DNA of 64,000 nt from Bryobacteraceae bacterium CoA2 C42 (GTDB lineage: Bacteria > Acidobacteriota > Terriglobia > Bryobacterales > Bryobacteraceae), in the NCBI GenBank assembly GCA_019931245.1, contig JAINDL010000003.1:1-64000 (forward strand). The letters are read 5' to 3'. The translations under genes were made by a program, and so were the position numbers. Numbering within the stretch: the first letter of the stretch is position 1; every line of letters begins with the position of its first letter. A model generated the notes under the pieces. The model had not been told where the DNA came from, did no database searches, and worked only from the letters and a program-made list of their open reading frames with translations. Of the stretch, positions 1 to 64,000 are shown in pieces.

Positions 1-665
1 CATGTATGACAAAGATGCGCGGATTGCAAAAATGAAGGACGGCTCCACGCACATGGCGCAGAAAGCCGAGCACGCCGTGGATTTGGAGACGGGCGCCATT
101 GTGGCGGTGACGCTGCAGAGTGCCGACCAGGGCGATACGACGACGATGAGGGAGACGCTGGCCGAGGCGGGGGACTGGATCGCCGAGACGGCGGCGGCGG
201 TGAACAACGAGGCGGAGGGCGAGCGGGTGAGCGCGGAGGGTCCGCAAGAGGTGGTGGCGGACAAGGGGTATCACAGTAATGCGGTGCTGCGAAAGCTGAG
301 CGAGAATGGTGTGCGCAGTTACATTCCGGGGCCGGAGCGTGGACGGCGCAAGTAGGCGGGCAAGGCGGCGGAACAGAAGGCGGTATCTGGGAACCGGCGT
401 CGGGTGCGGGGCGCGCAAGGCAAGCGGCTGATGCGGAGGCGGGGCGAGTACATCGAGCGATCGTTTGCGCACCTGTGAGACGGGGGCGATGCGGCGGACG
501 CACCTACGAGGGCGGGATAACATCCGGAAGCGGATTCCGATTCACGCCAGTGCGTTCAATTTGAGTCTGGTATTGCGGGGCCTGTTTGAGGTCGGAACGC
601 CCCGGGGGTTCCAGGGCGGAAGAGCCTTGTTATCAGCGACATCTGCGCCTGGATCGACAGGTTGA
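1..665 (+). pseudogene. Decayed DDE transposase, left end outside the window
   Basis: The frame from base 2 encodes the C-terminal half of a DDE transposase, with recognisable blocks such as KAEHAVDLETGAIVAVTLQ, ADKGYHSN and RRRGEYIERSFAHL. The frame is broken by a TAG at 353-355, where related proteins have Trp after a GRRR-like stretch. It is broken again near 474, where two bases of a Tyr codon appear lost, so the protein continues in another frame as ETGAMRRTHLRGRDNI and AFNLSLVLRGLFEVGTPRG up to 665. Weaker similarity in a further frame (ICAWIDRLMACF) suggests another frameshift near 630 and remnants to about 800. The family (IS1182-like or a relative) is from memory only. The copy cannot encode an active enzyme. 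Confidence 0.8.
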
Positions 666-693
666 TGGCATGTTTCACGCAGAGATGGGTTGA

Positions 694-903
694 CTTCGGG
701 CAGCAGAAGTCGGTTCGTGCGGAAAAGTACTTTTCAGGTCATCGGCAAATGCCGCTGGCGGCTTGAGACGCGAGCCCGAAAAATGGGCACTTTTGCCACG
801 GGCTGTTACGCCCCTCAGCGAGCCCGTACCCGAACCCGCCAGCTTCGCCTTTCTGGGTGTCGGCCTGGCCGCCATCGTCTGCACCCGCCGCCGTTTCCGC
901 TGA
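694..903 (+). pseudogene. Orphan C-terminus with PEP-CTERM sorting signal
   Basis: Frame 1 is open from just after a stop at 691-693 to TGA at 901-903, but has no plausible start. Its last 27 codons (820-900) read EPVPEPASFAFLGVGL then AAIVCTRRRFR. That is the full PEP-CTERM layout: a PEP motif, a short hydrophobic helix and a terminal Arg-rich tail. Known PEP-CTERM proteins are exported and handled by an exosortase (EpsH/XrtA type). The body of the gene is missing; the DNA upstream is the decayed transposase, so the insertion probably removed the 5' part. The exact junction cannot be placed from this sequence. Confidence 0.65.
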
Positions 904-938
904 CGGGCCTCGAGTCGCGCTAGCATAACAGAAGCAAT

Positions 939-1838
939 ATGGGTCTACTCATTAATGGGGAATATGTCAGCGACGCCCTGATCCGACAGGAGATGGCCTC
1001 CCTCCGGCCTCACTACGAGGCCATGATGGCCGACATGGAACCGGTGGCCCGTGAAGTACAGCTCAAGGACTGGAGCCGGGAAAACGTGATCGAGCGTGTT
1101 TTGCTCCGGCAGGAAGCCGCCCGCCGCCATCCCGCTATTCCTCCGGACCAGGTCAACGAACGCCTCACCTCACTTCTCCCGCCCCCGGGCGACCCCGACA
1201 GTTGCGAAGCCGGTGCCACCCGCGCCGGGGTCGACCTGGAGGCCATGAAGATCGAAGTCCTCTCCCAGATCCAACTCGAACGGCTTGTCCAGGAGATCGG
1301 CGACAAAGCCCCCAAGCCCAAGAAGCAGGAGTTGCTCGACTTCTACCAAGCCAACCGGGAGCGCTTCCTCCAGCCCCCCATGCTCCACGCCTCGCACATC
1401 GTCAAAAACGTCAACGACACCGTCGACGAGGCTACCGCGCACGCCGCCATCGCCGCCGCCGAGGCCGAACTCACCGCCGGCCAACTCTTTGCCGAAGTCG
1501 CCGATCGCCACTCCGATTGCGCTGGCCAGGGCGGCAGCCTAGGCTGGTTCCCGGTCGGGGAGATGGTCGAAGAGTTCGAGAACGCCCTCCTTACTCTTCA
1601 GCCCGGACAGACGACCCCAATCTTCCGCTCCGTCTTCGGCTTCCACATCGCGCAACTTCACGACCGCCGGCCGGAAGGCGTCCGCCCCTTCAACGATGTT
1701 CGCGCCGAAATCGAGGCTGCTCTCCAGGCCCAGTCGCGGGAGCGCGCCCTTGAAAACTTCGTCGACAAGTTGAAGGAAACCGCCATCGTGAAGTCCGCTA
1801 AAGCCCCGGCCGCCGCCCCCCCCGCCGCAAGCGTATGA
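939..1838 (+). CDS. Parvulin-type peptidyl-prolyl isomerase (PpiC domain)
   Basis: A 299-residue protein with an N-terminal helical region and a parvulin domain at roughly residues 145-245. The parvulin blocks are visible: ASHIVKNV, the stretch around HSDCAGQGGSLGWF, and PGQTTPIFRSVFGFHIAQL. Parvulins catalyse cis-trans isomerisation of Xaa-Pro bonds and often act as folding helpers. There is no N-terminal signal peptide, so the protein should be cytoplasmic, unlike SurA; the layout is closer to NifM-type proteins. The ATG has no clear Shine-Dalgarno sequence. Its stop overlaps the start of the FGE gene by four bases (ATGA), implying translational coupling and possibly a role in folding the FGE or its substrates, which is inference. 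Confidence 0.85.
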   Translation: MGLLINGEYVSDALIRQEMASLRPHYEAMMADMEPVAREVQLKDWSRENVIERVLLRQEAARRHPAIPPDQVNERLTSLLPPPGDPDSCEAGATRAGVDLEAMKIEVLSQIQLERLVQEIGDKAPKPKKQELLDFYQANRERFLQPPMLHASHIVKNVNDTVDEATAHAAIAAAEAELTAGQLFAEVADRHSDCAGQGGSLGWFPVGEMVEEFENALLTLQPGQTTPIFRSVFGFHIAQLHDRRPEGVRPFNDVRAEIEAALQAQSRERALENFVDKLKETAIVKSAKAPAAAPPAASV

Positions 1839-2818
1839 GCGATCCCTTCCGCCTCCTCGGCGGGGTCAATCCCTGCTGTATCCCTAGCCGCCAGCGCGAA
1901 ACCGACCTCGCCCTCTCGCGGCGCCTTGCCGAAGAACGCCTGGTCATCCGCGCCGGTTCCACCACCGGCATGACCAAACTCGATGGGGGAAGCTTTCTCA
2001 TGGGCGCCGAGGATGCCGAAGGCTTCCCCGCCGACGGGGAAGGCCCCATCCGCGAGGTCCACGTCGACCCTTTCTACCTCGACACCACCCCCGTCACCAA
2101 CGAACAGTTCGGCGAGTTCGTCCGCGCCACCGGCTATCGCACCGAAAGCGAGCGTTTCGGCTGGAGCTTCGTCTTCGCCGGCCACATCCCGGCGGAAAAA
2201 TACCGCCGTCTCGTCGAAGATACCGTCCTCGGCCACGAATGGTGGTGCAAGGTGCCCGGTGCCGATTGGAGCCATCCCGAAGGCCCCGACTCCTTCCTCG
2301 ACCAGCGCCACCACCACCCCGTCGTCCACATCGCCTGGAACGATGCGCAAGCCTACTGTGAATGGGCCGGCAAACGCCTCCCGCGGGAAGCCGAATGGGA
2401 GTACGCCGCCCGCGGCGGCCTCGTGCAGAAGAAGTATCCTTGGGGCGACGAACTCACCCCCGGTGGCCGCCATCTGTGCAACATCTGGCAGGGGGAGTTC
2501 CCCAAAATCGACCTCGGCGAAGATGGCTTTACCGCCCCGGGACCCGTCGACGCCTTCCCGCCCAACGGCTACGGGCTCCTTTCGGTCACCGGTAATGCCT
2601 GGGAGTGGTGCCAGGATTGGTTCCATGCCTCCTGGCACATGACCACGACCCACCAGAACCCCGTTGGTCCGCCCACCGGCCGCGAACGCGTCATGAAGGG
2701 CGGCAGCTATCTCTGCCACAAAAGCTACTGCAACCGCTATCGCCCCGCTGCCCGCACCAAGAACACGCCCGACAGCGCCACCACGAATATTAGCTTTCGC
2801 TGCGCCCGCGACCTCTAA
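1835..2818 (+). CDS. Formylglycine-generating enzyme (sulfatase-activating)
   Basis: A 327-residue protein of the FGE-sulfatase (SUMF1) family. It oxidises the Cys of a C-x-P-x-R motif in type I sulfatases to Calpha-formylglycine, using copper and oxygen. Family landmarks are present: GGSFLMGAED near residue 50, FYLDTTPVTNEQFGEFV, HPVVHIAWNDAQAYCEWAGKR, EAEWEYAARGG, GNAWEWCQDW, and the C-terminal block with Cys294 and Cys299 spaced as SYLCHKSYC. That last block is nearly identical to the copper-binding catalytic pair of human FGE and is followed by NTPDSATTN. Both catalytic cysteines are kept, so this should be a true FGE rather than an EgtB-like or pilus-type relative. The start overlaps the upstream isomerase. 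A likely substrate sulfatase lies at 11195-12583. Confidence 0.92.
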   Translation: MSDPFRLLGGVNPCCIPSRQRETDLALSRRLAEERLVIRAGSTTGMTKLDGGSFLMGAEDAEGFPADGEGPIREVHVDPFYLDTTPVTNEQFGEFVRATGYRTESERFGWSFVFAGHIPAEKYRRLVEDTVLGHEWWCKVPGADWSHPEGPDSFLDQRHHHPVVHIAWNDAQAYCEWAGKRLPREAEWEYAARGGLVQKKYPWGDELTPGGRHLCNIWQGEFPKIDLGEDGFTAPGPVDAFPPNGYGLLSVTGNAWEWCQDWFHASWHMTTTHQNPVGPPTGRERVMKGGSYLCHKSYCNRYRPAARTKNTPDSATTNISFRCARDL

Positions 2819-3440
2819 AGTACTCCAGCACAATCGGCAGCACCGACACGAAGACGATTCCCACAATCACCTTCTCAAAGTGTCTCCGGACCAGCTCCAC
2901 CTCACCGAGAAAGTAACCCGCCATCGTCATCGAGATCACCCAGCCGATGCCTCCAAAGATATTGAAGGAGAGGAAGCGCGGATAGTCCATCTGCGCCACC
3001 CCGGCGATAAATGGCGCAAATGTGCGGACAATCGGCACGAACCGGGCGTAGATGATCGTCTTGCCGCCGTGCTTTTCATAAAACGCCTGCGTCCGCACCA
3101 GATGCTCCCGCTTAAAGAACCGCGAGTCCGGACGGTTATACACGCTGACCCCGGCCTTCCGCCCAAGCAGGTAACCGACCCCGTCACCCACCACCGCCGC
3201 CACAATCAACACCCCGATAATCGCCCAGATATTCAGCCCACCCGCCCCAGCCACCACCCCCACCGTAAACAGCAGCGAGTCCCCCGGCAGAAAAAACCCC
3301 GCCAGCAGACCCGTCTCCGCAAACACGATTCCGAACAGCAGGGCATACCCCTGCCAACCCGAAAACATCAGGCTCAGCAGCTGCATCAACCCGTCCGGAT
3401 TGGTCAGGCTTTTCAAAAAATCGAAGACCGTATGCAGCAT
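2790..3440 (-). CDS. DedA family membrane protein
   Basis: A 216-residue DedA/SNARE-associated-domain protein with several hydrophobic segments. Recognisable family blocks are AETGLLAGFFLPGDSLLF, GDGVGYLLGRKAG and YARFVPIVRTFAPFIAGVAQMDYPRF; the Arg in FVPIVRT belongs to the conserved functional motif. DedA proteins are inner-membrane proteins linked to phospholipid (undecaprenyl-phosphate or phosphatidylethanolamine) flipping and to membrane homeostasis. The gene starts six bases after the PpiD-like gene and is read in the same direction, so the two are probably co-transcribed. Its 3' end overlaps the end of the convergent FGE gene by 29 bases, leaving no room for a separate terminator. Confidence 0.9.
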   Translation of the reverse strand: MLHTVFDFLKSLTNPDGLMQLLSLMFSGWQGYALLFGIVFAETGLLAGFFLPGDSLLFTVGVVAGAGGLNIWAIIGVLIVAAVVGDGVGYLLGRKAGVSVYNRPDSRFFKREHLVRTQAFYEKHGGKTIIYARFVPIVRTFAPFIAGVAQMDYPRFLSFNIFGGIGWVISMTMAGYFLGEVELVRRHFEKVIVGIVFVSVLPIVLEYFRGRGRSES

Positions 3441-3446
3441 TGCGCC

Positions 3447-5375
3447 TTAGCTGCGGTAGCTGCTCTGTAGTCGCTTGATCGCGTCCGTATTGATCTTGAC
3501 CTTGCCCTGCTCGATCAGCCGGTGCACCAAGCCGTCTTCAAACAGATCCTTCCGCTCCTGCGATTTCCGCCCCTTGAGCGCACTCACCATGCCCTCGCGT
3601 TCCGCCGCCAGCTTGGCCATATCGGCTTCGACTTTCGCCGCCACCTTGGCAAGAACCACCTGACCCGGCATTGTCACCGGCCCGATCACCGTTCCGACCG
3701 GCTTCACAAAAGCCTCCACGAAGTAGGCCGCCTCGCCAATCCCTTCCGCCGCGCCGTCCCGGCCAAACTCGGCGGTCGTCTTTACCTCACCGCCAATCGA
3801 CTTGGCCAGCTTCGCCAGATCGCCACCCGCCTGCGGCGCCGACCGCGCCAACTCCGCGCTCTTGGCCGCCAGCAATTCGCGCACCTTCACCCCGGTCGCC
3901 TGCTCCCGCACCTGATCCATCACTTCGGCCAACTCGGCCGGCCGCGCCGGCGTGACCCCGGTCAGAACACCAATCGCCACCTTATTCCCCGGCGCGGTGA
4001 CCACCGGCGTCACCCCACCCTTCTGCAGGCCGAACATACTGCCGGCAAACTCGGCGTTGATCCCGATCTCCTGGATCGGATCATTGCTGCCGGCATTTTG
4101 CACGACATAGTGGCTCAGATTGAACTGCTGCGCGATCTGCGCACCGGAGGCGGGGCTCTTCACGAGGGCCGCCCGCGCCTGCTCAATCGAGCTCTGCATC
4201 CGGTCGAAAACCAGCTGCTTTTTGCTTTCGGTGGCCAGCTCGGCCTTCACCTCGTCAAACGGCTTCACGCGAGCATCTTCCCGCTCAGTCACCTGCACGA
4301 TGTGGAATCCGTACTCGGTCTTGATCACGTTGCTGATCTCGCCCTTCTTGAGCGAAAACGCCGTGGCCTCGAAGTTGGGCACCATCTGCCCCTTGGTCAC
4401 CCAGCCGAGGTCGCCACCCTTGGGCGCCGAACCCGGGTCGTCCGAATTCTTCTTGGCCAGTTCGGCAAAGTCGCCCCCGCCCTTCACCTGCTTCAACAGG
4501 TCGGCCGCCTTGGCCTCGAGTTTCTTCACATCATCCGCCGACTTATTCTGCGTCATCAGCAGGATGTGCCGCGCCATCACGCGCTCCCCGGTCCGGTACC
4601 GGTCCAGGCTCGCCGCGTACAGCTTCCGCAGTTCGTCATCGGTCAGATTGATCGAAGCGCCAATCTTCTCTTCATTCGCCACCAGAACCTCAAAGCTGCG
4701 CTTTTCCGGAATCCGGTACCCCGCTTTGTTCGCGGCAAAATAGGTGCTCAGATCCTCCGGCGTCAGGTTGACCTGCTTTCTCAGGTTCTCGGTGTTGAAC
4801 AGGATGTAGTCCAACTTCACCTTCTCGTTGCGCCGACGGAACTCGCTCTCAATCTCGTCCGGCGTCACCACCACGCCTTCGAGTACGATGTTCCGCAGCT
4901 TGGTCAGCAGCATTTGCTTGCGCACGTTGCTCTCGAAATCGGCCACCGTCAGGTTCTGTTGTGCCAGAAAAGCGGCGTAGCGCTCTTTGTCAAAACCACC
5001 CTGCAGCAGGTTGCCGAGCATCGACCGCAGCGCGTTGCCCAACTCGTCCTCGGAAATCGTGAAGCCCATCCGCCCAGCCTGGTAGGCCACCGCTCGCTCG
5101 GCAATCATCTGGTCCACCAGCGTCGGAATGTAGTTCTGCATCATCTCGGGCGGGAACTGCTTGCCGCGCATCGCCCCCTGCAGTGTCCGCTGCACTTCCA
5201 TCATCGTGATCTGCTCATTGCCAATCTCGGCGATCACCGTATCGTTGGCCCCCATCCCCGGCGCGCCGGGACCTCCGGGAACCAGATACGCCACCATCGA
5301 AAGGGCAACAAAACCCAACAGGATAGTCAAAAGAATGCGGACATTCCTGTCGCGCCGGCGGAAAAAGTCGAACAT
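3447..5375 (-). CDS. PpiD/SurA-like membrane-anchored peptidyl-prolyl isomerase
   Basis: A 642-residue protein that starts with a charged cytoplasmic tail (FFRRRDRNVR), has one membrane helix at about residues 13-33, and is then periplasmic. It has a SurA_N-type segment up to about residue 190, then a parvulin domain around residues 260-365 (MARHILLMTQN, SDDPGSAPKGGDLGWVTKGQMVPNFE, EYGFHIVQVTERED), and a long C-terminal region. The layout and length match PpiD, an inner-membrane foldase that helps proteins leaving the Sec translocon. An AGGAG-like ribosome site precedes the ATG. It lies between guaA and dedA in a leftward block. The link with the many outer-membrane receptors in the window is circumstantial. 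Confidence 0.88.
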   Translation of the reverse strand: MFDFFRRRDRNVRILLTILLGFVALSMVAYLVPGGPGAPGMGANDTVIAEIGNEQITMMEVQRTLQGAMRGKQFPPEMMQNYIPTLVDQMIAERAVAYQAGRMGFTISEDELGNALRSMLGNLLQGGFDKERYAAFLAQQNLTVADFESNVRKQMLLTKLRNIVLEGVVVTPDEIESEFRRRNEKVKLDYILFNTENLRKQVNLTPEDLSTYFAANKAGYRIPEKRSFEVLVANEEKIGASINLTDDELRKLYAASLDRYRTGERVMARHILLMTQNKSADDVKKLEAKAADLLKQVKGGGDFAELAKKNSDDPGSAPKGGDLGWVTKGQMVPNFEATAFSLKKGEISNVIKTEYGFHIVQVTEREDARVKPFDEVKAELATESKKQLVFDRMQSSIEQARAALVKSPASGAQIAQQFNLSHYVVQNAGSNDPIQEIGINAEFAGSMFGLQKGGVTPVVTAPGNKVAIGVLTGVTPARPAELAEVMDQVREQATGVKVRELLAAKSAELARSAPQAGGDLAKLAKSIGGEVKTTAEFGRDGAAEGIGEAAYFVEAFVKPVGTVIGPVTMPGQVVLAKVAAKVEADMAKLAAEREGMVSALKGRKSQERKDLFEDGLVHRLIEQGKVKINTDAIKRLQSSYRS

Positions 5376-5425
5376 GGAAAAGGGAACTCCTGACTGAAGA
5401 TACTCTGAAAATTATATCGCGACAC

Positions 5426-7228
5426 TCACTCCCACTCGATCGTACCGGGTGGTTTGTGGGTCAAATCGTAAAAAACCGCCGCCACGCCGGGAATGGCCAG
5501 CAGCGTATCCCGCATCTGCCCCAACAGCTCCTCCGGCATCGCCACACTCTGCGCCGTCATCCCGTCGACGGAGTGAATCGGCCGCAGCACCACCGAATCC
5601 GGCCGCCCCTCCCCACCCAACGGAATCAGCACCACCGGAAACTGCCAAACCTGCGCCTCAAACCCCGCCTCGGCCGACAACCGCCGAACCTCCGCATCAG
5701 CCTCCCGCAGTCGGGCCATCCGCTCCGGACTGATCCCGCTCGCCACCACGCTCATCCGTTCCACCGGCAAGTGCAACCCGACGATGCCGATCACCCGGTT
5801 CACCCGTTGATTGGCGTTTATCGCTTCGGTCGCCCGCCCATGATCGAGATGGTCCACAATCAGCACCGGCCGGTAGCTGCGCGAATCTCCCTGCACCCCG
5901 ACCGAGTGCACCGGCGCAATCCATCCGCCCGTGATCGCCTCGACCGGCTCATCCCGCTCCGCCCCTAGGCACCGGATGCCCAGCCCCGGGCCGGGAAACG
6001 GATGCCGGTCCAAAAACTCCGCCGGCAGCCCCAACTCCCGGCCAATCTCCCGCACCTCGTCTTTGTAGAACGATGCGAGCGGCTCCACGATGCGCTTGGC
6101 GTCAATCAGCTTCTGAATTCCCGCCACCCGGTTATGGTGCGTCTTGATTAAATCAGCCTTCGCCGTTCCGCCGCTCTCAATCGTGTCCGGATAGATCGTT
6201 CCCTGCCCCAGAATCCAGTGCCCGTCGAGGTAGGGGCCGCTCTCAAGCACCGCCTCCTGAATCTCGACGAACTTCTCGCCGATGATCTTCCGCTTCCGCT
6301 CCGGCTCGGTCACCCCGGAAAGCGCCCCCAGAAACTGCTCCTGCGCCCCTTCAATGCGAAAATGGCGGGCTCCCAGCGAGGCAAAGATCCCGCGCACAAA
6401 CTCCGTCTCGCCCTCCCGCATCAGGCCCGTATCGACGTAGGCCCCGTGCACCCGCGCCTCGCCGAGCGCCCGCAGGCAGAGCGTGTAGGCGACCGTCGAA
6501 TCCACCCCGCCGCTGACGAAGAAGAAGACGTTCCGGTCCCCCGCCGTCTCCCGGATCTGCTGCTCGACCACCGGAATCCGGCTCGCCGGCTCCCAGTCCT
6601 CCCAGCAGCCGCAGATCGAGAACACGAAGTTCCGCAGAATCTTCATCCCCTCGGTCGTGTGCACGACCTCCGGATGAAACTGCACCCCGTACTGCCGCTT
6701 CGCCTCGTTGCCAATGGCCGCCACGGCGCACGTATCCGTGGACGCCAGCACCACAAAGCCGGCCGGCGGCTCGGTCACCGTGTCCCGGTGGCTCATCCAC
6801 ACCTGTTGATGGTTGGCGACATCCTTGAACAACGGGCTGGACCCGGCAATATCCAGGTACGCCAAGCCATATTCGCCTTTCACCCCTTTCGCGACGGTGC
6901 CATCCAGACGGTGGGCCATCAACTGCTGGCCATAGCAGATCCCCAACACCGGCAGATCCGCCTCCAATAGGGCGCCGTCTATGGTCGGACTACCCGCTTC
7001 GTAGACGCTTGACGGCCCTCCCGAGATGACCAAGCCCCTCGCTCGGGCAATCCGCGCAACGGGTGTCTCACTGGCGACGACCTCAGCGTAGACCCCCAAT
7101 TCCCGCACTTTCCGAGCAATCAGGTGGGTGTACTGCCCACCGGTGTCCAATATGTAAATCTGTGGTTCGAGTGCGGGATCGTTCACAAAGTCTGTAAGGC
7201 TATTCCCGCGGAGCCGTCCGCTGGACAA
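5426..7228 (-). CDS. guaA: GMP synthase (glutamine-hydrolysing)
   Basis: Converts XMP to GMP with glutamine and ATP in the cytoplasm. The N-terminal class I amidotransferase domain shows the nucleophile Cys in GICYGQQLMA and the His-Glu pair in FHPEVVHTTEG. It is followed by the ATP-pyrophosphatase domain with P-loop SGGVDSTV, and a C-terminal dimerisation domain with PFPGPGLGIRCLG and ending PPGTIEWE. At up to 600 residues it is longer than the usual 510-530, because of an inserted segment in the C-terminal domain (EAITGGWIAPVHSVGVQGD). The start is uncertain. The TTG at 7228 overlaps the protease gene by 29 bases, whereas a GTG at 7186 begins 13 bases after that gene's stop and gives a conventional N-terminus shortly before QIYILDTGGQYTH. 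Neither has a good ribosome site. Confidence 0.95.
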   Translation of the reverse strand: MSSGRLRGNSLTDFVNDPALEPQIYILDTGGQYTHLIARKVRELGVYAEVVASETPVARIARARGLVISGGPSSVYEAGSPTIDGALLEADLPVLGICYGQQLMAHRLDGTVAKGVKGEYGLAYLDIAGSSPLFKDVANHQQVWMSHRDTVTEPPAGFVVLASTDTCAVAAIGNEAKRQYGVQFHPEVVHTTEGMKILRNFVFSICGCWEDWEPASRIPVVEQQIRETAGDRNVFFFVSGGVDSTVAYTLCLRALGEARVHGAYVDTGLMREGETEFVRGIFASLGARHFRIEGAQEQFLGALSGVTEPERKRKIIGEKFVEIQEAVLESGPYLDGHWILGQGTIYPDTIESGGTAKADLIKTHHNRVAGIQKLIDAKRIVEPLASFYKDEVREIGRELGLPAEFLDRHPFPGPGLGIRCLGAERDEPVEAITGGWIAPVHSVGVQGDSRSYRPVLIVDHLDHGRATEAINANQRVNRVIGIVGLHLPVERMSVVASGISPERMARLREADAEVRRLSAEAGFEAQVWQFPVVLIPLGGEGRPDSVVLRPIHSVDGMTAQSVAMPEELLGQMRDTLLAIPGVAAVFYDLTHKPPGTIEWE

Positions 7229-8792
7229 TCAGTTTCTTGGCATTCTCGAGCAGGGATTTCGCTTTCGGCAGCGCTTCTACCGCCTTCAGCACCATCGGGT
7301 CGGTTTCAATCGCCAGCTTACGCGCTTCCTCCACTCCAAACGCCGTGAGGTACATCTCGCGCTGCAGCGACTGCCGGGTCCACTCCAGGTTTTCGGACCA
7401 CTCGGCCTCGGTGAACGAGGCTCCCGCCTTGGTCACAAACTGCCGGAATTCGGACACCTGCGCCTCATCCGGCGACCAGCCCTGCGGCAACTTCGCCTCG
7501 CGGGACCCAAAATACTTGGCCGTGTAGCTGAAAAACACAAACTTGCGCAGCAGTTCGGTCTGGAACTTGTTGTATTTGGCCGGCGTGAACTGCTCGTCCG
7601 GCTTGATGCCCCCGCCGCCATACACGGTCCGACCGCTGTCGGTCATCTTGACGTCGTTCATGTTCGCCGTCGCCGTATCTTTGCGGTAGTAGTAGTCGAG
7701 AAAGGAGGTGTGCTGATAATCCCTCTGAATCAGCCGGTTGCTCGGGGTGTAGTACTTCTGCGTCGTCAGCGCGAGGCCCGTGTTGTCCCCCATCGGGTAC
7801 ACGGTCTGCACGAGTCCCTTGCCAAAAGTGTTGTCGCCAAGAATCCAGCCCCGGTCGTGATCCTGCAGTGCGCCCGCCACAATCTCCGCCGCCGAAGCCG
7901 AGTACCGGTTGACGAGCACCACAATCGGGTAATCGCGCTTCGTGCTCCCGTTCTTGGCCACGTACGGCCGCTCGGCGAAGGCCCGGCCCCGGTGCGAAAC
8001 CACCGTCTGGCCCGGCGCGAGAAAACGGCCTGCCACGGCCACACCCTCGTTCAGCAGGCCGCCCGGATTCTCCCGCAGATCGAGCACGAGTCCCTTCACA
8101 TTCTGCTCGCCCACCCGCCGGAAGTTCTCCTCCACTTCGCGGCTCGTGTTCTCGTTGAAAGATTCAATGTCCAGGTAGAGGATTCCCGGTTTGACAAAGA
8201 AGGCATCCTGGACGCTCTTGCGCGGAATCTCGTCGCGGGTAATGTTGAAAACAATCGGGTTATCCACGCCTTCCCGCGTCACCTTCACTTGAACCTGCGT
8301 ACCGCGCGGCCCCTTCAGCAGATCCGCCACCTCGGTGGTCGTCAGATTGTCAGTCCGTTTATCGTTGACCTCAAGAATCGTATCTCCGGGCCGAATTCCC
8401 GCTTTGTAGGCCGGGGAACCCGGGAAAGGAGCGATCACCACCGTTCGCCGGTTACGCTCACTCACCGTCATGCCCACGCCGTAGTAATGGCCGCGCTGAT
8501 CTTCGCGCAGCGATTGGAAATCCTTCGGGTCAAAAAAGCTCGAATGCGGATCGAGCGTCCGGAGCATGCCGCCAATCGCGCCTTTGTAGATCGCCTTGTC
8601 CGAAGTCACTTTGTCGGCAAAATTCTCTTCGACCAGCGCATAAACCTTGGCAAAGGTCTTGATGCTCTGCTGCACCTCGTCCTCGCCGCCCGCGGCGGCG
8701 ACACCCGTCACCCCGGGGCCGAGAACGCCGCCCAACAGCGAACATAGGAACACCGTTGAGGGAATCAAAAATGATGAACGGATAAGCGTCAT
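7200..8792 (-). CDS. S41 family C-terminal processing peptidase with PDZ domain
   Basis: A 530-residue carboxyl-terminal protease (CtpA/Prc family). An N-terminal signal peptide (MTLIRSSFLIPSTVFLCSLL) is followed by a helical region, a PDZ domain at about residues 100-190 (AGIRPGDTILEVNDKRTD) and the S41 catalytic domain. The catalytic Ser lies in NRYSASAAEIVAGAL and the Lys in NTFGKGLVQT. Such enzymes trim or degrade periplasmic proteins by recognising C-termini. I chose ATG 8792 because it has a GGAGGT site eight bases upstream and gives the signal peptide; the longer open frame to 9080 runs through the MerR gene. It follows merR after an 80-base gap. Confidence 0.93.
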   Translation of the reverse strand: MTLIRSSFLIPSTVFLCSLLGGVLGPGVTGVAAAGGEDEVQQSIKTFAKVYALVEENFADKVTSDKAIYKGAIGGMLRTLDPHSSFFDPKDFQSLREDQRGHYYGVGMTVSERNRRTVVIAPFPGSPAYKAGIRPGDTILEVNDKRTDNLTTTEVADLLKGPRGTQVQVKVTREGVDNPIVFNITRDEIPRKSVQDAFFVKPGILYLDIESFNENTSREVEENFRRVGEQNVKGLVLDLRENPGGLLNEGVAVAGRFLAPGQTVVSHRGRAFAERPYVAKNGSTKRDYPIVVLVNRYSASAAEIVAGALQDHDRGWILGDNTFGKGLVQTVYPMGDNTGLALTTQKYYTPSNRLIQRDYQHTSFLDYYYRKDTATANMNDVKMTDSGRTVYGGGGIKPDEQFTPAKYNKFQTELLRKFVFFSYTAKYFGSREAKLPQGWSPDEAQVSEFRQFVTKAGASFTEAEWSENLEWTRQSLQREMYLTAFGVEEARKLAIETDPMVLKAVEALPKAKSLLENAKKLIVQRTAPRE

Positions 8793-8872
8793 ACCGGCGG
8801 ACCTCCGCAGACCTATCGATGAGTATATCAGGTGAGCGGCGGTACCACTTGCAGTACACCGAGCACTACCGG

Positions 8873-9385
8873 TTAGACGGCGCGAACCTTCCGGACGGTG
8901 CCGGAAACTTCCGCCCGCACCGGTTTTCGCATGGCCCCCGGCGTCACCACGCCCAACCGCCGAGCCTGATCGGTCACACAGACAAGGAACATCGGCTGGT
9001 CCGCATTCTTGAACAGGTCGATAATCCGCTGGCTGCTGTCTTCGAGGAAAATCGTCTTCCCATCGGTGATCAGATGCCATTCGCTCTCGGCGCTAAAGAT
9101 CTCGGCGAGGCGCTTACCCATCTCTTTCTGGAGGAACCGCAAAACCTGCCGGATCTTCTGCAGCGAGAACCCCTTGCGCCGCAACTCGGCGATCACGGCA
9201 ATCTCAACGGCCTCCTCGGCTAGGTACACCCGCTTGTGCCCCTCGTGCCGGGGCGACACCACCTTCTGCTCGTCCCACCACTGCAACTGCCGTAAACTCA
9301 CCCCGGTCATCTCGGCAATCTCGCTCGAGGTGAACGAGCGCCCGCCGGGCTCCGTCTCAGCCTTTACTTTTTTTGTTTTGAACAT
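8873..9385 (-). CDS. MerR family transcriptional regulator
   Basis: Begins with a MerR-type winged helix-turn-helix ([29 protein letters not shown]), then a region rich in charged helices ([26 protein letters not shown]) and a small C-terminal domain with no obvious metal-binding cysteines. It is therefore not a classical metal-responsive MerR; the ligand is unknown. The start is uncertain: ATG 9385 puts the HTH about 15 residues in, while in-frame ATGs at 9427 and 9487 would add 14 or 34 residues that do not look conserved. None has a clear ribosome site. It heads the leftward block ctp-guaA-ppiD-dedA and is divergent from mdh, so it may control either side. Confidence 0.85.
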
Positions 9386-9576
9386 AAGTGGCCCAATCCG
9401 TTCGACTGCCGCGGACGTCTTCTCCATTGTACGGAAAGCGCCCGGTCTGTCAACGCCTTTGGGAGAACTATCTTCCACCCACGACATCTTGTATTTCCAT
9501 GAACTTGCAACCCATTTGGTAGTCGTCCGGTTGCCGCCCCGCGCCCGCTTGCCCCGGCGGCGGTATACTCTCTAAC

Positions 9577-10512
9577 ATGCGCAAAAAAGTCACCGTCGTC
9601 GGTGCCGGCAACGTCGGCGCCAACTGTGCTCTGCGAATCGCAGACAAAGAACTGGCCGATGTCGTCCTCGTCGACATCATGGAGGGTATCCCGCAGGGCA
9701 AAGGCCTCGATATCCAGCAGTCCGGCCCGGTCCAGGGCTATGACGTCCGGATCACGGGCGCCAACGACTACGAGCCCACGGCCGGCTCCGACATCGTCGT
9801 CATCACCGCCGGATTCCCCCGCAAGCCCGGCATGAGCCGCGACGACTTACTTCTCGCCAACTTCGAGATCGTCAAAACCGCCGCCGAGAACGCGATGAAG
9901 TACTCGCCCAACGCGATCCTGATCCTCGTCACCAACCCTCTCGACGCCATGTGCTGGGCGGCCTGGAAGGTTACCGGCCTGCCCAAGAACCGGATCATCG
10001 GCATGGCCGGCGTCCTCGACACCGCCCGCTTCCGCACCTTCCTCGGCGAAGCCATGGGCGTCTCGGTTACCAACATCAACGCCCTCGTCCTCGGCGGCCA
10101 CGGCGACACCATGGTGCCCATCACCCGCCTCACCAACGTCAGCGGCGTCCCCCTCAGCGAAATCCTCGACGCTGAAACCATCGCCAAAATCGTCGAACGG
10201 ACCCAGAACGGCGGCGCCGAGATCGTCAAGTACCTCAAGACCGGCTCGGCCTACTACGCCCCCTCCGCCGCCACCGTCGAAATGGTGGAAAGCATTCTCA
10301 AGGATCAGAAAAAGGTGCTCCCCTGCGCCGCCCTCCTCGAAGGCGAGTACAACGTCAACGGCGTCTTCTTCGGCGTCCCCGTCAAACTCGGCTCCGCGGG
10401 CATCGAAAAGATCTACGAAGTGCAGTTGACCGACGACGAAAAGGCGCAGATCCAAAAGAGCGCCGCCGCCGTCCAGGAACTGGTCGACGTTCTCCAGCAA
10501 AAGGTGAGCTAA
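9577..10512 (+). CDS. mdh: Malate dehydrogenase (lactate-dehydrogenase-like type)
   Basis: A 311-residue NAD-dependent malate dehydrogenase of the TCA cycle, oxidising malate to oxaloacetate. The Rossmann motif [14 protein letters not shown] is at residues 7-20 and the NAD-ribose Asp is in VVLVDIMEG. The substrate-loop arginines are in [14 protein letters not shown]; the Arg in the position that selects malate over lactate is present. The catalytic His is in [11 protein letters not shown]. This is the LDH-like MDH typical of Acidobacteria, Chloroflexi and other groups. A TATACT box lies only eight bases upstream of the ATG and there is no Shine-Dalgarno sequence, so the transcript could be almost leaderless; no good -35 was seen. 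A stem-loop follows the gene. Confidence 0.95.
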
Positions 10513-10524
10513 CTCTCGCGCCGC

Positions 10525-10556
10525 CGGCGGGTTGGCCGTCACTTTCCAACCCGCCG
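10525..10556 (+). terminator. Stem-loop after mdh
   Basis: A 10-11 bp stem (GGCGGGTTGG at 10526-10535 against CCAACCCGCC at 10546-10555, plus one further pair) with a 10-base loop. It is followed by CGGCTTCTTGT, which is only weakly T-rich, so it may be an imperfect intrinsic terminator or an RNA end-protecting structure. It separates mdh from the next transcription unit. Confidence 0.55.
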
Positions 10557-10566
10557 CGGCTTCTTG

Positions 10567-10572
10567 TATAAT
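10567..10572 (+). promoter_or_regulatory. Consensus -10 box for the small-peptide/SET operon
   Basis: A perfect TATAAT lies 36 bases upstream of the start of the small membrane peptide. The best -35 candidate (TTTCCA at 10543-10548, 18-base spacing) is poor and sits in the right arm of the mdh stem-loop. The Shine-Dalgarno sequence GGAGG at 10591-10595 follows. Confidence 0.55.
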
Positions 10573-10608
10573 CGTCTCGCTCAAGTCAAGGGAGGAGCAA
10601 ATCAGCTT

Positions 10609-10731
10609 ATGGAACCAGAACAGGTAGTACAGTTGGTCGCCGGGATCCTGGCGGTAGCTTGCGTTGCCATCATCATCGTGCGCCGCAAAGCAAAGGGCAC
10701 CAAAGCCAAGGCCGACGAAAACGACTTCTAA
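10609..10731 (+). CDS. Small single-pass membrane peptide (40 aa)
   Basis: A 40-codon frame starting MEPEQVVQLVAG. One hydrophobic segment at about residues 9-24 (LVAGILAVACVAIIIV) is followed by a strongly basic stretch (RRKAKGTKAKAK-like) and an acidic end (DENDF). This predicts a membrane peptide with its charged C-terminus in the cytoplasm. Support for it being real: a perfect TATAAT box upstream, a GGAGG ribosome site 13 bases before the ATG, and a stop that overlaps the ATG of the SET-domain gene by one base (TAATG), a classic coupling arrangement. I do not recognise the family. It could anchor or modulate the SET protein, or simply be a leader that couples its translation. Confidence 0.7.
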   Translation: MEPEQVVQLVAGILAVACVAIIIVRRKAKGTKAKADENDF

Positions 10732-11198
10732 TGGCCCGCGCCAAATCCACCGCGGCGCCGGAAACACCGCGCATTAACGAAAAATACGCCTGCTACCGGC
10801 TCTCCGTACGCCCCTCGGCCATCCACCGCTGGGGTGTCTTTGCCGAGGAGTTCATCCCCCGGCGCCGCAAGATCATGGAGTACACCGGCGAACGCTGCAA
10901 CCGTCGCGAAACCAAACGGCGCGTCTTCGAACGCGAGTTCAACTACATGTTCACGCTCAATAGCTACTGGTGTATCGATGGATCCACCGGCGGCAGCGGC
11001 GCCGAATACGTCAACCACTGCTGCGAGCCCAACATCGAAGCCCGCATCGTCAAGGAGCATATTCTCTATATGAGCCTCCGCGACATCCAGCCCGGCGAAG
11101 AGCTAACCATCGACTATCACTTCGGCAAGGACGTCGAACGCGTTCCCTGCGCCTGCGGCGCCCCCTCCTGCCGCGGCACCATCAACCTGCTGCACTAA
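10731..11198 (+). CDS. SET domain protein-lysine methyltransferase
   Basis: A 155-residue protein that is essentially one SET domain. Visible motifs are GVFAEEFIPRRRKIMEYTGE (motif I region), YVNHCCEPNIEA (the N-H-x-C-x-P-N cofactor motif), GEELTIDYHF (ELTxDY), and a post-SET-like Cys cluster CACGAPSCRG that should bind zinc with the Cys of the NH motif. The family transfers methyl groups from S-adenosylmethionine to lysine side chains of proteins; bacterial members are scattered and few have known substrates. The ATG at 10731 overlaps the stop of the 40-residue peptide; longer in-frame starts run through that peptide and were rejected. The 3' end overlaps the convergent sulfatase gene by four bases. 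Confidence 0.88.
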   Translation: MARAKSTAAPETPRINEKYACYRLSVRPSAIHRWGVFAEEFIPRRRKIMEYTGERCNRRETKRRVFEREFNYMFTLNSYWCIDGSTGGSGAEYVNHCCEPNIEARIVKEHILYMSLRDIQPGEELTIDYHFGKDVERVPCACGAPSCRGTINLLH

Positions 11199-12583
11199 TC
11201 ACCCCCCGGCCGCACATTCCACCGCGGCTCCTCCCGCTCGATCGTCTCCCGCGACTCCGGAGTCCGTCCCTGGTCGCCCGTCTGCTCCATCCACCGCTCC
11301 AAATCGGCCGTGAGCCGCTTCACCGTCCCCTGGTAGCGCTTCTCACCGGCCAGATTGTTCACCTCGTGCGGATCGGCCACGTGGTCGTACAGCTCAATCT
11401 CCGGCTTCCGCGGCGCGAGCCACTGCGCCTGCACGGGGGTAAGCCGGCCGGCCGCCCCTAACTCCTGCAAAACCGCCTGCGTCGGATAGTTCGCCCGGAT
11501 GTACTCGTTGAACTGCGTGTAGGGTCGCTCCGGCATCAGGTTGCGGATCAGCTTGAACCGTTTGTCCCGCACCGCCCGGATCCGGTCCACGGTCATATCG
11601 CACCGGTCCCGCGCCGTGAAAATCTGCTTGCGCGGCCGAGCCCCGCTGAACAGCCCCTGCCCATGGAACAGTGCCGGCCGCGCAATCCCGGCCATCTCGA
11701 GACTCGTCGCGGTAATATCGAGCGCAATCACCGGATCCCGCCGTACCGCCCCGGCCTTCACCCGCCCCGGCCAGCGCACCACCAGCGGCACGCGCGTCCC
11801 GGCGTCGTACAGCCACTGCTTGCCCCGGATCAGGCATCGCCCGTTGTCGCCAAAGACAAAAATCGCCGTGCTGTCGAGCAGCCCGTCGGCCGCCAACTGC
11901 CGCAGCACCACCCCCACCTGCGCATCCCACAGGTTCACCGCGTCCAGGTAGTTCGCCACCTCGTTCCGCACCACCGGATGGTCCGGATAGTAGGGCGGCA
12001 GGGTCACCCGCGCCGGATCCACCAGCTCCTTCTGCCGCCGCGCCGCCGGCCACATCGGCCCCTTATGCGGCGCCGTAAAGTTGATCTGCGCAAAGAACGG
12101 CTGCCCTGGGGCCCGCTGGTTCCAGTGCGTCCCGTCAAACGGACGGTCCACCGTGAAGTTGAAATCGGTCTTGCCCGACCCGCGGACCCCGGGCGCAATC
12201 TCCGTCACGTTCGCCGTAAAGTAACCCGCCTCCCGCATCCGGTGCGAAATCAGCTGCACACCCTCCGGCAGCCGGTAGCCGTCCTTGCGGTGGCTCCGGT
12301 GGTTGTGCGCCCCGAGCGTCGTCTGATACACCCCCGTGTTCCAGGCCGAACGCGCCGGCGAGCAAACCGGCGCCGTCGTGAAACAGTGCGTGAAGCGCGT
12401 GCCCTCCGCCGCCAGCCGGTCCACGTTCGGGGTCCGGACGAGCGGATGGCCGTAGCAACCCAGCTCCGGCCCCAAATCGTCCCCGAGAATCCACAGAATG
12501 TTCGGACGCTCCGGCCCGGCGCCCCGTAACGGCAGCAGAGGGGCGGCAGCGGCGGCCAGAGCAGCGCGGCGGCTAATCGTCAT
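11195..12583 (-). CDS. Type I sulfatase (Cys-type, FGE-dependent)
   Basis: A 462-residue sulfatase of the alkaline-phosphatase superfamily. The N-terminus has a twin-arginine-like leader (SRRAALAAAAAPLLPLRGA), so it is probably exported. The metal-binding start of the domain is NILWILGDDLG, and the active-site signature is Cys74-Ser-Pro-Ala-Arg78, the substrate motif for FGE. Further family blocks are TPNVDRLAAEGTRFTHCF, FFAQINFTAPHKGP, FVFGDNGRCLIRGKQWLYDAGTRVPLVVRWPG and a C-terminal ELYDHVADPHEVNNLA. The substrate, a sulfated sugar or aryl sulfate, cannot be told. ATG 12583 lies 11 bases after the enolase stop; a TTG at 12598 overlapping that stop is an alternative. It ends the leftward kinase-enolase-sulfatase run. 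Confidence 0.93.
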   Translation of the reverse strand: MTISRRAALAAAAAPLLPLRGAGPERPNILWILGDDLGPELGCYGHPLVRTPNVDRLAAEGTRFTHCFTTAPVCSPARSAWNTGVYQTTLGAHNHRSHRKDGYRLPEGVQLISHRMREAGYFTANVTEIAPGVRGSGKTDFNFTVDRPFDGTHWNQRAPGQPFFAQINFTAPHKGPMWPAARRQKELVDPARVTLPPYYPDHPVVRNEVANYLDAVNLWDAQVGVVLRQLAADGLLDSTAIFVFGDNGRCLIRGKQWLYDAGTRVPLVVRWPGRVKAGAVRRDPVIALDITATSLEMAGIARPALFHGQGLFSGARPRKQIFTARDRCDMTVDRIRAVRDKRFKLIRNLMPERPYTQFNEYIRANYPTQAVLQELGAAGRLTPVQAQWLAPRKPEIELYDHVADPHEVNNLAGEKRYQGTVKRLTADLERWMEQTGDQGRTPESRETIEREEPRWNVRPGGD

Positions 12584-12594
12584 AGAGTTTCTGG

Positions 12595-13842
12595 TCAAAA
12601 GGATAATCCATCCCAGCCTTCCAACTCGAGCAGGCGGTTATACTTGGCCAGGCGTTCGGACCGGGTTACCGAACCGATCTTGATCTGCCCCGCCCCGGTC
12701 GCCGTCGCCAGGTCGGCCAGAAACGAGTCTTCGGTCTCCCCGCTCCGCGCCGAAATCACCGCCCGGTAGCCCCCGTCCCGCGCCTGCCGGCACACGTCGA
12801 GCGTCTCGGTCAGCGTGCCGATCTGGTTCATCTTGACAAGCACCGCATTGGCCGCACCGCACTCCAGGCCCCGCCGCAGCCGCTCCCCGTTGGTCGTGAA
12901 CAGATCGTCGCCGACCAGTTGCACATGACCCAGCCGCTTGGTCAACCGCACCCAGCCCTCCCAGTCATCCTCCGCCAGACCATCTTCAATCGAAACCACC
13001 GGAAACCGGCTGCACCACCCCTCCAGCAGCTCCACCATCTCAGTGCCCGTCAACGAACGCTTCTCGCTCGCCAGATGATATCGTCCCTCCCGGTAGAAGT
13101 GCGTCGACGCCACATCGATGGCGATCGAAACCTCCCCGCCCGGCGTATACCCCGCCTCAGCAATCGCCGCCGTCAGAAGCGACAGGGCCTCCTCATTGCC
13201 CGGCAGCCACGGCCCCCAGCCCCCCTCGTCCGCCACCCCCGTCAACACATACCCGCTTCGCCGGACCAACTCCCCCGCGGCGCCATGAATGCGCACCGCC
13301 GCCGCGAGCGCCTCGGCCATCGTCGGCAAGCCATGCGGAATGATCAGGAAATCCTGGAACTCCACGTTGCCGCCGGCGTGCATGCCGCCTGAAAAAATAT
13401 TAATCATTGGCATGGGTAGCCGCGGCCCGCCCAGCGCCAGCGTCCGGTAAAGTGGCTCGCCCCGCGCCGCCGCCACCGCCCGGGCCACCGCGCAGGAGAT
13501 ACCCAGCACGGCGTTCGCCCCCGTCCGCGACTTGTCCGGCGTGCCGTCAATCGCCAGGAGCCGCCCATCGAACGCCCGTTGATCTTCCACCGCCCCCCCC
13601 CGCAGCGCCGGCGCAAAGATCTCGGTCACGTGCCGCACCGCGCCGAGGACGCCCTTGCCGCCGTACCGCGTCCCGCCGTCGCGCCACTCGTGGGCCTCGT
13701 GGGTTCCCGTGGAGGCTCCGGAGGGCACCTGCGCCACGGCCCGCGCCCCGTTTGAAAGCCCGGCCTCCACCTGCAAAGTAGGACGCCCACGGGAATCCAG
13801 AATCTCGAGAGCGCGCAAATGGGTCAGGGTCAGGGTCATCAT
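12595..13842 (-). CDS. eno: Enolase with altered active-site residues
   Basis: A 415-residue phosphopyruvate hydratase homologue (2-phosphoglycerate to phosphoenolpyruvate). Conserved: SGASTGTHEAHEWRDG, His155 in GGMHAGG, Glu206 in ADEGG, metal ligands Asp243 (AIDVAS), Glu286 (SIEDG) and Asp312 (GDDLF), the base Lys337 in VKMNQIGTLTET, and Lys388. Changed: the Q-E-F block is Q-D-F (Asp164 for yeast Glu168), and the catalytic-loop S-H-R-S-G-E-T is S-A-R-S-G-E-T (Ala365 for yeast His373). It is also about 15 residues shorter than usual. It may be the cell's only enolase from a divergent subfamily, or a paralogue with another substrate. ATG 13842 overlaps the stop of the kinase-like gene (ATGA); the long upstream extension lies inside that gene. 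Confidence 0.88.
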   Translation of the reverse strand: MMTLTLTHLRALEILDSRGRPTLQVEAGLSNGARAVAQVPSGASTGTHEAHEWRDGGTRYGGKGVLGAVRHVTEIFAPALRGGAVEDQRAFDGRLLAIDGTPDKSRTGANAVLGISCAVARAVAAARGEPLYRTLALGGPRLPMPMINIFSGGMHAGGNVEFQDFLIIPHGLPTMAEALAAAVRIHGAAGELVRRSGYVLTGVADEGGWGPWLPGNEEALSLLTAAIAEAGYTPGGEVSIAIDVASTHFYREGRYHLASEKRSLTGTEMVELLEGWCSRFPVVSIEDGLAEDDWEGWVRLTKRLGHVQLVGDDLFTTNGERLRRGLECGAANAVLVKMNQIGTLTETLDVCRQARDGGYRAVISARSGETEDSFLADLATATGAGQIKIGSVTRSERLAKYNRLLELEGWDGLSF

Positions 13843-14789
13843 GTCCACAGCTCCAGCACATCGCCCGGGGGCGTCAACAGAATCGAGCGGGCCAGCGCCC
13901 GCAGCGTTGGCTTCGTTTCGCAAACAAGGTATTCGGCCGGTGACTTGCCGTCCACCCTCGCCAGCAGCAGGCAGCCGAGGTGCAGCTTCACACCCTCGAC
14001 ATCCACCACGGGCGCCGCCTCCCGCCAGAAAGCCGCCGCCACCTCGCCGTAGCGGCTCCGCCACTGCGGCCGGTGATAGCTCTTGAGCAGCAGATGATTT
14101 AACAGGAAGGCGGCGTCGAACGCCGCATCACCATAGTGGACGACTTCGTAGTCGATCACCATCGGCCGCCCCCCGGCAATCAGCAGGTTCTTGGGCGACC
14201 AGTCACCGTGCACGAGGCTCGCCGCCCGCCCCCGGCAGCGCGCAGTGGCGCGCGCAAAGCAGGGCGCCAGGTCCAGATGGCGCGCCGCGGTGAACCGGTA
14301 GTAGGGATCGAGGCGCAGCTCGTCAAACACCCGCTGATCCCCGTAGCGTTCCCGCCAAGGCACCACTGCCCGGGTCGACGCCACCTGCCGAGCCAGCAGG
14401 CGGCCCACGGCCCCGCCCACAGCCGGATCAATCACCCCCGCCAGCAGTAGCGTCTTCCAGTCCTGCGCCCCCTCCGGGGCCGCCTCCATGGCGTAGATGT
14501 AATTCTGCTCGTCGACGAAAACAACGCCCGGCGTCGCGCCTGCCGGCAACAACCCGGCCACGTCCCGCAGCGCCGCCGCCTCGCGCAGCGTCCGCGCCGG
14601 ATCCGCTCGCCACTCCTCGGCCACCCGCAGCCGCTCGAGCGCCTGCTTGATCACAAGACGGCCATGCACGGTCTCGGCCAAAAGTACCGTATTCGACACC
14701 CCGCCTCCGAGCGGAGTAACCACCCCGCGCAGCGGATAACCGTGCGCCTTCAGATATTCTGCGGCGTTCGAGGGCGTCAGAAGCTCCAA
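13839..14789 (-). CDS. Phosphotransferase of the aminoglycoside/methylthioribose-kinase fold
   Basis: A protein of about 316 residues with an APH-type kinase fold. The N-lobe nucleotide loop is LGGGVSNTVLLAE, the ATP-binding Lys is in LVIKQAL, and the catalytic loop is VHGDWSPKNLL, with Asp as base and Asn as metal ligand. The DFG equivalent is VIDYEVVHYGDAAFD. The family phosphorylates small molecules such as aminoglycosides, 5-methylthioribose, homoserine or choline; the substrate here cannot be read from sequence. It is read with the downstream enolase through a four-base overlap, which hints at a shared pathway on a phosphorylated three-carbon or acid substrate (inference). The start is TTG 14789, without a good ribosome site. 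Confidence 0.8.
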   Translation of the reverse strand: MELLTPSNAAEYLKAHGYPLRGVVTPLGGGVSNTVLLAETVHGRLVIKQALERLRVAEEWRADPARTLREAAALRDVAGLLPAGATPGVVFVDEQNYIYAMEAAPEGAQDWKTLLLAGVIDPAVGGAVGRLLARQVASTRAVVPWRERYGDQRVFDELRLDPYYRFTAARHLDLAPCFARATARCRGRAASLVHGDWSPKNLLIAGGRPMVIDYEVVHYGDAAFDAAFLLNHLLLKSYHRPQWRSRYGEVAAAFWREAAPVVDVEGVKLHLGCLLLARVDGKSPAEYLVCETKPTLRALARSILLTPPGDVLELWT

Positions 14790-14804
14790 ACACCAGCATA
14801 CCAG

Positions 14805-16034
14805 TTAACCTCGGGAGAACGCTTTCAAAAGACTGCTGAGGCTCCCTGACAGCATGCCGCCCGCCGCGGGCCGCCGGCCCACGCTTTCGGACTCCGGGGT
14901 AGTCTTGCCGATCAGCCCCTGCGCCAGCGCGAGCAGGCTCCGGCCAATGGCCGTGGACGGCGGAATCGCCTTTCCGTCGAGCAAGGCCCGCTGCACGCTG
15001 GCGTAGTCGCTCGGAACCACGTGATACACCTCGGTATGCAGCGCCATCTCGATCAACTCCCGGGTCAAGCCGGAGTCGGGATTCAGCCGGTTGATGAGGA
15101 GCTTTGTTTTTTGCACCGGAATCCCCTCGGCTTCGAGATAGTGCATCCCGCGCGAGGCCGCCTGCAAGGCCCCCAGTTCGTTGGTGGAAACCACCAGCAC
15201 ATCATCGGCCACCCGGGCCAGCGCCACCGTCCACTCCCCGAAGATGGATCCGAGATCGATCACGACGTGGTCATAGATGCGGCGGGCAAACTCGAGCACG
15301 GCCGTTGCCGGAGGCAGCCCTTGAATGCTGTCCACCGGGTTCTCGGGCGGCAGCAGCACGTCGATCCCCTGCGTCGATACCACCATGCCCCGCCACAGGT
15401 CGTCATCGAGACTCGCGGCATGCTGGAGCGCATCGAGGAAGCTGTAGGTTGACCGCAGCTTCAACAGGAACGAGACGGTACCGGTGAGCGGGTCGAGATC
15501 AGCCAGGAGCACCCGCCCCTCGCCCACCCGCCGCAGGTGTACCGCCAGGTTGGCCGCCACCGTGGTCGCCCCGCAGGCGCCCTTAGCCGGAACCACCACC
15601 GTCACTCGCCCGCGCTTTATCCGTAGCGACGGACTCAGCCGGCTCAGCTTCTCGACCACCTGCCGCATCTGCTCGACAGTGTAAGGCTGCGTCAAAAACT
15701 CCTGCGCCCCGGCCCGTAAGCACTGCAGGATCAGATTCGGGTCCGCCCTACCGACCAGGGCCACAAGATGGAGATTCGCCTTGAGGGCGGCCATCGCCGT
15801 CAGCAGAGGCAGCGCCACCTCCGGGTTGCTGGCCGCGTCGAGAAAGCACACCGTGGGCAGACTGTTAAGCGGCAATTCGTGCAGCTGCTCCGCGGCCGGA
15901 TACCCAGCAATCTCCACAACGGGCGCCCCAATCAGCTCGCTCGCCAACACCGGACGCAACGCAGCTACCGACTCCGCATGCGGACTGATAATGAGGACCT
16001 GCCAATTCTCCTGCGGCAAACTGTTTTCCTTCAC
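14805..16034 (-). CDS. CpaE/TadZ-like MinD-family ATPase with receiver-like N-terminus
   Basis: A 409-residue protein in two parts. Residues 10-130 resemble a response-regulator receiver fold (VLIISPHAESVAALRPVLA, LVALVGRADPNLILQCLRAGAQEFLTQPY) but lack a clean acidic phosphorylation pocket. Residues 145-370 form a MinD/ParA ATPase with the deviant Walker A KGACGATTVAANLAVHL, a DLDPLTG block and VVIDLGS. CpaE/TadZ proteins place Tad/Flp pilus machinery at a cell pole. No other Tad genes are in the window, so the pilus role is only by family. It is divergent from the LuxR-type regulator at 16169 across a 134-base gap. Confidence 0.85.
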   Translation of the reverse strand: MKENSLPQENWQVLIISPHAESVAALRPVLASELIGAPVVEIAGYPAAEQLHELPLNSLPTVCFLDAASNPEVALPLLTAMAALKANLHLVALVGRADPNLILQCLRAGAQEFLTQPYTVEQMRQVVEKLSRLSPSLRIKRGRVTVVVPAKGACGATTVAANLAVHLRRVGEGRVLLADLDPLTGTVSFLLKLRSTYSFLDALQHAASLDDDLWRGMVVSTQGIDVLLPPENPVDSIQGLPPATAVLEFARRIYDHVVIDLGSIFGEWTVALARVADDVLVVSTNELGALQAASRGMHYLEAEGIPVQKTKLLINRLNPDSGLTRELIEMALHTEVYHVVPSDYASVQRALLDGKAIPPSTAIGRSLLALAQGLIGKTTPESESVGRRPAAGGMLSGSLSSLLKAFSRG

Positions 16035-16168
16035 GGGTTAGATCGGCGGTACCGCCGGAAAACATGAGGATGATTCCGCCCGAAGGACCAGGATTTCTAC
16101 TAAAACCTCGAAGACCGGGGTCGATATGCCCTGTAAATAGGAGTGATTCCCCCACGGGAAACAAGCAT

Positions 16169-16828
16169 ATGGAATATAACCAAGACAAGAAGTCCGTGCT
16201 TTTATGCGAGACTCAGCCGCTGACCGCCGAAGGCCTCCGCGCGATCCTTTCGTCCTCGTCGGACCTTGAGTATATTGGGCGCACCGAGACCCTCGCTGGA
16301 GTCAGCGAGATCGTCCGCCAGCAGGCCCCCCATCTCGTTATGATCGACAAATCCCTTGGAATTCAGGCGGTTCTGGACTGGCTCGCACTGGCCAAGGTGG
16401 TCCTGCCGCCCAAAACGCAAGTGGTCATCTGGGGCGTCTCCGTGACCGAAGCCGAAGCGCTGCGCTTCTTGAAATCCGGTGCCCGGGGCATCCTGAGAAA
16501 GACCTCTGACCCGGAAACCGTCCTCGCCTGTCTCCATGCCGTCGCCGAGGGCAGCAGCTGGATGGCCGATTCCATCTTCCAGGAGTCCACCCGCCACGAA
16601 CGGAACTCGCGCAGCGAACTGACTCCCCGCGAACAGCAGGTGCTCGAACTGGTCGAGCAGGGGATGAAGAACAAGGACATCGCCCGCGAACTCGGCATCC
16701 GCCCCGGCACCGTCAAAATCCACCTCAAACACATTTTCGAGAAGACCGGCGTCCGCGGCCGCTACGGCCTTGCCCTCTCCGTCATCCGCCAGCGCGGCGG
16801 CCTCGACCAGCTTGCCAAGGCCTCCTAG
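16169..16828 (+). CDS. NarL/LuxR-type response regulator
   Basis: A 219-residue two-domain regulator. The receiver domain spans residues 5-125, with the phospho-acceptor Asp in VMIDKSL and Lys in ILRKTSDPE; the usual acidic pair at the first loop is only CETQ, so one acidic residue is missing. The C-terminal LuxR/GerE HTH spans about 150-210 (LTPREQQVLELVEQGMKNKDIARELGI, GTVKIHLKHIFEKTGV). It should bind DNA as a dimer. I start it at ATG 16169, preceded by a weak GGGAA; the longer frame from 16064 lacks receiver features. No histidine kinase is adjacent. A run of ten C bases directly follows the stop (16829-16838). Confidence 0.88.
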   Translation: MEYNQDKKSVLLCETQPLTAEGLRAILSSSSDLEYIGRTETLAGVSEIVRQQAPHLVMIDKSLGIQAVLDWLALAKVVLPPKTQVVIWGVSVTEAEALRFLKSGARGILRKTSDPETVLACLHAVAEGSSWMADSIFQESTRHERNSRSELTPREQQVLELVEQGMKNKDIARELGIRPGTVKIHLKHIFEKTGVRGRYGLALSVIRQRGGLDQLAKAS

Positions 16829-16857
16829 CCCCCCCCCCGCCCGCGAACGCCAACCGC

Positions 16858-16903
16858 GGGAACCGCACCCCTTGCATGCTATCCTGCTAGGGGTGCGGTT
16901 CCC
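16858..16903. promoter_or_regulatory. Perfect 15-bp inverted repeat over the TldD start
   Basis: GGGAACCGCACCCCT at 16858-16872 is matched exactly by its reverse complement at 16889-16903, with a 16-base spacer that contains a TATCCT -10-like box. The GTG start of the exported TldD gene (16893) lies inside the right arm. As RNA it would form a strong hairpin sequestering the start; as DNA it could be a dimeric operator over the promoter. It is not a typical intrinsic terminator for the regulator gene, because no T-run follows. Confidence 0.7.
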
Positions 16904-18581
16904 GTTCCTGATTGTTCCCCTTGCTCTCCTTCCCGTCTGTCTCTCCGCCCAGGCCCCGCCCCAGCCGCCGCTCGTGAAGATCCTGGCCACCGAAATGGAA
17001 CGTAACTTCGCCGCCCTCAGGTCGAAGGCCGACCCGGCGCCCTACTTCCTGGCCTACGCCGTCACTCAGCAGGAGACGCACCTGCTGGCCGCCACCGGCG
17101 GAATGCTCGCCTCGAAGGACGGTTCGAAGACCCGCACCCTCGACGTCACGCTTCGCGTCGGCTCCCCGCAGCTCGACAACTACCACCGCGTCAGCGGCAA
17201 CGCCCCCTCGTTCACCAACGGCTCCCTCCTCTCGCTCGACGATAACCCCAATGCCCTCAAGCGCCGCCTGTGGATGGACACTGATGCCGTCTACCGCTCC
17301 GCCTCGCAACGCCTCTTAAACATCCGCACCAACAAGGAGGTCAAAGTCGCCGCGACCGACCAGTCCGGGGACTTTTCCCCCGCGCCTCCCGTCCTCTCCT
17401 TCAAACCGGTCAACGAACTGCAGTTCGACGCCGACAAATGGGCCTCCCGCGCCCGCCACTGGTCCAAACGATTCCAGGAGTATCCCGAGATCCTGAACTC
17501 TTCGGTCGCCGTCCTCGCCCAACACGAAGTCAAAACCTTCGTCAACACCGAAGGCACCCGTCTTCAGCACGGTCGCACCTTCGCCCGGATCCTCATCTCG
17601 GCCCGCTCGAAAGCCGCCGATGGCATGGATCTGGCCACCTCGGAGACCCTTGAAGCCGACGACCCCAACCGCCTCCCTTCCGACAAGGCCGTCGAAGCCG
17701 CCGTCGACCGCGTTGCAAACGACCTCCGCGGCCTCCTGCGCGCCCCCGAAGTCGATCCCTTCGTCGGCCCCGCCATTCTTTCCGGGCGCGCCGCCGGCGT
17801 CTTCTTCCATGAAATTTTCGGCCACCGCATCGAAGGGCACCGCCAAAAAGACGACACCGAAGGCCAGACCTTCACTAAAAGCATCAACGCCCCGGTTCTC
17901 CCTCCCTTCCTCTCGGTCACCTTCGATCCCACCGTCAGGCGCATCGCCGAAACCGATCTCTACGGCTGGTACGACTTTGATGACGAAGGCGTGGTCGCGC
18001 GCCGCGTGCCGATCGTCGAGGCCGGCGTTCTCAAGACCTTCCTGCTCTCTCGTTCCCCAGTCGCCGGGTTTGCCCAGTCGAACGGCCACGGCCGCCGGCA
18101 GGCCGGCGCCGAAATCGTGTCCCGGCAGAGCAACCTCATCGTCACCTCCGAGAACAGCGTCCCCGCCGGCCAACTGCGCGAACTGCTGATCGCCGAAATC
18201 CGGAAGCAGCAAAAACCCTACGGCCTGTACTTTGAAAGCGTCACGGGCGGCTTCACCACGACGGGTCGCGCCGGCCTGCAAGCCTTTACCGTCATCCCCC
18301 TGGTCGTCTACCGCGTTTACCCCGATGGCCGGCCCGACGAACTCGTCCGCGGCGCCGACATCGTCGGCACGCCCTTGGCGAGCTTTGCCAAAATCATCGC
18401 CACCGGGAACCAGCCGCAGGTCTTTAACGGCTACTGCGGCGCGGAGAGCGGCAGCGTGCCGGTCTCGGCCATCTCTCCCGCTCTGCTGGTGAGTGAAATT
18501 GAAGTGCAGCGGAAAAGCCGTTCGCAGGAGCGTCCACCGCTGCTCGGACGCCCCAACCCGGCGGCCGGGGGCGACCGGTGA
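16893..18581 (+). CDS. Exported TldD-type metallopeptidase
   Basis: A 562-residue TldD/PmbA-family protein. Unlike cytoplasmic TldD it begins with a signal peptide (RFPFLIVPLALLPVCLSAQA). It carries the metal motif HExxxH at His306-Glu307-His311 (FFHEIFGHRIEGH) and the late conserved Cys in NGYCGAESGSVPV, corresponding to the third zinc ligand of E. coli TldD. TldD/TldE pairs cleave unfolded peptides, for example in microcin B17 and PQQ-type peptide maturation. The GTG start is chosen because it opens the signal peptide; the longer frame from 16770 overlaps the regulator gene. The stop overlaps the next gene's GTG (GTGA), so the two are coupled. Confidence 0.85.
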   Translation: MRFPFLIVPLALLPVCLSAQAPPQPPLVKILATEMERNFAALRSKADPAPYFLAYAVTQQETHLLAATGGMLASKDGSKTRTLDVTLRVGSPQLDNYHRVSGNAPSFTNGSLLSLDDNPNALKRRLWMDTDAVYRSASQRLLNIRTNKEVKVAATDQSGDFSPAPPVLSFKPVNELQFDADKWASRARHWSKRFQEYPEILNSSVAVLAQHEVKTFVNTEGTRLQHGRTFARILISARSKAADGMDLATSETLEADDPNRLPSDKAVEAAVDRVANDLRGLLRAPEVDPFVGPAILSGRAAGVFFHEIFGHRIEGHRQKDDTEGQTFTKSINAPVLPPFLSVTFDPTVRRIAETDLYGWYDFDDEGVVARRVPIVEAGVLKTFLLSRSPVAGFAQSNGHGRRQAGAEIVSRQSNLIVTSENSVPAGQLRELLIAEIRKQQKPYGLYFESVTGGFTTTGRAGLQAFTVIPLVVYRVYPDGRPDELVRGADIVGTPLASFAKIIATGNQPQVFNGYCGAESGSVPVSAISPALLVSEIEVQRKSRSQERPPLLGRPNPAAGGDR

Positions 18582-20335
18582 GGCGCCGTACCTTCAGCCT
18601 CCTGCTGGGCGCGGCGGCGGCCGCTCCGGCCCAGGAGAAGCTCAACGATCCCATTCTTGAAGCCATGCGGGCCGAACTCACCCGTTCCCTGCGGCTCAGC
18701 CTCGCCGGGGAAACCCCGTACTACATCCAGTACGGTCTCGACCAGGGGGCCAACTTCACCTGTTCGGCCACTCTCGGTGGGCTGCTGCTGTCCCGCCGCT
18801 CCAACTACCGCGTGCCGCGCGTCCAGGTCCGCGTCGGCAGCTACGAGTTCGATAACACCAATTGCGTTTACACGGGCATGGTCCGTGGCGCGCGTTTCGA
18901 CAACGAAAACTGGCCCCTAGAGGCCAACGTCGACCAGATCCGGCAGGACCTGTGGCTCGCCACCGACCGTAGCTACAAAGCCGCGGTCGAAACTCTGTCG
19001 CTTAAGCGCGCTGCCATCAAAAACATCAACCAGGCCGAGAAGCTGAACGACTTCGCCAGGCAGACCCCGGTGGTTAAGGTGCTGCCCGTCCCCACGGTCC
19101 GCGTGGACGAAAAGCGGGCCAACGAACGCGTTCGGGCCTTTTCGGCGCTGCTCGCCGGCTACCCCAAGATCCTCGACTCCCGTGTCGAGTACGAAGAGGG
19201 CGTCTCCTCTTCCTACTTTGGCGACTCCGAGGGCACCTTCTACCGCTTCCCGGAAAACATGGTCACGTTGCGGGTTCGCGCCGAGGCGCTTGCCGACGAT
19301 GGCAGCCCCCTGCGCGACTACCTCACCTTCCACGCCTTCTCCCCGGCCGGACTTCCGGCGGATACGGAAATCGGCCAGGCCATCCACACCATGGCCGCCC
19401 GGCTCACCGCGCTGTGCGCGGCCCCGCTCGGGGAAGCCTACAATGGCCCGGTTCTGTTTGAAGGCGAAGCCGCCGCGCAACTGCTCGCCCAGATGCTGGG
19501 CGGCAACCTGTCTCCCGTTCGTTCCCCCATCTCGGAACCCGGCCGCCCGGTCAACCTTCCGCCTTCGGACTTCGAAGGCCGTCTCGGCGCCCGCGTGATG
19601 CCGGAGTTTCTCGATATCACCGACGACCCCTTTGCCCGCGACAGGCAGGGCCGCCCCCTTTTCGGCTACTACCCCGTTGACATGGAAGGGGTCGTGCCCC
19701 AACCTCTGCCCATCGTCAGCAAGGGGGTCCTGAAGAACTTCCTGCTCACCCGCCAGCCCGTCCGTGGCTTTGAAGGCTCCAATGGCCGCGCCCGACTCCC
19801 CGGCGGCTTCGGGGCCAGCACCGCCCTGCCCAGCAACCTGCTCGTCACGGCTACCGAAACCGTGCCGCCGGCCGCGCTCAAGGCCAAGCTCCTCGATGCC
19901 GTCCGCCAGCGCAACAAGCCCTACGGTCTCATCGTCCGGAAGATCGACTTCCCCAGTTCAGCCAGTGTCGGCGAACTGCGGCGCCTGGCCGCCTCCCTCC
20001 AGGCCGGCGGCGGCGGCAGCCGCCCCGTCTCTCTCCCTCTCGCCGTCTATCGCATCTATCCCGATGGCCGGGAAGAGCCGGTCCGCGGCATGCGCTTCCG
20101 CGGATTGACGGTCCGCGCTCTCCGCGACATTGTCGCCGCCAGCAGCGAGTCCTACAGCCTCAACCTGTTACTTAACAGCTATCCGCTGGCCCTCATGGGA
20201 GCCGGCGGGTTCGTCACCGGCGTCTCCGTGGTCACCCCGTCGCTCCTGTTTGATGAACTCGATCTCGACCGGCCGCAGGAGGAACGTCCGAGTGCTCCCC
20301 TCGTGCCGCCACCGCCCCTCGAGGGCGAAGACTAG
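18578..20335 (+). CDS. TldE/PmbA-like partner lacking the metal motif, exported
   Basis: A 585-residue paralogue of the preceding protein, with a twin-arginine-like leader (MRRRTFSLLLGAAAAAPAQ). It aligns with TldD over most of its length: the block QEKL..PILEAMRAEL, the late GFEGSNGRARLPGGFG, and VSLPLAVYRIYPDGREE. The HExxxH site is replaced by FEGEAAAQLLAQMLGG, and the late Cys is gone. It therefore looks like the non-catalytic partner of a heterodimer, as TldE is for TldD. The GTG start overlaps the upstream stop by four bases, and the LptFG fusion gene starts ten bases after its stop. Confidence 0.82.
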   Translation: MRRRTFSLLLGAAAAAPAQEKLNDPILEAMRAELTRSLRLSLAGETPYYIQYGLDQGANFTCSATLGGLLLSRRSNYRVPRVQVRVGSYEFDNTNCVYTGMVRGARFDNENWPLEANVDQIRQDLWLATDRSYKAAVETLSLKRAAIKNINQAEKLNDFARQTPVVKVLPVPTVRVDEKRANERVRAFSALLAGYPKILDSRVEYEEGVSSSYFGDSEGTFYRFPENMVTLRVRAEALADDGSPLRDYLTFHAFSPAGLPADTEIGQAIHTMAARLTALCAAPLGEAYNGPVLFEGEAAAQLLAQMLGGNLSPVRSPISEPGRPVNLPPSDFEGRLGARVMPEFLDITDDPFARDRQGRPLFGYYPVDMEGVVPQPLPIVSKGVLKNFLLTRQPVRGFEGSNGRARLPGGFGASTALPSNLLVTATETVPPAALKAKLLDAVRQRNKPYGLIVRKIDFPSSASVGELRRLAASLQAGGGGSRPVSLPLAVYRIYPDGREEPVRGMRFRGLTVRALRDIVAASSESYSLNLLLNSYPLALMGAGGFVTGVSVVTPSLLFDELDLDRPQEERPSAPLVPPPPLEGED

Positions 20336-20344
20336 CCCGTCGCC

Positions 20345-22669
20345 ATGAGCCTGCTGAGCCGCGCTATTTTCCGGGAGGTCCTGGCGGGAGCCGGCCTCGG
20401 CACTCTTCTGTTCAGCTTTGTCCTTTTCCTGCAGCGCATCAGTCTACTGTTTGAACAACTGGTGCGTGGCGCCGCCTCCGCCGCCACAGTCGGCTATTTG
20501 TTCCTGCTCGTCATGCCGTTCACGCTCATGATGACGCTTCCTGTCGGGGTCCTCGTCGGGGTCCTGATCGGCCTCAGCCGGATGTCCTCGGACGGCGAAA
20601 TCATCGCCCTGCGCGCCGCCGGCGTCCCGGGACGGCGCGTGCTTGCCCCGGTGCTGGTCTTTGCCTCCCTCGGCTTCCTCCTCACCGCCGCCTGCTCGCT
20701 CTACCTCACCCCGTACTCGATCCGCGAAACCGTCCGCATCCTCAACCAGATCGTCGCCGACCAGATGACGGCCGAAATCCAACCCCGCGTCTTCGCTGAA
20801 CAGTTCCCCAACAAAACCATCTACATCGGCGACGTCATCTCCGGCCCGGCGACGCGCTGGCGCAACGTCTTCATCGCCGATATGACCCCGCCCGGGCAGC
20901 GGAAGCGCAGCACGCAGGAAGCCGCCGCCGACGCTCCCCGCATCACGATCGCCACCGCCGCCGTCGCCGTCCCCGACTCGGCCAACAACCGCATTCGCCT
21001 CCGGCTCCAACAAGGCAGCACCCACGAGGTGGGCAAAGAGGGCGGCCAGTACTTCAACACCGCCTTCCCTCTCATGGATCAAGCGCTTGAAGCCCAGAAA
21101 CCGGCCGAAAAACAGGCCCGCGCCTACTCCGACATGGAGACCGGCTCCCTGCGCGCCGAAGCCAAACTCTCCCGCGAGGCGGATATCGAACTGCAGCGGC
21201 GGCTCTCCCTGCCCCCGGCCTGCATCCTGCTCGCCCTGGTGGGCATTCCGCTGGGCGTCTCCTCCCGCAAAGCCGGCAAGTCGGCCGCCTTCGTGCTCAC
21301 GGTCTTTCTCGCCTTTCTGTACTTCATGGCGCAGGTCAGCCTGCTCGGCCTCGCCAAGCAGGGAACGCTGAGCCCGGCCGTGGCCGCCTGGACCCCGAAT
21401 GTCCTGTTCGCGCTCGTCGGCCTCGTCCTGCTGGTCCGCCTCGAAATCCCGGGGGACCGCGACCTGATTGGCGCCATTCGCGCCTGGTTCCTTGAAGCCT
21501 TCAGCGGCTGGGCCGAACGCTACCGTTCGAAGCGTGAACGCCTCGCCCGGCGCGCCCCGCGCGTTACCATCCGTCTCCTGCCTCAGCTGATCGACACTTA
21601 CGTCCTCGGCGAGTTTCTGTTCTATTTCTTCCTCTGTCTCGTCAGCTTCGTCGTCCTGACCCAGGTCTTTACCTTCTTTGAACTGCTCAGCGACATCATC
21701 CGCCATCAGATCCCCATGGCGAAGGTCTTCCGCTATCACCTGTTCCTCGGGCCTAAGTTTCTCTACGACTACTCGCCCGTGGCCGCGCTCGTGGCCGTCC
21801 TGATCACCTTCAGCATCATGGCCAATCAGAACGAGGTCACCGCGTTCAAAGCCTCCGGCGTCAGTCTCTACCGGCTTTCCGCCCCGGTCCTCCTGGCCGG
21901 CGTGGCGCTCAGCGGTGCCCTGTTTGCCTTCGACCACTATGTCGTGCCCGACGCCAATCTCATTCAGGACGGCATCCGCGCCGAAATCAAAGGCAAGGCG
22001 CCGCAGACCTACCTGCGGCCCGACCGGAAGTGGATCTTCGGCCACAACTCCCGGATTTTCTACTACAAGTACTTCGACCCGGCCGAGAAAGTCATGGTCG
22101 GGGTCCACGTCTACGAACTCGATCCGGGGACCTTCCGCCTCGTGCGCCACATCGCCGCCGAACGCGCCCACTGGCAGCCCAACGTCGGCAACTGGGTCTT
22201 TCAAAACGGGTGGGTGCGCGACATGGAGGATATCCGCATCAAGGGTTACGAGGAGTATCAGGTCCGCACGTTTTCCGAGCTCGACGAGCAGCCCGACTAC
22301 TTCCTGATTGAAGAGAAGCAGTACAAGCAGATGAACTTCCGGCAGCTCGACAGCTACATCCAGGACCTGAAGCAGAGCGGCTTTGACACCATCCGGCTGC
22401 AGGTGCAGTTCCACCGCAAGTTCTCCGTTCCCCTGTTTGCCTTTATTCTGGCCGTCATCGCCGTGCCGTTTAGCTTCCTGGGCGGCCGGCGCGGCGCCAT
22501 GGCCAGCGTGGGCGCCAGCTTCGGCATCGCCATCGCCTACCGCGCCTGCGACGAACTGTTCGTGCAGGTTGGTAACCTAAACCAGCTGCCGGCGCCCGTG
22601 GCCGCCTGGAGCCCCGACGCCATCTTCCTGCTCGCCGGGCTCTACATGATGACTCGAATGCGCTCCTGA
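20345..22669 (+). CDS. Fused LptF-LptG permease
   Basis: A 774-residue protein holding two YjgP/YjgQ modules in one chain. Residues 1-365 form the first: IFREVLAGAGLGTLLFSFVLFLQRI, a periplasmic beta-jellyroll-like middle, then three late helices. A basic linker (RSKRERLARRAPR) near residues 390-410 leads to a second complete module starting LLPQLIDTYVLGEFLFYFFLCLVSFVVL and ending with helices to the C-terminus. In the Lpt system, LptF and LptG are separate subunits that with LptB2 extract lipopolysaccharide from the inner membrane and pass it to LptC/LptA. Here both are one polypeptide. It is read with the TldD-like pair; LptB, LptA and LptC are not in the window. Confidence 0.88.
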   Translation: MSLLSRAIFREVLAGAGLGTLLFSFVLFLQRISLLFEQLVRGAASAATVGYLFLLVMPFTLMMTLPVGVLVGVLIGLSRMSSDGEIIALRAAGVPGRRVLAPVLVFASLGFLLTAACSLYLTPYSIRETVRILNQIVADQMTAEIQPRVFAEQFPNKTIYIGDVISGPATRWRNVFIADMTPPGQRKRSTQEAAADAPRITIATAAVAVPDSANNRIRLRLQQGSTHEVGKEGGQYFNTAFPLMDQALEAQKPAEKQARAYSDMETGSLRAEAKLSREADIELQRRLSLPPACILLALVGIPLGVSSRKAGKSAAFVLTVFLAFLYFMAQVSLLGLAKQGTLSPAVAAWTPNVLFALVGLVLLVRLEIPGDRDLIGAIRAWFLEAFSGWAERYRSKRERLARRAPRVTIRLLPQLIDTYVLGEFLFYFFLCLVSFVVLTQVFTFFELLSDIIRHQIPMAKVFRYHLFLGPKFLYDYSPVAALVAVLITFSIMANQNEVTAFKASGVSLYRLSAPVLLAGVALSGALFAFDHYVVPDANLIQDGIRAEIKGKAPQTYLRPDRKWIFGHNSRIFYYKYFDPAEKVMVGVHVYELDPGTFRLVRHIAAERAHWQPNVGNWVFQNGWVRDMEDIRIKGYEEYQVRTFSELDEQPDYFLIEEKQYKQMNFRQLDSYIQDLKQSGFDTIRLQVQFHRKFSVPLFAFILAVIAVPFSFLGGRRGAMASVGASFGIAIAYRACDELFVQVGNLNQLPAPVAAWSPDAIFLLAGLYMMTRMRS

Positions 22670-22676
22670 CGCCGCC

Positions 22677-23378
22677 CTACTCTGGCAGTCCGGCCAGCGC
22701 CTGTCGCGCCAGCGCCTGCAGCTCCGCGCTCCCTGTCCGCGCCGCCTCGGCCAACTCGGCGCGCGCCTCCCGGGTGCGCCCCGCCACGGCGTACAGACGG
22801 CCCAGCCGGTAGTGCAGCGTGGCATCTCCCGCGGGCTGATGCCGCAGGGCCGCTTCCAAGTGCCGGATGGCCCCGGCCACATCGTTCCGCTTGAACAGCA
22901 CCAGCCCCCAGGCCGCATACGCCCGTGCCGTCAGCGTTTGGACAGCCGCGGTCCACTCGGCGGGCCCCACCCGCCGCGGCGCCTTCACCCGGTCGAGCAC
23001 CGCCAGCACACTCCGCGCCGGCGCTTCGGCCTCCTCCCAGCCCGTCGCCCCGTTGGCCAGCAGGTCCGCCAGTTCCACCAGCAGCGGCGCGTACTCCGGC
23101 GCCACGGCCAACCCGCCCCGCGCCGCCCGGATCGCCGCCGCCGCGTTGCCTTCAGCGCGCCGGGCTCTGGCCAGCAGCTCCCAGACGGGCAGCCGCAGCG
23201 CGGAGTCCGGAAACTCGCGCAGGAAGGCCTCGCTCCGCGCCACGCCCGGCGCCTCAAGCACGTCGAGATAGGCGTCAAACTCAGCCGGCGTCCGGGCTTG
23301 CAGATCGGGCAGAAACTGCGCGTAGCATAGGATGTTGCCCGCCGTAATCCAGCCTGCCAGAACCGCGATTGCCCTCAT
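22677..23378 (-). CDS. Exported TPR-repeat protein
   Basis: A 233-residue Ala/Arg-rich protein with an N-terminal signal-like segment (MRAIAVLAGWITAGNILCYA). Several tetratricopeptide-like helical pairs follow, the clearest being AYAAWGLVLFKRNDVAGAIRHLEAALRHQP and ATLHYRLGRLYAVAGRTREARAELAEAA. TPR proteins are scaffolds for protein contacts; no enzymatic motif is visible. It converges on the LptFG gene with a seven-base gap. Its 5' end overlaps the 5' end of the divergent TPR gene by 47 bases, so the two signal peptides are encoded on opposite strands of the same DNA, or one start is mis-set. The overlap leaves little room for separate promoters. Confidence 0.75.
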   Translation of the reverse strand: MRAIAVLAGWITAGNILCYAQFLPDLQARTPAEFDAYLDVLEAPGVARSEAFLREFPDSALRLPVWELLARARRAEGNAAAAIRAARGGLAVAPEYAPLLVELADLLANGATGWEEAEAPARSVLAVLDRVKAPRRVGPAEWTAAVQTLTARAYAAWGLVLFKRNDVAGAIRHLEAALRHQPAGDATLHYRLGRLYAVAGRTREARAELAEAARTGSAELQALARQALAGLPE

Positions 23379-24234
23379 CCTGCTCGTAGTATGTCACACG
23401 CCTCTCGGCGCGCAGCGGCAGGACCTGGAGGCCCTGCTGCCGCCCCCGGCGACCGCCACCGCGGCGGTGCGGCAGGCGGTACTGGCCGGCGACCTACCGC
23501 GCGCCGCATCGCTCGCCGCGGCGCTGCCGGCCGCCGAGCGCCCGGTCTGGCTCGGCCTGCTCGCCATCCTCCGCCGCGAGGCCCCGGCGGCCATCCGCCT
23601 GCTGCGCCCGGCCGGCCAGCCGAAACTGCTGGGCGTCGCCTACTACCTCGCCGGCCAGCATCTGCTCTTCCGCGATCAGATGACCGAGGCCATCCGGCGC
23701 GACCCCCTCGACTTCGGCCCCTACTACTACCTCGGCCGCCACTACGACACCGACGGCAACGACGCCGAGACCGCCGCCGGCTGGTTCCGTCGCGCGCTCG
23801 AGCGCCACCCCGGCCACGCCCGCTCCCGCTCCTATCTCGGCTTCTGCCTCGAACGCCTCGGCGAGACCGGGGAGGCGGCCGCCGCCTACACGGCTACCCC
23901 AACGCTGCTGAACTCCCAACTCGGTCTAGCCCGACTCCGCCTCGCCGCCGGCGAGCCGGCCGAAGCTCTGCCCTACGCCATCCGCGCCATGGCCATCGAC
24001 CCGGCCGACGCCGCCGCCCCCAAGCTGGCCGCCCGCCTCTACACGGCGCTGGGGCGGCGGGAGGAGGCGATCACGGCGCTTGAAACCGCCGCGCGCCTCG
24101 CCCCGACCGATGCCACCCTCCGCTATCAGCTCTTCCGGCTCTACCAGGCCAAAGGCGCGGCCGCGAAGGCTGCCGCAGCCCGCGCCGAGTTCGAGCGACT
24201 GCTCCGCATCTACGGTTCGCAGCCCTCGAATTGA
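23332..24234 (+). CDS. Exported TPR-repeat protein
   Basis: A 300-residue protein with an N-terminal hydrophobic leader (TAIALILLVVCHTPLGAQ). TPR-like repeats follow through most of its length, such as DFGPYYYLGRHYDTDGNDAETAAGWFRRALERHPGHARSRSYLGFCLERLGETGEAAAAY and, near the end, ALGRREEAITALETAARLAPTDATLRYQLFRLYQAKG. It is similar in style to the divergent 22677-23378 gene, and the two may be old duplicates with a shared role in envelope assembly; this is inference. No catalytic motif is seen. ATG 23332 lies inside the neighbouring gene, but no later in-frame start would keep the leader. It is followed at once by the mobile-element scar. Confidence 0.78.
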   Translation: MLPAVIQPARTAIALILLVVCHTPLGAQRQDLEALLPPPATATAAVRQAVLAGDLPRAASLAAALPAAERPVWLGLLAILRREAPAAIRLLRPAGQPKLLGVAYYLAGQHLLFRDQMTEAIRRDPLDFGPYYYLGRHYDTDGNDAETAAGWFRRALERHPGHARSRSYLGFCLERLGETGEAAAAYTATPTLLNSQLGLARLRLAAGEPAEALPYAIRAMAIDPADAAAPKLAARLYTALGRREEAITALETAARLAPTDATLRYQLFRLYQAKGAAAKAAAARAEFERLLRIYGSQPSN

Positions 24235-24316
24235 ACCGGATCGGTCAGAAGCGTACAGGCCGCGCCGGCCCGGCGCCAACGGGCGAGTTCCTCGCCCCTG
24301 GAGTTTCTACATAAAT

Positions 24317-24633
24317 TCAAGCGGCGGCGGCGCGGGTCATTGCTGGCGCGGAGATTTCGAAACCAAATGGTTCTAGCAATTGGGGTTGTTCGGCCATTTC
24401 GATTCGGAGCAGAGCAATGAGATCGAGACAGGACGGGCGGCGAGCGCGGCGTCTCCACTTGGGGAGTTTGGCGTAGACTGGTCCACGGCCGGCGCCGAAT
24501 GCGCGAATGGAAGCAAACAGCAGCGCGCGGTAAGCCGCAACGGCGAGGACCGGCTGTTTGGGCGCCGCAGTAAAGTCCCCAAGCTGCGCTTGGCCGACGC
24601 CGAGAGTGTCCTTTTCTTCGCGGTGATTGACCT
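24317..24633 (-). pseudogene. Transposase, 3' part downstream of the group II intron
   Basis: Read leftward from 24633, the frame gives V-N-H-R-E-E-K-D-T-L-G-V-G-Q-A-Q, then PVLAVAAYRALLFASIRAFG, KLPKWRRRARRPSCLDLIALLR and a stop at 24317. These are C-terminal blocks of a DDE-type transposase family in which an E-V-N-H-R-E-E-K-D segment contains the last catalytic acidic residue. The matching upstream half is at 26610-26859, separated by the intron. Joining base 26610 to 24633 restores the frame as Q-I-E-V-N-H. The upstream half has its own stop codon, so the gene is dead even if spliced. Confidence 0.75.
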
Positions 24634-24694
24634 GTCGGCTAAAGGGACTGGCGCGGTGCTGAGATTGCCCGCCCGTTTCCAGCCCCTCCCCATA

Positions 24695-24728
24695 AAAACT
24701 GCTCGTGAAGTTTTCCCTCAAGCAGCTC
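24695..24728 (-). ncRNA. Group II intron domain V
   Basis: On the minus strand the 34-base segment begins GAGCTGCTTGAGGG, has a GAAA-type loop, and returns as CTTCACGAGCAGTTT. It folds as the short hairpin expected for domain V, with the AGC triad in the 5' strand and a two-base bulge (AC/CG) in the 3' strand. It lies 54 bases after the maturase stop and 61 bases before the intron 3' end, the normal position. Confidence 0.7.
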
Positions 24729-24781
24729 AGCCAGTGACTTTAGTCGAAAGGGTTATAAGCTCTATTAACCGGCAGCCACTA

Positions 24782-26089
24782 TCACGTGCCTTTACCGACT
24801 CCGGGGAGCGGTTGGATCTCCCAATCCCAGTGCAGCCCCAGCACATCGGGAAGCTATTCGTTACTCCATCGCCGCCAACCAACACTGCGCTTTCGCCGCC
24901 GTGTCCGCCGCGTCAACAGAGTGCGGACTTTCATCTCGACATAGTCGCGGACCTCGCTAAAAGCACGACTCGAGTTACCAACCCTGAAGTAAGTCACTCA
25001 CCCGGCCAGCGCGGCGTTGATCCGATTCACCACCTCCGCCGCCGGGGTTGCTCCCCCGCGCGCGATGATGTCGCGAATCTTCGCTTGGACAGCCTTGCGG
25101 GCCTTCTTTTTCGGCGTCATCAAGATGAAGTTTCCGTCTCCGCCTCGCTTGCGCACACGGCGCAGATCGAACCCCAGGAACCCGAAGGCCTCCCCGTTCA
25201 GCGTGTTCACCATCTTGGTTTTCTCCAGGTTCAACTCCACACCCAACGGCGCGATCTGCTCCTGAAGCCGTTGCAGCGCCCGTTCGGCCCAGCCCCGTTT
25301 GGTATGGTGCCCGCTGACGGTGATCACAAGATCATCGGCAAACCGATGATAGTTGACCGCCTCGTATGCCCCCTCCGCCGTTTTGCGGCGAATCGCGTCG
25401 AAGAACCAGTCGAGCTCGTTGAAATAGATGTTCGCCGCCAGCGGGCTGAACGGGCCCCCTTGCGGGACCCCGACACTTCCGCCAGCCTTGATAATCTGCT
25501 TCACGAGGCCCATGACTTCTGGGTCCTGGATCCGCTTGGCGATCTTATCCAACAGCACCGAATGCCGGATCGTGTCGAAGTAGCGCGACAGATCGACATC
25601 AATCACTGTCGACATCCGCCGCACCACACTCCGCCTGACTTCCGCCAGTGCTTGGTGTGGGCTCCGCTGCGGTCGCAATCCGTAGGAGTTCGGGCAAAAG
25701 TCCGCCTCGAAGACGGCTTCGAGAATCAGCTTCAGCGCCCCCTGCACCACGCGGTCGCGGATACAAGGAGTCTGAAGCGTTCGGAATTTGCCGTTGCCTT
25801 TCGGGGTCTCTACCCGGCGGTTCGGCATGGGTTTGTATCTGCCTGTGTCAAGGTCCTCCCGCACTGCCGCAAGAAACGCGTCCCGTCCCGCGGACTCAAT
25901 GTCCCGGAAACTCTGGCCGTCGATGCCCGAAGCACCGTCGTTTCCCTTCGCCATGCGATAAGCCTCATCGAGAGTCTCAATCTTCGTGATAGGCACGAAC
26001 AGACCCCAGAAACGATGCGTCGTTTCTGACTTCGCCTTTCGATAGATCCGCCGTCGCAGTTCCTGCCGACTGCCGGGCGCCTTTGTCAT
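24782..26089 (-). pseudogene. Group II intron reverse transcriptase-maturase with two in-frame stops
   Basis: The first 363 codons encode a reverse transcriptase with the usual blocks: NDGASGIDGQSF, RPLGIPT-like KFRTLQTPCIRDRVVQ, PNSYGLRP, VIDVDLSRYFDTI, GVPQGGPFSPLAANI, the catalytic box YHRFADDLVI, and LNLEKTKMVN. A TGA at 25000-24998 falls where relatives have Trp (ALAG-W-VTYFRVGNSS). The same frame then runs on through the maturase (X) domain, FSEVRDYVEMKVRTLL and WRRWSNE, to a TAG at 24856-24854 where Tyr is expected. It continues DVLGLHWDWEIQPLPG to TGA at 24782. The unbroken length would be about 435 residues, typical for this family. No H-N-H endonuclease motif is seen. The maturase is probably inactive. 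Confidence 0.85.
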
Positions 26090-26609
26090 CTCGACCCTGC
26101 CTCGCCTTGACGAACGGCATTACTCACCGGTCCGGGCCCTTCCCTCCGGGCGCGTTTTGCCGCACGTACATCGCCAGTACTACGACCCGATCCGTCACCC
26201 TGGCGCCTATGCCAACATTTCCCCCTCACGGTTATAGCCGGCATCTCCTCGACGGGATTTCTCCGCCGGGCACCGAGGGCTTCTCCAGTTTCTACATCAT
26301 CCTTCCCGCCATGTCGCCGCTGATACCCCGCCGGTGAGGGCTGTCGCAGCGGACCCGTTTCGGCCGGCCCTTTCTGCTTTCGCGCGTTATCGACCGCCTC
26401 AGCCACCGGAGTTTCGTGTTATGAGGCTACCGCTGCGTTCACTTTACATTGCAACCTGGTGGGTTGCGCATACTCCTTTCCGGGTATGTTGCCGGAGGGC
26501 TCCACCGTCTTGTTTTCACGCCACGGTGCCTCCCAAGCTACGAGGCCTGAGTCTGTTGGCCTCGGCCGGACTTTCACCGGCTGGACAATCTGTCCTTGTC
26601 TGGACACGC

Positions 26610-26859
26610 CGATCTGCCACCGGTCGAAGTAGATTTGCAATAACGGCTTGGCGGAACTGCCAAGGTCGGTAGTGAGCAAGTACCCCTGCTGGGGATAGCA
26701 CAGCTTCTTGCTTTTGCTCTTGCGATACGGAGTCGGGGCGATCACGATGAGGCGAAGCGGGCGCTGTTTGGCTCTGCCTTGCCAGTACACGCCGACCAGC
26801 GGGAATGGTTGTTCTGCCGCTTGTCGTTCCTGCTTCGCGCCGCCTACTTGCCGTTCCCA
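26610..26859 (-). pseudogene. Transposase, 5' part upstream of the group II intron
   Basis: Leftward frame from just after a TGA at 26862-26860 to the intron boundary. It contains PLVGVYWQGRAKQRPLRL, IVIAPTPYRKSKSKK, QQGYLLTTDL and LLQIYFDRWQI, all blocks that precede the E-V-N-H-R-E-E-K-D motif in the same transposase family as 24317-24633. The frame continues upstream of the TGA to 27324 (VVGVKTLKARTVPARG before the stop), but that stretch does not show transposase features I recognise. The transposase thus carries at least one nonsense mutation besides the intron, and its N-terminus cannot be placed. Confidence 0.65.
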
Positions 26860-27260
26860 TCAACCCCTTGCGGGGACCGTTCGGGCCTTCAGCGTCTTCA
26901 CGCCTACTACGCGCTCTGCTGACTTCTGCCGCCCGGTCAGGGCCGATCGCTCGGCCCTCAGTAGTGATTCCACGACAAACGTCAGATCTCCCGAGGTAAG
27001 TTCGACCGCCTTCCGCACGCAATTGCCGAATTTACAGCCAACTCCTTTGATGGATATGGACTTCGTTGTCATTCGCCAACTCGTCCAGTCGCTGCCTGCC
27101 TCTGATCCGGTTCTTGTACATCGACTGGTGCGTTTGCTCCACGCTTCTTTCAGACCCCGCCTCGCGGCGTCGCCCTTGCGCTTCGCTATCACTTCACCTC
27201 CATCAGGTTGTGCAAAGGACTCTCGCCTTCGAGCTGTCGAACAGGCTCGGCACACAAAGA
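26860..27260. other. Degenerate DNA beside the interrupted transposase
   Basis: Open frames exist on both strands but none has recognisable domains, a ribosome site or gene-like context. The likely explanation is the decayed 5' region of the inserted transposon. No terminal inverted repeat could be identified with confidence. Confidence 0.4.
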
Positions 27261-27296
27261 CAAGTGCCTTCCGCCCTGGTGGGCGGAAGGCACTTG
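27261..27296 (-). terminator. 16-bp stem-loop after the receptor gene
   Basis: CAAGTGCCTTCCGCCC (27261-27276) pairs perfectly with GGGCGGAAGGCACTTG (27281-27296) around a four-base loop. Read leftward it lies 59 bases after the stop of the 27355-30945 receptor gene and is followed by TCTTTGTGTG, a modest T-rich tail. It probably ends that transcript. Confidence 0.65.
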
Positions 27297-27354
27297 AAGC
27301 AGCCAAAGAAAAAACCGTCAGCACTCGTTGAGGGTATTGACTGGTCGTTTCTTA

Positions 27355-30300
27355 TCAGAAGTAAAACTTAGCGGCCACCATGATCCGGCGCGGCGTGCCC
27401 TGCTGGCCGGTGATCACCCCGAAAGTCCGCGAAAGAATGGCATTTCCGGGACTGGCGGGATTCATCTTGTTGAACAGGTTCTGCGCCTCCATGCGCAGCT
27501 GCAGCGACCGCTTCTCCGAGAAGATTCGGAAGCTCTTGAGCAGCGACAGGTCCCATTGCGAGAAGCCCGGCGCGCGGAAGTTCGGCATCGTTGAGGGCAC
27601 ATCGCCGATCTCGAAATCGCGGACCACGCGGAAGGCGTCCGGGTTGAAGAACGGACGGAAGCCGGGGGCGCCTTCGAGCGCCGTATGGCCGCTCACGTTG
27701 TTGCGATAGTCCACACCGGGCACAAAGACGGGCTGCGAATCGCGCCCGTGTCCAATGTTGTACCAGTTCGAACCGAGGCCGCCCACGGTATTGGAGGGGG
27801 TACGGGCCGTAATCGGCACGCCGGAGCGGAGCGTGGTGGTCCCGGCCAGAGTCCAGCCGCCGACGACGTGATCGAGGACGTTGGCGCCGAAGCCACTCGG
27901 GGAGTTGAGGAAGTTGCGGCCGCGGCCAAACGGGAGTTCGACCGAGTAGTTGAACAGTAGCTTGTGCGTGATGTCGGTGGTGGCCACGCCGTAGGTATTC
28001 GAGACCGGGAGGCCCGCCTGCGGATAGGGCATGCCGAAGCCGCCGTCGTAGGAGCCGACGTCATTGAGCAGCTTCGAGAAGGTGTAGTTGATCAGGAAGC
28101 CGAAGCCGCGCGAGAAGCGATGTTCGGCCTGGACGTAGCCGGCGTGGTAGTTTGAAGTTCCGAGCGGTTCGCCGAGAGTCCAGATTTCGGTCCAGAGCGG
28201 ATTGCGCTGGAAGAGCCGTCCGAAGGGAATCGTCGCCGAGCCCATACCGGTAAATTGCGGAACGAAGCCAACGTAGGGATTGGCGACTTGATTGTTCAGC
28301 CGCAGGCCGAGGGGGCCGATCTTGCTGTAAGCATCGGGCAGAATGTGCTCGCCGGTACCGAGGTAGTAGGGGAGGGTGCGGCCGAGGTTGCCCGTGTAGT
28401 TCGCCTCGAGCAGCCAGGCGTTGGCGCCGGAGCCGACTTCGCGCTGCAGGCCGAAGTGGAAGGCGTGTTCGTAGCCCGGGCTCAGGTTGGTGGCCGAGGA
28501 GACGAACCAGTTGCCCATGACGGAGCGGTTAAGGGCATCAATATCGCGGGTCAGCCGGACCAGGCCCGCGCCACCCGGCATGGGGTTCGAGAAGCGCAGC
28601 GGGAAGGTCAGGCCGCCGTCGGGCGTACCGCCCTGAATCAGGCGGGCAGCGTCTCCGTAGCCGATGTTCCAGGGGGAGCCGTTCAGGTGGAAACTGCCGG
28701 TGAGGGTCATCCAGATGAGGCCGTAGCCGCCGCGGATGACGGTCTTGGGATTCACCGACCAAGCTACTCCGAGCCGCGGCCCAAGGCGGTCCCACTGCTG
28801 TTGCTGCAGGGTGCGGCCGGGGTACTCTTTGGTGCCCATCAGCGCGACGCGGCCGAGGATGCCCTGCTGCGTCCATTCGGGCGTCGGGGCGTTGGCGCCG
28901 GTGGCGCCAGCCTGGGCCAGCGCGGCGTTCCAGTTCCAGCCGGCCGCGGGATTGACCGGCCACTTGTAGCTGCGGTCCCAGAAGGTCTGGCGGTCGAAGC
29001 GCTCCGTGCGCGGCGGTTCATAGTCCCAGCGGAGGCCGGCGTTGATGGTGAGATTCTTGGTGACCTTGAAATCGTCCTGGATGAACAGACCATGGTAGTT
29101 CTGCAGCGAGGCGGGGCCGGCGAGTTGGGTGCCGGAGCCGCCGCCCACCACTCCCAGCATCCAGGAGGCAAAACCCGAGCCCTGGCCGTTGTTGGGCGCG
29201 TCGAAAAACTGGCTGGTGGCGCTGCGGATGGAGGCCGAAGAGAAGGAGCCGCCCGAGTAGATATTGGAGTAGTAGCGGCGGTGTTCGTAGCCAAACTTGA
29301 TGGTGTGGCGGCCGGTGAGCTTCTGCAGCGAGAACTGGCCGGAATAGATAGTATCGCGGTTATCGGCCACGGAGCCGCCGCCGAGGGCGTTGATCGTGTC
29401 GGCCGTGCCCAGCGACGGAACGCGATTTTTGGTACCGCCCAACAGGTTGACGACCTCGGGCGAGAGGCCCCAGGCGGCCCCATCGGCATCCACCTGCGCA
29501 CCGGAGAAGGCCACCGAGCGGACGGCGCCGAGACGGAAGTTCAGGATGGTGGAGGAGTTGAGCAGGTAGTTGTGGTCAAAGGCCATGGTGAAGGCGCGCG
29601 TATCGTTGGTGGTAACGGGCTGCAGCGCCGAGAGCCAGCGGACGCCGGCGGAGAACTCGGAGAACTGCGTGATGGTGAAGTGGGAGTTGTGTTTGGAGGA
29701 CCAGTTCTGATCGAGGCGGCCGGTCCAGCGGTCGTTGTCGAGGGGCGTGGAGGCCGAGCCGATGAAGTTCTGGTCGTGCGAGGAGTTGGGGCGGGGCGGG
29801 GTGTTGGGACGGGGGTAGAAGTCGAGGTAGATCTTGGCCAGCGGGTCGATGCGGGAGGCCGGGATGCGGTTGCCGGGGAAGGCGGAGCGGACCACGCGGC
29901 CGCCCTCGGCGCGGGCGGTGAGGGGATCGGAGATTTGCACGCGGGCGCCGTTGTCGATCAGCGACTGGGAGAAGTCGCCGGCGCGTTCGAGGTCGGAGGG
30001 TACACCGGCCAATTGGGCGTTTGAGCCGGTGCGGCGGCGGGTGCCTTCGTAGTTGACGAAGAAGAACGTGCGGTCTTTGCCCTTGTAGATTTTGGGGATC
30101 CAGACGGGTCCGCCGAGGGCGCCGCCGAAGACGTTGTCGTGGAAGACGCCCTTGGCACGGCCGAAGCGGTTGGAGTTCCAGTCGTTGGCGTTGAGCTTGT
30201 CATTGCGGAAGAATTCATAGGCGGAACCGTGGAATTCGTTGGTGCCGCTGCGGGTGACAAGCGTGACGGCGCCGCCGGAGAGGCGTCCGTACTCGGCGGA

Positions 30301-30945
30301 CAGTCCGTTGGTGATGACCTTGAACTCGCCCACCGCCTCCATGGAGGGCACCGACGGAGGAACATCGTGGCGGAAGCCGGTGGTGACCGCGACGCCGTCG
30401 ATGATGTATTCGGCCTTGGCGGTGCGCCCGCCGTTGATCCGGAAGTCGGTCGAGTAGCCCTGCTGGTCCGCGGTGCCGTTGACGTTAGGCGCGAGTTGGG
30501 CAAAGGCGAGAGCGTTGCGATTGTACTGGGGTAGTTCCTGAATGCGCTTGTTGTCGATGACGAGGCCGGTCTGGGCGTCGTCTTTGCGGAGCAGCGGCAT
30601 TTCGGCGACAACGTCGATGGACTGGGAGGAGGCGCCCACTTCGAGGCGGATGTCGAGGGTGATGAGGTCGCCGATCTGGAGGACGAGATTTTTCTGCTGG
30701 ACCGATTTGAAGCCTTCCCGGGTGACGGCAATCATGTACTTGCCGGGGGGCAGGGTGGGCAGGGTGTAGAGGCCTTGTTCGTTGGATGCCGTCGAACGGG
30801 CCACACCCGTGGCCATGTTGGTAATGGTGAGCGACGCACCAGGTACGGAGGATCCGGAGGGATCGGAAACCAAGCCCCGCAGTTGTGCGTTCTGGGCTTC
30901 GAGAGAGAGGGCGAGGAGCGCCAGGAGTAGGGAAAGGCGGGCCAT
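27355..30945 (-). CDS. Oar-like TonB-dependent receptor with carboxypeptidase-regulatory domain
   Basis: A 1196-residue outer-membrane protein. A signal peptide (MARLSLLLALLALSLEAQ) is followed by a carboxypeptidase regulatory-like beta-sandwich at about residues 22-105 (LRGLVSDPSGSSVPGASLTITN, PPGKYMIAVTREGFKS). Then come a TonB plug-like domain (LPQYNRNALAFAQLAPNVNG, INGGRTAKAEYIIDGV, SGGAVTLVTRSGTNEFHGSAYEFFRNDKLNAND) and a long beta-barrel ending in KFYF, a terminal aromatic as in BAM substrates. Such proteins are amplified in Solibacteres, where ligands are mostly unknown; uptake of oligosaccharides or peptides is usually assumed. It is divergent from fdhA, has its own promoter with a perfect TTGACA, and is followed by a stem-loop. 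Confidence 0.9.
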   Translation of the reverse strand: MARLSLLLALLALSLEAQNAQLRGLVSDPSGSSVPGASLTITNMATGVARSTASNEQGLYTLPTLPPGKYMIAVTREGFKSVQQKNLVLQIGDLITLDIRLEVGASSQSIDVVAEMPLLRKDDAQTGLVIDNKRIQELPQYNRNALAFAQLAPNVNGTADQQGYSTDFRINGGRTAKAEYIIDGVAVTTGFRHDVPPSVPSMEAVGEFKVITNGLSAEYGRLSGGAVTLVTRSGTNEFHGSAYEFFRNDKLNANDWNSNRFGRAKGVFHDNVFGGALGGPVWIPKIYKGKDRTFFFVNYEGTRRRTGSNAQLAGVPSDLERAGDFSQSLIDNGARVQISDPLTARAEGGRVVRSAFPGNRIPASRIDPLAKIYLDFYPRPNTPPRPNSSHDQNFIGSASTPLDNDRWTGRLDQNWSSKHNSHFTITQFSEFSAGVRWLSALQPVTTNDTRAFTMAFDHNYLLNSSTILNFRLGAVRSVAFSGAQVDADGAAWGLSPEVVNLLGGTKNRVPSLGTADTINALGGGSVADNRDTIYSGQFSLQKLTGRHTIKFGYEHRRYYSNIYSGGSFSSASIRSATSQFFDAPNNGQGSGFASWMLGVVGGGSGTQLAGPASLQNYHGLFIQDDFKVTKNLTINAGLRWDYEPPRTERFDRQTFWDRSYKWPVNPAAGWNWNAALAQAGATGANAPTPEWTQQGILGRVALMGTKEYPGRTLQQQQWDRLGPRLGVAWSVNPKTVIRGGYGLIWMTLTGSFHLNGSPWNIGYGDAARLIQGGTPDGGLTFPLRFSNPMPGGAGLVRLTRDIDALNRSVMGNWFVSSATNLSPGYEHAFHFGLQREVGSGANAWLLEANYTGNLGRTLPYYLGTGEHILPDAYSKIGPLGLRLNNQVANPYVGFVPQFTGMGSATIPFGRLFQRNPLWTEIWTLGEPLGTSNYHAGYVQAEHRFSRGFGFLINYTFSKLLNDVGSYDGGFGMPYPQAGLPVSNTYGVATTDITHKLLFNYSVELPFGRGRNFLNSPSGFGANVLDHVVGGWTLAGTTTLRSGVPITARTPSNTVGGLGSNWYNIGHGRDSQPVFVPGVDYRNNVSGHTALEGAPGFRPFFNPDAFRVVRDFEIGDVPSTMPNFRAPGFSQWDLSLLKSFRIFSEKRSLQLRMEAQNLFNKMNPASPGNAILSRTFGVITGQQGTPRRIMVAAKFYF

Positions 30946-30962
30946 AAGTAAGGTGGAACAGA

Positions 30963-30990
30963 GTTATCACTATCACCTACACGGTGTCAA
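30963..30990 (-). promoter_or_regulatory. Promoter of the 27355-30945 receptor gene
   Basis: On the minus strand a perfect -35 TTGACA (30990-30985) is separated by 16 bases from GATAAC (30968-30963), a four-of-six -10 match. The gene's ATG is 17 bases further on. The position suits a sigma-70 promoter for the receptor; the divergent fdhA starts 60 bases on the other side. Confidence 0.55.
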
Positions 30991-31050
30991 GGGAGGAATC
31001 TTCACGATAGGCTTGACCTGCGCCCCGGATTATGATGTGATCGAGGCCAA

Positions 31051-32253
31051 ATGGCAACTAACCGTGGCGTTGTATATATGGGACCTGGCAAGGTCGAGGT
31101 CCAGTCAATTGATTTCCCGAAGTTGGAGTTGGATGTCCCGGGCGCACTGCCCAGGCCCTGCCAGCACGGGGTGATTCTCCGTATCGTGACGACGAATATC
31201 TGCGGCAGCGACCAGCACATGGTGCGCGGCAGGACGACCGCGCCCACGGGCCTGGTCCTGGGCCACGAGATCACGGGCGAAGTGATCGAGTGCGGCCGCG
31301 ACGTCGAGTACATCAAGAAGGGCGACATTGTGAGCGTTCCCTTCAACATCGCCTGCGGGCGCTGCAAGAACTGCAAGTCCGGCAAGACGGGCATCTGCCT
31401 CAACGTGAATCCCGCTCGCCCCGGCGCCGCTTACGGCTACGTCGACATGGGCGGCTGGATCGGCGGACAGGCCGAATACGTGATGGTGCCCTACGCCGAC
31501 TTCAACCTGCTGAAGTTCCCGGATCGGGACCAGGCGCTGGCCAAGATTGGCGACCTGACGCTGCTGAGCGACATCTTCCCGACCGGCTTCCACGGCGCCG
31601 TCACGGCGGGCGTGGGCCCGGGTACGATTGTCTATGTGGCCGGAGCCGGGCCGGTGGGTCTGGCTTGCGCCGTTAGCTGCCAGTTGCTGGGCGCGGCGTG
31701 CGTCATTGTCGGCGACCTCATCGACGAGCGGTTGGCCCAGGCCAAGAGCTTCGGCTGCGAGGTGATCGACCTCAAGAAGAGCGCGAGCCTGGCCGAACAG
31801 ATTGCGCAGATTGTCGGGGTGCCGGAAGTGGATTGCTCGGTGGACTGCGTGGGCTTTGAAGCGCGCGGCCACGGGGCCGAAGCCAGCGTGGAGCGGCCGG
31901 CGACGGTGCTGAACTCGCTGATGGACGTGACGACGGCCGGCGGCGGCATCGGCATCCCGGGGCTGTACGTGACGGGCGACCCGGGCGGCGTGGACGCCAA
32001 CGCCAAGATCGGCATGTTGGGCATTCGCATCGGCCTTGGCTGGGCGAAGTCGCATACCTTCTGCACCGGCCAGTGCCCGGTGATGCGTTATCACCGGAAC
32101 CTCATGAATGCGATTCTCTACGGCAAGGTGCATCCGGCCAAAGCCGTTGGCGTGACCGTGATCGGTCTTGACGAGTCGCCGCGGGGCTACCTGGACTTCG
32201 ATAAGGGTGCGGCGAAGAAGTTTGTCATCGACCCGCACAGTATGGTTCACTGA
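31051..32253 (+). CDS. fdhA: Glutathione-independent formaldehyde dehydrogenase
   Basis: A 400-residue zinc-dependent medium-chain dehydrogenase of the Pseudomonas putida FdhA type, which oxidises formaldehyde to formate with tightly bound NAD and needs no thiol cofactor. The catalytic zinc ligands are Cys51 (NICGSD), His72 (GHE) and Asp174 (LLSDIFPTGFHGA). The structural zinc is held by Cys102, Cys105, Cys108 and Cys116 (CGRCKNCKSGKTGIC). All are offset by five from the P. putida enzyme as I remember it. The nucleotide motif is VAGAGPVGLACAVS. The gene stands alone, divergent from an Oar-like receptor and followed by a strong terminator. Formaldehyde could come from demethylation of plant-derived compounds; no such gene is nearby. 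Confidence 0.92.
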   Translation: MATNRGVVYMGPGKVEVQSIDFPKLELDVPGALPRPCQHGVILRIVTTNICGSDQHMVRGRTTAPTGLVLGHEITGEVIECGRDVEYIKKGDIVSVPFNIACGRCKNCKSGKTGICLNVNPARPGAAYGYVDMGGWIGGQAEYVMVPYADFNLLKFPDRDQALAKIGDLTLLSDIFPTGFHGAVTAGVGPGTIVYVAGAGPVGLACAVSCQLLGAACVIVGDLIDERLAQAKSFGCEVIDLKKSASLAEQIAQIVGVPEVDCSVDCVGFEARGHGAEASVERPATVLNSLMDVTTAGGGIGIPGLYVTGDPGGVDANAKIGMLGIRIGLGWAKSHTFCTGQCPVMRYHRNLMNAILYGKVHPAKAVGVTVIGLDESPRGYLDFDKGAAKKFVIDPHSMVH

Positions 32254-32300
32254 TCCGGCGGCCGTCCCTGGGGTCGGCGATCATTGGGTGATTTCTTGGT

Positions 32301-32330
32301 CCGGCGGTTCCCTGAACCGCCGGCTTTTTT
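32301..32330 (+). terminator. Rho-independent terminator of fdhA
   Basis: CCGGCGGTTC (32301-32310) pairs with GAACCGCCGG (32314-32323) around a three-base loop and is followed by a run of six T at 32325-32330. A textbook intrinsic terminator 48 bases after the fdhA stop. Confidence 0.9.
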
Positions 32331-32364
32331 GTTTATCGGGCGGTTGGGCGGGAAAGCGCGCCAT

Positions 32365-33457
32365 GCGCCCAACCCGATCCGGATCATCTCCAACGGTTTT
32401 GATTACGCCGATCTGCCGTTGTTTGGAGTCTCAGCACCCCGCACCTGGACCGCTTGACCATGTCCGGCATGGTATTCCGACGAGCCTCCTTCACGGCGCC
32501 GAACCGGTTACCCGCTCGCATGGGCATCAAGACCGGCGGCTACCCCAGCGACTTGGCATCTACGACAACCTGTACCCGCCGCCCGAGGTTCGGATCTTCT
32601 TTGCGGAGACCGCGCTGGCCGAGCCTATTCTCAAGCCCTTTGGCTAGGCCACCGGAGTGCCCGCCAAGTAAGACCTGAAGATCCGCAGAGCTTCGACGAA
32701 TGGGTCGGCATCGCAGGGGCATATCGCGCCACTTGCCGACGGTGCGACTTTATCGATTTTCGGCAAAGAGGCCGAGCCGATTGTGCGGCGGCATCACGGC
32801 CGGCAGTTCCTTTGTCACCTGGGCGTCAATGGGCCGCAATCTCCGCTGGAGGCGCCGGAGGGGCACGGGGTCCGGGAGGAAATCCGTAAGTCCCGACCGG
32901 CGCACCGATGGCGGGATGGTCCATGCGCTGGAACGTAACGCCGACCGACTGCACGACGCCCCACTCGAACTCCGATTGGATCGCGACACGCAGGGAGTTC
33001 CAGTCAACAACAACGACGGAGGCGCTCCGCGCCGCGCAGCCGAAGTGCGGCGCGGAAGGCGCCATTGCGCGGGGACAAGTTGGCTTTGTAAGAGGGCGGC
33101 ATCCGCGTGCCGATGGCCACGAACGGGTTGGGCGGGATGCTGGCCGCGGCCGGGGCCAAGCGACCGACGCAGCGCCCGTTTGACGGGGTTGTTTTACTGC
33201 CCAGTCTGACCGGGGCGCGCGATGGCACTCCCCATTCGTTCCGCTGTCGGGAGAACCGATCCTGGCTCGGCCCACGCGGCGAGCATCGGCCGTCGGCGGG
33301 TCGATGCAAACGGGCCATCCGCAAAGGAGGCTGGAGGCTGATCCGCGTGGCCTGTGGGGCGGAGCGGCAGTTGTTGGATTTCAACGCCGGCAGGGGCGAG
33401 CAGCAAGATCTAGCGGCGGCACGGCCAGGCGTGTTGGCGGAACTGACGGCCGAGTAA
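32365..33457 (+). pseudogene. Heavily decayed sulfatase gene
   Basis: Sulfatase blocks appear in order but in shifting frames. From 32365 there is A-P-N-P-I-R-I-I-S-N-G-F-D-Y-A-D-L with L-F-G, matching the N-terminal PN-I-x-x-x-x-D-D-x-G-Y-A-D-L block. Then GIYDNLYPPPEVRIFFAE-like sequence follows near 32550-32630, and GRQFLCHLGVNGPQSPLEAPE near 32800. Next is A-P-L-R-G-D-K followed by a TAA at 33089-33091 in place of Tyr, then EGGIRVPM, RPFDGVVLLPSLTGARD, KRAIRKGGWRLIRV, and a C-terminal DLAAARPGVLAELTAE ending at 33457. The active-site C-x-P-x-R is not recognisable. Remaining length is about 360 codons against the usual 450, with several frameshifts and stops. Confidence 0.75.
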
Positions 33458-33581
33458 TGGCGGGGGCATGGAAAGCGCACGCCGGCCGGGGCGGTTCTCC
33501 GGTCCGTTACGGATTCCGTCCGGAGGGGAGAAAGTTGCATGGGGTCTGCTGGTATGGCAGACTGAGGTCGAGAAAGTTAGT

Positions 33582-36500
33582 ATGTCACGAAAAATACTCT
33601 TACTGTTCCTGAGCGTTGGGGCCCTGCTCGCCCAGACTAATACATCTGCTATTTCCGGCACCGTGACGGACGAGTCCGGCGCTGCGGTACCGTCAGCAGC
33701 TCTTACCTTAACCGAGGTGAATACGGGCTTGAGCCGCAAGGCCAATGTGGACGGGAGTGGCGATTATGGCTTCCCGCAGTTGCCTCCCGGGCGCTACCGT
33801 ATCTCAGTACAAGCCACGGGATTTCAGAATTATGTTGTCGAACAGATTGATCTTGGCATCGCGCAGGCGAGCCGCGCGGACATCAAGCTGCGCCTCGGTC
33901 AGGTAACAGAGACGGTGACAGTTTCCGGCACGGCGGCCCCCCTGCTCGAACCCGACACTGCATCGCTCGGCCAAACGGTGACCCGCAAGGCGATTAACGA
34001 TCTTCCGCTGAACGGCCGAAACTATATAACACTGGGCTCGCTGTCGCCCGGCGTGGTGCCGCAGATTCCCGCCGCCCAGGGGCCGGCCAGCTTCGTCGGT
34101 TCCACGACCAGCCGCTCCGACCGCTCGATCCTTGTTGGCGGACAGCGCGAAAGCTCTACGTCCTATCTGTTCGACGGGGTGGAGTTACGCAACCCCCGCG
34201 TTGGGGACTCATCCATCACGCCGTCCCTCGATGCTGTGCAGGAGTTCAAGATCCAGCGCAATTTCTTTCAGGCCGAGTTTGGTAATTCTCCTGGCATTAT
34301 TAACGTGGCGAGCCGGGGCGGGACCAACCAGTGGCATGGCAGCGTGTTCCACTTCCTGCGGAACAATGCTCTGGATGCACGCACCTTCTTCGCCCGCAGC
34401 GTGGAACCGTTTAAGCGCAACCAGTTTGGCTTTGCGGTGGGAGGTCCGATCATCAAGGACCGCCTGTTCATCTTTGGTAACTTTGAAGGTTTCCGGCAGC
34501 GGCTCGGGATCACCCAGCGAGGCTTGTTTCCCCGGCAGAATGCGGAGTTGGCTGGTAACTTCACTCAGAACGTCTTTGCCGACCGGCCAGCCCAGATAAT
34601 CCACGATCCGCTGACGTTCAACCCCGCCACGAATACGCGTACGCCGTTCCCGGGTAATACGATTCCGTCCAACCGGATCAACCGCGTCAGCCGCAACTTT
34701 TTTCCTTTCATTCCTGTGACCAACTCGGCGGCGGTGGAAGGGGTCAATCTGATCGGCATTCCCATCCAACGGCTCGACGATGACCAGTTCAACATCCGCT
34801 CCGACTACCGGCTCAACGATACGCATCAACTCTTTTTCCGCTACAACGAACAGGACGCACCTCTCTCGCCGGCCGCGCTTCAGCCGCTCGGTGGGGCGCA
34901 GGTCATCAGCTTCGGGCGCGCCGCGGTTGCGCAGGTGTCGTCGACGCTCCGGCCTAACGTGATCAACGTCTTCCGCTTGGCCTACAACCAAGCCAAGCTT
35001 TTCGGCCAGCAGGTTCCTGTCGACCGGAACCTGGCGTCTGAGATTGGCATCACGGGGGTCTCGGATGTCGCCCGTAACTTTGGGGTGCCAAACGTATCCT
35101 GGGTGGGTTTTTCGGGCATTGGCTCAAACGGGCTGACTCAGGGTAACAACCTGCACAACTATCAGATTTCCAACGCCACTACCTGGATTAAGGGCGGACA
35201 CACCGTCAAATGGGGTTACGAGATTCGGCAGACCCGGAATTTCAACAACTCGGATAACGGTCCGCGCGGCAGTTTCACCTTCGGCAGCCCCGCCTACACG
35301 TCCGCGCTGGACCCGGTCAGCGGAAACCCCGTTGGCGGCACGGGGAACCCGGTGGCCGACTTTTTGCTGGGCTTCCCGCTTAACGGATCTGGCGCTGTTG
35401 GATCATCGGCGACGAACTTCCGGTACTACACGCAAAATCTTTTCCTGCAGGACGATTGGAGGGTCTCCCGCTCATTGACGCTCAACTATGGGCTTCGCCA
35501 CGAGATGATCACGCCGCCGTCCCCCCTTGAACAGGAACGGCGGAACGTGTATGGCTTCGATTTCCGCACGGGGCGCCAACTGTTTCCCACGCTCGGACAG
35601 GTACGGGACTCGGTCGTCAGCCCCGATTACAGGAATTTCGCCCCGCGCCTCGGTTTTGCCTACAACCCGACGTTTGCGCAGTCCTGGGTAGTGCGTGGCG
35701 GCATCGGCATCTACTTCGACCAGGGGCAGATGAACGAAACCCAATTCATCACCAACGGTCCGCCGGTGTTTGCTCAACAGAACAACAACTTTACCGGCCG
35801 GGGCCTGCCGGAGATGACTTTCGGTGTCAACGCCCTGCCAATTATCCAGATTCCTCCCATTGATGCCAATTACCAGACGCCGCAAGGTATCTTTCTGTTT
35901 GCGCAGGAGATGGATGGTCGAAAGCCGCGGGTTTATATGTGGAACGTTTCTGTGCAGCGTTCACTCGGCAACAAGTGGGTGGCCGAAGCAGCTTACGTGG
36001 GCTCTCAGGGGCGCCGCCTGACGAAGCGATTCAACTCCGATGCTGACGCTACTCCCGGCGTGCTCTACCGCGTGACGCCCGGGGTGCGCCGCTTCTCCCG
36101 TTTGAACGGCATGCTGTACTCCTCGCTGGCCGGTATGAGTGAGTTCCACGCACTCAACCTGCGTCTTGATCGTCGCTTTGAAAATGGTTTCTCGCTGCTG
36201 ACCGCCTACTCCTGGTCCAAATCCATGGATAACGATTCGGGCGGTGCTTGGGGCACCCCCAACTTAAATCCGGCAAATTTTCAACTGGACTGGGGGCCCT
36301 CCGACTTCAATATCGCCCAGCGGTTCGTCCTTTCCGGCACCTATGAGATTCCCGTTGGCAAGGGCAAGCGCTTCGGGGGCACGTGGAACCGGACCACCGA
36401 TCTACTGCTGGGCAACTGGCAGTTGAACGCCATTGCCGTTATGCAGTCCGGCGTCCATCGGGTGATTGGTTCGCCCAACAATACCGGGATCGGTTTCGTC

Positions 36501-36881
36501 ACCCAGCGTGCCGATGCCACCGGCATCGACCCCAAATCCAGCTTTAACGGCATCACCCCCGGCGAAGGATTCGGGTCGAACAACACCAACCTGTTCTGGA
36601 TCAATCCTGGGGCCTTCCGTGCCGCCGCACCGCTGACGTTTGGCAATTCGGGACGCAACGTTATCGTCGGACCGGGCTTCCGGAATTTTGATCTGTCGCT
36701 GTTCAAGACCTGGAACTTCACCGAGCGCTACAACCTCCGGTTTCAGTTCGAGGCCTTCAACGCCTTCAACAATGTCCGCTTCAATCCGCCGGACGTCAAC
36801 GTGGCCAGCCCGACTTTCGGGCGCATCCTCGGCGCTCTCGAAGGGCGGAGGTTGCAGTTGGCGCTTCGCTTCAGCTTCTGA
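33582..36881 (+). CDS. Oar-like TonB-dependent receptor with carboxypeptidase-regulatory domain
   Basis: A 1099-residue outer-membrane protein. A signal peptide (MSRKILLLFLSVGALLAQ) precedes a regulatory-like beta-sandwich (SGTVTDESGAAVPSAALTL, PPGRYRISVQATGFQNYV). The plug region (LPLNGRNYITLGSLSPGV, LVGGQRESSTSYLFDGVEL, GTNQWHGSVFHFLRNNALDAR) and a barrel ending in LRFSF follow. I start it at ATG 33582, which directly opens the signal peptide and is preceded by GAGAAAG; the 38 extra codons upstream are not conserved-looking. A strong terminator follows. The gene sits just after a dead sulfatase, so the receptor may once have served sulfated glycan use (inference). Confidence 0.9.
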   Translation: MSRKILLLFLSVGALLAQTNTSAISGTVTDESGAAVPSAALTLTEVNTGLSRKANVDGSGDYGFPQLPPGRYRISVQATGFQNYVVEQIDLGIAQASRADIKLRLGQVTETVTVSGTAAPLLEPDTASLGQTVTRKAINDLPLNGRNYITLGSLSPGVVPQIPAAQGPASFVGSTTSRSDRSILVGGQRESSTSYLFDGVELRNPRVGDSSITPSLDAVQEFKIQRNFFQAEFGNSPGIINVASRGGTNQWHGSVFHFLRNNALDARTFFARSVEPFKRNQFGFAVGGPIIKDRLFIFGNFEGFRQRLGITQRGLFPRQNAELAGNFTQNVFADRPAQIIHDPLTFNPATNTRTPFPGNTIPSNRINRVSRNFFPFIPVTNSAAVEGVNLIGIPIQRLDDDQFNIRSDYRLNDTHQLFFRYNEQDAPLSPAALQPLGGAQVISFGRAAVAQVSSTLRPNVINVFRLAYNQAKLFGQQVPVDRNLASEIGITGVSDVARNFGVPNVSWVGFSGIGSNGLTQGNNLHNYQISNATTWIKGGHTVKWGYEIRQTRNFNNSDNGPRGSFTFGSPAYTSALDPVSGNPVGGTGNPVADFLLGFPLNGSGAVGSSATNFRYYTQNLFLQDDWRVSRSLTLNYGLRHEMITPPSPLEQERRNVYGFDFRTGRQLFPTLGQVRDSVVSPDYRNFAPRLGFAYNPTFAQSWVVRGGIGIYFDQGQMNETQFITNGPPVFAQQNNNFTGRGLPEMTFGVNALPIIQIPPIDANYQTPQGIFLFAQEMDGRKPRVYMWNVSVQRSLGNKWVAEAAYVGSQGRRLTKRFNSDADATPGVLYRVTPGVRRFSRLNGMLYSSLAGMSEFHALNLRLDRRFENGFSLLTAYSWSKSMDNDSGGAWGTPNLNPANFQLDWGPSDFNIAQRFVLSGTYEIPVGKGKRFGGTWNRTTDLLLGNWQLNAIAVMQSGVHRVIGSPNNTGIGFVTQRADATGIDPKSSFNGITPGEGFGSNNTNLFWINPGAFRAAAPLTFGNSGRNVIVGPGFRNFDLSLFKTWNFTERYNLRFQFEAFNAFNNVRFNPPDVNVASPTFGRILGALEGRRLQLALRFSF

Positions 36882-36941
36882 TTGAGAACGGGCTATCACT
36901 GCCTTAATCGGGTGTTGACAGACGGATTTCCTGCTGATCCC

Positions 36942-36981
36942 GGCGCCTCCCGCCCCCAAGCCGGGAGGCGCCTTTGTTTTT
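36942..36981 (+). terminator. Rho-independent terminator after the receptor gene
   Basis: GGCGCCTCCCG (36942-36952) pairs with CGGGAGGCGCC (36962-36972), a nine-base loop between them, and is followed by TTTGTTTTTAG. It lies 60 bases after the stop of the 33582-36881 gene. Confidence 0.85.
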
Positions 36982-37126
36982 AGTGAGAAGGAGCCGCAGG
37001 GTCCCGTAGGAATCGCGACCAGGCCGCGCTCTGTGCAGGCAGGGCTCCCGCCGAGTTCCCGCAATTTCCAGAGGCGCAAGCGGACTTGCGGTTAGGGTGC
37101 GGCAGCTACAGCCAAGGCCTTCGGCC

Positions 37127-37587
37127 TTAGCGTTTGCGTTGCCAGATGGGGAAATTCAAACAGGATGCGAAGCCACCCAGCCCAGATAAGTCACCAGGAG
37201 AATCGCCGCCACCGGAGAGGTTTTGGAACAGCCGGCATGGTCGCCGCGATACAAACGGCCAACAGCACAATTTCGACAAGGGCGACGGCAGGCATCTCCT
37301 AACCGAAAAACAGGAAGGACCGGAGGGTATTCCACGCGAGTTGGAGCCAGAAGATCGTCGGGCCGCGGCGGCGCAACGATGGCGGCTTTTCCCAGACGAA
37401 CCTGGTGGCCAAGCCCATCAGGAGATAGAGCGTGGCGAGTCCAGGCGGGCTTCTGGAGCGCGGCATACCGGGTGCGGATTTGGGAAGCGGTGGCGAGGCT
37501 GCCCGCTGCTCCCGCAGCCATGCATACGGCGAGGAAGCCGCAGAGAGCAAGGGCGTGCCGTCCAGAAAACAACGCCTGGGTTGACAC
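37127..37587 (-). pseudogene. tspO: Decayed TspO/MBR family membrane protein
   Basis: Leftward, three frames together spell a TspO protein. The first, from ATG 37587, gives FLAVCMAAGAAGSLATASQIRT and YAALQKPAWT. A second gives TLYLLMGLATRFVW and FWLQLAWNTLRSFLFFG, then a TAG followed by MPAVALVEIVLL. The first frame returns with KTSPVAAILLVTYLGWV, and the end L-N-F-P-I-W-Q-R-K-R reaches TAA at 37127. TspO proteins are five-helix tetrapyrrole/sterol-binding membrane proteins. At least three frameshifts and a stop are needed, so the gene is dead. It lies antisense to the leader region of the dehydrogenase gene at 37643. Confidence 0.75.
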
Positions 37588-37642
37588 TAGGGGCGAATCT
37601 CTCGTACGGTATGACCAGTCCTCAGGAGCAACCAGAGATCCT

Positions 37643-38653
37643 ATGCTGCCCTATCGCGTCCTCGTCACGGATGGCCGCCCCGTGACCCCCAGTCACCAAC
37701 TGGCGATTTTCGAAGGCCTTGCGCACGTCGATGTCTGTGAGGCCGTCACCGAAGACGAGCTTCTGCGGCACCCAGCGCTGGCCGAAGCCGATGCGCTGCT
37801 CGTTTATCACACGATGCGCATCAGCGAGAAGACCATCAGCCGACTGAAGAAGTGTCGCGTCCTGGTCCGGTGCGGCGTAGGCTACGACAACGTGGACCAT
37901 GCGTGTGCGCGTGAATACGGAATCCCGGTCGCTAATGTGCCCGACTACGGCACTGACGAGGTGGCCGACACGGCCATCGGCCTGATGCTGGCGATGACCC
38001 GCGGCATCAACCGGTTGAACACGCGGCTGCGCGACGCGACGCCGCCATGGGCCTTTACTGCCGCCGCGCCGCTGCACCGCCTGCGGGGCCGCCAGCTCTC
38101 CATCGTGGGCCTGGGACGCATCGGTACCGCCGTCGCCCTGCGGGCCCGCGCGCTGGGCATGCAGGTGGCCTTCTTTGACCCCTACAAGCCCGACGGCTAC
38201 GACAAGGCGCTGAGCCTCCATCGCATCGAAACCCTCGAAGAGCTGCTGGACACCTCCGCGGTTCTGACCCTCCACTGTCCGCTAACCCATGAGACCGAGC
38301 GCCTGATCCAGGACAAGACGCTGGCGCGCCTGCCCGCCGGCGCCTATCTGGTCAACACGGCACGCGGCGGCCTCGTTGATACCGGCGCCGTTGCGGCCGC
38401 CATCGCTTCGGGCCACCTCGCCGGCGCCGCGCTCGATGTCCTCGCGCAGGAGCCGCCCCCCGATGACGACCCGCTCCTGGTCGCCTGGCGCGACCCGAGC
38501 CAGGCGGCCTACGAGCGCGTCATCCTCAACGCCCACACCGCCTTTTACAGCGAAGAGGGGCTGCTTGAAATGCACCGCAAGGGAGCCGAAACCTGCCGCC
38601 GCGCCCTGCTTGGCCTCCCGCTGCGGAACGTCGTTAACGGCGTAGGCCGCTAG
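37643..38653 (+). CDS. CtBP-like D-2-hydroxyacid dehydrogenase
   Basis: A 336-residue NAD-dependent D-isomer-specific 2-hydroxyacid dehydrogenase, closest in style to the C-terminal-binding-protein subgroup. The substrate domain has VRCGVGYDNVDHACAREYGIPVANVPDYGTDEVADTAIGL; the NAD motif is VGLGRIGTAVALRA. The catalytic triad is visible as Arg in NTARGGLVD, Glu in LAQEPPP and His in NAHTAFYS. It would reduce a 2-keto acid or oxidise a D-2-hydroxy acid; the substrate is unknown. ATG 37643 begins the conserved domain; the long upstream frame runs antisense over the dead tspO and is not part of the protein. The 3' end overlaps the convergent gene by 20 bases. Confidence 0.9.
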   Translation: MLPYRVLVTDGRPVTPSHQLAIFEGLAHVDVCEAVTEDELLRHPALAEADALLVYHTMRISEKTISRLKKCRVLVRCGVGYDNVDHACAREYGIPVANVPDYGTDEVADTAIGLMLAMTRGINRLNTRLRDATPPWAFTAAAPLHRLRGRQLSIVGLGRIGTAVALRARALGMQVAFFDPYKPDGYDKALSLHRIETLEELLDTSAVLTLHCPLTHETERLIQDKTLARLPAGAYLVNTARGGLVDTGAVAAAIASGHLAGAALDVLAQEPPPDDDPLLVAWRDPSQAAYERVILNAHTAFYSEEGLLEMHRKGAETCRRALLGLPLRNVVNGVGR

Positions 38654-39953
38654 CCGCTAGCCGCACCTGCTCCACCATCGCTTTCTGCCGCGCCTCCACC
38701 CCGGCCATGATCCGCTTCACCTGCGCCCGCGCCTCCGCCGGGCGTCGCACGACACGGTCCAGACGCTGCCACAACAGCGCCCCGCTCGTCTCGTCCACCT
38801 CAAAAAACCAGTCGTCCGCCCCCATGTCCCGGTACATCTGCCCTTTGCAGGTATCCGTCGGCTGCCGCACGTAGAACGCCGGGGTGCCCACTTTGTAGGC
38901 GATCAACGGCGAGTGGCACTCCACGCTCACCACCGCAGCGGCCTTGGCGTAAATGGACGCCGCCTCATCCGGCAGCCAGTAGCTCTCGCGCCAAACGACG
39001 TTCTTTTTGACGTCCTCCGGTAGCGGATCCACCAAAACCTGCTTGCCCAACTCGACCTCGTAGGTCATCTCCGCGCACACCATCACCTTGTGACCGGTTG
39101 CGCGGACATAGCGCACCATCATTTCGCGGAGCTTGGCGTGGTCCGCCTCCGTCGTGCGGTTGTTGATGGCATCCCGCACGTCGTCAGCCGGCACCCGCGG
39201 TACATTGCGGATCTTGTAGTAGGGCGTGTAGCGCAGGCGGGGAATCACGCTGATGAACCGCCCCTCCTGCAGGCCCCGGCTCTGCAGCCAAGCCCATCCC
39301 TTCTCGTCATCCCGCAGCTTCATGCCCAGCTGCGCGTCCGGCCCGAACTCCACGACCGGCGCCTTCACCCGCTGCTGCCGGAGATAGTCCCGCGTAATCG
39401 TATCCCGGCAGTAGAAGAACGCGACGCGATCCATCACCGCGCGTAGATCGGCCTCCAGATGCCCCGCCGGCAGCGCCATCGCCCGCGCCCGCAGACTCTG
39501 GAGCGTCCCGCCCTCGGCATCGCGGCCCGGCGTCAGGCCGGAGACCGGATCGAGGCTCACCCCAAACACCCCCACCGGCTTACCCGTCGCCCGCAGAAAC
39601 GCCAGCGCATTCGCGCTCGCCGGAAAGCCGGATCCCGAGCCGCTTACATACACATCCGTTTCGGCCCAGGCCCGGGCTAACTCCGGGGTGGTGGGTTTCC
39701 CGTCCTCCCCCACGGCTCCTTCCACGATCTTCAACTTCGGGAAGCCCCGCTCGAGCAGGCCGCGCGATCCATGTTCGAGCCGGCCCGGCCACAGCGTAAC
39801 CTCGGCCTCCGGCAGATACTTCTCGAGCAGGCTCAATGCCCCCGGCGTATGCCCGATATCTCCGATGTTGACGCTCTGCCACGAACTGCGCAGCAGGATC
39901 TGCGGAGCGGTCCGCCTACCTGCCAGCGCCATCAGCATCGTTCTTCTCTGCAT
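38634..39953 (-). CDS. Polysaccharide pyruvyl transferase family protein
   Basis: A 439-residue protein with the fold and motifs of the WcaK/AmsJ pyruvyl-transferase family: an N-terminal block SVNIGDIGHTPGALSLL, VSGSGSGFP, GVFGVSLDPV, FYCRDTITRDYL, and a late SVECHSPLIAYKVGTPAFYVRQPTD. Members add pyruvate ketals to sugars of exopolysaccharides. The N-terminus (MQRRTMLMALAGRR) looks like a short twin-arginine leader, which would be unusual for a transferase, and the genomic context lacks other polysaccharide genes, so another role in this fold is possible. The ATG 39953 is preferred because GGAGG lies six bases before it; a TTG at 39959 is the alternative. Confidence 0.78.
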   Translation of the reverse strand: MQRRTMLMALAGRRTAPQILLRSSWQSVNIGDIGHTPGALSLLEKYLPEAEVTLWPGRLEHGSRGLLERGFPKLKIVEGAVGEDGKPTTPELARAWAETDVYVSGSGSGFPASANALAFLRATGKPVGVFGVSLDPVSGLTPGRDAEGGTLQSLRARAMALPAGHLEADLRAVMDRVAFFYCRDTITRDYLRQQRVKAPVVEFGPDAQLGMKLRDDEKGWAWLQSRGLQEGRFISVIPRLRYTPYYKIRNVPRVPADDVRDAINNRTTEADHAKLREMMVRYVRATGHKVMVCAEMTYEVELGKQVLVDPLPEDVKKNVVWRESYWLPDEAASIYAKAAAVVSVECHSPLIAYKVGTPAFYVRQPTDTCKGQMYRDMGADDWFFEVDETSGALLWQRLDRVVRRPAEARAQVKRIMAGVEARQKAMVEQVRLAASGLRR

Positions 39954-40095
39954 CCCCAACCTCCGGAATTAAACCCTGCGGGCTATTCCCCCCGCAGTTC
40001 GTTATACTACCTAACCATAGCCGTGGCTAGCCACGATCCTGGCTACGCGCAGATTCCCCGTTGCTCTGGCCGACTAATCGACTCTGGGAGGATGT

Positions 40096-43000
40096 ATGAT
40101 GCGTCTCGCACTGCAGGCCGTTTTCACCGGCTTCGTCTTCTGTTCTTTTGCGCTGGCTCAAGAGGTCACCGCCGGTATCTATGGAGTGGTGCAGGATGCC
40201 AGCTCCGCCGTCATCCCCGGAGCCACCATTCGGGTTACCAACACCGGCACCGGTCTCACCCGGCAGACTACCACCGACGAGTCCGGAAACTACTCGCTGC
40301 CGCTGCTGCCCATCGGCGCCTACTCGGTCACCGCCGAAGCCAACGGCTTCAAAAAATCTCTGGTCAACGATATTCTCCTGCGCGTGAACGATAACCGCCG
40401 CCTTGTCTTCTCGATGGAGGTCGGTCAGATCGCCGACCAGGTCACCGTCGAAGCCGCCGCCGTCACCGTCAACACCACCTCCGGCGCCACCTCCCAGCTG
40501 CTCGACGGCAAGGACATGGTCCAACTGCCCTCCCGCGGCCGCAACGTCATCCCCTTCGCGCAGCTCATGCCTGGCGTCGTCTCCACCACCCCCTACGACC
40601 GCCGCGCCAACAACTCCGCCGTCAATGGCATCCGCCCCACTCATAACGCCTGGCTTCTCGACGGCGGCTACAACGTCGACACCGGTGGCAACTGGAGCAC
40701 CCCGCTCGCCCCCAACATCGAAAGCGTTGCCGAGTTCCGCGCCATTCGCGGCAACTACTCCGCCGAGTTCGGCGTCGGCGGGGGATCGCAGTTCAACGTC
40801 ATCACCAAGGGCGGCACCAACCAGCTCCACGGGTCGGCCTACTACTTCCACCGCAACGACAAGTTCAACGCCCGGAACTACTTCCTGCCCACCCGGCCGG
40901 CCTTCCGCGGCAACGACTATGGCTTCACCATCGGCGGCCCCGTCGCGTTGGGCAAGCTCTACAACGGCCGGAACAAAACCTTCTTCTTCGCCCTGATGGG
41001 ATGGATCAAAGAACGCCAGCGCCAGGAGTTCTTTGGCATCGTCCCCACCGAAGCCGCCAAGCGCGGCGACTTCTCCGCCACCGGCCGCCCTCTGTTTGAT
41101 CCCGTCACCGGCCTTCCCTTCCCCGGCAACATCATCCCCGCCAACCGCATCGACGCCAACGCCCGCGGCTACTCGCGCATGTACCCGGCCTCCAACTTCT
41201 CCGATACGGCGGGACGGAACTGGTTCGCCCTCCAGAGCCGCCGCGATGACACCGACGAAGAGAACTACCGCATTGACCACAACTTCAACTCGAGCCACCG
41301 CCTCATGTGGCGTTACACCCCGGAGTTCCGCCTCAATAACTTCGCCACCTCCTCCGGCTTTGAGTTCCTGCGCCAGCAGAACGAAACCCCGGCCCGCAAC
41401 ATGACGGTGAACTACAATGCCACCTTCTCCCCCACCCTCATCATGGACTTTAACTGGGTCCGGTCCCACAACCGGATCAAGCAGTTCCCGCCCGACCTGA
41501 GCGGCGCCACCTGGGGCATCAACATTCCGCAGCTGTTCGCCGATAACGAAAAAACTTACCCGCTGGCGAGCCTCAACCTCTCCAATGTCCCGGACCGCGT
41601 ACCCACTATCTCGCTCACGGGCTACGCCGCCGTCGCCCCCGGCGCACCCTGGAGCAACTACCAGACCATCTACGAATTCCGGAATAACTTCACCTGGATT
41701 CGCGGCGCTCACACCATTAAGACCGGTTTCAACTACTCCTACGAGATCAAGTTCGAACCCACCAACACCAACGTCTTCGGCGCCTTCAGCTTCGACGGCC
41801 GCTTCACCCGCCAACCCGGCGCCGCCAGCGGCGGTGACGCCTTTGCCGATCTCCTCCTCGGCCGCGCCGCCAACTATAACGAGACCGACACGGTCGCCTT
41901 CAACGACAACCGCCGCAACTCGTTTGAAACCTTCATCGACGACTCCTGGAAAGCCTCCCGCAAGTTAACCCTCAACTTCGGCCTCCGCTACTCCTACTTC
42001 CCCCCGGCCCACGAACCCGACGACCGCTTCCGCGTCTTCGTCCCCAGCCAGTACGACCCGGCCCAGGCCGTCACCGTCAACGCCGCCGGCCAGGTGCTCC
42101 GCGGCGCCGGCAACCGCTTCAACGGCCTCGTCAATCCCAAGGCCTTCTGGCAATCTTCAAAGAAGAACTTCGCCCCCCGCTTCAGCTTTGCCTACGACCT
42201 GTTCGGCAACGGCCGCACGGCCATCCGCGGCGGCTACGGGCTCTTCTTCTCGCGCGAAATTCTGGGTGCGTTCATTCTCATGTCCGGCAACCCGCCCTTC
42301 TCGGAACTCCTCACGATCGACAACACGCTGCTGTCCAACCCCGGCGGCGGCACCGCGCGGAACTTCGACCTGCCCATCACCCTCGGCTCGATCGACACCA
42401 ACCAGCTCACCCCCAACACCCAGCAGTGGAACCTCAACATCCAGCACGGCTTCGGGCAGAACACCGTTCTCGAAGTCGGCTACACCGGCACGCGCGGCGT
42501 CCACTTCATGCGCACCCAGGATCTCAACCAGCCGCTGCCGAACCCGCTCATCGCCCAGGGCCGCCTCAACCCCAACACCGTCCGGCCCTACCTCGGCTGG
42601 GCCGTCATCAACCACCGCGAGCAAAGCTACGCCTCCAACTATCACGGCCTCCAGGTCGGCCTGAACCGCAACTTCACCAAGGGCCTCATGTTCCAGACCG
42701 CCTACACGTGGTCGAAAGCCATCGACAACGCCGACTACACCGCCGGCATCTACGGCTTCTATCCCAACACCCGCGATGCCTCCGGCGAGCGCGCCCGCGC
42801 CTCCTTCGACGCCAACCATAACTTCATCGGCAGCCTCGTCTGGGAGATTCCCTTCCTCCGTGGCCGCAAGGATCTCCTCGGCCGCACCCTCGGCGGCTGG
42901 CAGGTGTCCACCATCTACACCGTCCGCACCGGCCTGCCCATCAGCCCCGAACTCGGCCGCGACAACGCCGGCGTCGGCTCTGCTACCCGCCAGCGTCCCT

Positions 43001-43338
43001 TTGCCTCCGGCACCCCGTTCCTCGGCCGCGGCCAGCGCACCGTCACGCAGTGGTTCAATCCGTCCGTCTATTCGGAACCCACTCTCGGCACCTTCTCCCC
43101 GGTCGCCCGCAACATCCTCTCCGGACCGGGCTGGAACCAGTTCGACATGACCTTTATGAAGTACTTCCAGCTCGCCGAAAAGGTCCGGTTCGAATTACGC
43201 GCTGAAGCGTACAACTTTTTCAACCACACGCAGTTCGCTGGCGTTGGCACCGTCTACACCACCCCCTCTACGTTCGGGCGCGTGACTTCGGCCCGCGACC
43301 CGCGTAGCATGATGCTTGGTGCCCGTCTGCAGTTCTAA
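40096..43338 (+). CDS. Oar-like TonB-dependent receptor with carboxypeptidase-regulatory domain
   Basis: A 1080-residue outer-membrane protein with signal peptide (LALQAVFTGFVFCSFALAQ), regulatory-like domain (GVVQDASSAVIPGATIRVTN, LPIGAYSVTAEANGFKKS), plug region (LPSRGRNVIPFAQLMPGV, AFRAIRGNYSAEFGVGGG-like, GGTNQLHGSAYYFHRNDKFNARNYF) and a barrel ending in ARLQF. A GGGAGG ribosome site lies four bases before ATG 40096 (seven before the adjacent ATG 40099, which may be the true start). Its last 23 bases overlap the start of the seven-haem cytochrome gene, so the two are probably one transcription unit. A TATACT box at 40003-40008 may be the -10. Confidence 0.9.
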   Translation: MMRLALQAVFTGFVFCSFALAQEVTAGIYGVVQDASSAVIPGATIRVTNTGTGLTRQTTTDESGNYSLPLLPIGAYSVTAEANGFKKSLVNDILLRVNDNRRLVFSMEVGQIADQVTVEAAAVTVNTTSGATSQLLDGKDMVQLPSRGRNVIPFAQLMPGVVSTTPYDRRANNSAVNGIRPTHNAWLLDGGYNVDTGGNWSTPLAPNIESVAEFRAIRGNYSAEFGVGGGSQFNVITKGGTNQLHGSAYYFHRNDKFNARNYFLPTRPAFRGNDYGFTIGGPVALGKLYNGRNKTFFFALMGWIKERQRQEFFGIVPTEAAKRGDFSATGRPLFDPVTGLPFPGNIIPANRIDANARGYSRMYPASNFSDTAGRNWFALQSRRDDTDEENYRIDHNFNSSHRLMWRYTPEFRLNNFATSSGFEFLRQQNETPARNMTVNYNATFSPTLIMDFNWVRSHNRIKQFPPDLSGATWGINIPQLFADNEKTYPLASLNLSNVPDRVPTISLTGYAAVAPGAPWSNYQTIYEFRNNFTWIRGAHTIKTGFNYSYEIKFEPTNTNVFGAFSFDGRFTRQPGAASGGDAFADLLLGRAANYNETDTVAFNDNRRNSFETFIDDSWKASRKLTLNFGLRYSYFPPAHEPDDRFRVFVPSQYDPAQAVTVNAAGQVLRGAGNRFNGLVNPKAFWQSSKKNFAPRFSFAYDLFGNGRTAIRGGYGLFFSREILGAFILMSGNPPFSELLTIDNTLLSNPGGGTARNFDLPITLGSIDTNQLTPNTQQWNLNIQHGFGQNTVLEVGYTGTRGVHFMRTQDLNQPLPNPLIAQGRLNPNTVRPYLGWAVINHREQSYASNYHGLQVGLNRNFTKGLMFQTAYTWSKAIDNADYTAGIYGFYPNTRDASGERARASFDANHNFIGSLVWEIPFLRGRKDLLGRTLGGWQVSTIYTVRTGLPISPELGRDNAGVGSATRQRPFASGTPFLGRGQRTVTQWFNPSVYSEPTLGTFSPVARNILSGPGWNQFDMTFMKYFQLAEKVRFELRAEAYNFFNHTQFAGVGTVYTTPSTFGRVTSARDPRSMMLGARLQF

Positions 43339-44848
43339 TCCCGCCTGGCTCGGGGCCGCGGCAGCGCTGCTGCTCGCCGCCGCCCCGGGCGAGGCCTCCC
43401 CGGAAACCTGCCGCCCCTGCCACGCCGCCATCACCGCGGCCTACGAGAAGACCGGCATGGGCCGCTCCGTCCAGCAGCGTCCCCTCACCCCGCCCGCGGC
43501 ATTCTACCACCGCCTCTCGAACCGCCATTACACCATCGACGGCGGCCGCCTGCGCCGGCACCAACTCGACCCCGCCGCGCGGCCCATCCAGGTCCTCGAA
43601 AAATCCATCGATCTCGCCATCGGCTCCGGCAACCACGCCGTCACCTTCCTCCACCGCTCCCCGGCCGGGCCGCTCCTCGAACTCCCGCTCTCCTGGTACA
43701 CCAGCCGCAACGGCTACGCCATGTCTCCCGGCTTCGACCGGCCCGACCATCCCGACATGCGCCGCGAAGTTTCGCCCACCTGTCTGTTCTGCCACGCGGC
43801 CTACCCCGACTCCCCCTCCGCCGCCCCGCGCAGCATCGACTGCGCCCGCTGCCACGGCGACGCCCAGGCCCACCTTCACAAGCCGGAGCGCGGCACCATC
43901 CTCAACCCCGCCCGCCTCACCCCGGCCCGCCAGCTCGACCTCTGCCTCCAGTGCCACCTCCAGACCGCCTCGAGCAGCATCCCCGACTCCCTGCTCCAAC
44001 CCGGCCGCGGCGTCTTCTCCTACCGGCCCGGCGAGCCCCTGGCGGACTACAAAATGGTGTTCGATCGCACCGACCCGCCCGCCGCCCGCTTTGAAGTCAA
44101 CCACGCCGGCTACCGGCTCCTCCAATCGGCCTGCTTCCAGAAATCCGGCGGCGCGCTCACCTGCACCACCTGTCACGATCCGCATTCCGCGCAGGCACGC
44201 CCCGCCTGCGCCAACTGCCACCAGACCGAACACGCCCGCCAACCCGCCGCCAATTGCACCGGATGCCACATGCCCCAACGTCGCCCCAGCGACGCCATCC
44301 ACGTCACCGTTACCGACCATTGGATCCAGCGCGAGCCCCGCTTCACCGACCCCGCCGCCGAGGACCACAGCCCCTACCGCGGCCCGGTGATCCCTTTCTA
44401 CACCCCCGCCGATGCGCTCTCCCAGGCCATCGCCAACGTCGGCCCGCTCACCCCGGCCGTACCCGCGCTATACCGCCGCCAGTTGCAGCGGGATCCGAAC
44501 GACGTCGCCACCCTGGCGGCGCTCGGCAACGCTCTCTTCCGCCTTGGGAGACGCCAGGAGGCCCTGCCGGTGCTCGAAAGGGCGCTCACGCTCGATCCCC
44601 GTCACGCCGGCGCGCTCAATACCCTCTCGGTCGCCAGAGCCTCCAGCGGTGACTATCCCGGCGCCCTCGCGCTGCTCGACCGCGCGCGCCGCGCCCACCC
44701 GGACAACTCGCTCGTCTGGTTCAACCTGGGCGTCACCCACGCCGCCCGCGGCGACCGTACGGCCGCCGCCGCCGCGTTCCGCGAAGCCATCCGCCTGCAG
44801 CCCGATCTCTCCGAAGCCCGCGCCCGCCTCGCCGCTCTCGCACCCTGA
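43316..44848 (+). CDS. Seven-haem c-type cytochrome with C-terminal TPR repeats
   Basis: A 510-residue exported protein. After a hydrophobic leader (WLGAAAALLLAAAPGEA) there are seven CxxCH haem c motifs: CRPCH, CLFCH, CARCH, CLQCH, CTTCH, CANCH and CTGCH, spread over roughly residues 30-320. The last third (about 385-510) is TPR: TLAALGNALFRLGRRQEALPVLERALTLDP and SLVWFNLGVTHAARGDRTAAAAAFREAIRLQP. Multihaem cytochromes move electrons in the periplasm, and TPR modules bind partners. The start is TTG 43316 (or GTG 43319) inside the end of the receptor gene; no ribosome site is seen, so translation may be coupled to the receptor. The electron donor or acceptor is unknown. Confidence 0.87.
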   Translation: MVPVCSSNPAWLGAAAALLLAAAPGEASPETCRPCHAAITAAYEKTGMGRSVQQRPLTPPAAFYHRLSNRHYTIDGGRLRRHQLDPAARPIQVLEKSIDLAIGSGNHAVTFLHRSPAGPLLELPLSWYTSRNGYAMSPGFDRPDHPDMRREVSPTCLFCHAAYPDSPSAAPRSIDCARCHGDAQAHLHKPERGTILNPARLTPARQLDLCLQCHLQTASSSIPDSLLQPGRGVFSYRPGEPLADYKMVFDRTDPPAARFEVNHAGYRLLQSACFQKSGGALTCTTCHDPHSAQARPACANCHQTEHARQPAANCTGCHMPQRRPSDAIHVTVTDHWIQREPRFTDPAAEDHSPYRGPVIPFYTPADALSQAIANVGPLTPAVPALYRRQLQRDPNDVATLAALGNALFRLGRRQEALPVLERALTLDPRHAGALNTLSVARASSGDYPGALALLDRARRAHPDNSLVWFNLGVTHAARGDRTAAAAAFREAIRLQPDLSEARARLAALAP

Positions 44849-44864
44849 ACGACCGCCTCCCCCG

Positions 44865-46310
44865 CTACGCCAGTATCCCCTTCACCAGATGGGCCGGCTC
44901 CACGCCCGTCAGCCGCGCCTCCAAGCCCTGGTGCCGGTAGCTGAACCGCTCATGATCGATGCCGAAGCAGTGCAGCAACGTCGCCTGGAAGTCCCGCACA
45001 TGCACCGGATCCTTCACGATGTTGTACGAAAACTCGTCGGTCTCGCCGTGTACCACCCCGCCCTTGATCCCGCCTCCCGCCGCCCAGATGGAGAAGCACC
45101 GCGGATGGTGGTCTCGCCCGTAGTCGGTTGGGGTCAGCTTGCCTTGCGAGTAAATCGTCCGCCCGAACTCGCCGCCGAAAATCACCAGCGTATCGTCGAG
45201 CATACCCCGCGACTTGAGATCGGTGAGCAGCGCGTAGCAGGCCTGGTCGACGTCCTTGCACATCGCGGGCAGCACCTCCGGCACCTCGCGGTGCACGTCC
45301 CAGCCGCGCTGGTAGACCTGCACAAACCGCACGCCGCGCTCGGCCAGGCGCCGCGCCATCAGGCAGGTGTTGGCAAACGATCCGCCCTTGCGCGCCTCCT
45401 CGCCATACAGCTTCCACGTGCTCTCGGGCTCCTTCGACAGGTCGGTCAACTCCGGCACCGACGACTGCATTCGAAACGCCATCTCATACTGCGCAATGCG
45501 CGACCGCGTCTCCGGGTCCACCGACTTTTCGTGCTGAATCTCGTTCAACTCGCCCACGGCGTCCAGCATGCGGCGCCGCACCTCCGGCGCCACGCCCTCC
45601 GGATTGCGCAAAAACAGCACGGGGTCATTCCCGGACCGCAGCGCCACCCCGGCGAACTTCGAAGACAGAAAGCCCGAGCTCCACAGCTTGGCCGAAATGG
45701 CCTGCACCCCGGCGCGCGGATGCGTGTGCGAAGCGTTCAGCACCACAAACGCCGGCAGGTCGGCGTTGATCGAACCTAGCCCGTAAGAGATCCAGGATCC
45801 CGCGCAGGGCCGCCCGGCCACCTGCTGCCCGGTCTGGATGAAGGTAATCGCCGGTTCGTGATTGATCGCCTCGGTGTGCATGGACCGGATGATCGCCATC
45901 TCATCCACCACCTTGGCCGTCCACGGCAGCAGCTCCGAGATCCACGCCCCGGACTTGCCGCTTTGTTGAAACGAGAAGACCGAGGGCGCAATCGGAAAGC
46001 GGCTCTGCCCCGAAGTCATCGTCGTCAGCCGCTGCCCGCGGCGGATGGACTCGGGCAGATCCTTGTCGTACCACTCCTTCATACCAGGCTTGTAGTCGAA
46101 CAGATCAATCTGCGGCGGCGCCCCGACCATGTGCAGATAGATCGCCCGCTTGGCCTTGGGTTTCCAGTGCGGTAAGCCGGGGAGCGCGCCGTCGGCGGCG
46201 CGCACTTCCCGGCCCAGCAGCGAGGCCAGCGCCAGTTGTCCCAGTCCACGGGCGCCGCGGGCGAAAAACTGGCGGCGGGTTTCAGCGAGTATGCAATCGT
46301 CAAGGATCAT
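44865..46310 (-). CDS. DUF1501 family exported protein
   Basis: A 481-residue DUF1501 protein, a relative of the sulfatase/alkaline-phosphatase fold that is abundant in Planctomycetes and Solibacteres and whose reaction is unknown. The twin-arginine-like leader is TRRQFFARGARGLGQLALASLL. Family blocks include AIYLHMVGAPPQIDLFDYKPGM, IRSMHTEAINHEPAITFIQTG, GVRFVQVYQRGWDVH, DTLVIFGGEFGRTIYSQG, DYGRDHHPRCFSIWAAGGGIKGG and FQATLLHCFGIDHERFSYRHQG. It starts eight bases after the PSD1 gene, its almost constant neighbour in other genomes, and is the last gene of the leftward GntR-linked run. The long upstream frame lies inside PSD1 and was discarded. Confidence 0.92.
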   Translation of the reverse strand: MILDDCILAETRRQFFARGARGLGQLALASLLGREVRAADGALPGLPHWKPKAKRAIYLHMVGAPPQIDLFDYKPGMKEWYDKDLPESIRRGQRLTTMTSGQSRFPIAPSVFSFQQSGKSGAWISELLPWTAKVVDEMAIIRSMHTEAINHEPAITFIQTGQQVAGRPCAGSWISYGLGSINADLPAFVVLNASHTHPRAGVQAISAKLWSSGFLSSKFAGVALRSGNDPVLFLRNPEGVAPEVRRRMLDAVGELNEIQHEKSVDPETRSRIAQYEMAFRMQSSVPELTDLSKEPESTWKLYGEEARKGGSFANTCLMARRLAERGVRFVQVYQRGWDVHREVPEVLPAMCKDVDQACYALLTDLKSRGMLDDTLVIFGGEFGRTIYSQGKLTPTDYGRDHHPRCFSIWAAGGGIKGGVVHGETDEFSYNIVKDPVHVRDFQATLLHCFGIDHERFSYRHQGLEARLTGVEPAHLVKGILA

Positions 46311-46318
46311 GGCGCGTC

Positions 46319-49300
46319 CTATTTCACCAGTACTTCGTCTATATTGAACAGTTGATTGGCGGTCATCGTCAGCGCCGCGAGTTCCACCGCCGGCACCGAC
46401 TCCTCCGCCTTCGATTCGCCCTGCGCAATCAGCTTCCGCGCCTGGTCCGGATGGCTGTCGTAGTAGCGCAGGAAGTCCTGATGCGCCTTCCGCGTCACGC
46501 CCAGTTCGCGGGCGTCCAGGTCGCGGGCCGCCAGCCGCAGCGCCATAAACTGAATCTGCTTTTCGATGCTCCCCGGCGCGGCCAGCCGCGCCCGCTGCGC
46601 CAGGTGCCGCGCCGCCTCGACAAACTGCACGTCGTTCATGGTCACCAGCGCCTGCAGCGGCGTGTTGGTGCGCTCCCGCCGTACGGTGCAGTTCTCCCGC
46701 GTGGGCGCGTTCAACACCTCCATCGCCGCCGGCGGTGCGCTCCGCTTCCAGAACGAATAGAGCGAACGGCGGTACAGCGACGGGCCGCTGTCGCGCTGAT
46801 AGAAGCGCGTGTTCGAGCCCAGCATCGCCACCGCTTCCCACACGCCCGGCGGCTGATACGGCTTCACCGAAGGCCCGCCAATCGTCGGGGTCAACAAGCC
46901 GCTGGCCGCCAGCGCGTAATCCCGAATCATTTCGGCATCCATGCGAAAGCGCGGCCCGCGCGACAGCAGCCGGTTCTCGGGATCCTTCTCGATCTTCAAA
47001 GGTGTCGCCACGCCCGCCTGCCGGTAGGTAGCCGAGGTCACCATCAGCTTGTAGAGGTGCTTCATGTCCCATCCGCTCTCGCGGAACTCGACGGCGAGCC
47101 AGTCGAGCAGCTCGGGATGCGAAGGCGGCTCGCCCTGCGACCCGAAATCGTCCGACGTCTTGACGAGCCCGGCGCCGAACAGCTCCTGCCACATCCGGTT
47201 CACCGCCACGCGCGCCGTGAGCGGATGCGCCGGGTCCACCAGCCACTTGGCCAGCCCCAGCCGGTTCTTCGGCAGCGCCGCGCTCATCGGCGGCAGCGCA
47301 TACGGCGTATTGGCCGCCAGCTTCTCGCGCGGCTGATCGTACATGCCGCGGAAGAGAAGATGCGCCGATGGCATCCCGGCCCGTTCGTGCTGCACGTGGG
47401 TCAACGCGCCGCGCCGGACGATCTCGAGCCTCTCGGCATCGAGACTCTGGAGCTCGCCCGCCAGGTCCATAGGGTCGGCAGATTCGCGCGCCAGGTAATA
47501 CTGCCGCAGCCCATCGCGCTCCGCCGCGCTCAGCGCATCCACGCTCTTGCCGCGCGCCAGCTCAATCGCCGGCCACTGCGCGAGCAGCGACGCGTCAGCC
47601 TCGGACAACACGCGGCCATAGACCCGCAGATCCGCAATGGCCCCGCCGTCAAAGGATTGGTCGCCCATCCGGCCGAGCAGAAACGGGGAGAAGTTCCGCA
47701 GCTCGCCCTTGAGCATGCCGCCGCGGCCGCTCCCCTGCGTACCCACCTCCCGGCCGTTGACGAACATCTTGAACCCTTCGGCGGTGCGCTTGCCGTCGTA
47801 GCTGAAGGCCACGTGATACCAGCGCGCGGGTTCAAACCGGTCGACAATCAGGTTGGTGATGGTCAACGCCCGCCCCGCCTGTCCCACCAGCCGGACGCTG
47901 GGCGACCGCCGCGTCAACTCGAAGCTCCAGCCGCGGCCCTTGCTCTTGGCATCGGTCTGGCTGGCCACGATAAAGCTATCCTCGCTCTTGGGCAGGTAGA
48001 ACCACATCGCCGCCGAGAACGGCCGGTCGGCCTGCAGCGCCTCGACATTCGGCAGTTCGAGAAATGACTTGCCGGAGAAGTGAATCGCCTGCCGTCCTGG
48101 GATATGCGCCTCGCCCAGGGTGATCCCCGCCGGGAGTTTCAATTCGGCGGGCTTCCCCTTCACGCGCAGCCGCGGCTCGCCCTGCTGCACCGTCACCGCC
48201 ATCAGCTCATCGGCCGGCTCAAGCGGCGCTTCGATTGACTTCCGCGCCGCGCCCGCCAGCCACTCGGCGAAGGCCGGCTCGGCGCTCGCGCGTGCCGCCT
48301 GCAGCCGCTCCCGCAGCCGCCCCTCTTCGGCGCGTATCTGCTTCCAGCGCTCTTCGTCCTCGCTCTTGGGAATCACCAGCACCGGCGGCGTTTCGGCGAT
48401 ATTGCCGTCCAGCGGCCCCTGCTCCGTGTTCCGGAAGAACGCCGACAGCGCGTAGAAATCGCGCTGGGCAATCGGATCGAACTTATGGTCGTGGCACGCC
48501 GCGCAGCCCACGGTAAGCCCGAGAAATACTGCACCGGTCGTATCCACGCGGTCCTTGGCGTAGATGGCCTCCACCTCCTCGGCAATGGCGCCATCTTCGT
48601 TCGTCGTCGGGTTGCAGCGGTGGAATCCGGTGGCGACAATCTGATCCCGGGTCGGGTTCGGCAGCAGGTCACCCGCAATCTGCTCGACGACAAATTGATC
48701 GAACGGCAGATTCCGGTTGAAGGCGCGGATCACCCAATCGCGATAGGGCCACATCTCCCGGTAGTTATCGATGTGAATGCCGTGCGTATCGGCATAGCGC
48801 GCCGCGTCCAGCCAGTAGCGGGCGCGGTGCTCACCCCATTGGCTGGTCGCCAGCAGGCGGTCCACGTACTCTTCGTAAGCCTTGGGCGATTTGTCGGTCA
48901 GGAACTGCGCCAGCATCTCCGGGGTGGGCGGCAGCCCGGTCAGGTCCAACGCCGCCCGCCGCGCCAGCGCCCGCCGGTCGGCCTCGGCGGCCGGTGGCAA
49001 CCCCGCGGCGTCCAAGCGGGCCAGTACGAAACGGTCAATGGGATTCCGCGCCCAGCGCACGTTGGTCACCGCCGGCGCCGCCGGCCGCGACGGCGCGGCA
49101 AAGGCCCAATGCTCCTTCCACGGCGCCCCCTGCTCAATCCATCGTTTGAGCGTGTCCTTCTGCGCCGCGGTCAATAGCTTTTTGCTATGCGCCGGCGGCA
49201 TCGTCCGGGCCTTGTCGCTGCTCACGATGCGTTGATAGACCAGGCTCGCGGCCGGATCTCCGGGCACGAGCAAGCGCCCCGTCTTGCGTTCGGCGAAGGC

Positions 49301-49507
49301 GCCCTCTTTGGTATCGAGGCGCAGGTCCATCATCCGCGTGCCCTTGTCCGGCCCGTGGCAGTAGAAACAGTTATCGGAGAGGATCGGCCGGACCTCGCGC
49401 TGGAAGTCCACGGCGGCGGGCTTGGCCGGCGGTTGCGCCTGGATTTCCCAAAACGTTAGCCCGGCCAGCAAGGCCACTCCCCCGATCAGCATCTTCCTGT
49501 GGAACAT
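46319..49507 (-). CDS. PSD1 cytochrome-like protein with DUF1549, LamG and DUF1553 domains
   Basis: A 1062-residue exported protein. The leader (MLIGGVALLAGLTFWEIQAQ) is followed by a planctomycete-type cytochrome c domain with C47-F-Y-C-H51 and the start VDFQREVRPILSDN. Next is DUF1549 (NPIDRFVLARLDAAGLPP, YADTHGIHIDNYREMWPYRDWVI, CAACHDHKFDPI), then a concanavalin/LamG-like domain near residues 530-700 (RPFSAAMWFYLPKSED, WYHVAFSYDGKR). DUF1553 closes (NRMWQELFGAGLVKTSDDFGSQGEPPSHPELLDWLA, RRERTNTPLQALVTMND). Biochemical function is unknown; the haem motif suggests electron transfer and LamG suggests glycan contact. ATG 49507 has a GAGAGAGGAG ribosome site. It pairs with DUF1501 downstream. 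Confidence 0.92.
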   Translation of the reverse strand: MFHRKMLIGGVALLAGLTFWEIQAQPPAKPAAVDFQREVRPILSDNCFYCHGPDKGTRMMDLRLDTKEGAFAERKTGRLLVPGDPAASLVYQRIVSSDKARTMPPAHSKKLLTAAQKDTLKRWIEQGAPWKEHWAFAAPSRPAAPAVTNVRWARNPIDRFVLARLDAAGLPPAAEADRRALARRAALDLTGLPPTPEMLAQFLTDKSPKAYEEYVDRLLATSQWGEHRARYWLDAARYADTHGIHIDNYREMWPYRDWVIRAFNRNLPFDQFVVEQIAGDLLPNPTRDQIVATGFHRCNPTTNEDGAIAEEVEAIYAKDRVDTTGAVFLGLTVGCAACHDHKFDPIAQRDFYALSAFFRNTEQGPLDGNIAETPPVLVIPKSEDEERWKQIRAEEGRLRERLQAARASAEPAFAEWLAGAARKSIEAPLEPADELMAVTVQQGEPRLRVKGKPAELKLPAGITLGEAHIPGRQAIHFSGKSFLELPNVEALQADRPFSAAMWFYLPKSEDSFIVASQTDAKSKGRGWSFELTRRSPSVRLVGQAGRALTITNLIVDRFEPARWYHVAFSYDGKRTAEGFKMFVNGREVGTQGSGRGGMLKGELRNFSPFLLGRMGDQSFDGGAIADLRVYGRVLSEADASLLAQWPAIELARGKSVDALSAAERDGLRQYYLARESADPMDLAGELQSLDAERLEIVRRGALTHVQHERAGMPSAHLLFRGMYDQPREKLAANTPYALPPMSAALPKNRLGLAKWLVDPAHPLTARVAVNRMWQELFGAGLVKTSDDFGSQGEPPSHPELLDWLAVEFRESGWDMKHLYKLMVTSATYRQAGVATPLKIEKDPENRLLSRGPRFRMDAEMIRDYALAASGLLTPTIGGPSVKPYQPPGVWEAVAMLGSNTRFYQRDSGPSLYRRSLYSFWKRSAPPAAMEVLNAPTRENCTVRRERTNTPLQALVTMNDVQFVEAARHLAQRARLAAPGSIEKQIQFMALRLAARDLDARELGVTRKAHQDFLRYYDSHPDQARKLIAQGESKAEESVPAVELAALTMTANQLFNIDEVLVK

Positions 49508-49532
49508 CACTCTCACTCCTCTCTCTAGAGAC

Positions 49533-50426
49533 CTACCCCCGGCGAAGCTCCGCCTGCGCCAACCGCCCCGCCAGGTTGGCGTAGGAGCGCCGGGCCGCGT
49601 CCACCGGATCGAAGCCGGGCTGCGTCTGCAGCTGGCGGCTGATCTCCACGAGCATCCATCCACGGTATCGCTTCTCGCGGAGGATCGCGAAATACTCCCG
49701 GTAGTCAATGGTCCCGTCGCCCGGCAGCAGAAAGCGCGGCTGCCCCTCCACCATGCGGCCATCCTTCACCGTCAGAAACGAACTCCGCGGCAGCAGGGTC
49801 TCGAGCGTCGCGCGCAGCGGCAGATCCAGCAGTTGAAAGTGCCCGTAGTCATAAATGCCCGACAGCGCCGGATTCTTCACCTGATCGAGCAGCCAGATCA
49901 GCTTCTCGGGCGTGTTCGAAGCGCTGCCAATGTGCGATTTCACGGCCAGCGGAATCTTCACCTCCGCCGCCACCCGCGCCCAGTCGGCGAGGCGCGCGGC
50001 CATCTTCTGCTTCACCTGCTCCCACTCCGCCGGCCTCCCCCCGAGCACCGTTTGCAGTATGGGCGGCCGCTTCGGCGCGATATCGTGGGCCAGCGCCGCC
50101 GCCGCGCGAATCCGATCCAGCGTCCGTGCGTGCTCGGCCTCGCTTACCAGCGTGTTGCCATTCTCAATCAGCGTCGGCACCGGGAATCGCGCCTCGCGGA
50201 TCCGGCGCCGCGCCGCCGCGTCAAGCCTCGCCGGCTCGCTCGGCCAGCCCGCCATCAGGCAAAGCTCCGCGCCATCGTAGCCAATCTCGCGAATTGTCGC
50301 CAGGGCGCGGTCCACCGCAATCGGCTGCATCGCGTAGGTGCTTGCGTGCAGCCGCACGGCGCCCTTCGTCGCGGCCGCCAGCGGCGCACCCGCCGCCAGC
50401 GCCAGCCACTCCCGCCGCCGCGTCAC
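49533..50426 (-). CDS. TIM-barrel sugar phosphate isomerase/epimerase-like protein
   Basis: A 297-residue protein of the xylose-isomerase-like TIM-barrel (AP endonuclease 2) family with a short exported-looking leader (RRREWLALAAGAPLAAA). Likely metal ligands are Glu in TLIENGN, His in VKSHIGS, Asp and His in IYDYGHFQL, and Glu in LVEISRQL. Members isomerise or epimerise sugars; some act on 3-keto-glycosides or break glycosidic bonds by elimination. The GTG start at 50426 overlaps the stop of the DJ-1 gene (GTGA), so the pair is coupled; the longer frame to 50483 lies inside that gene. Its place between DJ-1 and PSD1 in the run supports a sugar-directed role. Confidence 0.85.
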   Translation of the reverse strand: MTRRREWLALAAGAPLAAATKGAVRLHASTYAMQPIAVDRALATIREIGYDGAELCLMAGWPSEPARLDAAARRRIREARFPVPTLIENGNTLVSEAEHARTLDRIRAAAALAHDIAPKRPPILQTVLGGRPAEWEQVKQKMAARLADWARVAAEVKIPLAVKSHIGSASNTPEKLIWLLDQVKNPALSGIYDYGHFQLLDLPLRATLETLLPRSSFLTVKDGRMVEGQPRFLLPGDGTIDYREYFAILREKRYRGWMLVEISRQLQTQPGFDPVDAARRSYANLAGRLAQAELRRG

Positions 50427-50980
50427 GCCGCGTCGCGCAGCATCTTGATGAACTCGCGCATGAACCAGGGATTGTCGTGCCATGTCCGGCCGCTCACCAT
50501 GTTACCGTCCCGCACGCAGCGTTCGTTGACAAACGTGCCGCCGCAAACCTCCACGTCAAAGCGGCATTTCGGCACCGTCGCCATTCGCCGGCCGCGAATC
50601 ACGTCCGCCGTGGCCACAATCTCCGCGCCGTGGCACACCACCGCCACCGGCTTGTTCTCCGCGAAAAAGTGGCGCGTAATCCGCAGCAGGTCCTCGTCGT
50701 AGCGCAGATACTCCGGCGCCCGCCCTCCGCTCAGAAACAGTCCGGCGTACTCCTCCGGCTTCACGTCCCGGAAGGCGATGTGCGAAGCCAGATGATAGCT
50801 CGGCGACTCCTTGGTCACATCCCAGCCCGGCGGAATCTCGTGCATCACCAGATGGTAGACCCGCTTCTCCGGACCGGCCACGACAGCGTCGTAGTCCTCC
50901 TCCTCCACCCGCCACAGCGGATAGAAGGTATCGAGCGCCTCGGCGGCATCGCCAATCACAATCAGAATCTTTTTGTTCAC
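50423..50980 (-). CDS. DJ-1/PfpI family protein
   Basis: A 185-residue single-domain DJ-1/PfpI protein. The nucleophile elbow is AVVCHGAE with Cys116 and His117, and the supporting acidic residue is Glu14 in DAAEALDTFYP. The family includes proteases, amidases, glyoxalase-like deglycases and isocyanide hydratases, so the reaction cannot be assigned; an isomerase, hydratase or carbonyl-handling activity would fit a sugar-oxidation operon (inference). It is cytoplasmic, with no leader. It starts 15 bases after the subunit-3-like gene, and its TGA overlaps the GTG of the TIM-barrel gene. Confidence 0.9.
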   Translation of the reverse strand: MNKKILIVIGDAAEALDTFYPLWRVEEEDYDAVVAGPEKRVYHLVMHEIPPGWDVTKESPSYHLASHIAFRDVKPEEYAGLFLSGGRAPEYLRYDEDLLRITRHFFAENKPVAVVCHGAEIVATADVIRGRRMATVPKCRFDVEVCGGTFVNERCVRDGNMVSGRTWHDNPWFMREFIKMLRDAA

Positions 50981-50995
50981 TCGGTTCTTAACTCC

Positions 50996-51562
50996 TTACG
51001 GCTTCCACTTCTTGAGCACCTGCTCCAGCGCTTCCACAGGGACCTCATACGTCGTCATGCCCTTGCCGCCCACGTAGCCCACATCGCGGTAGCCCGCCGG
51101 CGACGTGTAGTACCCATCGAGGGTCATCCGCCGCGCCCAGTTGAAAAACTCCGCCCCGGCCTTCCACTCCGGCGGTGTCTTTTCGCGATAGGCCAGCTTT
51201 TCGAGCATCGCCACCTGCGCCGGCTCCGCCGCCTCCGCAAACGCGACCCCGTGCAGATTTCGGCACGCGGCATCGAGCCACGCCAGGCCGCCGTGATAGA
51301 TCCGCGCGATCCGCTCGTTGCCGCGGCACAGCCGGTCAATATACTCGGGCGTTCCCGTCGCCGAGGCCGCCGGCGAGGTCTCATCGGCCGGCAGGATCAG
51401 GTCGCACAACTTCCGCAGCGTGGCGAACTCGTGCGGCGTCAGAAAAATCGACTGCCCCGCGGGCGCTGCCGCGGCCGCCGGCGTGTGTCCCTCGTGCTGC
51501 GCCACCAGCGGAGCCGCCAGCGCTGGCGCCAGGACCGCTCTTCGCGAAACCCCTTTAGACAT
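50996..51562 (-). CDS. Gluconate 2-dehydrogenase subunit 3-like protein with Tat leader
   Basis: A 188-residue protein with a twin-arginine leader (SRRAVLAPALAAPLVAQ) and the body of the gluconate-2-dehydrogenase subunit 3 family: LTPHEFATLRKLCDLILPADETSPAASATGTPEYIDRL, LAWLDAACRNLHG, FFNWARRMTLDGYYTSPAGYRDVGYVGG. In sugar dehydrogenases of this class the small subunit supplies the Tat signal and carries the folded flavoprotein across the membrane. Its start overlaps the end of the GMC oxidoreductase gene by eight bases, matching that partnership. Subunit-3 proteins also appear in glucoside 3-dehydrogenases. Confidence 0.88.
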   Translation of the reverse strand: MSKGVSRRAVLAPALAAPLVAQHEGHTPAAAAAPAGQSIFLTPHEFATLRKLCDLILPADETSPAASATGTPEYIDRLCRGNERIARIYHGGLAWLDAACRNLHGVAFAEAAEPAQVAMLEKLAYREKTPPEWKAGAEFFNWARRMTLDGYYTSPAGYRDVGYVGGKGMTTYEVPVEALEQVLKKWKP

Positions 51563-53228
51563 TGCCTTTCCTCATCTCCTCGGCGAGGTACTCCGACATC
51601 CGCCACGCCAGCGCGATGATCGTCAACGTCGGGTTCTTGTCCGGATTGCTCGCAAACGATCCGCCATCGGCCACAAATAGATTCTTCACCTCATGCGCCT
51701 GCGAGTATGCGTTCAGCGCCGAAGTGCGCGGGTCGCTGCCCATGCGCACGGTCCCCACCTCGTGAATCACCTCTCCCCCGGTCGTAATGCCGGTCGAGGC
51801 GATCGAGGTCGCGCCCAGGGTCTCCAGCAGACTCGTGAAGCTCTGCCGCATATGCTCGGCCTGCTTCCGCTCATGCTCGCTCCAGGCAAAGTGAAAACGC
51901 AGAACCGGGATGCCCCACTCGTCGGTCACCGTGGGATCAATCTCGCAGTACGACTTCTCGTTCGGAATCATCTCGCCCCGTCCGGTGCAGCTGACGGTGG
52001 TCCCGTAATCCTGCCGGATGCGCTTCTTGAGCTCTTTGCCAAAGCCCTGATGCTGCGCCGCCACGCCTTGGAACGAACCCACCTGCGGCGCCGCGAAGCC
52101 CGTGCCTCCGAGTTCGATGTGGTATCCGCGCGGAAAATCGTTCTTGCGGTCATAGAGCCACCAGGGCACGTAGACGTGTGAACCGCGGATGCCGTCGGTA
52201 TCGTAGCGCATCAGCCCTTCGAGCGCGGGTACGTGGCCCCGCACCGTCAGCCCCACCGTATCGGTCAGATACCTTCCCACCACCCCGGAGGAGTTCGCCA
52301 ACCCGTTCGAGTTGAGCAAGATCCGCGCCGACTCGCACGCGCTCGCCGCCAGCACCACCGTCCGGCAGCGCACGCGCCGCTCCTGCCGCGTCGTCTTGTC
52401 GATGTAGGAGACGGCGGCCACCTGCCCGTCCGCTCCGCGGATCAACTCCCGCACCATGGCGTGGTTCACAATCTCCAGCCGTCCCGTCTTCAGCGCCGGG
52501 AAGATCTGCACCTGGCTCGACGAATACGCCGACGCCGTCAGGCATCCGCGCCCGCAGTGGCCGCAGTAGTGGCACGCCGCCCGCCCGTTGTGAGCCTTGG
52601 TGATCATCGCCTTGCGCGCGGCGATCACGGGCATGCCGAGCTTGGCTCCCGCCCGCTGAATCATCGTCTCGTGCACACGGAGAGCCGGCGCCGGCTGAAA
52701 GATGCCGTCCGGCGCCGACCGGATCCCCTCGCGCGTACCGTGCACCCCGATGAAGGCTTCCGCCTTGTCGTACCAGGGTGCGAGATCGTCATAGGAGATC
52801 GGCCAATCGGCCCCCAGGCCGTCCATTGACCGTGGCTTGAAATCGTAGTCGGCAAAACGCAGCGAGACCCGCCCGTAGTGATTCGTGCGCCCGCCCAGAA
52901 TGCGCGAACGGAACCAGTCAAACTGGTTGCCGGCCGCGACCGTGTACGGTTCACCCGGAATCTGCCAGTACCCGTTCGGGGCTTCAAAGAAGCCGTACTT
53001 CATGCCGCCAAAGTAGAATCGGCCATCCTCCCCGGCCCCGCGGTGCGGCACCTGCCAGGGCATCATATGCTCTTTGAAATCCTTGGCCGGGTTAAGCGGA
53101 CCGCCCGCTTCGAGCAGCAGCACCTTGACGCCAAGCTTGGTCAAGGTATGGACCGCCGTTCCGCCGCCGGCCCCGGAGCCGATGACCACTACGTCGTAGA
53201 GAGGCGCACTGCGCTGAACCTGAGCCAT
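51555..53228 (-). CDS. GMC-family flavin dehydrogenase (large subunit)
   Basis: A 557-residue FAD-dependent GMC oxidoreductase. The dinucleotide motif is VVVIGSGAGGGTAVHTL near residue 15, and the FAD-contact block is RILGGRTNHYGRVSLRF. A cysteine cluster C219-x2-C222-x2-C225-x3-C229 (CHYCGHCGRGC) could hold an iron-sulfur centre, as in FAD-glucose and fructose dehydrogenases. The catalytic pair is His489 in HEVGTVRMG and Asn532 in NPTLT. There is no signal peptide, so export would depend on the Tat-bearing subunit 3 encoded next. Likely oxidises a sugar hydroxyl and passes electrons to a cytochrome. It starts four bases after the receptor gene stop. Confidence 0.92.
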   Translation of the reverse strand: MAQVQRSAPLYDVVVIGSGAGGGTAVHTLTKLGVKVLLLEAGGPLNPAKDFKEHMMPWQVPHRGAGEDGRFYFGGMKYGFFEAPNGYWQIPGEPYTVAAGNQFDWFRSRILGGRTNHYGRVSLRFADYDFKPRSMDGLGADWPISYDDLAPWYDKAEAFIGVHGTREGIRSAPDGIFQPAPALRVHETMIQRAGAKLGMPVIAARKAMITKAHNGRAACHYCGHCGRGCLTASAYSSSQVQIFPALKTGRLEIVNHAMVRELIRGADGQVAAVSYIDKTTRQERRVRCRTVVLAASACESARILLNSNGLANSSGVVGRYLTDTVGLTVRGHVPALEGLMRYDTDGIRGSHVYVPWWLYDRKNDFPRGYHIELGGTGFAAPQVGSFQGVAAQHQGFGKELKKRIRQDYGTTVSCTGRGEMIPNEKSYCEIDPTVTDEWGIPVLRFHFAWSEHERKQAEHMRQSFTSLLETLGATSIASTGITTGGEVIHEVGTVRMGSDPRTSALNAYSQAHEVKNLFVADGGSFASNPDKNPTLTIIALAWRMSEYLAEEMRKGNV

Positions 53229-53232
53229 GGGT

Positions 53233-56200
53233 CTACCACTGTACCTTGAGCGAGAGCTGGAACTGCCGTTCGTTGCGCGCCGCCGAGATCACCCCGAAGT
53301 CCGGGTTGCCCAGCGTCTGGCCCGGATTGCCAAACGGCGTGTTCGCGCCCCCGAAAAACGGCGTGTTGGTCAGGTTGAACGCTTCAGCGCGGAACAGCAG
53401 CGAAACCGGCTCCCGCACCACAAACCGTTTGGACAGCGCAATGTCGTAACCTGCCAGCCCCGGGCCGCGCACGTTCAACGTGCGGCCCAGGTTGCCGAAC
53501 GTGAACGCCGCGGGAATAGAAAACTGGGTCGTATCGAAATAGCGGTTTAGCCGCTGCTGAATCGGACCGGTCAACTCCGCCGATTTGCCGGTGGTGTTCG
53601 GGCGCAGACGCCCGCTGAACACCCCGCTGTTGCCCGTCGAGGCCAACGCCAGCGGGAAGCCGGAAACCAGCGTCAACTGCCCGCTCGCCGACCAGCCGCC
53701 CACCAGATAGTCAACCGCCCGCGGCGCGTTGCTCAGCATCCGCTGCCCACGCCCGAACGGCAGATCCACTGTATGATTCAGCACGAACCGGCTCCGGACG
53801 TCCCCTTCCGACAAAGCCCGCTCCGCGCGCAGGTTGTAGTTGTTCTGCGGCGTCACCGCCAGATTCACCCCGAAGATGCGCGCCGAGGCCTCATCAATCA
53901 CCTTGCCCCGTGTGTACGCCGCTACAAAATTCACGCCGTGGGTGAACCGCTTTTCGACGCGGATCGTCACCGAGTGGTAGATCGAGTTGCCCGCGTTGTT
54001 CCAGCGGGACGGATTGTTGTTGCTCACGCTCAGATACTGCGGATACGGCCGCAGCAGTTGGCCGCGCGCCACCGTGGCCGCCGAAAGCGCGCCGGTCGGC
54101 ACGAGACCAAAGAACGGATTCGCCACCCGGGTGTTCAGATCCTGCCCCAACGATTGCAGCCGCGGATCGAGCTGGTTGAACTCAAACGGCACCGGCAGCC
54201 GCGTGCCTTTGTTGGCCGCGTAGGCCACCTCCACCACCATATTGCCCGGAATCTCGCGCTGCACCCCGAAGTTCCACTGCTGCGTGTAGGCGTTCGACTT
54301 GTTGCCGCGGTCAATGATGTTCAGGTTCTGTCCGAGCTGCACCCGGAACGCTTCCGTCGTCAGCGGCTGCAGGAATCCGTTCGGGAATGGATTGCTCAAC
54401 AGGTTCACCGGCGTCACCCCGTCAATGGAAGACAGCCAGTCGGTGGTAATCTCCTCGCCGGTCACGCCGAATCCGCCCGCCGAAGTGGTGCCCCACAGCG
54501 GGGAGTAGAAGATGCCGTAGCCGGCCCGAATCACCGTCTTGGGATTCAGCGCGTAGGCGAGGCCGACGCGCGGCCCCCAGTTGCCGTATGACGTCTCGGT
54601 CTGCGCCCGGTCGAGGCCGTTGCGCCCCGGCCGAGTCAGCACTCCCTTCAGGTTCGCCACCCCCGGCACCGCCAGCGGAAAAGGGCTGTTGAAGTCAAAC
54701 GACGCAAACCGGTTGTATCTTTCCGTGCGCGGATTTTCGATCTCATAGCGCAGGCCCACATTCACGGTCAGCTTGCCCAGCTTGATCTCATCGTTCAGGA
54801 ATACGGCCCAGTAGAGGTTGCGAATCGCCAGCGCCGGCGTGTTGCGGATCGATCCCGTGCCGAATCCCGTGAGGAAGGACGCAAAGCCATCGCCCGCCGT
54901 CAGGCTCTGCTGCAGCGGGTCCGGACCCTGCGTCTGCCCGCGGCCGAAGCTGTAGCTGTGACCAACCGGCCAACCCTGCAGCGGCGTCTGATCATAGAGA
55001 CGGAAGTCCGCACCCAGCTTGAACGTGTGCCGTCCCCGCACCTCGGAAGCGTCCGCCACCAGCGTGTAGATCGTGTTGCCGCGGCGGATCGGGTCGCCGC
55101 CGTCCATGCCGAACGTGGCGTACCCGGTCGCAATCGTCGGGAACATCGCGAACTTCGAGTCGAACGCGCTGGCCATCGCCGCCGGAAAACCCAGCGCGGC
55201 GATATCCACCTTGCCCTGATTGATCGGCTGACGGCCCTCATAGCGCCGCGTAATGCCGGTCCGGTAGTTCAGGATCCGCGTCGGCGAAAGCAGATACGTG
55301 CCGTTCACCACCCCGTTGGCCACCCGGTTCTCGATGTTCCCCAGCGTGTTGTCCGCAATCGTGCCGAACTCGCCCGTGTTCTTGCTGATGCCCTGGTTCC
55401 GGGTCAATCGCCCGAAAATCGAGTGTTTGTCCGAGATCCGCTGGTCGATCCGGATGGAATACTGATCATCGTCGGTGGCGTTCGAAGGCGCGAAGGCCCA
55501 GTTGTTTACCCGCGCCGGACCCTCCCCGGGCAGGTTCGGAGTGGGAAGAAAAGCTGCCATCCGCGATGCCGCCCGGTCCTGCCGCGTGGCGGGAATCTGG
55601 TTCCCCGCAAAAGGCTGCCGCAGGAACCCGCCGCCGGGTAGCGCCTGGGTCGAGAACGGATCGTAGATCGTAATCGGCTGCCCGTTGGTGGCCCGGACAT
55701 CGCTGAAGTTGCCCGCCCGCTGCGCGGCCGTGGGGATGGTCAGCACCCGCCCGCCGAAAGAGGTATCCTCGCGGTGCCCCTGGTACTCGGCGAAAAAGAA
55801 CGTGCGGTCTTTCTTGATCGCGCCACCCGTCGCCACGCCAAACTGGTTATAGTGAAACACGCCGCGCTTCTGGTTTCTCGCGTTGGCAAAGTAGTTGTTG
55901 GCCCGCAACCGGTCGTTGCGGAAGAACTCATAGATCGTGCCGTGGAAAGCGTTGCCCCCGCCGCGCGTCAGCACGTTCACGACGCCCCCGCCGCTGCGCC
56001 CGAACTCCGGGCCGTAGGCGTTCGTCTGCACCTTAAACTCCTGCGTCCCGTCCGGCGTCGGCGAGATCGCATAGTTGTTGTTCTCCGGCAGCATGATCGT
56101 CACGCCGTCGAGCATGAAATCATTGGTGCGGAACCGTCCGCCGTTGATCGACATATCCGAAAAGACAAACAGCGGCGCCGCGTTGGTGCCCGTCGACGCT

Positions 56201-56706
56201 ACGTCGCCCAGCGCGCGAATATTCGTCTGCACCCCCGGCGCCAAACCCACCAGGTCAAACACATTCCGGCCGCGAATCGGCAACTCCTGCACGCTGCGCG
56301 CGCTGATCACCTGCCCCAGTGACGCCGTCTGCGATTCGACCAGCGGCACCTCCTCCTTCACCGAAATCGTCGTCGCCGCATCACCAATCTCGAGCGCGAA
56401 GTCCACCCGGACCCGCTCCTCCACGAGCAATCGCAGGTTGTCCCGCAGCGCCGTCTTGAACCCTTTGGCCGCCACCTTGATCGAATACGAGCCCGGGCGC
56501 ACATACAGCAACTGAAAGCCGCCCAACTCGTTCGTCTTCGCCGCCAGCGTCTGATTCGTTTCCAGGTTGGTCGCCGTCACCTCGGCCCCGGTCACCACGG
56601 CGCCTGAGGGATCGGTCACCGATCCGCTAAACGAGCCCGTTATGTTTTGCGCCAACAGGGGCGAGGCCATCAGGGTAGCCACCAGACATGACAAGTAAAA
56701 ACGCAT
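53233..56706 (-). CDS. Oar-like TonB-dependent receptor, first gene of the GntR-linked operon
   Basis: A 1157-residue outer-membrane protein: signal peptide (MRFYLSCLVATLMASPLLAQ), regulatory-like domain (GSVTDPSGAVVTGAEVTATN, RPGSYSIKVAAKGFKT), plug region (LPIRGRNVFDLVGLAPGV, INGGRFRTNDFMLDGV, GGGNAFHGTIYEFFRNDRLRANNYF) and a barrel ending in LKVQW. AAGGAAA precedes the ATG by about ten bases. The stop lies four bases before the GMC gene start, so the receptor leads a run of seven genes. It is divergent from the GntR gene, and the tandem GATATATC site lies 30 bases upstream of its ATG. The ligand is presumably what the downstream dehydrogenase oxidises. Confidence 0.92.
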   Translation of the reverse strand: MRFYLSCLVATLMASPLLAQNITGSFSGSVTDPSGAVVTGAEVTATNLETNQTLAAKTNELGGFQLLYVRPGSYSIKVAAKGFKTALRDNLRLLVEERVRVDFALEIGDAATTISVKEEVPLVESQTASLGQVISARSVQELPIRGRNVFDLVGLAPGVQTNIRALGDVASTGTNAAPLFVFSDMSINGGRFRTNDFMLDGVTIMLPENNNYAISPTPDGTQEFKVQTNAYGPEFGRSGGGVVNVLTRGGGNAFHGTIYEFFRNDRLRANNYFANARNQKRGVFHYNQFGVATGGAIKKDRTFFFAEYQGHREDTSFGGRVLTIPTAAQRAGNFSDVRATNGQPITIYDPFSTQALPGGGFLRQPFAGNQIPATRQDRAASRMAAFLPTPNLPGEGPARVNNWAFAPSNATDDDQYSIRIDQRISDKHSIFGRLTRNQGISKNTGEFGTIADNTLGNIENRVANGVVNGTYLLSPTRILNYRTGITRRYEGRQPINQGKVDIAALGFPAAMASAFDSKFAMFPTIATGYATFGMDGGDPIRRGNTIYTLVADASEVRGRHTFKLGADFRLYDQTPLQGWPVGHSYSFGRGQTQGPDPLQQSLTAGDGFASFLTGFGTGSIRNTPALAIRNLYWAVFLNDEIKLGKLTVNVGLRYEIENPRTERYNRFASFDFNSPFPLAVPGVANLKGVLTRPGRNGLDRAQTETSYGNWGPRVGLAYALNPKTVIRAGYGIFYSPLWGTTSAGGFGVTGEEITTDWLSSIDGVTPVNLLSNPFPNGFLQPLTTEAFRVQLGQNLNIIDRGNKSNAYTQQWNFGVQREIPGNMVVEVAYAANKGTRLPVPFEFNQLDPRLQSLGQDLNTRVANPFFGLVPTGALSAATVARGQLLRPYPQYLSVSNNNPSRWNNAGNSIYHSVTIRVEKRFTHGVNFVAAYTRGKVIDEASARIFGVNLAVTPQNNYNLRAERALSEGDVRSRFVLNHTVDLPFGRGQRMLSNAPRAVDYLVGGWSASGQLTLVSGFPLALASTGNSGVFSGRLRPNTTGKSAELTGPIQQRLNRYFDTTQFSIPAAFTFGNLGRTLNVRGPGLAGYDIALSKRFVVREPVSLLFRAEAFNLTNTPFFGGANTPFGNPGQTLGNPDFGVISAARNERQFQLSLKVQW

Positions 56707-56736
56707 CGTGGGTTTCCTTTGCAGTTCCGTGAAGTA

Positions 56737-56754
56737 GATATATCGTGATATATC
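56737..56754. promoter_or_regulatory. Tandem GATATATC site, candidate GntR operator
   Basis: Two copies of the self-complementary octamer GATATATC (56737-56744 and 56747-56754) are separated by GT, an AT-rich island in GC-rich DNA. They lie between the divergent receptor operon and the GntR gene. On the minus strand a perfect TTGACA (56770-56765) precedes them, so a bound protein would sit over the -10 region or start site of the receptor promoter. Confidence 0.6.
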
Positions 56755-56797
56755 AGAGTTGATTTGTCAACGACTTTTGGCTAGACTTTTATTGTTC

Positions 56798-57520
56798 ATG
56801 GCTCATTCCCGGGGTGGTGCCCCTGCCAGTCTCTCCGATCAGGCCTACAGGGTCCTCCGGCGCCGGATCCTTACGGGAGAACTGCCGATGGGGGCCGCGC
56901 TCTCCCGCCGCAAACTGGCCGCCGAACTTGGCATGAGCATCGTTCCGGTCGCCGAAGCCCTGCAGCGGCTCGAAGCCGAGGAACTGGTCGAAAGCCGGCC
57001 GCGCGTGGGTACGCAGGTGAAGGTGCCGACGCCACAGGACGTCCGCGGCCATTACATGGTGCGCGAAGCGCTCGAAACGCAGTCGGCCCGCCTGTTTGCT
57101 GAGAAGGCCACCGCGGCGGAGAAAGAAGAGATCCGCGCCCGGGCCGCCGAACTCGACCAGACCTACTCCGCCGCCGCTGCCGGGAAACTTTCCCGCGAAC
57201 AGATCTTCGACCTCCACCAGCGGCACATGGGCTTCCACATGCGCGTGGCCGAGTGCACCGGCTATGACGCGCTCTGCCGTGCCATGCAGCGCAATCAGAT
57301 CCTGACCCACAACTGGCTCTACGACACCGCCACCGACTGGCATCGCCTGCCCGCGCGCTTTCACGCCTCCCTGGCCGACGCGCTCTGCGTGGGCGATCCC
57401 GCCGTGGCCATGGCCGCCATGCGCTCCCATGTCACCTTCGGCATGGAGCAGGTCGTCGGCGAACTCGAAAAGGTGCTGCGGCAGCGCGAACCGGTCCCCG
57501 GATCAAGCCGGATTGCGTAG
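56798..57520 (+). CDS. GntR-family (FadR/FCD type) transcriptional regulator
   Basis: A 240-residue regulator. The N-terminal winged helix is LSDQAYRVLRRRILTGELPMGAALSRRKLAAELGMSIVPVAEALQRLEAEELVESRPRVGTQV at about residues 9-72. The C-terminal FCD helical domain includes VREALETQSARLFAEKAT, the metal-ligand-like HQRHMGFHMRVAECTGY, and a late HASLADALCVGDPAVAMAAMRSHV. FCD regulators bind small carboxylic or sugar acids, often with a metal ion. ATG 56798 is preferred over an upstream TTG at 56759, which overlaps the operator-rich region. Divergent from the receptor-GMC operon, it is the natural candidate to control it and itself. Confidence 0.9.
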   Translation: MAHSRGGAPASLSDQAYRVLRRRILTGELPMGAALSRRKLAAELGMSIVPVAEALQRLEAEELVESRPRVGTQVKVPTPQDVRGHYMVREALETQSARLFAEKATAAEKEEIRARAAELDQTYSAAAAGKLSREQIFDLHQRHMGFHMRVAECTGYDALCRAMQRNQILTHNWLYDTATDWHRLPARFHASLADALCVGDPAVAMAAMRSHVTFGMEQVVGELEKVLRQREPVPGSSRIA

Positions 57521-57592
57521 CCCGGCGCTGCGCTGCACCGGACTACGCCATTTGGGTCCTGCCGCCCCACCAAACGTCGGAACGCGATCCCG

Positions 57593-60550
57593 TCAGAACG
57601 TCAGCCGCGCATTGAATTGCACAACGCGCGCGCCCCGCGTCCCGGTGAATTTTCCAAAGTTCGCACTCCGAATGTTCGAGTCGAGCCCGCTGAAGTTCGT
57701 ATGGTTGAACGCATTCAGCAGGTCACCGCGAATCTGCAACCGGTACCGTTCACTGATGTGGAAGTTCTTCGCCAAGCCCAAATCCAGGTTCCAGAACCCC
57801 GGCAGCCGTAGCGCGTTTCGACCCAGGTTGCCGGGACGAATCGGCGCGCCGCTCGCCGTCACCTGCGGCACTTCCGCGAAAGCCGCCCGGTTCAGATAGA
57901 ACAGATTCGTCTTCGGGGTCGACGCATACACCGGCCCGCCTACATAGTCCAACCGCTGTCCCGGGATCGAGGAGGGATTGCCGATGCTGAACGGTCCACC
58001 CGTCGCCGCGAAATAGACGCCACTCAGTTGCCACCCACCCAGCGTCAGCCGCTGCCACGCGGACTTGCTCGTGCGCGCAAACGGCAACTCATAAAGGAAG
58101 TCGCTGTTGAACCGGTGCCGGACATCCGTCGGGCCGGGACCCCACTCCGCCCGCAGGTTGTCATTATCCTGCGGCCGCTGACTGTTCAACAGCAGGTCGC
58201 CGTCGCTGAACGTCAACTGCTTGGCCCACGTGTGGTGGACGTTGAACAGGAAGTTGTTCGAAAGCCGCTTCCGGACCGACGTCTGCCAGGATTCGTAACG
58301 GCTCCGGTCGCTGCCATCATAGCTGCGATAAGTCCCCAGCGCCGGATTCGGCCGCACACCGGTAATCCGATTCACCTGGTTCAAATCGCGCACCATGTTC
58401 AGTTTCAATCCGCGGGTTCCCACGTAGCTGGTTTCGAGGACAATTGTGTTGGTCAACTGACGCTGAATCCCCAACTGGAACTGCAGCGAATAGGGATTCA
58501 CATAATCCTCGCTCAACACGGCGGCCGGCGCCAGCGCCGCGCCTTTCACGAGCGGCAGCACCTTGGCGTTCTCCACCGGGTAACGGAGGACGCTGAACTG
58601 TAGCGCATCGGCCCGCGAAAAGATGCGCCGGAACGGCTCGTCAATGGCGTTCTGCACCAGATCCACGGGCCCGCCGAACATGTTCCGCGGATTGACGAAG
58701 ACGCCGGTGCCGCCCCGCAACACGGTCTTCGAGTTTTCGTCGAGGCTATAGGCAAACCCGAGGCGGGGGGAGAAGTTGTTCCGGTCCGCCTGGTAGATCT
58801 GATCCGGCGGCAGCAGCTTGCCCGCCCCGAAATTGGCAATGTTGAACAGCCGCTTGTCCCGCTCCTGCGGCACCGAGAAGTAGTCGTAGCGAATGCCGAG
58901 ATTCAGCGTCAGCCGCCGGTTCACCCGGAAGTCGTCCTGCACAAAACCACCCAGTTGCCACTGCGTCATCTGGAAGGGCAGCACGCCAAAGGTTACCTGA
59001 ATATTGCTCGGAATATTGGCCAGGAAGTCCGCCTCATTGGCGTATCTCAAGTCGGGCGATTCAATGTTTACCCGACGGATTGCCCGGGTCAAATAGATCA
59101 TGCCCATCTTCAAATTATGCCGACCAATGGTCCGGGCTGAAATGTTTTCAAACGATACCGTCTCGCCCGAACGGCCGAGCGTCTCGCCGCCCGCGCTAAA
59201 GCCGAGATTACCCGAAATCCCCGCCACGCCCAGGGTGTATATGTTATCCACCCGGTTGACGACATTATGGTTCACACCAAACCGCGTTTCGTTCGTCCAA
59301 GTTGGTCGCGTATAGATCAGGTTCGCCGTTCCCGATTCCGTGATGCCGGTGAACGTCTGCGGATTTTGCAGCGCAATGCGCGGATTCTGCACATAAGGAC
59401 GGCCGCGCGTGTACCGCGCGCTCATGATCAGGTTGTCCTTGATGTGATAGTCCACGCGCGACACCGCATGGTTATCCCGCCCCGGATTCGCCGCGTTGGT
59501 CACGAAAAAGGCGTTGACCGCCCCCGGCGCGCTCGGCGCCGTCGGCAGGGGAAACAGGTCAAAGTACGGCTTGTAGGCCGGCACTGCCGCAATCGCCCGG
59601 GCGCGGAACTCCGCGGTCGGAACGTTGCCGCTGATGGTCAGCGCGCGCACCTGGCGATAAGCCTCGAAGACTCCAAAGACAAACAGCTTGTCCTTGATGA
59701 TCCGCCCGCCAAAGGAGCCCCCAAACTGGTTGTACACGAGCGGCCCTTTGATCGCGGCAAACTGCGGACGCGCGGCAAAGTTCTCCACCTGATTGTTCAG
59801 GAACAAACTTCCGTGATACTCGTTTGTCCCGCTCTTGGTGATAATGTTGATCCCACCCGACATCGTGTTGGCCACCTCGGCCGACGGGATGCCTTTGGTT
59901 ACCGCCAGCTCCGAGATCGCCTCCATACTCACCGTCTTGATCGGGTTGAAGTTGCCCGACATGCCCAACGACGGCGCCTCCGGGTCGGCTTCGGCGTCCG
60001 CGCCGTCTACCGTCAGTCGGAAGCCCGAACCCGGCAAGCCATTCATCGAAACTCCGTTGCCTTGGGTGGTAATCCCGGTCCCCAGGCCAACCATGTTCGT
60101 CCAGTCGCGCCGTGCCAGCGGCAACTCTCGCACCTCGGCTTCAATCTTCCCCTCCCGCTGCTCGGCGGAAACGGTATTGATCTGCGGCGTCGAGGCCGAC
60201 ACCTCCACCACTTCCGACACGTTCCCCAGATCCAGCTTGTACTCGAGACCCACCCGCTGACCGGCGCTCAACTCAATGCCGCTGCGCCGCTGCTGCTTGA
60301 AGCCTGTGGCCTCGATGCTGATGGTGTACTTGCCCACGGCCAGAAAGGCGGCCGTGAACTCCCCGGCGGCATCCGAAACGGTATTGACGCGGGCGTTCGT
60401 CCCTTCGTTGAGAAGAGCAATCTTGGCTTGCGCGATAGCCGCGCCGGAGGGATCAATCACCCGTCCGTACACGGTAGCGGTAGTTACCTGGGCATGCGCG
60501 GGCAAAAGGCTCACCAGCGCAATCAAAGCGGCGAAATGTCTGCAGTTCAT
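57593..60550 (-). CDS. Oar-like TonB-dependent receptor with carboxypeptidase-regulatory domain
   Basis: A 985-residue outer-membrane protein, the shortest of the five: signal peptide (HFAALIALVSLLPAHAQ), regulatory-like domain (GRVIDPSGAAIAQAKIALLN, LAVGKYTISIEATGFKQQ), plug region (LPLARRDWTNMVGLGTGI, SGGINIITKSGTNEYHGSLFLNNQ) and a barrel ending in NARLTF. Its ATG overlaps the stop of the upstream dehydrogenase gene (ATGA), so it is translationally coupled to a cytoplasmic enzyme, which suggests both handle the same compound. It converges on the GntR gene with a 72-base gap that holds nothing recognisable. Confidence 0.9.
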   Translation of the reverse strand: MNCRHFAALIALVSLLPAHAQVTTATVYGRVIDPSGAAIAQAKIALLNEGTNARVNTVSDAAGEFTAAFLAVGKYTISIEATGFKQQRRSGIELSAGQRVGLEYKLDLGNVSEVVEVSASTPQINTVSAEQREGKIEAEVRELPLARRDWTNMVGLGTGITTQGNGVSMNGLPGSGFRLTVDGADAEADPEAPSLGMSGNFNPIKTVSMEAISELAVTKGIPSAEVANTMSGGINIITKSGTNEYHGSLFLNNQVENFAARPQFAAIKGPLVYNQFGGSFGGRIIKDKLFVFGVFEAYRQVRALTISGNVPTAEFRARAIAAVPAYKPYFDLFPLPTAPSAPGAVNAFFVTNAANPGRDNHAVSRVDYHIKDNLIMSARYTRGRPYVQNPRIALQNPQTFTGITESGTANLIYTRPTWTNETRFGVNHNVVNRVDNIYTLGVAGISGNLGFSAGGETLGRSGETVSFENISARTIGRHNLKMGMIYLTRAIRRVNIESPDLRYANEADFLANIPSNIQVTFGVLPFQMTQWQLGGFVQDDFRVNRRLTLNLGIRYDYFSVPQERDKRLFNIANFGAGKLLPPDQIYQADRNNFSPRLGFAYSLDENSKTVLRGGTGVFVNPRNMFGGPVDLVQNAIDEPFRRIFSRADALQFSVLRYPVENAKVLPLVKGAALAPAAVLSEDYVNPYSLQFQLGIQRQLTNTIVLETSYVGTRGLKLNMVRDLNQVNRITGVRPNPALGTYRSYDGSDRSRYESWQTSVRKRLSNNFLFNVHHTWAKQLTFSDGDLLLNSQRPQDNDNLRAEWGPGPTDVRHRFNSDFLYELPFARTSKSAWQRLTLGGWQLSGVYFAATGGPFSIGNPSSIPGQRLDYVGGPVYASTPKTNLFYLNRAAFAEVPQVTASGAPIRPGNLGRNALRLPGFWNLDLGLAKNFHISERYRLQIRGDLLNAFNHTNFSGLDSNIRSANFGKFTGTRGARVVQFNARLTF

Positions 60551-61476
60551 TCGATCAGTTTCCTGGGGTTAGAGTCGGAGTGAGAGTGGATCAAGGATCG
60601 CTGAAAGACCTTGATAATCGCGCTGTTGTCGGACGCACCCCACCCGGCCTCGGCGGCGGCGCGCAATAACATCTCATGAACATCGGTCAACGGCAGGCTG
60701 GCGCCGTGGGCCCGTCCCTGCTTTTGAATCAAGTCAACATCCTTCCAGTGCTGCGCCAGCCGGGCTTCCGGAGTAAAGTCCTCGTCGAGCATCTTCCGCC
60801 CCTTGCTATCCATCGCTCGCGAGTACGCGGGGCCGGCCCGCAAAACCGCCAGCGCCAGTCCCGGATCAATCCCGCAACTCCGCGCAAACTCGAGCCCCTC
60901 GGCCAGCACCGCGCGCTGCAGGCCCAGCACCAGGTTCAGCACCAGCTTCATGCTGCTTCCGCTGCCGGCCTCGCCCGTATGAAAAACCGTCGCGGCAAAG
61001 CTGCGCAGCAGCGGCTCCACCGCCGCAAACGCCTCCGCCGACCCGCCGCACATCACCATCCCTTCCCCCGCCGCAATCTGCCGGCTCGACCCGCCCAGCG
61101 TCGCGTCCAGATAATGAGCCCCCTCGCCCCGCAGCCGCCGGGCCGCCGTCGCCGCACTGTCCGGATCCCCCGTCGTCGTGTCCACAATCAGGCTGCCTCC
61201 CCGCACCACCGGCAGCACCCGGTCCACTACCGTGGCCACCTCCGCCGGGCCGGGCAAACTGAGCAGCAGGCACGAACAACGCGCCGCCACCTCCGCCTCG
61301 CCAGCCCCCCACGTGGCCCCGGCCGCCTCAATCCGCCCCCGCGCCTCGGCCGCCGGATCGTACGCCAACACGCTCCATCCCGCCGCCATCACCCGCTGCG
61401 CCAGCGCCGTGCCCACCAGGCCGTAACCCAGCAGGCCGATCGACTCTTTTTCGGATAGCGAAATTACTTTCGGCAT
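60547..61476 (-). CDS. NAD(P)-dependent beta-hydroxyacid dehydrogenase family protein
   Basis: A 309-residue protein of the 3-hydroxyisobutyrate/tartronate-semialdehyde dehydrogenase family. The N-terminal Rossmann motif is IGLLGYGLVGTALAQRVMAAGW, the substrate-binding block is LDATLGGSSRQIAAGEGMVMCGG, and the catalytic Lys is in GSGSSMKLVLNLVLGLQ. The C-terminal helical domain includes the family-typical DEDFTPEARLAQHWKDVDLI. Likely reduces or oxidises a beta-hydroxy acid; the exact substrate is unknown. It is divergent from the IclR gene with a 26-base gap and is followed by a coupled Oar-like receptor gene. Confidence 0.88.
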   Translation of the reverse strand: MPKVISLSEKESIGLLGYGLVGTALAQRVMAAGWSVLAYDPAAEARGRIEAAGATWGAGEAEVAARCSCLLLSLPGPAEVATVVDRVLPVVRGGSLIVDTTTGDPDSAATAARRLRGEGAHYLDATLGGSSRQIAAGEGMVMCGGSAEAFAAVEPLLRSFAATVFHTGEAGSGSSMKLVLNLVLGLQRAVLAEGLEFARSCGIDPGLALAVLRAGPAYSRAMDSKGRKMLDEDFTPEARLAQHWKDVDLIQKQGRAHGASLPLTDVHEMLLRAAAEAGWGASDNSAIIKVFQRSLIHSHSDSNPRKLIE

Positions 61477-61502
61477 TGCCCAAGGCAGGCTATCATAGGC
61501 GT

Positions 61503-62345
61503 GTGAGCAAGGTCAATGGCGCCGCCAGCGCCCCCTCCGATACCAGAAATCCGGATACCAAAAGTCAGGTGCTGTCCCTCGCCAAGGGCTTCCGCGTTCT
61601 CGAAGCCTTCGATAGCGATCATCCCGAACTCACCCTCAGCCAGATCGCCGCCCGCACCGGCCTCGACCCCGGCACCGCCTTCCGCCTCACCCGTACCCTC
61701 GTCGACCTCCACTACCTCGCCGAAGTGCCCGGTGCCAAGCGCTACCACCTCAGCCTCAAAGTCCTCGCCCTCGGCTTTCACGCCATCGCCCGCATGAACC
61801 CCCAGGATAGCGCCCGCCCTGTGCTTCGCTCCCTCGTCGGAAAGGTACGGGAAGCCGCCAGCATCGGCATGCTCGACGGCGCCGACGTCGTCTACGTCGA
61901 TCGCGTCCACGCTGGTCTCGTCCGCCTCGGCGTCGATGTCCGTATCGGCTCCCGCGTTCCGGTCTACTCCTCGGCCATCGGCCAGGCGCTCATCGCGCAT
62001 CTACCCAAGGTCGAACGCACCCGCATCCTCAACCTCCGTCCCCGCGTCAAAGTTACCCCTTCCTCCCCCACCACCCTGGCCGAACTCGAAACTCGCCTCG
62101 CCGCCGTTCGGGAAAAAGGCTACGCCCTCTCCGACCAGGAATCCGTCCCCGGACTGCGCATCATCGCCGCCCCCGTTCTCGACGCCGACGGCATGCCCTA
62201 TGCCGCCGTCAGTGTCGCCAGCCCCGCTCTCACCCGATCGCTCGAAGAGTTCGTCTCCGCCTCCGTCGAACCGGTTCGCAAAGCGGCCCAGGACCTCGCC
62301 ACCATCTATCGCCTCTCGGGCGCCATCTCCAACCCGGTTTCCTAA
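61503..62345 (+). CDS. IclR family transcriptional regulator
   Basis: A 280-residue IclR protein. The N-terminal winged helix is VLSLAKGFRVLEAFDSDHPELTLSQIAARTGLDPGTAFRLTRTLVDLHYLAEV at about residues 24-80. The effector domain shows SIGMLDGADVVYVDRV, VPVYSSAIGQALIAHLP, EKGYALSDQESVPGLRIIAAPVLDADGMPYAAVSVASPA. IclR proteins commonly control catabolism of aromatic or sugar-derived acids. GTG 61503 is chosen over TTG 61476 because the latter would overlap the divergent gene's start; a TATCAT box lies seven bases before the GTG, so the message may be nearly leaderless. The next gene begins 13 bases after its stop with a good ribosome site, so they are probably co-transcribed. Confidence 0.9.
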   Translation: MSKVNGAASAPSDTRNPDTKSQVLSLAKGFRVLEAFDSDHPELTLSQIAARTGLDPGTAFRLTRTLVDLHYLAEVPGAKRYHLSLKVLALGFHAIARMNPQDSARPVLRSLVGKVREAASIGMLDGADVVYVDRVHAGLVRLGVDVRIGSRVPVYSSAIGQALIAHLPKVERTRILNLRPRVKVTPSSPTTLAELETRLAAVREKGYALSDQESVPGLRIIAAPVLDADGMPYAAVSVASPALTRSLEEFVSASVEPVRKAAQDLATIYRLSGAISNPVS

Positions 62346-62358
62346 GGAGCATTCCCCC

Positions 62359-63411
62359 GTGCAACGTCGTACATTTCTCGCCGCCGCCGCGCCCGCCATC
62401 CACGCCACGGCGAAATCCGGCCACCGCCGGCCCGTGCTCGGTAGCGGCGCCTACACCTACGAAGCCATTCACGACTGGGCCCGCCTGCCCCGCTCTCTCG
62501 CCCTCGGCAACACCCACGGCATCTGCGAAGACGCCCAGGGCCACCTCTACGTGGCCCACACCGTCCATCGCTCCAGCCAAGCCCGCGATGCCCTCCTCGT
62601 CTTCGACGAAAAAGGCAAACTCGTCCGCCGCTGGGGCAGCGAATTCCAGGGCGGCGCCCACGGTCTCCACCTCGCCCGCGAAGGCCGCGACGAATTCCTC
62701 TATCTCGTCGACACCGGAAAAGGACGCCAGTCCGGCATCGACCCCGCCCACACCTGGATGGTCAAGATGACGCTCCGCGGCGAAGAGGTCTTCCGCATCG
62801 GCTACCCCAAAGAGTCGCCGCACTACAAACTCGACAAAGACGGCCGCCCCGCCACCAAATTCTCGCCCACCAACGTCGCCCTCGCCCCCAATGGCGATAT
62901 CTACATCGCCGATGGCTACGGCTCCTACTTCATCAACCAGTACGACGCCAAGGGCGCCTTCCTCCGCTCCTTCGGCGGCCAGGGAACCGCCGCTGGACAA
63001 TTAGCCAGCCCCCACGGCCTCATCCTCGACCGCCGCGGCCCCGCCCCCTCCCTGCTTGTCGCCGACCGCAGTAATCACCGTCTGCAGCGCTTCACCCTCG
63101 ACGGTCGCCACCTCGCGTTCCACACCGGCGTCAATCTCCCCTGCCATCTCCATGAACAGAACGGGGTCATGGTGATCCCGGACCTCGCCGCCCGCGTCAC
63201 CCTGCTCAGCCCCGGCAACCAGGTCATCGCCCACCTCGGCGAAGACACCACCGGCAATTGGATGGACCTCCGCAAACGCCCTCGCACCGAGTTCCTCGCC
63301 GGCAAGTTCGTCTCCCCGCACGGCGCCTGCTTCGACCATGCCGGCAACATCTTCGTCGTCGAATGGGTCGAGGTCGGCCGGATTACCAAACTCCGCAAAC
63401 TCAGCGCCTAG
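62359..63411 (+). CDS. Exported NHL-type beta-propeller protein
   Basis: A 350-residue protein with a twin-arginine leader (QRRTFLAAAAPAIHA) and repeated beta-propeller units of the NHL/6-bladed type: GNTHGICEDAQGHLYVAHTVH, PTNVALAPNGDIYIADGYGSYFINQYDAKGAFLRSFGGQG, LASPHGLILDRRG, FVSPHGACFDHAGNIFVVEWVEVGRITKL. Members include lyases, lactonases and binding proteins, so activity is open. GTG 62359 has AAGGAG nine bases upstream. It follows iclR and ends convergent with the DUF6807-like gene, overlapping it by 11 bases. Confidence 0.85.
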   Translation: MQRRTFLAAAAPAIHATAKSGHRRPVLGSGAYTYEAIHDWARLPRSLALGNTHGICEDAQGHLYVAHTVHRSSQARDALLVFDEKGKLVRRWGSEFQGGAHGLHLAREGRDEFLYLVDTGKGRQSGIDPAHTWMVKMTLRGEEVFRIGYPKESPHYKLDKDGRPATKFSPTNVALAPNGDIYIADGYGSYFINQYDAKGAFLRSFGGQGTAAGQLASPHGLILDRRGPAPSLLVADRSNHRLQRFTLDGRHLAFHTGVNLPCHLHEQNGVMVIPDLAARVTLLSPGNQVIAHLGEDTTGNWMDLRKRPRTEFLAGKFVSPHGACFDHAGNIFVVEWVEVGRITKLRKLSA

Positions 63412-64000
63412 CCCACTCCCCGTGCAGCTTTTCGATGGCGGCCGGCTCGAGCGGCCCCTCGTGTACCACCACGCGGTACCGCAGCCGCAGCTGTTTTCCC
63501 GCCGCCAGCGTGTAGCTGCCGTCCGGCCCCTTGCCCTTACTGAAGCTCTTGGTCGCAAACGGATTCGCCGCGCACAAGCTATAGCCCCGCGCGTGCCACG
63601 CCGTCGGATACCGCAAATTCCCGGGATGATCAAAAATCGCCACCCCCGTAGGCACCCCGTCAAGCACAGCCGAATAATCCACCCAGTGCGCCGCCTTGCC
63701 CCAGATCTTCTCCGTCGTTTCGAGGCCGCTCGAGTTACGCAGCTTCGCCCCGCGGTCCTGCCGGAAGGCGTCATTCAGCCGGAACGCGAAACCGCCGTCG
63801 TCGGTATCTCCAAACACGAGCGGCTCACCCTGGTCGGCGTCCATCGTGATCGTGGCGTCAATCAGCCGCAGACTCCCCCGGTCGGCAATCATCCACTCCT
63901 GCCGCATCGACCCGAGCGCCTTCCCGGCCGGCGTGACCATCGAAAACGCCGCCGTCACCGCCGCCCCCCTGCCCCGCTTCCGGACCACCGGAGCGCCCTT
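63401..64000 (-). CDS. DUF6807/PmoA-like family protein, partial (N-terminus outside window)
   Basis: The C-terminal 199 residues or so of a protein whose start lies beyond the right edge; the frame is open to base 64000. Visible features are GSMRQEWMIADRGSLRLIDATITMDADQGEPLVFGDTDDGGFAFRL, the stretch KIWGKAAHWVDYSAVLDGVPTGVAIFDHPGNLRYPTAWHARGYSL, and a late NPFATKSFSKGKG. These resemble the family annotated as DUF6807 or PmoA-like, common in Planctomycetes and Acidobacteria and usually near sugar-catabolic genes. Biochemical function is unknown. Family call from memory of the motif pattern. Confidence 0.72.
   Translation of the reverse strand, partial: KGAPVVRKRGRGAAVTAAFSMVTPAGKALGSMRQEWMIADRGSLRLIDATITMDADQGEPLVFGDTDDGGFAFRLNDAFRQDRGAKLRNSSGLETTEKIWGKAAHWVDYSAVLDGVPTGVAIFDHPGNLRYPTAWHARGYSLCAANPFATKSFSKGKGPDGSYTLAAGKQLRLRYRVVVHEGPLEPAAIEKLHGEWARR

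Follow-up and report, generated by a model that had tools for sequence, protein, structure and literature searches.

A stack of mobile elements and the intron within it

The window, a 64-kb stretch of DNA, holds pieces of several mobile elements stacked between a TonB-type receptor-like gene (minus strand, stop at 27355) and a TPR protein-like gene (plus strand, end at 24234), both recognized by reading. All of the pieces lie on the minus strand. The one next to the receptor-like gene is a terminator-like hairpin (27261..27296; −33.8 kcal/mol, z −7.9), directly followed by the 5' remnant of a second, different group II intron (26801..27255). Then come a piece of a transposase coding sequence lacking its N-terminal part (exon 1, 26610..26800), the main group II intron of 1976 nt (24634..26609; 5' GCGTG...CGAC 3') and the rest of the transposase up to the stop codon (exon 2, 24317..24633). 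The right end region of the IS (24298..24316), where the window has TAGAAACTCCAG in common with the intact relatives L015, L016 and L017, closes the stack; beyond it, the alignment of L015 and L016 to the window is lost.

The limits of the 1976-nt intron are set by two empty sites. L015 (genome G010) and L016 (G015), both from the window's genus, carry the transposase without an intron, and their alignments to the window run up to 26610 and resume at 24633, with contiguous subject bases (1502/1501) and neither gap nor overlap. Since the alignments meet exactly, the join is defined to the base. Exon 1 is 93.2% identical in DNA to L015 (from 26799) and 91.9% to L016 (from 26794); the figures for exon 2 are 91.6% and 89.8%. 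Joining 26610 to 24633 yields YFDRWQI-E-VNHREEK, and target bases were neither lost nor duplicated. An earlier note, based on the sequence of the locus alone, had proposed an intron inside a transposase with exons that rejoin in frame, to be checked against uninterrupted copies. That proposal is exact to the base, L015 and L016 agree with the predicted junction, and these two empty sites rule out a chance in-frame join.

The same note placed the insertion near the catalytic Glu; the position is finer than that. PMC2266710 gives the IS4 signature as Y-(2)-R-(3)-E-(6)-K, whose Glu belongs to the DDE triad, and states that the Tyr is mostly absent from IS701 elements. The Y-2-R-3-E-6-K spacing appears after joining, as YFDRWQIEVNHREEK, and is found in intact L015, L016 and L017 as well. 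The intron thus splits the catalytic Glu codon itself, as G|AG. On the IS701 model NF049999, with its cut-off of 170, intact L016 reaches 127.7 and L017 130.1, so we label the host “IS701/IS4-type” without placing it as a member. The note's implication of a whole transposase did not stand: about 63 homologous residues precede the site, versus about 415 in L016 and L017. With the N-terminal part absent (homology starts at ~26799), the window copy would give no whole transposase even if spliced.

The covariance-model search that the note had called for supports a group II fold in the domain I region, where RF02003 (group-II-D1D4-4) matches 26444..26583 (minus strand) with 108.9 bits against a gathering threshold of 49. 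Putative domains V and VI, with the 3' splice site, occupy 24634..24730 (minus strand). This segment folds as two stems within a closing stem (z −3.4, with 1 of 200 shuffles equally good), and RF00029, the domain V/VI family, matches 24730..24658 with 31.8 bits, below its gathering threshold of 40. Four relatives score on either side of that threshold, L026 (41.4) and L038 (42.0) above it, L022 (39.3) and L086 (34.9) below. Set against the group II end consensus 5' GUGYG...AY 3', as given in PMC4424553, the 3' end of the window intron (AC) agrees and the 5' end (GCGUG) differs; the Cupriavidus copies have GUGUG. A twister-sister ribozyme match (26606..26528, 24.4 bits, below the gathering threshold of 34) overlaps the intron 5' end and was rejected.

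The reverse transcriptase (RT)/maturase frame of the intron (24791..26089, minus strand) is broken by in-frame stops at 25000-24998 and 24856-24854. Its first part, an ORF from 26089 to 24998, matches RVT_1 (E 1.5e-28) and reaches 298.3 bits on TIGR04416, where the cut-off is 300. The relative L022, whose RT is 87% identical to that of the window, keeps the frame open over 439 residues. The “full intron with maturase” described previously was thus an overstatement. Judged by its sequence, this copy is a decayed relic, presumably dead or dependent on help in trans.

The remnant upstream, which the earlier note had left out together with the usual homing site of the lineage, is recognized by RF02001 (27171..27000, 104.8 bits) and RF01998 (26960..26884, 48.3 bits). 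These matches cannot be assigned to the main intron: they belong to other Rfam families and sit 5' of the transposase piece (27255..~26801). The remnant begins at 27255, immediately after the strong hairpin with its T run, and four further matches to it in the same genome (L081-L084) are preceded, by eye, by GC-rich inverted sequence and T runs. Bacterial class C introns insert after terminators, according to PMC8919778, and the second intron resembles them in this position; its Rfam families are D1D4-3 and D1D4-1. The main intron lacks this class C placement, since it lies within a coding frame and not just after a terminator. In the window, the transposase piece that holds the main intron appears fused to this truncated, terminator-associated element.

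Insertion sites across the lineage

Relatives of the RT were sought without regard to their exons. Within the phylum, 2 of 297 genomes, the window's own among them, had one at E<=1e-70. The genome collection gave 49 RT loci, of which 35 fall within the lineage, at 53-88% identity. RT matches on plasmids came from 24 records (one at 78.5%, the others below 60%), and one viral contig also carries a relative. The lineage census comprises 39 loci, namely those 35 plus the window, L022, L008 and L073. Fourteen loci at 35-47% RT identity (L057, L058, L060-L069, L071, L072) were left out as lying outside the lineage. Ten of them, all but L062, L065, L066 and L069, were scanned with Rfam, and eight of the ten have a different domain I family, RF02005; in nine, the lineage query was also used to look for the intron ends and failed to place them. 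In the RT tree, 25 lineage rows stand on one side of a branch and three rows of a sister lineage on the other (SH-aLRT 99), ten rows that belong to no group being uncounted; L049 joins weakly (55).

The insertion sites of this lineage are strongly alike. Of the 39 loci, 33 allowed the 5' end to be located, and 30 of these fit (CGN|AGR)TGG-N3-[AG]TNG|, the misses being L037, L043 and L059 (whose exon ends in ACAG). With identical exons merged, 25 of 28 distinct 5' junctions fit. On the 3' side, placeable in 34 loci, 32 exons begin with A[AG]; the misses are L027, where an intron stands in tandem, and L040, which conforms once its boundary is corrected. In L027, at ~4457, the 3' end of one intron abuts the 5' end of another, and L073 (2483-6453) apparently contains more than one intron copy in series.

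By translation, and with some frames short, 22 of the 25 fitting junctions read as transposase frames in which the Glu codon is in phase; the other three, L029, L044 and L073, fit the motif but show no recognizable transposase. Of the 32 distinct 3' exons of this discovery set, 19 have the signature Lys at E+7, some frames being short, masked or decayed. Ten hand-chosen exons were scanned with HMMs: nine had transposase matches, six of them above curated cut-offs, and the exon ORF of L048 matched no transposase family, only SEC-C. Within each family, exon 1 ends at one and the same model position in every match considered: at 290 of 332 in NF033592 (4/4 best matches), 281 of 405 in NF033590 (2/2), 328 of 449 in NF049925 (2/2) and 163 of 200 in PF01609 (6/6). 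An empty site exists for L030 (C. necator A5-1), on another strain's plasmid (NZ_CP068436.1; 105/105 nt matched, 99.0%), and here too the insertion is precise, with no target loss or duplication.

Hosts with an assigned phylum belong to Acidobacteriota, Pseudomonadota, Bacillota, Thermodesulfobacteriota, Bacteroidota and Planctomycetota; the named records from Acidobacteriota, Thermodesulfobacteriota, Bacteroidota and Planctomycetota are MAGs, so single phylum calls may be wrong. With the DNA of the L026 intron as query, neither the 20,395 E. coli records nor the 50,697 phage records searched gave a match; 60 plasmid records did, and one of them contained 80% or more of the query. In C. necator UYPR2.512, the upstream exon of L032 is that of L034 (100%, 862 nt) and its downstream exon that of L033 (99.3%, 408 nt). 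This pattern suggests that intron copies may have recombined and exchanged transposase ends, producing chimeric transposases. On the UYPR2.512 plasmids (L032, L033, L034, L055), one upstream transposase half is joined to differing downstream halves.

Before a later set of loci was examined, a prediction was fixed for RT relatives in other orders: RW-x-[IV]-G| upstream and A[AG] downstream. The later set consisted of the viral match and of a DNA search of 257 genomes from the window's own order, 34 of which gave some match. Six of the eight distinct 5' junctions were as predicted, or seven if Leu is allowed; L087 reads RWKL (CTGG), and in L096 the motif is longer by one base. All 15 distinct 3' exons begin with A[AG], and Lys at E+7 occurs in 8 of the 12 examined by script. 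L115, a second copy of L087, was uncounted; L117, whose upstream frame contains a stop, is outside the script-based counts, as are L079, L094 and L118 for 3' ends, and the 3' boundaries of L094, L119 and L120 were read by eye. Further copies in the window's own genome agree with this. In C110, exon 1 reads ...AKQRWII|G and its last 30 nt continue uninterrupted in L130, a comparison that covers the 5' side only because C110 lacks the intron 3' end. C101 and C157 show AG|ACGGCGTTCGAT... after the intron, giving E-TAFDELK and E-TAFDQLK.

Recognition of the target

The pairing that reads the target can be followed from copy to copy. In the window, EBS1 (CGAU, 26389..26392, minus strand) sits in the loop GUCGAUA (26394-26388) and pairs at 4 of 4 positions with IBS1 (ATCG, 26610..26613, minus strand), the last four nucleotides of exon 1. 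In a comparison of 34 distinct copies, 128 of the 136 positions are paired, the eight exceptions being single mismatches, mostly at position −2. When EBS1 was shuffled among copies, the mean was 114.7 and 128 was reached once in 20,000 (p ~1e-4), a test that kinship among the copies inflates. EBS1 shifts with its target, as in L088 (GTGG/CCAU), L087 (CTGG/CUAG) and L116 (GTGG/CUAC). Even the off-target copy L037, with its odd exon GTGCGG, has a corresponding EBS1, CCGCAC.

Upstream of IBS1 lies a further target element, CGGTGG in the window (26617..26622, minus strand) and CGNTGG in general, which covers the Arg-Trp codons. Counts over 35 distinct 5' exons show G-9 and G-1 to be invariant, C-13, G-12, T-10, G-8 and T-3 nearly so, and positions −11, −7, −5 and −2 to be variable. 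The constrained bases fall mostly at codon positions fixed by the protein motif and the free ones at degenerate positions, a distribution that would make several IS groups usable as targets. A CACCAGG loop was considered as EBS2 and set aside, since its CAGG also occurs in the Rfam consensus and is hence not diagnostic.

Two off-target copies bear on what is recognized. Both are antisense insertions, L029 (C. necator A5-1) into a gene for an AAA_16 ATPase and L044 (Lentibacillus jeotgali) into a globin-like frame that scores just under the Pfam cut-off. Both keep CGNTGG-N3-ATCG|A, which argues that a DNA sequence is recognized and not a gene. The motif is by no means confined to transposases: the window's genome has 22 empty CGNTGGNNNATYGAR sites, compared with 7 for a reversed control pattern, and 8 of the 22 read as transposase Glu codons; the window itself contains one empty site of a looser pattern. 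With only 8 of 22 sites at such codons, the motif alone fails to explain the excess of insertions in transposases. Something beyond the CGNTGGNNNATYGAR motif must contribute, either further contacts that are read or selection that loses other insertions.

A probable homing site in the catalytic codon

These observations make it very probable that the RNP of this lineage homes on CGNTGG-N3-[AG]TNG|A with EBS1 reading the site, and that the window holds a dead or trans-dependent relic of such an event, an interpretation drawn from sequence comparison. Within IS4/IS701-type DDE transposases, the target encodes the Arg-Trp-x-Ile/Val-Glu of YREK, so that the intron enters in phase 1, between bases 1 and 2 of the codon for the catalytic Glu. 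EBS1 pairs with the final four nucleotides of exon 1, as the covariation supports, and CGNTGG might be read by EBS2 or by the RT protein. From what is known of group II introns, insertion would proceed by reverse splicing and reverse transcription; splicing is predicted, from the frame, to restore the Glu codon.

One could instead picture a single ancient insertion in one IS that then spread vertically and with the IS, so that the common site reflects descent. Exons are indeed shared within L022/L024, L026/L028, L030/L045, L032/L034/L055 and L087/L115, copies that may have moved together with their IS. However, the host transposases belong to different families (NF033592, NF033590, NF049925, IS701-like) while the intron 5' ends in C. 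necator A5-1 are alike, L029, L037, L043 and L044 occupy sites with no recognized transposase frame, and intron-free sites of the same IS are present; we regard this account as very improbable. Somewhat less remote, though still improbable, is unspecific targeting followed by survivorship, in which insertions elsewhere were lost as harmful to the host. The minority of motif sites that are transposase Glu codons in the window's genome speaks for it, given that most examined insertions fall there. Yet the insertions outside transposases, L029 and L044, also fit the motif and EBS1, which itself covaries with IBS1; such selection may act in addition to homing but cannot yield base-exact targeting. 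As for the window pair itself, it might be a functional intron-split IS that transposes after splicing. The exons join in frame, domain I, EBS1 and a domain V/VI-like 3' end are present, and a maturase might come in trans from another copy. Against this stand the absent N-terminal part of the transposase, the two stops in the maturase frame and the state of the genome's other large copy, C110, internally deleted and devoid of a 3' end. We give this possibility hardly any credence and retain homing on the motif, with a relic in the window, as the preferred explanation.

Group II introns that target IS elements are already known, and the window copy, taken alone, is an ordinary decayed nested element. 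RmInt1 of Sinorhizobium, a group II intron in ISRm2011-2 whose protein has no endonuclease domain, differs from the present lineage both in its IS and in its intron lineage. The E.c.I4, E.c.I2, E.c.I9 and E.c.I3 introns of Enterobacteriales likewise retrohome into IS elements. In the accessible portions of the reports on them, their targets are IS3-like, Rsh IS or IS679, and those portions contain no statement that we could find of a catalytic codon at the E.c.I4 site; the lineage described here, in contrast, uses IS4/IS701-type elements of several HMM families, in hosts from six assigned phyla and mostly at the YREK Glu codon. A sister lineage on plasmids of Bradyrhizobium, Caballeronia and Paraburkholderia (L074-L077) shares RF02003, with RTs 46-49% identical. 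In L074 and L075, EBS1 in the same loop (AACCG) pairs with exon CGGTT, but none of the four 5' exons examined fits the transposase motif; in L074-L076 (2486-2491) the 5' exon resembles, by eye, the domain V of a different group II intron, a twintron-like arrangement. A domain V-like target would likewise be a strongly conserved part of a mobile element. In literature searches that covered few subscription papers, we found neither a lineage with its usual insertion point at the catalytic codon in several IS groups and phyla nor a paper linking a group II intron with YREK.

The choice of site points to a parasite adapted to a region of the enzyme that is hard for its host to change. More tentatively, one might conceive of a homing site that is nearly inescapable: bases fixed by the motif would be read, most synonymous ones ignored, and EBS1 adjusted to Ile, Val or Leu codons. 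Movement across IS groups and phyla, transposition that needs splicing, and dispersal borne by the IS could then follow. Homing on a catalytic-residue codon that several transposase families share would explain how one retroelement crosses both phyla and IS groups, and would couple the activity of the transposase to RNA splicing. It would also predict where such introns lie in further genomes, and supply studies of intron targeting with a naturally occurring set of EBS1/IBS1 pairs.
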